Notes under the pieces: generated by a model | Databases searched by the model: none | The model's input: only the letters and a program-made list of their open reading frames with translations | What the model was told of the DNA's origin: nothing | Translations under genes and position numbers: made by a program | From: Hyphomonadaceae bacterium | Lineage (GTDB): Bacteria; Pseudomonadota; Alphaproteobacteria; Caulobacterales; Hyphomonadaceae | DNA: 35,087 nucleotides | Direction of reading: 5' to 3' | Assembly (NCBI GenBank): GCA_027482995.1 | Contig: JAIXVM010000172.1 | Span: 1 to 35,087, forward strand | Shown here: positions 1-35,087 of the stretch, piece after piece | How the letters are laid out: every line of letters begins with the position of its first letter | Numbering within the stretch: the stretch's first letter is position 1

Positions 1-1771
1 CGAGCGTGTCGCCGCGCGTGACGGCGGCGCCGGGGGTAGCCAGTACACTCAGCACCTTGCCGGGCATCGGGGCCTTCACGACATCCCCGCCAAGGGCTGC
101 GTCGGCATCCGCTGTGTATTCAGGTACGGTGACGAGGAACGTGTCGCCGCCTGTGGTGACGGCGTAGCGGCGCGGCGTGAGATCGGTGACAAGCGGGAAC
201 GGTGTATCGTCCGTTTGCGGCGCATCAGCTTCGATGAGTTGGGCAGCAGCATCGGCCGCCAGCAGGACCGTGCGGCGGGGCGCGGCGTTGAGGCGGAAGC
301 CGTCGTGCAGGTCCCAAGGTGAGACGGCGCCCTCGTCATCCAGCAGGAGCGTTGCCACGGCCGAGAGCGAGGCGGCGCGGTGGGCATCTGGCACTGCGGC
401 GAGCGCGTCGAGGTTTTCGCCGATCCAGTTGACGTGGTGCGTTCCGCTCGTGAATTCGTCCGACAGGGCGCAGCGGCGCAGGAAACCCGCATTTGAAGGC
501 ACACCGGCGAGTTGGGTATGGGCGAGCGTATCTGTCAGGCGCTCAAGTGCGGCGTCACGGGTTTCACCGTGCACGATCAGTTTGGCGATCATCGAGTCGT
601 AGTTCGAGGGCACGCGGTCACCGGACTCGAAGCCGGCGTCCCAGCGGAGCGACTCGCCGTCCGGCTCTTCGAGGAGGCCGAATTCGAGGATGAGACCGGC
701 GCCGGGGCGGAAGCCTTCGGCCGGATCTTCAGCGCAGATTCGGGCCTCGAAGGCGTGGCCGGTGAGCTTGATGTCTTTCTGCTTCAGCGGGAGTTTTCCG
801 CCGGAGGCGACGGTGAGCTGCCATTCGACAAGATCCGTGCCGGTGATGGCTTCCGTGACAGGGTGCTCGACCTGAAGACGGGTGTTCATTTCGAGGAACC
901 AGAACGTGTCCAGCGCGAGCGGCTTTGATCCGTCCACGATAAATTCGACGGTGCCGGCGCCCTGATAACCCACGGCCTTCGCAAGTTTCACGGCGGCGTC
1001 GGTCATGGCCTTGCGAACGGCTTCGGGCATGCCGGGGGCTGGCGCTTCCTCAATGACTTTCTGGCGGCGGCGCTGGAGGGAGCAGTCGCGTTCGAACAGG
1101 TGGACGACATTGCCATGCTGATCGCCGAAGACCTGCACTTCGATGTGGCGGGGACGCTCGACGAGTTTTTCGAGCATGACGCGGCCATCACCGAAGCTGG
1201 ATTCTGCTTCGCGCACGGCGCTGGTAAGTTCGGATTCGAGGTCTGCGGCGCGTGAGACCTGACGGATGCCCCTGCCCCCGCCGCCGGCGACAGCCTTGAT
1301 CAGGAGCGGGTAGCCGACGGTCTCGGCGGCTTTGGTCAGTGTGCTGATGTCCTGCGCTTCACCGCGGTAACCCGGCAAGACCGGAACGCCGGCGTCCTCC
1401 GCGATACGCTTGGCTTCGTCCTTCGGGCCCATGGAGCGGATGGCGGCAGGCGGCGGGCCGACCCAGGCGAGCCCGGCGGCGATGACGGCTTCGGCGAAGC
1501 CAGCGTTCTCGGACAGGAAGCCGTAGCCGGGGTGGATGGCGTTGGCGCCGGTCTGGGCGGCGGCAGCGAGGATTGCGTCGATGCGCAGGTAGCTTTCGGC
1601 GGCGGGGGCGGCGCCGATATGGACGGCTTCATCGGCCTCGCGCACGTGCATCGCGGCGCGGTCCGCGTCCGAATAGACGGCGACGGTGGCGATGCCGAGA
1701 CGGCGGCAGGTGCGGAAGATCCGGACGGCGATCTCACCCCGGTTCGCGACGAGGAGTTTAGTGATTTTCAC
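1..1771 (-). CDS. mccA: Methylcrotonyl-CoA carboxylase biotin-containing (alpha) subunit, partial: C-terminus cut by the window start inside the biotinyl domain
   Basis: Minus-strand frame from GTG 1771 reads VKITKLLVANRGEIAVRIFRTCRRLG..., has AGGGGRGIR and LEMNTRLQVEHPVTEAITGTDLV, and reaches the biotinyl-domain start VKAPMPGKVLSV at the window edge. Absent from the ORF track because the frame runs off the window. Pairs with mccB at 6223-7830. Confidence 0.9.
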   Translation of the reverse strand, partial: MKITKLLVANRGEIAVRIFRTCRRLGIATVAVYSDADRAAMHVREADEAVHIGAAPAAESYLRIDAILAAAAQTGANAIHPGYGFLSENAGFAEAVIAAGLAWVGPPPAAIRSMGPKDEAKRIAEDAGVPVLPGYRGEAQDISTLTKAAETVGYPLLIKAVAGGGGRGIRQVSRAADLESELTSAVREAESSFGDGRVMLEKLVERPRHIEVQVFGDQHGNVVHLFERDCSLQRRRQKVIEEAPAPGMPEAVRKAMTDAAVKLAKAVGYQGAGTVEFIVDGSKPLALDTFWFLEMNTRLQVEHPVTEAITGTDLVEWQLTVASGGKLPLKQKDIKLTGHAFEARICAEDPAEGFRPGAGLILEFGLLEEPDGESLRWDAGFESGDRVPSNYDSMIAKLIVHGETRDAALERLTDTLAHTQLAGVPSNAGFLRRCALSDEFTSGTHHVNWIGENLDALAAVPDAHRAASLSAVATLLLDDEGAVSPWDLHDGFRLNAAPRRTVLLAADAAAQLIEADAPQTDDTPFPLVTDLTPRRYAVTTGGDTFLVTVPEYTADADAALGGDVVKAPMPGKVLSVLATPGAAVTRGDTL

Positions 1772-2638
1772 TGTTTTGCCTCCCGGCGCCCGGTGCACGG
1801 TGGCGACCAGGACGAAACTGATGATCACCAGCAGATACCATGATCCGAGCTTGGAGAAAGAGACCATCTCCCAGCCGTCTTCCTGGCCCGGATAGGACCA
1901 GGCGCGGGCGAAGGTGGCGAGGTTTTCGGCAAACCAGATGAAGAGGGCCACCAGGAAGAAGCCGACGAGCAGCGGCATGGGCCGGTGGACTTCGTCCGGG
2001 CGGAACCAGACGACGGTGCGCAGGTAGATCAGCGCGGTGGCGGCGAAGAGGCCGAGGCGGATGTCGACCGTCCAATGGTGGGCGAAGAAGTTCACATAGA
2101 CGGCGGCGGCGAGCAGGCCCTGCAGCCAAAGGGGCGGGAAGCGGTCGAACCGGAACTCGAAGATGCGCCAGACGCGGGCGAGATATGAGCCGACGGCGGC
2201 GTACATGAAGCCCGAGAAGAGCGGGACGGCACCGATGCGCAGGAAGCTGTCTTCGGGGTAGATCCAGCTGCCGGCCTGCGTCTTGAACAGCTCCATGATG
2301 GTGCCGACGATGTGGAAGACGAAGATGACGCGCGCCTCCTCCCAGGTTTCGAGACCGGAGAGGATCAGCAGGCCCTGGAGGGACAGCGCAGCGATGACCA
2401 GAAAGTCGTAGCGCGAAAGCGGCGCGTCGTCGGGGTAGAACAGGTGCGTCATCAGGAGGAGCGAAAGCATCGCGCCGCCGAAGATGCAGGCCCAGGCCTG
2501 CTTGATGCCGAAGCTGAAGAACTCGAACAGGCCGAGCGACCAGGGGCCCTTTACCCAGCGGGCGCGAAAGGCTTCCCGATCGGCGTGAAGACGGTCGCGG
2601 ATGCGCGTGGCGGCGGAGGGCGATTGGGTCATCGCCAT
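1772..2638 (-). CDS. DUF817-family integral membrane protein, in frame with and continuous into mccA (no stop codon between them)
   Basis: ATG 2638 reads MAMTQSPSAATRIRDRLHADREAFRARWVKGPWSLGLFEFFSFGIKQAWACIFGGAMLSLLLMTHLF... to ...KLGSWYLLVIISFVLVATVHRAPGGKT-VKITKLLVANRGEI. Read codon by codon from 2638 to 1771: no in-frame stop. Confidence 0.8.
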
Positions 2639-2764
2639 TCGGGATGACGGGGTTTCCGGGCTGAAACAAGGCCGGGAGCGGCCGGGACCGGTATGATTTT
2701 GAGGCTATGTCAGGCCCGGCGGATGGCGTAAGCATAGGCTTCGGCCAAGCAACGGGGGACTCCG

Positions 2765-3133
2765 ATGGCTTACAATTCAGGCGTGCAGCTCAGCGGCCTT
2801 GCCGGCATCATCGGTGCGGGCGTCGGCGGTTATCTCGGTTATAATCAGGCGGCAGAGATCGGCATGGACCCCGTGCAGGGCGCGTTGATCCTTGGCGGGA
2901 TCGGGCTTGTGGTGGCCAGTCTTGGGTCGTTCGTGCTCAAATCGGCGATGCAGTTTGTCATCTACCTCATCCTGTTCGGCGTGCTGGCCTACTTCTTCCG
3001 CGACCAGATCGAGGCGTTGACAGGGATCGATCCGGTCTCGGCGGTGTACAACACGCTCGAGAGCTGGGGCTTGCCTGTGGGCTCGATCCCGGGCGCCGAA
3101 GACGTCGCGAACCGGACCCCGGCAGAGCAGTAG
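2765..3133 (+). CDS. Small Gly-rich membrane protein of unknown function
   Basis: 122-aa ORF with Gly-rich hydrophobic segments (LAGIIGAGVGGYLGY, GALILGGIGLVVASLGSFVL, FVIYLILFGVLAYFF); no recognised domain. Confidence 0.7.
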   Translation: MAYNSGVQLSGLAGIIGAGVGGYLGYNQAAEIGMDPVQGALILGGIGLVVASLGSFVLKSAMQFVIYLILFGVLAYFFRDQIEALTGIDPVSAVYNTLESWGLPVGSIPGAEDVANRTPAEQ

Positions 3134-3136
3134 GCC

Positions 3137-3937
3137 TTACGCTTTCCAGCTGGGCGCGCGCTTTTCGAGGAAGGCGGCGATGCCTTCCTTGCCTTCATCA
3201 GAGGCCCGTCGCGCGGCGATGCGCTTGGCGGTCTTGTGGCCGAGGTCGCGGTCGATTTCCCGTCCGGCAAAGTCGTGCACAAGTTTCTTGGAATCGGCGA
3301 CTGCCCCCGGTGCGGCAGCGAACACAAGCTTGGCGATATGTTCTTCGAGTTCGGCCATTTCATCCGCCGTCTGAGCGACATAATGCACGAGCCCCATGCG
3401 TTCGGCGTAGGCAGCGTCAAATGACTCCGCCGTGACGAACAGCGCGCGGGCCCAGCGGGGACCGATGGCGTTGATCACGAACGGGCTGATCGTGGCAGGC
3501 GTCAGGCCGAGGCGGACTTCGGAGAAGCGGAAGCTGGTATTCGCCATGGCAATGGCAACGTCGCACGCCGCAACGAGCCCTGCCCCGCCGCCCATCGCCG
3601 TGCCGTGCACAAGCGCGAGGGTCATCTGGGGCATTTCGTTGAGCCTCTGGAGCATCTCGGCGAGGCGCACGGCATCGGCCTCATTGTCTTCGCGCGATTG
3701 GGTGGAGGCGTGCTTCATCCAGGTCAGGTCAGCGCCGGCGGAGAAGGACGGGCCCTCGCCGCGCAGGATCATCATGCGGATCGAGGTCTGGTCGGCGATC
3801 ATCTCGAACACGTCGGTGAGTTCGGCGATGAGTTCGGCGTTGAAGGCGTTGTGAACGTCCGGCCGGTTCAGTGTGACGACGGCGACGCCATCACGCGTCG
3901 CATCGAACTTGATGAGGTCATATTCGGAATCGCGCAT
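3137..3937 (-). CDS. Enoyl-CoA hydratase/isomerase family protein, probably methylglutaconyl-CoA hydratase from context
   Basis: Crotonase fold motifs VVTLNRPDVHNAFNAELIAEL, GEGPSFSAGADLTWMK, GTAMGGGAGLVAACDVAIA; lies between MCC subunit genes. Confidence 0.88.
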   Translation of the reverse strand: MRDSEYDLIKFDATRDGVAVVTLNRPDVHNAFNAELIAELTDVFEMIADQTSIRMMILRGEGPSFSAGADLTWMKHASTQSREDNEADAVRLAEMLQRLNEMPQMTLALVHGTAMGGGAGLVAACDVAIAMANTSFRFSEVRLGLTPATISPFVINAIGPRWARALFVTAESFDAAYAERMGLVHYVAQTADEMAELEEHIAKLVFAAAPGAVADSKKLVHDFAGREIDRDLGHKTAKRIAARRASDEGKEGIAAFLEKRAPSWKA

Positions 3938-3948
3938 GGGGGTTCCTC

Positions 3949-4989
3949 TCAGGGGGGATCTTTGGCGGCCACCTTGCGGTAGTGGCTCGACGGGCGCAAG
4001 GCGGGCTTCTCGACGAGATGCCAGAGCACGAAGCTCGCGAGAATGACCAGCACGGCTGCGAGCGAGAAGAAGGCTGGGGCGCCCAGCACGGACAGGAGCC
4101 CGGCGGCGAGCAAGGCCTGCAGGATCGGAAAGTGCGTGATGTAGAGACCGTAGGAGATGTCGCCGAACCGGGCCGCGTTGAGGGCGGGACCGGGCGCGAA
4201 GGCAATGGCGGCGATGAGGCCGGAAAGCGCGAAGGCACGCAGCGGGTCAAGCATCGGATACATCAGCGAGGCCGCCACGAGCACCATGCCGGCTAGGCCG
4301 AGCGCGCGCCATCGGCGGCGCAGCTGGGGCTCGCATTTCCAGAGCGCGATTCCCATGGCGAAGAAGGCCAGCTGACCCGGAAGCTGGCGCGCAAGCGACT
4401 CGCCGAGCTTGCCCTCGACGGCGAGCGGCAGGACATAGGTCCAGGCTTCTGCGAATATGTAGAATGCAATCACCGCGAGCCACCAGAGGCGGCCGAGCCT
4501 GTTCAGCACAAGGAAGATCAGCGGGAGGATCATGTAGAACATGACCTCGATCTTCAAGGTCCAGAGGGCGCCGTTGACTTCGGTCAATCGGTTGGACTCG
4601 AACAGCCCGGGGAGATTGGGCGCGAAGAAGTTCAGGAAGGTGAGATTGGCCGCAAGATAGGCCAGCACACCTAGCGTATCGCCGGTGAGCGCGAAGCTGA
4701 CGAACGCGGGTATGACGATAACGACGGCATAGGCAGGATAGAGCCGGCGCAGGCGCTTGCCGGCGTAGTCTTTCCAGTTCGAAGACCGATCATAGGAACC
4801 CGCGACGAGTGCGCCGGAGACGATGAAGAAGCCCTGGATGCAGATCTCGGCAAATTGCGCGAAGGCACATTCCAGAGGGCCTTTGGGGTCGACGCCCGCG
4901 AGCACGACGGCATGGTACACAAATACGCCTGAGGCCAGAATGAGCCGGATCAGGTCGAATCGGTTCTGCTGTGAAGCTGGCAGGTTCAA
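3949..4989 (-). CDS. Acyltransferase family 3 (OafA/YrhL-like) membrane protein
   Basis: NRFDLIRLILASGVFVYHAVVLAG (conserved R...H), many TM segments, ...YGLYITHFPIL. Confidence 0.88.
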   Translation of the reverse strand: MNLPASQQNRFDLIRLILASGVFVYHAVVLAGVDPKGPLECAFAQFAEICIQGFFIVSGALVAGSYDRSSNWKDYAGKRLRRLYPAYAVVIVIPAFVSFALTGDTLGVLAYLAANLTFLNFFAPNLPGLFESNRLTEVNGALWTLKIEVMFYMILPLIFLVLNRLGRLWWLAVIAFYIFAEAWTYVLPLAVEGKLGESLARQLPGQLAFFAMGIALWKCEPQLRRRWRALGLAGMVLVAASLMYPMLDPLRAFALSGLIAAIAFAPGPALNAARFGDISYGLYITHFPILQALLAAGLLSVLGAPAFFSLAAVLVILASFVLWHLVEKPALRPSSHYRKVAAKDPP

Positions 4990-5082
4990 AGTCCGGTGGT
5001 CCCCGCAACACCATGTTGCGCACCCCGCTTAACAGGCTGCGCGCGGTTCGCGAAGCACCCAGACGCTGCGGATTGCCGCATG

Positions 5083-5115
5083 CCAAAACGGCCCCCATGC
5101 TGGAGCATGGGGGCC
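5083..5115 (-). terminator. Rho-independent terminator for the EF-hand gene
   Basis: Perfect 11-bp inverted repeat ggcccccatgc-tgga-gcatgggggcc (5090-5115), followed on the minus strand by GTTTTGG. Confidence 0.75.
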
Positions 5116-5146
5116 GCGCGCCGAGGGACGTTGCGTCCTGCAGGAA

Positions 5147-5434
5147 TTACGATTCCGGCGTGGTCTTGTCCTTGGACTTGCTCCAGGCGGCTTTGGCGGC
5201 CGTGTATTCTGCATCGGTCACGGCGCCGTCGGCGTTCGTGTCGATTTTGGTGAACTTGGCCTCGGCTTCGGCCGCCGTCGTCTTGCCGTCAGCGGTCTTG
5301 GCCGCAACGTATTCGGCCTTGCTCACCTGCCCGTTCGAATCGGTATCGTAGGACGCTAGACCTGCCTTTTCACCGGCATGGGCGGTCAATGCAGCTGCGA
5401 AAAGTCCGGCTGCGAGGATGGATGTGCGTTTCAT
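5147..5434 (-). CDS. Secreted EF-hand calcium-binding protein
   Basis: Likely start at Met5 of ORF 5147-5446. Signal peptide MKRTSILAAGLFAAALTAHA; two EF-hand loops DTDSNGQVSKAE and DTNADGAVTDAE. Confidence 0.85.
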   Translation of the reverse strand: MKRTSILAAGLFAAALTAHAGEKAGLASYDTDSNGQVSKAEYVAAKTADGKTTAAEAEAKFTKIDTNADGAVTDAEYTAAKAAWSKSKDKTTPES

Positions 5435-5651
5435 GGCTGTCTCCATTTTTCATCGCCGCGTTATGTCGCGACAAGGGGCAATGTAGGCGCTAGATCCGCA
5501 TTTTGGTGTGAAAACACGTTCACGACAGACTTTACATCATGGCGGCGGAAATGCGGCAAAGTCGCCTCCCGGTTCCGCAATATCGTTTTATCCTTAGACG
5601 GATGAACTTGCGACAGCGGAGCAACCTTTCACAGATTTAACATCGGGCGGC

Positions 5652-5676
5652 GGAACATCCGGACAAGGAAGGCGTT
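5652..5676 (+). promoter_or_regulatory. Candidate EcfG (alphaproteobacterial general stress sigma factor) promoter
   Basis: ggaac (5652-5656)-N16-cgtt (5673-5676), matching GGAAC-N16/17-CGTT, 30 nt before the ATG of a PPOX-type stress protein. Confidence 0.65.
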
Positions 5677-5705
5677 TAGGGGCCGAGCCATCAGAGGAAC
5701 TGATC

Positions 5706-6200
5706 ATGACCGACCTGAAGAAGTTTGAAGAAAACCCGCAACGCCATTTGCTGGAAGAGATCAAGGGCGCACGCTGTGTGATGCTCGGCTCGCCGTCGCA
5801 TGACGCGCACATGCAACCGATGGCACCCCAAGTGGATGTCGACGCGGGCGTGATCTACTTCTACTCAGACAATACGAGCGAGCTCGGCCGCTCAATCCTG
5901 ACCGAACCGGGCACCGTGCACATGTGCCATATCAGCAACGACTATCAGGCCTGCGTCAAAGGCAAGCTGTCGCCGCACGGCGACCTTGCGACGGTGGACA
6001 AGTTCTGGAACCCGATGGTGGCCGCGTGGTATCCGGGCGGCAAGACGGATCCCAAGCTGATGATGCTGAAGTTCGAACCGCAGGACGCCAATGTCTGGGC
6101 GTCCGACAAGTCGATGCTGGGCGTCCTGTTTGAAGTGGCGAAAGCAAACCTGACCGGGAAAGCGCCGGACTTGGGTAAATCGAAAGCGATCCAGCTTTAG
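5706..6200 (+). CDS. Pyridoxamine 5'-phosphate oxidase-related (general stress protein 26-like) protein
   Basis: MTDLKKFEENPQRHLLEEIKGARCVMLGSPSHDAHMQPMAPQVDVDAGVIYFYSDNTSEL...: split-barrel FMN-binding architecture; RBS-like agaggaac before ATG. Confidence 0.85.
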   Translation: MTDLKKFEENPQRHLLEEIKGARCVMLGSPSHDAHMQPMAPQVDVDAGVIYFYSDNTSELGRSILTEPGTVHMCHISNDYQACVKGKLSPHGDLATVDKFWNPMVAAWYPGGKTDPKLMMLKFEPQDANVWASDKSMLGVLFEVAKANLTGKAPDLGKSKAIQL

Positions 6201-6222
6201 GCAAAGCCTCGCGGGCTGGGCC

Positions 6223-7830
<1,608 letters not shown>

Positions 7831-7919
7831 GCGGTTATCCTTAACGACTCGGTCGAGGATTACCGCCCGCTCACGCGCATGTCACCGGTTCGGTAACGCA
7901 TTTATGGTAAACCGGGCGC

Positions 7920-9731
7920 ATGGATGGCTTTCAAACCCCTACGAGAACGCGCAAGGAACGGGTCATGAGGATCCCTCCCAATCCCGATCTGAAGACGATT
8001 CCCCTGCTCAAGGATGTCTCGCAGCGGGCGATGCGCTCTGCCGGGAAAGAAGCGCGCTGGTTTTCCCTGCCCGCCGGTCAGCCGCTGTTCCTTGCAGGCG
8101 AGATCGCCGACTCGATCTTCTTTGTCGTGTCGGGATCCCTGGGCGCATTTGGCGCCGGCAATGAGTTCATCGGCCATATCCGGCCGGGCGAGCCCGTCGG
8201 CGAAATGGCGCTCTTCCTGGGCGGGACGGACCTCAACGGCGACGGGATTATCGAGAACAAGCCGCATACCGGATCGGTCTACGCACTGCGTGACTCCGAA
8301 GTCGTCGCGCTATCCCGGACGGGCTGGAACAGGCTTGTAAAGTCCGAGCCGGAATTGCTGGAAGGCATGATCCGCATCATTCTCCGGCGCCTTGGCCGGA
8401 CCGGCAAGCGGGACCTCGCCACGCTGCCGAAAGTCTACACGCTGCTCGCCACGTCGCCGACCATCGACCTGCGTCACCGGGCCCGGGCGCTGCGCGAGTC
8501 GCTGATGAAGTTTGGCCAGAAGGTTGCCATCATCGACGAAATCCAGGGCGACGAAAAACCGGCCGCATTCTTCGACGAACTCGAACAAAACAACGATACC
8601 GTGATCCTGATCGCGGCGATTGGCGACAGTTCCTGGTTCCGGCTCGCGACGCGGCAGGCGGACCGTATCTGGGTGCTCGCCCGCGGCGATGCACGCCCGT
8701 CCGTGCCGTTGATGCCGGAAGAGAGCTCGCCGGCTCAGCGGCTGAAACTTGTCGATGTCCTCCTGCTTCATCCGGGTACGGAGCGGCGTGCAGCCGGTCC
8801 GGAAGAATGGCGTTCAGCCGCCGGAGCGCAGCGTGTGTTCCACTGGTACGGCGATGACCAATCCGATGCGATGCGCCTTGCGCGCGTCATGGCCGGGCGA
8901 TCCGTCGGGATTGTGCTTTCGGGCGGCGGGGCGCGTGCCTACAGCCATATCGGCGCGATCCGCGCGATCCGCGAAAAAGGTATCCCGATCGACTTCTGCG
9001 GCGGCGCCTCGATGGGCGCGGTACTGGCGGCGTGCGTGGCCATGGGCTGGAGCGATTCCGAGATCGACCGGCGCATCCGCAAGGCTTTTGTCGAGTCGAG
9101 CCCGCTCGGCGACTATACCTTGCCGGTGGTCGGAATGGTGAAAGGCAAGCGTGTCAACGCGCGCCTCCAGGAACATTTCGGCGAGACCGATATCAGCGAT
9201 CTGAAGATCCCGTTCTACGCGCTGTCCACGAACCTGACTTCCGGTCACGTCCATATCCATCGTTCCGGCAGCCTCCGGCAAGCCCTGCGGGCGACCATCT
9301 CCCTGCCCGGCATCCTTCCGCCGGTTGTGGAGGGCGAGGACATCCTCGTGGATGGCGGCGTGCTCGACAACTTCCCCGTCGAGACGATGCGAGATAGCCA
9401 TCAGGGCTTCGTGATTGGTTCGGACGTCTCGGGCCAACCGGAAGGGCTCAACCGCGAAGAGTTTGCCCGGCCGCTCAACTTCTTCCAGTGGGTGGCGCGC
9501 AACGGGTTCTCCCAGCCGCCCCCGATCGCCGGCCTGCTGATGCGCGCCGCCACGGTGCGCAACGACCCGCGTCTCGGCCGCGACCTGGCAGATGTGGTGA
9601 TCCTTCCGGATCTGCCCGGCATCGAGCTGCGCGACTGGACGGCCTATGACGATGCGGTAGAGGCCGGCTACGTGGCCGCCAAGATCGCCCTGGAGTCGAG
9701 CGACCTTCCCGCGCTCTGCTGCCCCGCCTGA
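7920..9731 (+). CDS. Patatin-like phospholipase (NTE/RssA type) with N-terminal cyclic-nucleotide-binding-like domain
   Basis: Start may be 7920 or the downstream ATG 7965. cNMP domain QPLFLAGEIADSIFFVVSGSL...PGEPVGEMALF; patatin motifs GGGARAYSHIGAIRAI, GGASMGAV (GxSxG) and VDGGVLDNFP (DG[GA]). Confidence 0.92.
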   Translation: MDGFQTPTRTRKERVMRIPPNPDLKTIPLLKDVSQRAMRSAGKEARWFSLPAGQPLFLAGEIADSIFFVVSGSLGAFGAGNEFIGHIRPGEPVGEMALFLGGTDLNGDGIIENKPHTGSVYALRDSEVVALSRTGWNRLVKSEPELLEGMIRIILRRLGRTGKRDLATLPKVYTLLATSPTIDLRHRARALRESLMKFGQKVAIIDEIQGDEKPAAFFDELEQNNDTVILIAAIGDSSWFRLATRQADRIWVLARGDARPSVPLMPEESSPAQRLKLVDVLLLHPGTERRAAGPEEWRSAAGAQRVFHWYGDDQSDAMRLARVMAGRSVGIVLSGGGARAYSHIGAIRAIREKGIPIDFCGGASMGAVLAACVAMGWSDSEIDRRIRKAFVESSPLGDYTLPVVGMVKGKRVNARLQEHFGETDISDLKIPFYALSTNLTSGHVHIHRSGSLRQALRATISLPGILPPVVEGEDILVDGGVLDNFPVETMRDSHQGFVIGSDVSGQPEGLNREEFARPLNFFQWVARNGFSQPPPIAGLLMRAATVRNDPRLGRDLADVVILPDLPGIELRDWTAYDDAVEAGYVAAKIALESSDLPALCCPA

Positions 9732-9820
9732 AGGCCAAACTGTAGTAATCTCAACAGAGCCTTAAGCATGTCGGGGCTAGATTCTCCGTTAAACTACCAG
9801 TTTTCGGGAGGTTTACGGCC

Positions 9821-11779
9821 ATGCAAGCCAGTGTGTTGGACAAGCTTCCGATTATCGTTTGCGAGATCGCCCCGATCCGCAACGAGTTTGGCGAAATCGT
9901 AGACCTCGAGTGGACCTCGGCGAACCGGTTGATGAACGAATCCATCCTGCCTGAGGGCGGCAGCGTGGTCGGCATGCGGATATTCGAGTTTGATCCGGCG
10001 TATCGGGACTCGGCGATGGTCCAAAACATCCTGGAAGTGATCGAGACCGGGGAAACCAGGACTTTGATCACGCAGCAGGGCCGGGCCGCAAAGATGCTTG
10101 GGAAGGTTCTGAAAACGACCATCATACCGACTGAGTGTGGTGCGCTGGCCTGTTCCCACGAGATCACGGACATTGCCGAGGAGCGCGACGAAGCCCGCCG
10201 CCGGTATGATCTCGCGCGTGCCGCCTGTGACAATGCGATCTACGGCATCGTGCTGACCAACATGTCCGGACTCATCGTCTACGTAAATCAGGCGCTGTGC
10301 GAAATGTCGGGCTGGTCGCGGGACGAACTGGTCGGCAAGAATGTAGGTATCTTGACTGGTCAGGATGAGTATCGTCCGGACCCGGATCTCGCCAAGAAAC
10401 TGGCGACCGGCGAGGTGCTACGCCACGTGACGGACGCGGAGGCCCCGCGAAAATGTGGCGGCACCAACCAGATCGAACTTTCCCTCTCCAGCGCCAAATG
10501 GGGCGAAACGGGAGAGCTGGTCTTCGTGACCTACGTGCGCGACATCCGCGAGGAACGGCGCAAGGCGCACGAGTTGCGCGATGCCCTGAACCGCGCCGAG
10601 CAAGCCACGCGCCTGAAATCAGAATTCCTTGCCAACATGAGCCATGAGATCCGGACACCGCTGAACGGTGTGCTCGGGATGGCGCAGGTTCTCGCGCACG
10701 GTCAGCTGACCCCGGCCCAAGCCGATCAGGTGTCAGTGATCCTTGATTCCGGCAACACGCTGATGGTGCTGCTGAACGACATCCTCGACCTGTCCAAGAT
10801 CGAAGCCGGACGCATGGAGGTATCGGCGGTCGCCGGGGACCTGCGTCACAAGCTCAGCGGGCTGTTCAAGCTGCACGAGTCAAGGGCGCAGGAAAAGGGC
10901 GTCAGTGTACAGATGTTCGTTCACCCCAGCGTGCCATCACGCCTTGTTTTTGATCCGGTCCGCGTGCGCCAGTGCGTCGGCAACCTGGTATCGAATGCGA
11001 TCAAGTTTACCTCACACGGCGAAGTCATGGTGGTCGTCACCAGCGAGCCCGATGAGTTCGGCCAACACACGGTGACGATCCATGTGTCCGATACCGGGTG
11101 CGGCATCGCCGCTGACAAGATCGAACGTGTGTTCGAGTCCTTCGCGCAAGAGGACGGCTCAACGACGCGTCGCTTCGGGGGAACGGGTCTTGGTCTGTCG
11201 ATCACGCGCAAACTTGCCCGGATGATGGGCGGTGATGTCAGCGCAGTCAGCCAGCCCGGCAAGGGATCCGTCTTCACACTGACATTCAAGGCCGGGACCA
11301 GTGCTCCGGTTATTCTGGATTCCGGAGCCAGATTGCTGCCTGCACCTTCGCAGAAAGCCCGGGTCGGGCTTACGGACTGCCGCGCGCTGGTGGTCGATGA
11401 CAACGCGATCAACCGCCGCGTCGCTCGTTCGTTCCTTGAAATTCACGGTCTTCTGATTGCCGAGGCCGGGGACGGAAACGAAGCCTTGGACATTCTCTCG
11501 CGAGAGAAATTCGATATCGTCCTCATGGACATCCACATGCCAGGTCTTGACGGCGCCGAGGCCTTCAAGCGGCTGCGGACAACGGGCAATCCGAACCGGC
11601 TGACTCCCGTCATCGCCCTGACCGCAGACTCGATGCATGGCGACCGGGAGAAGTTTCTGGCCAAGGGCTTTGACGGGTATGTGTCGAAGCCGATCGACGA
11701 ACGCTCGCTGGTCACCGCCATCACCCAGACGCTGAGCCTGCCGCCAGAGACCATCCAGACACTTTTGCAGGCTGGCTGA
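9821..11779 (+). CDS. Soluble hybrid sensor histidine kinase (PAS-HisKA-HATPase_c-REC)
   Basis: 652 aa; PAS region, SEFLANMSHEIRTPLNGVLGMAQ (H-box), GTGLGLSITRKLA (G-box), receiver domain ALVVDDNAINRRVARSFLE...FDIVLMDIHMPGLDG; no evident TM segment. Confidence 0.93.
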   Translation: MQASVLDKLPIIVCEIAPIRNEFGEIVDLEWTSANRLMNESILPEGGSVVGMRIFEFDPAYRDSAMVQNILEVIETGETRTLITQQGRAAKMLGKVLKTTIIPTECGALACSHEITDIAEERDEARRRYDLARAACDNAIYGIVLTNMSGLIVYVNQALCEMSGWSRDELVGKNVGILTGQDEYRPDPDLAKKLATGEVLRHVTDAEAPRKCGGTNQIELSLSSAKWGETGELVFVTYVRDIREERRKAHELRDALNRAEQATRLKSEFLANMSHEIRTPLNGVLGMAQVLAHGQLTPAQADQVSVILDSGNTLMVLLNDILDLSKIEAGRMEVSAVAGDLRHKLSGLFKLHESRAQEKGVSVQMFVHPSVPSRLVFDPVRVRQCVGNLVSNAIKFTSHGEVMVVVTSEPDEFGQHTVTIHVSDTGCGIAADKIERVFESFAQEDGSTTRRFGGTGLGLSITRKLARMMGGDVSAVSQPGKGSVFTLTFKAGTSAPVILDSGARLLPAPSQKARVGLTDCRALVVDDNAINRRVARSFLEIHGLLIAEAGDGNEALDILSREKFDIVLMDIHMPGLDGAEAFKRLRTTGNPNRLTPVIALTADSMHGDREKFLAKGFDGYVSKPIDERSLVTAITQTLSLPPETIQTLLQAG

Positions 11780-11884
11780 CGTTGCGTGAACGCCCTCCCG
11801 GGCCGATTGTCCGTGGACGGTGTTGGCAAAAGCTGGCAGTTCCGGGATCCGTAGCGGCTCGCGCGCGTTTGCGGGCAACCATGG

Positions 11885-12385
11885 ATGGAGACCCAGATGG
11901 CCAAGACACCCAAAGCCCACAAGCCCGTCGGCGAAGAGTACCTCGCCACCGCAAAGCAATCGAGCGCTGTGCACCGGTTTCCGTTTCCGCCGCAGATGGT
12001 GTGGAACGCGCTGCTCGACGGCCCGGCCTGGACCGAGTGGCTGCCGATCACCAAGGTGACCTGGACGAGCCCGAAGCCTTTTGGCCCCGGGACAACACGG
12101 ACCGTGGAAGTCGGCGCGCAGGTGATTGAAGAGACCTTCTTCGCCTGGGACGAGGGAAAGCGGATGGCCTTCCGATTCGAGCGTTCCACCCTGCCCGTTT
12201 CTGCGGCGGTCGAAGATTACCGGGTCGTGCCGGTCGATGGCGGCTGCGAGCTGCGCTGGAGCGGCAAGGCGAGCTCAGTCCCTTTCCTCGGCGCGATTAT
12301 CACGCAGCAGCTGACGAAGGGACTGGTGGACGGTATGCCGAAACTGGAAGCGCTGATCGCGAAGCAGTCGGATCGGTTCAAGTAA
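11885..12385 (+). CDS. SRPBCC-family (START/polyketide cyclase-like) protein
   Basis: FPFPPQMVWNALLDGPAWTEWLPITKVTWTSPKPFGPGTTRTV...; start may instead be ATG 11897. Confidence 0.75.
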   Translation: METQMAKTPKAHKPVGEEYLATAKQSSAVHRFPFPPQMVWNALLDGPAWTEWLPITKVTWTSPKPFGPGTTRTVEVGAQVIEETFFAWDEGKRMAFRFERSTLPVSAAVEDYRVVPVDGGCELRWSGKASSVPFLGAIITQQLTKGLVDGMPKLEALIAKQSDRFK

Positions 12386-12388
12386 CGG

Positions 12389-13561
12389 TCAAGCCGTTTC
12401 GTTGAACAGTTCCCGGCCGATCAGCCAGCGGCGGATTTCACTGGTGCCCGCGCCGATCTCGTAGAGCTTGGCATCCCGCAGAAGGCGGCCTGTGGGATAT
12501 TCGTTGATGTAACCATTGCCGCCGAGCAGCTGGATGGCATCGAGGGCAAGTTTCGTGGCAGTCTCCGCCGCATAGAGGATCGCGCCGGCGGCGTCCTTGC
12601 GGGTGGTCTCGCCGCGGTCACACGCCTTGGCGACGGCGTAGACGTAGGCCTTGGCGGCGTTCATCTGCACGTACATGTCCGCGAGCTTGCCTTGCACGAG
12701 CTGGAACTCGCCGATGGACTGGCCGAACTGCTTGCGATCGTGGATGTAAGGCAGCACCACATCAAGGCAGGCCTGCATGATGCCGGTGGGCCCGGCAGCG
12801 AGCACCGCGCGCTCATAGTCGAGGCCGCTCATCAGGATACGGACGCCCGCGCCGACCGGGCCCATGACGTTTTCCTCGGGCACTTCGCAATCTTCGAAAA
12901 CCAGTTCGCCGGTTTCGGAACCGCGCATGCCGAGCTTGTCGAGCTTCTGGGCGACCGAGAAGCCCTTGAAGCCGCGCTCGATCAGGAAGGCCGTGATGCC
13001 CTTCGAGGCGCCGTTCGGATCGGTCTTGGCATAGACGACCAGCGTGTCGGCATCCGGCGCATTCGTGATCCACATCTTGGTGCCATTGAGGACGTAACGG
13101 TCGCCTTTCTTGTCAGCGCGCAGCTTCATCGAGACGACGTCGGAGCCTGCGCCGCTTTCGCTCATGGCGAGCGAGCCGAGGTGTTCGCCGGAGATGAGTT
13201 TGGGAAGGTAGCGGGACTTCTGATCATCATTGCCCCAGCGGCGAAGCTGGTTGACGCAGAGGTTCCAGTGGGCGCCGTAGGAGAGGCCGACCGAGGCCGA
13301 GGCGCGGGAGATTTCCTCCATGGCCACGACATGCTCGAGATAGCCGAGACCGGTGCCGCCCCATTCCTCTTCGACCGTGATGCCGAGCAGGCCGAGTTCT
13401 CCCATTTTCGGCAGGAGGTCGCGCGGGAACTTGTCCGACCGGTCGATCTCGGCGGCGCGGGGCGCAATCTGGTTCTGGGCAAAGTTTTTCACGGTTTCGC
13501 GGATCATGTCCGCGGTTTCACCGAGATCGAAGTTCAGCGTGGGATATGTGTTCGGGATCAT
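12389..13561 (-). CDS. ivd: Isovaleryl-CoA dehydrogenase
   Basis: 390 aa acyl-CoA dehydrogenase; [81 protein letters not shown]..., ...[35 protein letters not shown], typical of IVD. Confidence 0.93.
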
Positions 13562-13610
13562 GCGCCTGCCCTAGCAAAGGCGCCCGCTTGTGTCAGCGTG
13601 GAATCTTGGC

Positions 13611-14840
13611 TCAGTCGTGACGCGTCAACGCGCGGTAGAGATAGTAGCTGGAGATCAGGAACAGAAAGCCGCCGCCGAGCGCGAGGACCGGGCCGGCATA
13701 GATGTCGCTCTGCTGAAGCACCGGCTGGCCGGCCCGCGCGAAGTAGCGCTGGCCGCCGGCGATCAGGCCGACGAGGCCGAGGCCGGACAGCAGCGCGTAG
13801 GGCCCCCAAACGCTGAGCTTGCCGAGGGAAGCCGTGTCGATGTCACCGTTTTCCTGGATCGCGCGTTCGAGATCGCGTTCGTTGATCTGGACGACCTCGA
13901 GGTCGTCCACCACGACCGCTTCGGCGGGCGGAAGGAAGGGCAAGGCGTCGTCCGGCAGTGTCGGGTTTGGCGCGCGGGCATTGCGGCGGCGTTCGATGCC
14001 CTCTGGCGGACCTTTTGGACGCGGTGACAGCGTGCCACCGGGATCGTCCCCGACGAGCGCCTTGACTGCGTCCGTGATTTCTTCCGGCGTGGGGCCGTCG
14101 CCCGGACCAAGCGGCGGCGTGGGCGGCGCAGGCGGCTGCGGCGGGGCCTCGCCCAGAATTCGGGCGATACGTTCGCTGACGGCGCGGGCGGCAGCCTGTG
14201 TGGCGTTGGCGGGCGCGGTGGGCGTGGGAACTTCTGTGCCGGATGAGGTGCGCGACCCGATCACGACCGAACGGGCGGCGGGCTCGGCGTCCTCGTCATC
14301 CAGCCCCTGCCGGGCCAGCGGGCGAACCCAGGCGCCGGGAACGGCGGCGCGGCCAGCAGGATGTTCCAGAAAGTGTGCCAGTTCGGCTGCGCGCCGGCGG
14401 GCAATGGCATCTACGACGCGAAGCTCTCCGGACACATTCGCGAGGCGCCAGGCCCACATGGCATCGGCGGCGCCGGCCCGGTCACCGGCGTTCAGGGCGG
14501 CAATCACACCGCTCGAAATGAAGGCTTCGGCACCGATGTTGAAGGCGAAAGAGACCAGCGCATCGAACTCGTTCTGGTTCAGCGGGCTCAGCACGCGTTC
14601 GACGATCAGCTGCTCAATGGGCGGCAAGTCATGGTGAATCAGGATCAGCGCGGCGTCACGGGGCGTGATCTGAAGGCCGGCGCGGGCGGTCGAGGTATGG
14701 CCATAGCCAATCAGCCAACCACCACCCGGCAGACGCGCTGCACGGGGGCGGAAGCCCTCGAAACTCCGGATGAGCTCGAGACCTTGTGCTGATGTCCTCA
14801 TGGAACGGGCCAAAACGCCTGTTCTCCCGTTGTGATACAT
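13611..14840 (-). CDS. GH24 (T4-lysozyme-like) family protein with C-terminal membrane anchor; catalytic triad appears degenerate
   Basis: GLELIRSFEGFRPRAARLPGGGWLIGYGHT, Pro-rich linker, then two hydrophobic segments (WGPYALLSGLGLVGLIAGG, AGPVLALGGGFLFLISSYYLY). Start may be the internal Met at 14801. Confidence 0.8.
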   Translation of the reverse strand: MYHNGRTGVLARSMRTSAQGLELIRSFEGFRPRAARLPGGGWLIGYGHTSTARAGLQITPRDAALILIHHDLPPIEQLIVERVLSPLNQNEFDALVSFAFNIGAEAFISSGVIAALNAGDRAGAADAMWAWRLANVSGELRVVDAIARRRAAELAHFLEHPAGRAAVPGAWVRPLARQGLDDEDAEPAARSVVIGSRTSSGTEVPTPTAPANATQAAARAVSERIARILGEAPPQPPAPPTPPLGPGDGPTPEEITDAVKALVGDDPGGTLSPRPKGPPEGIERRRNARAPNPTLPDDALPFLPPAEAVVVDDLEVVQINERDLERAIQENGDIDTASLGKLSVWGPYALLSGLGLVGLIAGGQRYFARAGQPVLQQSDIYAGPVLALGGGFLFLISSYYLYRALTRHD

Positions 14841-14922
14841 CCGGCGAAATGCCTACAGGCGCCTACTGCAAAACTCGCGCCTATTCCCCTGAAGCGCGAG
14901 ATTCGACCGAAAACTCCTCTGT

Positions 14923-16299
14923 TTACAAGAGGACGAGGGTCGCAAGGCCCAGGAAGCTGAAAAATGCCATCACATCCGTCAGGGTTAACACGAAAACGGA
15001 CGAGGCCACGGCGGGGTCAGCGCCGAGGCGCTTGAGGCCGAGTGGAACGAGGATTCCGGAGAGGCCGGCCCAAAGGAACGTGCCGAACATGGCGACCGCG
15101 ATCACCAGGCCGAGCCCGGTATCGCCGAACCAAAACATCGCAATCAGCCCGACCCCGGCGCCAATCAGCAGGCCGTTGAACGAGGCGGCGAGAAATTCCC
15201 GGAGCACCGCGCGGCGGGCCGCGTCGCCGTCCATCTGGCGGGAGGCAATGGCTCGCACGGCCACCGCGAGTCCCTGGCTGCCAGCGTTGCCTCCCAGAGC
15301 CGCGACGACGGGCATGAGGATGGCAAGCGCCACGACCTGCTCGATCGCGCCTTCGAAGACAGAAATGATGGCCGAGGCGATGAAGGCCGTGAACAGGTTG
15401 ATCGCGAGCCAGGGAAGCCGCGCCTTGACCGTTTCGAACACCGTGTCGGATGCGTCGGCCGAGGACACGTTGGACAGGGCGAGCAGGTCTTCGGAGTGTT
15501 CCGACTGCATGACGTCCACCATGTCATCGACGGTGATCATGCCCACCAGACGGCCCGCATCATCCGTCACGGGCGCGGAAGCCAGCGAGTATTTCTGGAA
15601 CTGGAACGCCACGTCTTCCTGATCGCTGGATGTGTTCAGCGTCATGGTCGGTTCGGCCATGATGTCTTCGAGCGGCGTTTCGCGCGGTTGGCGCAACAAG
15701 TTCGCCAACGGGACAATGCCAAGCAGGCGGTGCGCCGGATCGATCACGTAGATGTCGTAGAAAACTTCTGGCAGGTCCTCACCGATGTCGCGGGCGTGAT
15801 CGATGGTCTGGCCGACCGTCCAGAACTCGGGCACGGCCACAAATTCCGTCTGCATGAGACGGCCAGCCGTTTCCTCTTCGTAGGCGAGACTGCGCTGCAG
15901 TTCGGCGCGGTCCACCGGAGCGAGGTCTTCGAGGATGCGTTCACGGCGATCATCCTCGAGGTCTTCGAGAATGGTCGTGGCATCGTCTGAATCGAGTTCG
16001 TCGAGGGCCTGCGCGACCGCCTGGTCGGGCAGCATTTCGACGGCGCCTTCGCGGTAGGAGTCGCGCAGCTCGATGAGGATGTCGGGCGGCAGATCTTTGC
16101 CGAGCAGCTCAACGGCTTCTTCGAACGTATCGTACGGCAGAGCCTCGAGCGCGTCGGCGGCGTCGGCAGGGTGCATCCGGCCGAGCGTTCGCGCCAGCCA
16201 GCGGATATCGCGCTCGTCGATGGCATCGGCGAGGTCTTCCAGAAACACCGGGTCGATCTGACCGGGCTCGGCAGGCGGGAGGGTGCTGGTGTCTGTCAT
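14923..16299 (-). CDS. mgtE: Magnesium transporter MgtE
   Basis: N-domain (HPADAADALEALP), CBS domains (YVIDPAHRLLGIVPLANLL; GRLVGMITVDDMVDVMQSEHSEDL), TM domain with MPVVAALGGNAGSQGLAVAVRAIA. ATG 16299 preferred over GTG 16308. Confidence 0.95.
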   Translation of the reverse strand: MTDTSTLPPAEPGQIDPVFLEDLADAIDERDIRWLARTLGRMHPADAADALEALPYDTFEEAVELLGKDLPPDILIELRDSYREGAVEMLPDQAVAQALDELDSDDATTILEDLEDDRRERILEDLAPVDRAELQRSLAYEEETAGRLMQTEFVAVPEFWTVGQTIDHARDIGEDLPEVFYDIYVIDPAHRLLGIVPLANLLRQPRETPLEDIMAEPTMTLNTSSDQEDVAFQFQKYSLASAPVTDDAGRLVGMITVDDMVDVMQSEHSEDLLALSNVSSADASDTVFETVKARLPWLAINLFTAFIASAIISVFEGAIEQVVALAILMPVVAALGGNAGSQGLAVAVRAIASRQMDGDAARRAVLREFLAASFNGLLIGAGVGLIAMFWFGDTGLGLVIAVAMFGTFLWAGLSGILVPLGLKRLGADPAVASSVFVLTLTDVMAFFSFLGLATLVLL

Positions 16300-16358
16300 C
16301 GGCGCCACTCATGCCGGGGTTGGCTTGCCCCGGCAAGAGACGCCGATGAGGCGCCGCC

Positions 16359-17861
16359 TCAGCTGTACCGGAACTCCGGAGCGTCCAGGTCGATCAGCGG
16401 CAGCTCGTCCTTTTCCTTCCAGTAGTTCTGCGAATGCCCCCATTCCGGATTGCCGCCGCGTTTCGGCATCAGGTCCATCGAACGCGCAAGGTAGCCGGGG
16501 TTGAAATTGTCCTCATCGATCCAGGGCAGGATTTCCATGTTGTGATCCTGCGGACGAAGGGCCACCTCGACCTGTTTGGCGCCTTTGGCATCCACGTGTT
16601 TCAGCAGGCGCGAGACGAAATCGCCCATCATGTCGACACGCAGGGTCCAGCTGGCCCGGAAGTAGCCGAACACCCAGAGCAGGTTCGGCACGCCCGTGAA
16701 CATCATGCCGCGATAAGTGATCGTCTCGCCCCAGTTCACCGGTTTGCCATCCACTTCGAACGGAATGCCGCCGAGGACCGACAGGTTGAACCCGGTCGCG
16801 GTGACGATCACGTCGGCTTCCAGTTCGCGCCCGGATTTGAGTAAGATGCCCTTCTCCGTGAAGCGGTCGATATGGTCCGTGACAACGCTGGCGAGGCCAG
16901 CCTTGATGCCTTCGAACAAGTCCGCATCCGGAACAAAGGCGACGCGCTGCTGCCATGGGCGATAGTTCGGCGTGAAGTGCTTCATGTCGTAGCCTTCCGG
17001 CAGACAGGCTTTCACGCCTTCCAGCAATTCCGTACGGAGCGCTTCGGCGTCCTCGAACGAGCGGCGGGTAAACTCCGCCTGTTCGAACAGGTATTTCCGG
17101 CGCACGATTTCGTGGATCCAGTTTTCGTCCACGCCAAGCATGCGCAACTCGTCCGCGAGCACGTTCTCGTTGCGCGCCGGGATGAAGTAGGTCGGCGATC
17201 GCTGCAGCAGGGTCACGTGCGCGCACTTGCCGGCGATCGCGGGCACGACCGTGGCCGCCGTCGCCCCTGATCCGATGACCACCACTTTCTTGCCGGTGAG
17301 ATCGAAATTCTCAGGCCATGTCTGCGGGTGGATGATCTGCCCGCGGAAGCTGTCCATGCCTGGCCATTCCGGCGTGTAACCCTCAGAATGCTTGTAATAG
17401 CCCTGGCACATCCAGAGGAACTTGGCTGTGAAGGTCAGCACTTCGCCGGTGTCCAGTCGCTCAGCCTTGACCGTCCAACGCTTCTTCGGGGTCGACCAGC
17501 TCGCGGACATGATCTTGTGGCGATAGCGGATATGTGGGGCGAGGTCGTTTTCGGCGATCACTTCGTCCATGTATTTGAGGATCTCGTCGCGGCTCGCGAT
17601 CGGCGGGCCGACCCAGGGCTTGTGACGATACCCGAACGTATAGAGATCGGAGTCCGACCGGATGCCCGGATACTTGTGCATGTGCCAGGTACCGCCGAAG
17701 GTCTCGTAAGCCTCGAGGATCACGAACTTCTTTTTCGGGTTCTTGGTCTTGAGGTGATAGCCCGCACCGACACCGGAAATGCCGGCGCCGACCACGAGCA
17801 CGTCAAAATGCTCGGTCTTCGCTTTGGTCTTTGGAGCCTGAAGGGTTGCCGTATCTGCCAT
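16359..17861 (-). CDS. Flavin-containing monooxygenase, type I Baeyer-Villiger-like
   Basis: FAD motif VVGAGISGVGAGYHL, fingerprint FRGQIIHPQTWP (FxGxxxHxxxWP), NADPH motif VVVIGSGATAATVV. Confidence 0.9.
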   Translation of the reverse strand: MADTATLQAPKTKAKTEHFDVLVVGAGISGVGAGYHLKTKNPKKKFVILEAYETFGGTWHMHKYPGIRSDSDLYTFGYRHKPWVGPPIASRDEILKYMDEVIAENDLAPHIRYRHKIMSASWSTPKKRWTVKAERLDTGEVLTFTAKFLWMCQGYYKHSEGYTPEWPGMDSFRGQIIHPQTWPENFDLTGKKVVVIGSGATAATVVPAIAGKCAHVTLLQRSPTYFIPARNENVLADELRMLGVDENWIHEIVRRKYLFEQAEFTRRSFEDAEALRTELLEGVKACLPEGYDMKHFTPNYRPWQQRVAFVPDADLFEGIKAGLASVVTDHIDRFTEKGILLKSGRELEADVIVTATGFNLSVLGGIPFEVDGKPVNWGETITYRGMMFTGVPNLLWVFGYFRASWTLRVDMMGDFVSRLLKHVDAKGAKQVEVALRPQDHNMEILPWIDEDNFNPGYLARSMDLMPKRGGNPEWGHSQNYWKEKDELPLIDLDAPEFRYS

Positions 17862-18004
17862 GTCGATTCTCCCACTCGCCGGGCGTACCCGAGAGCCAAA
17901 CGTCTGATGCTTGCAAGTGTCGCCGGGGAGGAAGGCGCTTCAATACGTAATCGACCGGACCTGCCGCTAAGGCAAGCAAGGAGAAAGCGACGTTGCGCTG
18001 ACTC

Positions 18005-18988
18005 TCAGTGGTTCAGGGGGTCGCGGGCCTTGGCGCGCCGGTCCGGAAATGCGGACGCAAACTTCTTTTGTTCGCGGTTGAGGTGGTAGCCGTACATCGC
18101 ACCGCTCGCGAGGCCGTGGGCCCAGGCTTCGCGGAATTCATGCAGCAGATCCTCTGATTCCTCAGCCCGGAGCTGGCGGACCCGAGCGGCGAGGACGCCT
18201 CGCAGAGCGCTGAACTGCGCCCTGACAAGCTGCAGGCCGCCCCGTCCGCGCTGCTGGCGCCAGCCGATGCCATATCCGTGGCGGAAGGCTCGCTGCACGA
18301 TGCTGAGGGGTTCGAGCTGTGCGGCGCGAATCATGTGCCGGACGCAGGCCTTTTCAACAAACCAGGCTCGGTGCCCGTCCGCCGCAAGTCGCTCCATCAA
18401 CTCGGTTTCGGAGCCCATCGGAAAACTGATGCTGCCATTGGGGCCGAATGCGGGGTCGAAGCGGGTTCCCGATTGGAACACGCTGGCCCGAACCGCCATG
18501 TTCGGCCCCCAGGCCAGCACAGGGGTGCACGGCCCTTCTTTGCTATGCGTCAGAGAGAAGAGGATACCGAAATGACCACGCAGTGCCTCGAGATGGGAAA
18601 TGTCGCTGTAAGGCCATTGCGGAAGGATTCGTCCCGCAAAGACGTTGCAATCGCCGTGTGCCCGGCCGGCGATTTCCATTTCCTCCAGCCAGTCCGGACC
18701 CGGAAGAATGTCGTCATCCGTCAGCACGACAAGCTCGTTCGGATCGAGCGTGTCACAGACCTGAGAAAGGACGAGATTCAAGCAGTGGTTCTTGCCGGGA
18801 ATGGGCTGCGCGTGGAGCACCAGAGGCAATCGGTCCTTGTAGGAGTCCAACAGGACTTGCGTGCCGTCCGTACTGCCATTGTCGACAACATGGATCGCCG
18901 TGCCCGTTGGAATGCGGACAGCCAGCATGGCTTCGAGCATTCCGGACAAACGAGCCTTCCCGTTGAGTGTCGACAGGATGACGATCAT
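18005..18988 (-). CDS. Glycosyltransferase family 2
   Basis: MIVILSTLNGKARLSGMLEAMLAVRIPTGTAIHVVDNGSTDGTQVLL..., VVLTDDDILPGPDWLEEM; start at 18988 gives an ATGA overlap with the upstream acyltransferase stop. Confidence 0.88.
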   Translation of the reverse strand: MIVILSTLNGKARLSGMLEAMLAVRIPTGTAIHVVDNGSTDGTQVLLDSYKDRLPLVLHAQPIPGKNHCLNLVLSQVCDTLDPNELVVLTDDDILPGPDWLEEMEIAGRAHGDCNVFAGRILPQWPYSDISHLEALRGHFGILFSLTHSKEGPCTPVLAWGPNMAVRASVFQSGTRFDPAFGPNGSISFPMGSETELMERLAADGHRAWFVEKACVRHMIRAAQLEPLSIVQRAFRHGYGIGWRQQRGRGGLQLVRAQFSALRGVLAARVRQLRAEESEDLLHEFREAWAHGLASGAMYGYHLNREQKKFASAFPDRRAKARDPLNH

Positions 18989-20016
18989 GCCTGCCGTCCC
19001 GGTGATTGGGCCCGCGCAAGTCGCAGCTTTGCCCAAGCGGGCCGCACATACAAAGCACGAAGCGGGGTATTCAGGATGAGGCGGTGAAAGACGAGGGGAG
19101 CGATGACGGCAACCAGCAACGTCGCGAAACTGGCAAGTCCGGCCATGTCAGACGGCACATGCCCCCGGTCGATCAACTTGATCATCGCCGTGAGCGGAAT
19201 CGGAAACGTCAGGTAGATGACGATCGAATGGCGCCCGCAATACTGAAGCACTTTCGCCCAGTCGAACCGGACCAGCAGCGCAGCGATCGTGCACACAGCC
19301 GCAGCGCCCATGATGCCGAGCACGAAGCTGATGCCGAACGCGCTGTGCACCCCTTGCCAGACGCTGACCTGATTGACCAAAGCCCAAGCCGCAAGCCCTG
19401 CGATAGCGAGCGGAACCGAAGCCGCGGCGCGCGATGCAAAGGCAAAGATCGCGGGCGCAAAGGCATAACCGGCGAAGAAGTAGACATACCGTTCCGCGAA
19501 ACGGTCGGGCACGGCCCAGCCGGTCTCTATCCAGCCGAGTTGGAAGGCGGATTGGAGCATCAGCGCCCCGGCAAATACCAGCAACACCGGTGCGCGTCTC
19601 AGAAGCCAGGTGACCACGTAAAAGACCAGCAACATGTGGACAAACCACAGGGTCCCTGTCGGCTCGATCAGCCCGATCAGCCACAGCTTAACGAACTCCA
19701 TCGGGGAGTTAAGAAGAACGGACGTCTCAAAGGCCATAAGTTGAATAGTAAGCCAGAGGACATAAAAATAGATGAAATGAATGACCTTGCGATCGATGTA
19801 TTCATTGACCGGACCAAACAAAGACCGGCTCAAGAACAGACCTGAAATCAAGAAGAAGTCCGGCATCCGGAAAGGCTGCGCGAAATCGACGACCGGAGAG
19901 AGGAAGCCTTCAGCGCCGAGCACATCTTCGACACGGTGCACGGCGTGCATCATCACCACAAGGATGATGCAGATGCCCTTGGCATAATCGACCCAGCCGA
20001 TCCGCGACGCCGTCAT
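18985..20016 (-). CDS. Acyltransferase family 3 membrane protein
   Basis: MTASRIGWVDYAKGICIILVVMMHAVHRVEDVLG...PDFFLISGLFLSRSLF; multi-TM; start chosen at Met25 of ORF 18985-20088. Confidence 0.88.
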   Translation of the reverse strand: MTASRIGWVDYAKGICIILVVMMHAVHRVEDVLGAEGFLSPVVDFAQPFRMPDFFLISGLFLSRSLFGPVNEYIDRKVIHFIYFYVLWLTIQLMAFETSVLLNSPMEFVKLWLIGLIEPTGTLWFVHMLLVFYVVTWLLRRAPVLLVFAGALMLQSAFQLGWIETGWAVPDRFAERYVYFFAGYAFAPAIFAFASRAAASVPLAIAGLAAWALVNQVSVWQGVHSAFGISFVLGIMGAAAVCTIAALLVRFDWAKVLQYCGRHSIVIYLTFPIPLTAMIKLIDRGHVPSDMAGLASFATLLVAVIAPLVFHRLILNTPLRALYVRPAWAKLRLARAQSPGRQA

Positions 20017-20279
20017 GGTTTCGCCCCCTCGCGGGGCCGCGTGCTCAAGCGATCCAGGAAGGCGACGCGTGTGAGCACACTCCGGCAAAAGCCCGGACCG
20101 TGCGCTACAACGATACTGTTCCCCTGCGTCGCGTAGGCCATAACGGTCTCGCTTGTCCCAATACGAGCCAACAATCGCACATTTTGCGAAGCTGTTCGCG
20201 CCGTAAAGCGCAATTAACGTGCCATCGGGCTTGGCTGGTTAACCCAGGTAGGCAATCCGGGGTTGAGGCGCGATTTGCG

Positions 20280-21176
20280 TCACCGGGGCAAATCGCCTTT
20301 GACGTCCTTCATCACGCCGGAGAAATCCAGACCATGGAGACCGCGATCGGAAAGCGACTGGTAAATGCCTTCCGCGATTTCGCCGAGGCGGATTTCGGCT
20401 CCGGACGCCTTGGCCGCGTCTGCGGCTAGGTGGAGATCCTTGAGCATCATGGCCACGGCAAATCCGGGCTTGTAGTCCCGGTTGGCCGGGGATGTGGGAA
20501 CTGGTCCGGGCGCCGGGCAATAGCTCGTCATCGACCAGCACTGGCCGGAGGAAACCGAGGATATCTTGAAGAAGGTTTCGGCGTCGAGACCCAGCTTTTC
20601 GGCGAGATTGAAGGCTTCGCACGTGCCGATCATGGAAATGCCGAGCAGCATGTTGTTGGCGATCTTCGCCGCCTGCCCGTTGCCGGCGCCGCCGGCGTGG
20701 AAGATGTTCTTGCCCATGCCCTTGAGGATGGGCTCGGCTTTGGAAAATGCGTCCGCAGTACCGCCTGCCATAAACGTCAGTGTACCCGCTTCGGCCGCCG
20801 CGACCCCGCCCGAGACCGGGGCATCGACCATGACGAAGCCGGCGCGTTCGGCTTGCGCATGCGCTTCGCGTGCATCGGTCACCGCGATGGTGGAGCAGTC
20901 GATCAGCAGAGTGCCTTTCGGCGCGTGGGCCGAGACGCCGTCCGGGCCGAAATAGACGCCGAGGACGTGCTTTCCGGCCGGCAGCATCGAGACGACAACA
21001 TCGGCGTCCTTGACCGCATCAGGCACGGACGCTGCTGCGCGGGCGCCTTTGGCGGCGACGGCTTTGACAGCTTCGGCGTTCAGGTCGAACGCCGAAGCTG
21101 TGTGGCCCGCTTTCACGAGATTGGCGCACATGCCGCCGCCCATGTTGCCGAGGCCGATGAAGGCGATCTTGGTCAT
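20280..21176 (-). CDS. mmsB: 3-hydroxyisobutyrate dehydrogenase
   Basis: MTKIAFIGLGNMGGGMCANLVKAGH, FVMVDAPVSGGVAAAEAGTLTFMAGG, GNGQAAKIANNMLLGISM; starts 1 nt after the upstream ECH stop. Confidence 0.93.
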   Translation of the reverse strand: MTKIAFIGLGNMGGGMCANLVKAGHTASAFDLNAEAVKAVAAKGARAAASVPDAVKDADVVVSMLPAGKHVLGVYFGPDGVSAHAPKGTLLIDCSTIAVTDAREAHAQAERAGFVMVDAPVSGGVAAAEAGTLTFMAGGTADAFSKAEPILKGMGKNIFHAGGAGNGQAAKIANNMLLGISMIGTCEAFNLAEKLGLDAETFFKISSVSSGQCWSMTSYCPAPGPVPTSPANRDYKPGFAVAMMLKDLHLAADAAKASGAEIRLGEIAEGIYQSLSDRGLHGLDFSGVMKDVKGDLPR

Positions 21177-21177
21177 C

Positions 21178-21954
21178 TCACTTGTCCTCGAATTTCGCGG
21201 GGCGCTTTTCACTGAAGGCGGCCATGCCTTCCTTCTGGTCTGCCGTGCCGAAGAGCCCTTGGAACAGGCGGCGTTCGAACTTCACGCCCTCCGAGGTCGG
21301 AAGTTCCAGCGCGCGGTCCACCATTTCCTTGGCCGCCATCAGCGAGGGCACGGAGAAGGCAGCGATTTCGTTTGCGGCGGCAAACGCGACGTCCATCAGC
21401 GTATCGTGCGGCACGACGCGGGAGACCAAGCCGATGCGGTCCGCCTCGGCGGCGTCAATCATGCGACCGGTGAGCACGAGGTCCATGGCCTTAGCCTTCC
21501 CCACGGCCTTGGTGAGGCGAATTGAGCCGCCCATTCCGGGCGTGACGCCAAGCTTGATCTCGGGCTGGCCGAACTTTGCCTTGTCGGAGGCGATGATCAG
21601 GTCGCACATCATGGCGAGTTCACAGCCGCCACCCAGCGCGAAGCCGTTGACCGCGGCGATGACCGGCTTGCGGCTCGCGGCGAACCGGTCCCATCCCGCG
21701 AAGTAGTCCTCGACATACATGTCCGAGAAGGATTGCGGCTGCATTTCCTTTATGTCGGCGCCCGCCGCGAACGCCCGGCCTGCACCCGTCAGCACACTGA
21801 CGGCAATGTCCTTGTTGCGATCGATCGCCGCAAAGCAATCGACAACCTCTGACATGATCTCCGCATTGAGCGCGTTGAGGCTGTCCGGGCGGTTGAGTGT
21901 AACGACCGCAACACGGTCCTTTTGTTCGAAGGTGATCGTCTTGTAGTTCGTCAT
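21178..21954 (-). CDS. Enoyl-CoA hydratase
   Basis: VVTLNRPDSLNALNAEIMSEV, GAGRAFAAGADIKEM, VNGFALGGGCELAMMCDLIIASDKAKFGQPEIKLGVTPGMGGSIRL. Confidence 0.92.
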   Translation of the reverse strand: MTNYKTITFEQKDRVAVVTLNRPDSLNALNAEIMSEVVDCFAAIDRNKDIAVSVLTGAGRAFAAGADIKEMQPQSFSDMYVEDYFAGWDRFAASRKPVIAAVNGFALGGGCELAMMCDLIIASDKAKFGQPEIKLGVTPGMGGSIRLTKAVGKAKAMDLVLTGRMIDAAEADRIGLVSRVVPHDTLMDVAFAAANEIAAFSVPSLMAAKEMVDRALELPTSEGVKFERRLFQGLFGTADQKEGMAAFSEKRPAKFEDK

Positions 21955-21985
21955 CTCAACTCACTGTCTTTCTGGTGCAGGTCAA

Positions 21986-22762
21986 TCAACCGGGCGGCGG
22001 CCCGGGCGGTGGCGGATAATCGAGGCCGCTGGTGCCGGCGAGCGGTGTGCCCGCAACCACGGCGTCATAGACGGCTTCCCCGACCGGCGAGAACCCGAGG
22101 ACCCGCGACAGGAACGTGATGCCAACGAGCGCTGCGATGCCCCAGAGCCAGGCAGGATGTGGGCGCCCGTGCACGCGCCAATCATACAACATGCCCGCAA
22201 GCGGGAACACGAGCGCAATGAGCGCCGCGATCTCATGCGCGTAAGGGGGCAGCAGAGGCATGGGCAACAGACGTCCGAAGCCAGGCCCCATCAGTAGCAC
22301 GAACGAGCCAACCTGAAGGCGGGAATGCCAATCCGGCTGACCGCGCAAGGCAACCGCCGCCAGAACAAGACCGACCGAAGCGTAAAGGACCAGCGGGTTG
22401 GCCACGATGAAATGCTGCGGCTGGAAAAAGAACGGCGTGCGGCCGGTCTGCACGGCGGCGACCGTGACGAGCGTTCCGGCAACCAGAAGTGCCAGTGCCC
22501 AGACAAAGGCTAGCTTGCCGAGTTGTTTGTGCAGCTGGAGGTTCCCGGCGCCGGCGAGCCACGCCTGCGCGACCACGAGGCCGACCCAACCCATGAAGAT
22601 CACGGCATGGACGTGGACAATCGGAGGCGCCGAAAAACTGGAGCGTCCGGCGGCGAGTTGCACCACGAAGCCCGATACGAGGACAATCGCCATCACCGTG
22701 GTGAGGTTGCGAATGAAACGGCGGTCATTCGCCGTGGGCGCTGTGAAGGTTGCGTCAGTCAT
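21986..22762 (-). CDS. Multi-TM protein of unknown function with conserved His residues and polyproline C-terminus
   Basis: MTDATFTAPTANDRRFIRNLTTVMAIVLVSGFVVQLAAG...PIVHVHAVIFMGWVGLVVAQAWL..LQLHKQLGKLAFVWALALLV...; several hydrophobic helices, ends YPPPPGPPPG. Confidence 0.72.
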   Translation of the reverse strand: MTDATFTAPTANDRRFIRNLTTVMAIVLVSGFVVQLAAGRSSFSAPPIVHVHAVIFMGWVGLVVAQAWLAGAGNLQLHKQLGKLAFVWALALLVAGTLVTVAAVQTGRTPFFFQPQHFIVANPLVLYASVGLVLAAVALRGQPDWHSRLQVGSFVLLMGPGFGRLLPMPLLPPYAHEIAALIALVFPLAGMLYDWRVHGRPHPAWLWGIAALVGITFLSRVLGFSPVGEAVYDAVVAGTPLAGTSGLDYPPPPGPPPG

Positions 22763-22852
22763 GAAATCCTCCCCGATTTCGAACGCTGAGGCCAACGCAC
22801 TAGCGCAGGCCCGGACGCCCCACAAGCCGAGGGGTTTCCGGGCCGTGGCGCC

Positions 22853-24349
22853 CTACCCCATCGTTGGAATGACGAAGGCCTGATCGCCGATATCGCCTTC
22901 CGGCCAACGCTGGGTGACCGTCTTGATCTTGGTCCAGAACTTGATGCCTTCCGGCCCGTGCTGGTTGGTGTCGCCAAAGGCGGAGCGCTTCCAACCGCCG
23001 AAAGTGTGATAGGCGACTGGCACCGGGATCGGCACGTTAATGCCGACCATGCCGACATTGACCTGCGCGGCAAACTCACGTGCGGCGCGGCCATTCGACG
23101 TGAAGATCGCGCAACCGTTCCCATACTGATGATCTGATGCGTAGCCAGCCGCTTCTTCGAGCGTCTCGGCGCGAACCACCTGCAACACCGGCCCGAAGAT
23201 CTCCTCATGGTAAGACTTCATGCCCGGCTTCACATGATCAAACAGCGAAGGGCCGATGAAGAAGCCTTTCTCATGGCCTTGCAGCTTGTGGCCGCGCCCG
23301 TCGAGCACGAGCTTGGCGCCTTCGTCGACACCCATCTGGATATAGCTTTCGATCTTCGCCTTGTGCTGGGCGGAGACAACAGGGCCGTAATGCGCGTCCT
23401 TGTCGGTGGAAATGCCGATCTTGAGCTTCTGCGCTTCGGCGGTCATGCGCTCGACAAACTCATCGGCTGTTTTCTTGCCGACCGGCACGGCCACCGGGAG
23501 CGCCATGCAGCGTTCACCGGCTGAGCCATAGGCCGCGCCGACGATATCCTTGACCGCCTGTTCCATGTTGGCGTCCGGCAGGATGATTCCGTGGTTTTTC
23601 GCCCCGCCCATCGCCTGAACGCGTTTGCCGTGGGCGGTGCCGGTCGAATAGACGTATTGTGCGATGTCGGACGATCCGACAAAGCTGACCGCCTTGATGT
23701 CCGGATGCGTGAGGATGGCATCGACGGCCACCTTGTCTCCGTTGACGACGTTGAGCAAGCCAATGGGCGCGCCGGCCTCGAGCATCAGCTCCGCAAAGCG
23801 CATCGGGACAGACGGGTCTTTCTCCGAGGGCTTCAAGATGAAGGTGTTGCCGCAGGCAATGGCAACGGCCGCCATCCAGCACGGGATCATGGCCGGAAAG
23901 TTGAAGGGCGTGATGCCGGCGCAGACTCCGAGCGCCTGACGCATCGAATAGACGTCGATGCCCGGGCCAGCGCCTTCGGTGTATTCACCCTTCAGCAGGT
24001 GCGGCACGCCGCAGGCGAATTCCACAACATCGAGACCGCGCTGGATGTCGCCCTTCGAGTCGGCGATCACCTTGCCGTGTTCGGATGAAAGCAGGTGGGC
24101 GAGTTCGTCCATGTTCGCTTCAACGAGGCGCTTGAACTCGAACATCACACGGGCGCGGCGCTGCGGATTTGTTGTCGCCCAGGCAGGCAGAGCGGCCTTG
24201 GCAGCCTCGACGGCGGCGGCAAGCTCGGCGGCGGTCGCCAGCGCGACGCGGGCCTGAACCTCACCCGTGTTGGGGTTGTAGATGTCGCCAAAACGCCCTG
24301 ACGTTCCGGCAACCGACTTGCCCCCGATGAAATGATGCACCTCGCGCAT
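22853..24349 (-). CDS. mmsA: CoA-acylating methylmalonate-semialdehyde dehydrogenase
   Basis: MREVHHFIGGKSVAGTSGRFGDIYNPNTGEVQARV, GVCAGITPFNFPAMIPCWMAAVAIACGNTFILKPSEKDPSV, GSAGERCMALPVAVPVG. Confidence 0.95.
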   Translation of the reverse strand: MREVHHFIGGKSVAGTSGRFGDIYNPNTGEVQARVALATAAELAAAVEAAKAALPAWATTNPQRRARVMFEFKRLVEANMDELAHLLSSEHGKVIADSKGDIQRGLDVVEFACGVPHLLKGEYTEGAGPGIDVYSMRQALGVCAGITPFNFPAMIPCWMAAVAIACGNTFILKPSEKDPSVPMRFAELMLEAGAPIGLLNVVNGDKVAVDAILTHPDIKAVSFVGSSDIAQYVYSTGTAHGKRVQAMGGAKNHGIILPDANMEQAVKDIVGAAYGSAGERCMALPVAVPVGKKTADEFVERMTAEAQKLKIGISTDKDAHYGPVVSAQHKAKIESYIQMGVDEGAKLVLDGRGHKLQGHEKGFFIGPSLFDHVKPGMKSYHEEIFGPVLQVVRAETLEEAAGYASDHQYGNGCAIFTSNGRAAREFAAQVNVGMVGINVPIPVPVAYHTFGGWKRSAFGDTNQHGPEGIKFWTKIKTVTQRWPEGDIGDQAFVIPTMG

Positions 24350-24578
24350 GGCCTGTCTCCTCATGTGTGCCGGCGTTATAGGCACAGCCTTGGCGGAGAT
24401 ACACGGCGAATTTTGCCGGCCTGTGCTGACGCCCGCCTCCCCTGTCGTTTAGGGCTTGCTTACCTTTGCGGAACGTCCCGGAACAATGACATCAAACGGC
24501 GAGCGGAACACGCAGGTCGCGTCCGCTGACAGACCGTCAGGGAGGAAAGAGCGGCAGTTTCCAATGCCGTGAACACAC

Positions 24579-25754
24579 ATGGACGGCGGCAGGCAGTTCT
24601 CGACCGAAAGCCTTTTGACGGCGCGCCAACGCGCGGCCGAACTCATCAGAACGCCGCTGATACGCCGGCGCGCGGCGATGATCGGCGGTGCGCTCTTCAT
24701 CCTGCTGGCCGGTTTCTTCGTCCTGGATCGGGGCGCGTATGTTTCGACCTCGGACGCCCGGATCGCGGCGGACATGATTGCCGTGTCCACCGACATTTCA
24801 GGCCGCATCACCAGTGTCGCGGTCAGCGAGGGCGACCGCGTCAAGGCCGGCGACGTGATCTACACGATCGACGACCGGGAGGCCGCCTTCACGCTTGCCC
24901 AGTTCGAAGCCGAAGCGAGCCGCCTGCGCGCGGAGATTGGCCGCGAGGAAGCCCGTGCTGGATTCGAAACCTCCAAGGCCGGCAGCCAGGTCGCCGCCCG
25001 GCAGGCGGGAACGCGGTCGGCCTCTGCCTCGGCCGAGGCCGCGCGGTCTAACCTGGAAACCGCCCGGCAGGAACACGAGCGCACCAAGAACCTCTATGAA
25101 CAGGGGCGCATTCCAAAGAGTACGTATGACCAGGCGAAGAACGCTCTCGAGACCGCCGAGCAGGATCTTCTGCGCGCGCAGGCCGAACGGGAAACGGCAG
25201 CCGCCGAGCAACGCACCGCCAGCATCACGGGCCAGGAAGTCCGGTTGATCGATTATGACCTGTCAGTTCTACAGGCCGAACTGGAGCGGGCGCAGGCGCG
25301 CGTTGATGCCCAAAAGGTGGTTGTGGAACAGCATACCATCCGCGCACCGATCGACGGCGTGATCGACGAACTTTTCTACGATGCCGGAGAACATTCCCTG
25401 CGCGGGTTCCGGATGGCACTGATCCATGATCCGGACTCGGTCTGGGTCTCCGCCAACATCAAGGAGACCGACATCCGGCACATCGCCATCGGCGCCAAGG
25501 TCCGCGTGCGGGCGGACAGTCATCCGTCGAAAGCGCTGACGGGACGCGTGTCACGGATCCGGGAAGCGACGCTCTCGGAAGCGGCCATGATGCCCAATCC
25601 GAACGCCAATGGCGTGTTCACCAAGATCACGCAGCGCATCAAGGTGCGGATCGATCTGGACCCGTCCGACGTACATCTCAGAACCGGCACGATGGTCTCC
25701 GTGCGGATCCGGAAATCGGCCTCGGACACGGCGTCACCTCCGGCAGCGCCATGA
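24579..25754 (+). CDS. HlyD/EmrA-family membrane fusion protein
   Basis: N-terminal TM, ISTDISGRITSVAVSEGDRVKAGDVIYTIDDREA-like biotinyl/lipoyl hairpin, coiled coil, TIRAPIDGVIDEL. Confidence 0.9.
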   Translation: MDGGRQFSTESLLTARQRAAELIRTPLIRRRAAMIGGALFILLAGFFVLDRGAYVSTSDARIAADMIAVSTDISGRITSVAVSEGDRVKAGDVIYTIDDREAAFTLAQFEAEASRLRAEIGREEARAGFETSKAGSQVAARQAGTRSASASAEAARSNLETARQEHERTKNLYEQGRIPKSTYDQAKNALETAEQDLLRAQAERETAAAEQRTASITGQEVRLIDYDLSVLQAELERAQARVDAQKVVVEQHTIRAPIDGVIDELFYDAGEHSLRGFRMALIHDPDSVWVSANIKETDIRHIAIGAKVRVRADSHPSKALTGRVSRIREATLSEAAMMPNPNANGVFTKITQRIKVRIDLDPSDVHLRTGTMVSVRIRKSASDTASPPAAP

Positions 25755-27394
25755 TCAAGGCGGCCGGAATTCAACTGGCTGCCGGCTCCGGTGCGTCTTC
25801 TGAAGCGGTCGAGATTCCAGCAGCCGCAGGCGCGGCGATCCGCGACCGCTTCGCCCAGTTTGGCCCGCGTTATCGGTGGCTGTTGCTGCTGACGATGCTG
25901 ATCGGCTCGATGGCGACGATGCTCGCGGCCACGACCGTCAATGTCGCCCTGCCCGCCATCATCGGCGCGTTCGGTCTCGGGCAGGACCAAGCGCAATGGA
26001 TGTCGACCGCCTTCCTCGCTTCCTCCACGCTGGCGATGCTCGCCAATGCCTGGGCGATGGCCCGGTACGGCCCGCGCGCCACCTATGTGTTTGGCATGTC
26101 CACCTTCATCATCGGCTCGCTGCTTGGCGCGGTCAGCAGCACGCTGGAACTCCTGATCCTTGCGCGGGCCTTGCAGGGCGTCTCCGCGGGTCTGCTCCAA
26201 CCGATGTCGATGTTCCTGATCTTCCAGACCTTTCCGGACCGGCTTCGCGGCACGGCGATGGGATTGTTCTCGATCGGCGTGGTGCTCGCGCCCGCGTTCG
26301 GTCCGGCGCTCGGCGGCATCGCAGTGGATCTGGCGAGCTGGCGGTTCGTGTTCGTGGCGACGCTGCCGCTGGCGATCGTTGCCCTCTGTCTGGCGCCGAT
26401 CCTGATGCCGAAAGGTGACCTTCAGTCTCAGCAGAAAAAGCCGCCGCTGGACTGGCAAGGACTGTGCCTGCTCGCCGTCGCGGTGGTGGGACTGCTGTCC
26501 GCTTTTGCAGGCGGCAACCGCGATGGTTGGGATTCGGACAAGACGTTGATCAAGGTTGTGGTGTCAATCAGTGCGGCGATCGCCTTTTTCTACTGGGAAC
26601 GGCAACACCCTTTTCCGGCGCTCAACCCTGCCATCTTCAAGTTCCGGCAATTCTGGTCAGCCAGCATCATCATCGTGGCGACCGGCAGTGCGATCTATGG
26701 TTCGACCTACCTTATCCCGCTGTTCGTTCAGCAGGTGCAAGGTTATGCGCCGACGGCGGCGGGCGTGATGATGATCCCGGCCGGATTGGTGATGGTCGCC
26801 TGCTTTCCCCTCGCGGGACGGCTGACGGACCGGATGGACACCCGCATCCTCATGACGTTCGGCATTCTTTGCTTCGCCGTCTCCGGGCTCCTGTTGTCCG
26901 GCGTGACGGTGCTCACCCCCTACTGGCTTCTGGTCAGCTGGATCATGCTGAGCCGCGTCGGCATCGCCTTCTGCATGCCAACGGCGAACACAACAGCGGT
27001 ACGCGCGGTGCCGCCAAACCTTCTCGCCTCGGCAGCCGGAGGCGTATCTTTCCTCATGCAGGTGGGCGGTGCCTTCGGCGTCAACTTGCTGGCGGTGCTG
27101 TTGCAGAGGCGGACGATCTTTCACGGCGAACATCTCGCTTCTGAACTCAACGAGTCGAATGCCGAGTTCCTGTATGGTCACGCCCAGCAGGCGCTGTCGC
27201 TGGAAGCCTCCGGCATGCCGACGTTGACCGCCTTCACGCAGGCTTTCGGTGCCATCGGGCAGCAGGTTGCGGCGCAAGCAATGGTGCTGGCCTTTCGAGA
27301 CTGCTTCTTTGTGATCGCGATCTGGTTCGCCGTCGTGCTTTTTGCGGTGACCCTGATGCCGAAGCCGAGGATGCAGATGGGCGCTGCAAGTTGA
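25751..27394 (+). CDS. DHA2-family (EmrB/QacA) MFS efflux transporter
   Basis: 547 aa; TTVNVALPAIIGAFGLGQDQAQWMSTAFLASSTLAMLANAWAMARYGPR, RALQGVSAGLLQPMS; about 14 TM; ATGA overlap with emrA-like gene. Confidence 0.92.
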   Translation: MIKAAGIQLAAGSGASSEAVEIPAAAGAAIRDRFAQFGPRYRWLLLLTMLIGSMATMLAATTVNVALPAIIGAFGLGQDQAQWMSTAFLASSTLAMLANAWAMARYGPRATYVFGMSTFIIGSLLGAVSSTLELLILARALQGVSAGLLQPMSMFLIFQTFPDRLRGTAMGLFSIGVVLAPAFGPALGGIAVDLASWRFVFVATLPLAIVALCLAPILMPKGDLQSQQKKPPLDWQGLCLLAVAVVGLLSAFAGGNRDGWDSDKTLIKVVVSISAAIAFFYWERQHPFPALNPAIFKFRQFWSASIIIVATGSAIYGSTYLIPLFVQQVQGYAPTAAGVMMIPAGLVMVACFPLAGRLTDRMDTRILMTFGILCFAVSGLLLSGVTVLTPYWLLVSWIMLSRVGIAFCMPTANTTAVRAVPPNLLASAAGGVSFLMQVGGAFGVNLLAVLLQRRTIFHGEHLASELNESNAEFLYGHAQQALSLEASGMPTLTAFTQAFGAIGQQVAAQAMVLAFRDCFFVIAIWFAVVLFAVTLMPKPRMQMGAAS

Positions 27395-27492
27395 AGCCTG
27401 GCTCTGTCGAAGCTCACCAATCGGGGGATTTGCCGCCGCCGCATTTACCCGCCAGCAGAATTGGCAAATAGTCGTATCGGGAGGACGCAAAC

Positions 27493-28920
27493 ATGGAGAT
27501 CACGCGGCGGCATTTGCTGATCGGAGCGGCGGGTGTAGGCGTGACGGTCGGCGCTGTAGGCGCCCTGAAACTCCACTGGGACGGCAAGTCGTTCGTGCGC
27601 GACGGATACATCGAGGGCGCGCCGGCCGCGCCGCCGGGCGAATCCAGCTGGATGAACTGGGCCGGCATCGAACGCGCGACGCCGAAGCAGATTGCGTTCC
27701 CGGATTCGGTGGAGACGCTGGCGGACATGATCAAAACTGCACCCGGCCGGGTGCGTCCGGTCGGCAGCGGACATTCGTTTACCGGCCTCGCGACGACGGA
27801 AGACACGCTGCTGATGCTTAGCAGTCTCGCCGGATTGATCGCATACGACGAAGCCACAGGCGAAGCGCAGTTCGGTGCAGGCACGCCCCTTTTTCAGGTC
27901 AGCGAAGAGCTCGCCGCCTACGGCCGGGCGTTCGACAATCAGCCCGATATCGACTCCCAGACGCTCGCTGGCGCCTTCGCAACCGCAACCCATGGCACCG
28001 GCAACGACCTGCCGGCCCTCCATGACAACGTCACCGGATTTCAGATGGTCACGGCCGATGGCACCATCCGGGATGTTACCCGGGCTTCCGATCCGGACCT
28101 GTTCGAAGCTGGCAAGGTGTCACTCGGTGCGCTGGGTGTGATGACGGCCTTCACGATCCGCAGCGTGCCCGCTTACAGGTTGAAGCGCACCGTCACTGTC
28201 GAAGACAGCAAGGCGTTCCTGAGCCGATTGGAACAGACCGCCGCAGCGCACCGGAATTTCGAGTTCTACTATTTTCCGCACACGGGACTGGTGGCCAGCA
28301 TTGTCCACGACCTGACCGATGATCCGCCGACGGAAGATGAAGCGACAGACGACGACGAATTCCTGCAAGGCCTGAAGGCTTTGCGCGATCAGCTTGGTTG
28401 GGCGCCGTTCTTGCGCCGCACGATTGCGCGGTCAGAGTTTCCGCGGGGCGTCGTGGAGCAGCGGGTGAACGAATCGCGCGTGCTTCTCTCCACCGTGCGC
28501 CCAACCCGCTTCATCGAGATGGAATATCACCTGCCGCGCGAGCGAGGCCCTGAAATGGTCGAGCGTGTCATGCGCAAACTGGACCAGCGCAGCGATGCCT
28601 ATTTCCCGATGGAGTATCGCCATATCGCGCCGGACACCGCCTGGCTCAGTCCGTTCAACGCAGGCCCGCGCGCTTCAATCGCCATCCATGCCGCCGCCGA
28701 CGAGCGCTATGACTACTTCTTCTCGGATTTCGAGCCGATGTACCGGGAAGCGGGCGGCCGGCCCCATTGGGGCAAGCTGCATTCGCTCGGCCGCGCCGAA
28801 CTGACGGAACTTTATCCCGAATTCGAGCGCTTCCTCGAACTGCGCAAGCAGCTCGACCCGTCGGGCAAGTTCTTGAACGCACACTTGGCCAAACTGTTCG
28901 GCGAGAGCTTCGATGCTTGA
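27493..28920 (+). CDS. Tat-signal FAD-binding D-arabinono-1,4-lactone oxidase/VAO-family oxidase
   Basis: MEITRRHLLIGAAGVGVTVGAVGAL (twin-arginine), RVRPVGSGHSFTGLATT (covalent-FAD His motif), ATATHGTG, C-terminal RPHWGKLHSL. Confidence 0.9.
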   Translation: MEITRRHLLIGAAGVGVTVGAVGALKLHWDGKSFVRDGYIEGAPAAPPGESSWMNWAGIERATPKQIAFPDSVETLADMIKTAPGRVRPVGSGHSFTGLATTEDTLLMLSSLAGLIAYDEATGEAQFGAGTPLFQVSEELAAYGRAFDNQPDIDSQTLAGAFATATHGTGNDLPALHDNVTGFQMVTADGTIRDVTRASDPDLFEAGKVSLGALGVMTAFTIRSVPAYRLKRTVTVEDSKAFLSRLEQTAAAHRNFEFYYFPHTGLVASIVHDLTDDPPTEDEATDDDEFLQGLKALRDQLGWAPFLRRTIARSEFPRGVVEQRVNESRVLLSTVRPTRFIEMEYHLPRERGPEMVERVMRKLDQRSDAYFPMEYRHIAPDTAWLSPFNAGPRASIAIHAAADERYDYFFSDFEPMYREAGGRPHWGKLHSLGRAELTELYPEFERFLELRKQLDPSGKFLNAHLAKLFGESFDA

Positions 28921-30193
28921 ACTTTCTCGCCGGAACCTGATGATCGGCGGCGCAGGCCTTTTGGGGGCAGGATTACTGATGAGCAAACCGGGCGACGAGA
29001 GCGGACCGCGCGATGACTACTTCCTCGGGCTACAGGCTGCGCTGACCGAAGCGGGGATCGCCGCCCCCACGCTGGTGATCGACAAGGCACGCCTTGATGC
29101 CAATATCGATACACTGATGGGACACCTGCCCGCGGGCATAGCGTATCGCATCGTCGCAAAGTCCCTGCCCTCGCTCGACTTGATCGCCCATATCCGGCAA
29201 CGCTCGGGATCGAACCGGTTAATGACGTTCAACCAGCCCTTGCTGACCGCGCTCAGCAAGGCCATGCCGGACGCCGACCAACTCCTCGGCAAGCCCCTAC
29301 CGGTGGCTGCTGCGCGCACCTACTTCAAGTCTCTCGATGTCGCTGACGCCCCTGCCGCAGCAAATGTGCAATGGCTGATCGACACGCCCGAACGGCTTCG
29401 TCAGTACCGGGAGCTTGCGGCGGCAACAGGTCAGACGCTCCGCGTCAACTTCGAACTGGATGTCGGCCTCCACCGGGGCGGTCTCGAAGCGGGCGACACT
29501 CTGAAATCCATGCTGGAAACTGTGCGCGATGCGGCCGAGTTCAGTTTTGCAGGTTTCATGGGATATGAGCCGCATCTCGCCGCCCTGCCCGAGGCGCTCG
29601 GTTGGCGCGAGCGGGCCAAGTCCGGCGCATGGCGGCGCTACAGCGAGGCGCTGGCGCAAGCGACCGAAGTGCTCGGCGCCGATGCCGTCTCGAAGCTCGT
29701 GCGGAACGCGGCCGGCAGCCCGACCTATCGCTATTATCAGGATACGGATGTTGCGAACGAAGTCTCCGCGGGCTCCTGCCTCGTCAAGCCCACGCATTTC
29801 GATACAGCGCTGCTGGAACCCCACTTGCCCGCGAGCTTCATTGCCACGCCGGTGATCAAGTCGATGGCGCAAACGCGCCTGCCGGGGCTCGAGTTTGCCG
29901 CGGACGGCCAACGCGCCTGGGATCCGAACACGTCGCGGACGGTCTTCATTTACGGCGGCAACTGGCTCGCCGATCCTGTGGATCCGCCGGGGCTTTCGTA
30001 CAACAAGACGTTCGGCCGCTCCTCGAACCAGGAAATGCTGACGGGCGGGCACAATCTCGTCATCGCACCGGACGAATTCGTCTTCTTCCGCCCGCACCAG
30101 AGCGAAGCGGTGTTCCTGCAATTCGGCGACATTGCCGTCTACGAAGACGGCCGCATTACGCAGCGCTGGCCGGTGTTTCCGGCCTCGGCCTGA
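28913..30193 (+). CDS. Alanine racemase N-terminal-domain PLP protein (D-threonine aldolase / DSD1-like) with twin-arginine N-terminus
   Basis: MLELSRRNLMIGGAGLLGAGLLM; APTLVIDKARLDANIDTLMGHLPAGIAYRIVAKSLPS (PLP Lys at 29159-29161); VNFELDVGLHRGG. Overlaps the upstream gene by 8 nt. Confidence 0.82.
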   Translation: MLELSRRNLMIGGAGLLGAGLLMSKPGDESGPRDDYFLGLQAALTEAGIAAPTLVIDKARLDANIDTLMGHLPAGIAYRIVAKSLPSLDLIAHIRQRSGSNRLMTFNQPLLTALSKAMPDADQLLGKPLPVAAARTYFKSLDVADAPAAANVQWLIDTPERLRQYRELAAATGQTLRVNFELDVGLHRGGLEAGDTLKSMLETVRDAAEFSFAGFMGYEPHLAALPEALGWRERAKSGAWRRYSEALAQATEVLGADAVSKLVRNAAGSPTYRYYQDTDVANEVSAGSCLVKPTHFDTALLEPHLPASFIATPVIKSMAQTRLPGLEFAADGQRAWDPNTSRTVFIYGGNWLADPVDPPGLSYNKTFGRSSNQEMLTGGHNLVIAPDEFVFFRPHQSEAVFLQFGDIAVYEDGRITQRWPVFPASA

Positions 30194-30277
30194 AGCGCGG
30201 TCCACGTAGTTTTCCGGATACCCTGACCTGCGCTCCCATGCCGTGATGGCGCTTGGCATCAGAGGGATGGGCGCGAC

Positions 30278-31408
30278 ATGGATGGAAGCTTCGAACCGGT
30301 CCGGCCCTATGCCGGTGCTGACCCTGCCTTTTGCCGGCACGTGGACACGTTTCTGGACTCGGCTCTCACCGAGCCGCTGCGCGCCGCCGGGCGGGCAACG
30401 ACCGGCCTCAAGTCGTCGCCGAAGGCCTGCGCCGCATGGAGCGCCATCCTTAGGGAACAAGGCTGGGCTGCGCCTTCCTGGCCGGTTGAGCATGGCGGCG
30501 CCGGCTGGACCACCGCCCAGCGGCTCTACTTCGAAAACGCCTGCGCCGAGCGCGATGCGCCGCTGATCCAGTCCTCCGGCGTGCGCACCATCGGCCCGCT
30601 GATCATCGCGGAAGGGTCTGCCGCGCAGAAGGCCCGCTATCTGCCCGCCATCCTCGATGGCCGGCATGAATGGTGCCAGGGCTTCTCTGAGCCACAAGCC
30701 GGGTCAGACCTGTCCGCGCTGAACCTGCGGGCTGAACGGGACGGAGATGATTTCGTCCTTACCGGGAGCAAGCTCTGGACCAGCTTTGCGCAGTACGCCA
30801 CCCACATGTTCCTGCTCGCGCGGTGCGATCCGTCCAGTCACGGCGGTGACGGTCTTGTGTTCCTGCTGGTGGAGATGAACCGCCCGGGCATTCATGTCCG
30901 GCCCATCCGCTTCATCGACGGCGAATGCGAGACCAACGAAGTTTTCTTCGACGGTGTGCGCACGCCCGCTGCCGACCGGATCGGCGACATCGGCCAGGGC
31001 TGGAAAATGGCCAAGCGGTTGATGGCGATCGCGCGGTCCAACAATACGACGACCGGCATGCTGCGGCGCGCCTTGCGCGCAGCCCGGCGGGAAGGCGCAC
31101 TGGCAGGCGAGATCGATCCCGAGATGCATCGCAAGCTCGCTGGCTTGTCACTACGGATAGACGCCTACGAAGCCCTCGAACATCATGCCGTCTCGGAGCA
31201 GATCAACATCGACGCCGCCTCGGCCACCTCCCTGTTGAAACTGATGGCGACGGAGCTGCATCAATCGATCACGGAAGCGGGCCTGGAGTGCGCGCCCGCC
31301 AGCGCGTTCGCTCAGGCGAAGTATCTCGCGACCCGCGCCGCCACAATCTACTCCGGCACAAGCGAAGTGCATCGCAACATCCTCGCACGCGCCATCGGCT
31401 GCCCCTGA
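30278..31408 (+). CDS. Acyl-CoA dehydrogenase family protein
   Basis: WPVEHGGAGWTTAQRLYFENACAERDAP, WCQGFSEPQAGSDLSALNLRAERDGDDFVLTGSKLWTSFAQYATHMFLLAR, ATIYSGTSEVHRNILAR. Confidence 0.92.
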   Translation: MDGSFEPVRPYAGADPAFCRHVDTFLDSALTEPLRAAGRATTGLKSSPKACAAWSAILREQGWAAPSWPVEHGGAGWTTAQRLYFENACAERDAPLIQSSGVRTIGPLIIAEGSAAQKARYLPAILDGRHEWCQGFSEPQAGSDLSALNLRAERDGDDFVLTGSKLWTSFAQYATHMFLLARCDPSSHGGDGLVFLLVEMNRPGIHVRPIRFIDGECETNEVFFDGVRTPAADRIGDIGQGWKMAKRLMAIARSNNTTTGMLRRALRAARREGALAGEIDPEMHRKLAGLSLRIDAYEALEHHAVSEQINIDAASATSLLKLMATELHQSITEAGLECAPASAFAQAKYLATRAATIYSGTSEVHRNILARAIGCP

Positions 31409-31520
31409 GATAAGGCGCCGGATAAAGGCGTCGCTGCACTGCGTAGATCTACGCATAGACGCGGCGGTGCGCGCGCGGAACACTCAGCCGCCGAAGTCCA
31501 AGGTCAGCAGGAGACATCAA

Positions 31521-31898
31521 ATGCCGAAACTCACAGGCGTACGTCCATGGGTGCTGGCGCTTCTGATCGCGGCGGGCGCAGCTTCACTTGCCGCCTGCAC
31601 AAGCACCGAGCCGGCGCGCACCGCCGCGTCCACCGAAGCTTTGCCGGTCATGCCCGGCCGCGCCTTTGCCGAGCGCACCTGCGCCGGGTGCCATTCGATC
31701 GAGCGCACGGGCGACAGTCCGCACCCGGACGCCCTTCCCTTCCGCCGGCTGTCCGAGCACTACCCCGTCCGCGATCTCGAAGAGGCGTTCGCCGAGGGCA
31801 TTTTTGTCGGCCATCCGGACATGCCCCCATTCCAGCTCGCTCCAGACGAGATCGACGACCTGCTGGACTATCTGGAGGCCATTCAGGACCCGGTCTGA
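31521..31898 (+). CDS. Cytochrome c family lipoprotein
   Basis: Lipobox LAAC, heme motif CAGCH, downstream GHPDMPPFQL axial-Met motif; caggag before ATG 31521. Confidence 0.85.
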   Translation: MPKLTGVRPWVLALLIAAGAASLAACTSTEPARTAASTEALPVMPGRAFAERTCAGCHSIERTGDSPHPDALPFRRLSEHYPVRDLEEAFAEGIFVGHPDMPPFQLAPDEIDDLLDYLEAIQDPV

Positions 31899-32036
31899 GC
31901 CTGAAGACGCCGGTTAACCTCGAATCCCGCGCTCCGCCGAACAAAGGACTGAATGCTTGCCGCAGCGTCCGTGTTCCTTTGCCCGGCAAACTGTGCATCA
32001 TCGCCCCAAAAATCAAACATCATTCCGGGGAGAGCC

Positions 32037-33725
32037 ATGCATTACGCCGAACTCAAGCAAGCGCGCCAAGAACTGACCGGGCCCGGCGGGCCGTTCGAGA
32101 TTGTCGAAGCCGACGTTCTGGGCCAGCGCCTCCGTACGTTCAAGAACGCCCCGCCCAGTGTGCGCGAAATCTGGCTGTCCACGCTGCAGTTCGCCGACCG
32201 GCCGTACCTGATCTACGAAGACGAGCGCCTGACCTACGCCGACTCGCACAAACTCGCGAACGCAGTGGCCAACTGGCTGATGGCGCAAGGCGTGAAGCCG
32301 GGCGACAGGGTCGCCATAGCCATGCGGAACTTTCCGGAGTGGATGCTGATCTACTGGGCCAGTGTGTCCATCGGCGTTGCCGTGGTCGGCATGAATGCCT
32401 GGTGGACCGCCGAGGAGATGGCTTACGGCTTGTCCGATTCGGCGCCGAAGGTGCTGTTCCTCGACGCCGAGCGTCTTGCCCGGGTGAAGGAGCGACCCGA
32501 GATGGTGGCCGGCATGCAGGTCGTCGGCGTCCGCATCCCGGATGCCCCCGCCAGTGTCGTTCCCTGGGCAGACGTGATCGCAACAGGCGGCAGCCTCCCC
32601 GATGTCGCTATCGATCCGGATTCGGATGCCTGCATCTTCTACACATCCGGCACCACGGGGTTTCCGAAAGGCGCCCAGCTGACGCATCGCGGCTGCGTGG
32701 CCAACCTCATGAACATGCAATACGCGGGTGCATCGGCCGCGCTCTCGATGCAGCGGGCCACCGGCCTTGAGCCGCCCGCGACACCGCCCGTGCCTGTCAC
32801 GCTGATCACCACGCCCTTGTTTCACGTCACCGCGAACAACTGCGGCGCCTATGCCGCCACCGCTGTCGGCGGCACGCTCGTGCTCATGTTTCGATGGGAC
32901 GCGGGCGAGGCGCTGCGGCTGATCGAGCGGGAACGCATCAGCGGCATGAGCGGCGTGCCCGTCATGGCGCGCGAGTTGATCAATCATCCAGATTTCGAGA
33001 AGACCGACACGTCCAGCCTGCTGGCACTCGCCGGCGGCGGCGCGCAGGTGCCGCCCGACCTCGTGCTCAAGATCGAATCCAAGGTCGCAACTGCCCGCCC
33101 GGGGACAGGTTATGGGATGACCGAGACCTGCGGAATCATCACGTCGATTTCCGGGGACTTCTTTGTCGACAAGCCGGACAGCGCCGGCCCCAGTATGCCG
33201 AACTTCGAAGTGAAGTGTGTGGACGATGATGGCCGGACCGTGGGGCCGGGCGAGATTGGTGAACTGTGGGTACGCGGATCATCGGTCATCAAGGGATACA
33301 TCAATCGTCCGGATGCAACGGCATCCTCGATCGTCGACGGCTGGCTCAAGACCGGAGACGTCGCCCGTATCGACGAACACGGGTTCATCTACATCGTGGA
33401 CCGCAAGAAGGACATGGTGCTGCGCGGCGGCGAGAACGTCTATTGCGCGGAGGTCGAGGCCACGCTGTACCGCCATTCGGCGATTGCGGAATGCTGCGTG
33501 TTCGGTGTGCCGGACGACCGGCTCGGCGAAGAAGTTGGCGCCGCCATTGTTCTGAAACCGGGCGAAGCGCTCACCGACACGGCACTGCGCGAGCATTGCG
33601 CGGCGATCATGGCGAAGCACAAGATCCCGCGTTACATGTGGTTCCTTGATGAGCCCCTGCCCCGGAATGCGAGCGGCAAGTTCCTGAAACGCGAGCTGCG
33701 AGACCGACTGAGCCCAAAAGCCTAG
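32037..33725 (+). CDS. AMP-forming acyl-CoA synthetase (class I adenylate-forming enzyme)
   Basis: FYTSGTTGFPKGAQLTHRG, GYGMTETCG, GWLKTGDVARIDEHGFIYIVDRKKDMVLRGGENVY, PRNASGKFLKRELR. Start at Met29 of ORF 31953-33725. Confidence 0.93.
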   Translation: MHYAELKQARQELTGPGGPFEIVEADVLGQRLRTFKNAPPSVREIWLSTLQFADRPYLIYEDERLTYADSHKLANAVANWLMAQGVKPGDRVAIAMRNFPEWMLIYWASVSIGVAVVGMNAWWTAEEMAYGLSDSAPKVLFLDAERLARVKERPEMVAGMQVVGVRIPDAPASVVPWADVIATGGSLPDVAIDPDSDACIFYTSGTTGFPKGAQLTHRGCVANLMNMQYAGASAALSMQRATGLEPPATPPVPVTLITTPLFHVTANNCGAYAATAVGGTLVLMFRWDAGEALRLIERERISGMSGVPVMARELINHPDFEKTDTSSLLALAGGGAQVPPDLVLKIESKVATARPGTGYGMTETCGIITSISGDFFVDKPDSAGPSMPNFEVKCVDDDGRTVGPGEIGELWVRGSSVIKGYINRPDATASSIVDGWLKTGDVARIDEHGFIYIVDRKKDMVLRGGENVYCAEVEATLYRHSAIAECCVFGVPDDRLGEEVGAAIVLKPGEALTDTALREHCAAIMAKHKIPRYMWFLDEPLPRNASGKFLKRELRDRLSPKA

Positions 33726-33762
33726 AACCCTCGGGCTGCGATCTGGCCCGCCACTGGAAAGA

Positions 33763-33795
33763 AAGAAGCCCGCAGCTTATGGCTGCGGGCTTCTT
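33763..33795. terminator. Bidirectional intrinsic terminator between convergent genes
   Basis: 14-bp perfect inverted repeat aagaagcccgcagc-ttatg-gctgcgggcttctt between the acyl-CoA synthetase (+) and the TonB receptor (-). Confidence 0.85.
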
Positions 33796-33818
33796 GGTTC
33801 AGGGCGCGGAACGCGCGA

Positions 33819-35087
33819 TCAGAAGTCCTTCTTGACGCGCACGCCATAGAAGCGGGGCGGGCCAGCGATGAAGGTCGGGATGCCGAACGCGTCGCCGGTA
33901 TTGCCGGCGTCGATGAGGTAGTTCTCGTCGAAGAGGTTGGTGACGTAACCCTCGACCGCCAGACCGTTCTGGAGCGTCAGTTCTGCGGTCAGGTTGAACA
34001 GGTCATACGCATCCTCAGACAGCAGGTCGCGTTCGGTGTTGTCGAAGTAGACCTCCGACTGCCAGACGACACTCGGGATCACGCGCAGTTCGCCGATGCC
34101 GACGTCCTTCGTGAACACGGCGGCCAGCGAGGCGGTGTGATCTGGCGACAGGCGAAGGCGGTTGCCTCCGAATTGCTGCGGACGACCGTCCACTTCATCC
34201 TCGAACCGCGCCTTGTTGTAGCCATAGCTTGCAACAAACGTCGCCGCCTCGGTGGGTGACCAAACAGCTTGCGTCTCGAGACCGTAGCTCGTGGCGTTAC
34301 CCGCGTTGAGCGGAACGATCTGGCCATTGGCGTTGACGACAGACGACTGGAAGTTGGTGTAATCGTAGAAGAACACCGAGGCATCGAGTGCCAGCTGACC
34401 GCCGAAGGTGACGCCCTTGGCGCCGACTTCGTAGCTGTCAACTTCTTCCGCAGGCAGAAGACCGAACCGGTTCGCTGCGTTGGTCGTCGAGGCCGTGATG
34501 ACTTCCGGGCGGCGGCCACGGGCGATGTTGCCGAAGAGGTTCCACTCGCTCGTCAGTTCGTATAGCGCAGCAACGCGCCATGTGGTGCCGTCGAATTCAT
34601 CCGAGGATGTCAGACGTGCCCGGCCATTGGCGTTCGGAGCGACCGGCGTAGCAGCGGTGGCGAACACGCCGCCGAAGGTCAGGTTCGACGGGCCGTTGAG
34701 GTTGCCGACTTCGATACCCGTGGTCTTTTCTTCCTGCGTGAAGCGCACGCCGGCGGTGACTTCCAGGCGGTCGGTGACGTCGACGCTGGCATCTGCGAAC
34801 ACGTCGTACGACTCGGTTTTGCCGGAGTTAGCGAAGAATTCGTTGTGGATCGGCTTCAGGCGCAATCCGCGGGCCAGCGGGTTCAGGTTGATCGCCGGCA
34901 GCGTGTTCACATCCGGCGCGTTGGGCGGACGGATGAGACCGCCGAGGAAGGCCTGCAGCGCGCGCTCGTCATAGGTCAGCGGCACGTTTTGACGGCCGTC
35001 CTCGTTGGTGTAGCTCACGCCTGCAAAGCCGCGGATGCGGCCGCCGGCATCATAGTTGAGACGGAATTCCTGGCTGAACTGGTCGCC
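33819..35087 (-). CDS. TonB-dependent outer-membrane receptor, partial (N-terminus beyond window)
   Basis: Frame open to the window end: SQEFRLNYDAGGRIRGFAGVSYTNEDGRQ...DRLEVTAGVRFTQEEKTTG...; beta-barrel repeats, ends FYGVRVKKDF. Confidence 0.92.
   Translation of the reverse strand, partial: GDQFSQEFRLNYDAGGRIRGFAGVSYTNEDGRQNVPLTYDERALQAFLGGLIRPPNAPDVNTLPAINLNPLARGLRLKPIHNEFFANSGKTESYDVFADASVDVTDRLEVTAGVRFTQEEKTTGIEVGNLNGPSNLTFGGVFATAATPVAPNANGRARLTSSDEFDGTTWRVAALYELTSEWNLFGNIARGRRPEVITASTTNAANRFGLLPAEEVDSYEVGAKGVTFGGQLALDASVFFYDYTNFQSSVVNANGQIVPLNAGNATSYGLETQAVWSPTEAATFVASYGYNKARFEDEVDGRPQQFGGNRLRLSPDHTASLAAVFTKDVGIGELRVIPSVVWQSEVYFDNTERDLLSEDAYDLFNLTAELTLQNGLAVEGYVTNLFDENYLIDAGNTGDAFGIPTFIAGPPRFYGVRVKKDF

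Follow-up and report, generated by a model that had tools for sequence, protein, structure and literature searches.

The window analysed here, a stretch of 35,087 nucleotides, is the entire contig C272 of the draft genome of a Hyphomonadaceae bacterium (G000; 335 contigs, 84.6% complete). On its minus strand, a gene for a DUF817 membrane protein lies immediately upstream of an mccA-like gene, within a cluster of genes for acyl-CoA metabolism. The relevant features are as follows.

1781..2638, minus strand: DUF817 membrane protein gene, with a complete domain (PF05675 at 1814-2524) and about 8 hydrophobic segments
1772..1783, minus strand: junction spacer, with GGAGG at 1783-1779, then 7 nt, then the GTG of mccA
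2..1771, minus strand: mccA-like gene for the biotin-carboxylase subunit of an acyl-CoA carboxylase, with its own GTG start at 1771
1734..1736, minus strand: TGA within the NRGEI codons of mccA, out of frame in the window
2765-3133, plus strand: small gene of 122 aa, between the hydratase gene and DUF817
3137..3937, minus strand: enoyl-CoA hydratase/isomerase family gene, member of the same conserved cluster
6223..7830, minus strand: gene for a carboxyltransferase (mccB-like) subunit, with 94-97% identity in relatives

From the ATG at 2638, the minus-strand frame 2638..2 reads through 879 codons without a single stop and continues past the contig end (about 900 open codons from stop to stop), thereby confirming the claim of the earlier note that an unterminated frame leads from this ATG into mccA. 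Pfam matches along the frame comprise DUF817 (residues 39-275), Biotin_carb_N (292-400), CPSase_L_D2 (406-617) and Biotin_carb_C (631-740). The DUF817-like domain with multiple transmembrane segments, which had been proposed to precede mccA, is present at full length: PF05675 scored 352 bits (cut-off 25.9), and model positions 1-237 of 237 were covered. The domain thus resembles other DUF817 proteins in being complete and multi-pass, but DUF817 is normally encoded by a gene of its own, whereas in the window it is joined to mccA. In a published study, DUF817 is named only as a protein that differs between Acinetobacter strains.

The downstream part of the frame resembles acyl-CoA carboxylase alpha subunits of the MccA/LiuD type, as Biotin_carb_N, ATP-grasp and Biotin_carb_C were all detected by Pfam and carboxyltransferase and enoyl-CoA hydratase genes are clustered with it. 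It differs from them in carrying DUF817 at its N-terminus and in losing its C-terminus at the contig end. Since the window is the whole of contig C272, the biotinyl C-terminus of mccA is missing here, the contig ending before the AMKM motif; the biotinyl domain is complete, with EAMKMEH, in the close relative G038. The gene order in close relatives is carboxyltransferase, acyltransferase, enoyl-CoA hydratase, a small opposite-strand gene, DUF817 and mccA, the acyltransferase gene not being found in all of them. For methylcrotonyl-CoA as a putative substrate the indication is the genomic context, with carboxyltransferase, enoyl-CoA hydratase and acyl-CoA dehydrogenase genes near the mccA of the window; the NCBIfam matches listed were below their cut-offs. 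The cluster is predicted to be of the leucine-degradation type. The small 122-aa gene has no Pfam match, and its position was kept in 9/9 relatives compared. Elsewhere in the window (13611-14840, minus strand), next to an acyl-CoA dehydrogenase gene, lies a gene for a protein of 409 aa whose N-terminus holds a phage-lysozyme domain.

The earlier note had called for a comparison of the DUF817/mccA junction in related genomes. We compared 27 genus-mates in which DUF817 directly adjoins mccA, taking the spacer as the distance from the residue aligned to DUF817 position 286 up to the mccA start. One of these junctions, Hyphomonas-like, lies in a record named 'uncultured Acidobacteria bacterium' (L044), which is probably a mislabelled bin and apparently G036, and was counted as such. 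The spacer was 10 nt in 16 of the 27 genomes, 22 nt in eight, 34 nt in two and 11 nt in one (G037). The closest abutting relatives have 10 nt and the window 9 nt, with the alignment gap placed near 1779; mccA of the window is therefore in phase 0 with DUF817. The phase of mccA relative to DUF817 was +1 in 26 of the 27 genus-mates and +2 in G037. Same-strand overlap out of phase was thus found in all 27 relatives, where the genes are separate, but not in the window.

In the relatives with phase +1, the DUF817 stop falls 26-56 nt inside mccA. In most of the closest abutting relatives DUF817 ends 35 nt into mccA, at a TGA lying within the conserved NRGEI codons, and the TGA at 1734..1736 of the window is that same site. 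The separate form predicted in the earlier note, a TGA overlapping GTGA, does occur, in that DUF817 and mccA of G037 share a four-base GTGA overlap, but DUF817 usually stops at 26-56 nt within mccA instead. Of the 27 abutting relatives, 26 have a GGAG motif ahead of the mccA start, and the distance from GGAGG to GTG is 7 nt in the window versus 8 nt in the closest of them.

The reason the frame stays open also lies in the phase. A stop closes the mccA frame 11-26 codons upstream of the mccA start in 26 of the 27 abutting relatives. The frame is open far upstream only in the window (311 codons) and in G037 (336 codons); the open codons are in-frame DUF817 in the former and a GC-rich shadow frame across DUF817 in the latter. 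As the mccA frame is closed upstream in the usual phase, a single base decides between a short frame and a very long one. In G037 (L173, 8364-11247, minus strand), automatic gene calling could place the mccA start too far upstream, through the 336 codons of the shadow frame.

Adjacency of the two genes is not tightly kept, since DUF817 and mccA lie further apart in the remaining genomes of the genus that were measured, and in G034, which has the most similar DUF817 (94%), a peptidase M24 gene separates them. The start of this peptidase gene (L178, 9739-10482, plus strand) apparently overlaps the DUF817 stop in a TTGA.

We searched for further instances of the joined frame. DUF817 was found in 42/42 genomes of the Hyphomonas-like genus, just as pieces in two fragmented ones. 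In none of the 41 other genomes did the DUF817 frame come near 900 aa, the longest being 415 aa, and no DUF817-carboxylase fusion was present among the matches listed from the family, order and phylum samples, where the longest DUF817 frames listed were 648 and 562 aa. The search for DUF817 and Biotin_carb_N in one polypeptide, suggested by the earlier note, thus gave no second case among the matches listed. Eight long DUF817 frames from elsewhere (446-648 aa) were inspected; seven of them are lengthened mainly on the upstream side of DUF817, and 5-27 codons follow the domain. The remaining one, from another genome of this class (L232 of G673, 1798-3423, minus strand), runs into a DUF2809 domain (47 bits). 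It may be a genuine fusion of two membrane domains, both of unknown function, found in one genome, and is the one case seen elsewhere of DUF817 with such a tail.

Taken together, these data indicate, with a probability of about 85%, that DUF817 and mccA are ordinary genes, separate but with overlapping ends, which a one-base-shorter spacer has brought into one frame in a single assembly. The competing explanation given in the earlier note, a one-base indel near the DUF817 C-terminus, is the one that fits best, the window being one base short where relatives have two overlapping genes. The shorter spacer places both genes in one frame, and MccA would most likely still be made as a normal soluble subunit, with translation starting from its own GGAGG and the GTG at 1771. 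Separate MccA is expected as in the relatives, because mccA keeps GGAGG 7 nt before this GTG. If the genome really lacks the base, ribosomes at the end of DUF817 would read on and some DUF817-MccA fusion of about 920 aa would be made beside normal MccA, presumably without a selected role.

Two versions of this reading, a natural deletion and an error, have to be weighed. The first, to which we give roughly even odds, is a private one-base deletion, with read-through fusion and separate MccA both made and the fusion not under selection. Such a deletion is plausible because the spacer follows a complete DUF817 domain and tolerates changes in length, as the values of 10, 11, 22 and 34 nt among relatives illustrate; retention of GGAGG and GTG at a workable spacing is in keeping with it. 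Against it, the phase is +1 in 26 of the 27 and the length changes are multiples of 3, which hints that in-frame joining is avoided, although shared descent of the abutting genomes weakens this hint.

The quality of the assembly bears on both versions. We set open reading frames found in about 790 kb of relatives against about 340 kb of G000; the comparison covered about 74 kb, in which no coding frameshift was confirmed. Six candidate frameshifts were rejected as over-extended or shadow frames on the basis of Pfam matches, the layout of open frames and GC by codon position. Raw DNA gap counts were too noisy to serve as an error rate because many gaps were compensated or intergenic. The assembly is not indel-ridden in general; general assembly error is therefore not the explanation, and the missing base may be a natural deletion.

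In the second version, the missing base is a local sequencing or assembly error, and the two genes of the actual genome overlap out of frame as usual and encode two proteins. We hold this to be a serious possibility, though at less than even odds. The draft is fragmented and incomplete, the junction lies 1.8 kb from the contig end, and the 9-nt state occurs in one of 42 genus genomes. However, the compared part of the assembly is clean, the difference sits at GGC-CA, outside any long homopolymer, and the spacer of G037 likewise differs by one base. Between the two, natural deletion is somewhat more likely than error.

The earlier note had raised the prospect that the frame tethers a normally soluble carboxylase subunit to the membrane. 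A selected fusion, in which methylcrotonyl-CoA carboxylase is docked at the inner membrane, is structurally conceivable, as every visible domain is intact and DUF817, with about 8 hydrophobic segments (by hydropathy) and basic ends, looks N-in/C-in, which would probably leave the fused enzyme on the cytosolic side. An established fusion would be shared by more than one genome of its lineage and would have lost the downstream start or ribosome-binding site. Instead, it was seen in 0 of 41 genus-mates and in none of the wider matches listed, GGAGG and GTG are kept (1783-1769), and adjacency of the genes is labile. We therefore find a functional tether improbable and membrane tethering unsupported; that the species has fixed a DUF817-anchored inner-membrane alpha subunit, beside or replacing the soluble one, is equally doubtful. 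Programmed ribosomal frameshifting that joins DUF817 and mccA genus-wide, hard-wired in the window, is very improbable indeed, for although an A-rich stretch precedes the start in some genomes (seven A in G027), the usual phase would require a +1 shift, which is the wrong direction, the A-run is missing from most relatives, and no slippery motif is conserved.

The pair in the relatives is like the same-strand overlapping genes described by Sabath et al. 2008 (PMC2542354), which overlap out of frame on one strand; the window differs in its phase of zero, which has turned the overlap into a continuous frame. It also recalls the reading-frame transitions detected by GeneTack (Antonov et al. 2013, PMC3711429), where a small change decides whether neighbours are read as one, but here the joined state is found in one genome only and no recoding motif is conserved. 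The joined frame is thus probably due to a private indel or to faulty assembly rather than an established membrane-tethered enzyme. Where genomes are GC-rich, a difference of one base at the junction of overlapping genes can mimic a convincing protein of membrane anchor and enzyme in one assembly, and fusions seen in a single genome should be compared with relatives before a function is inferred. If the deletion is real, the locus would be a fresh natural fusion, the tolerance of which could be measured.
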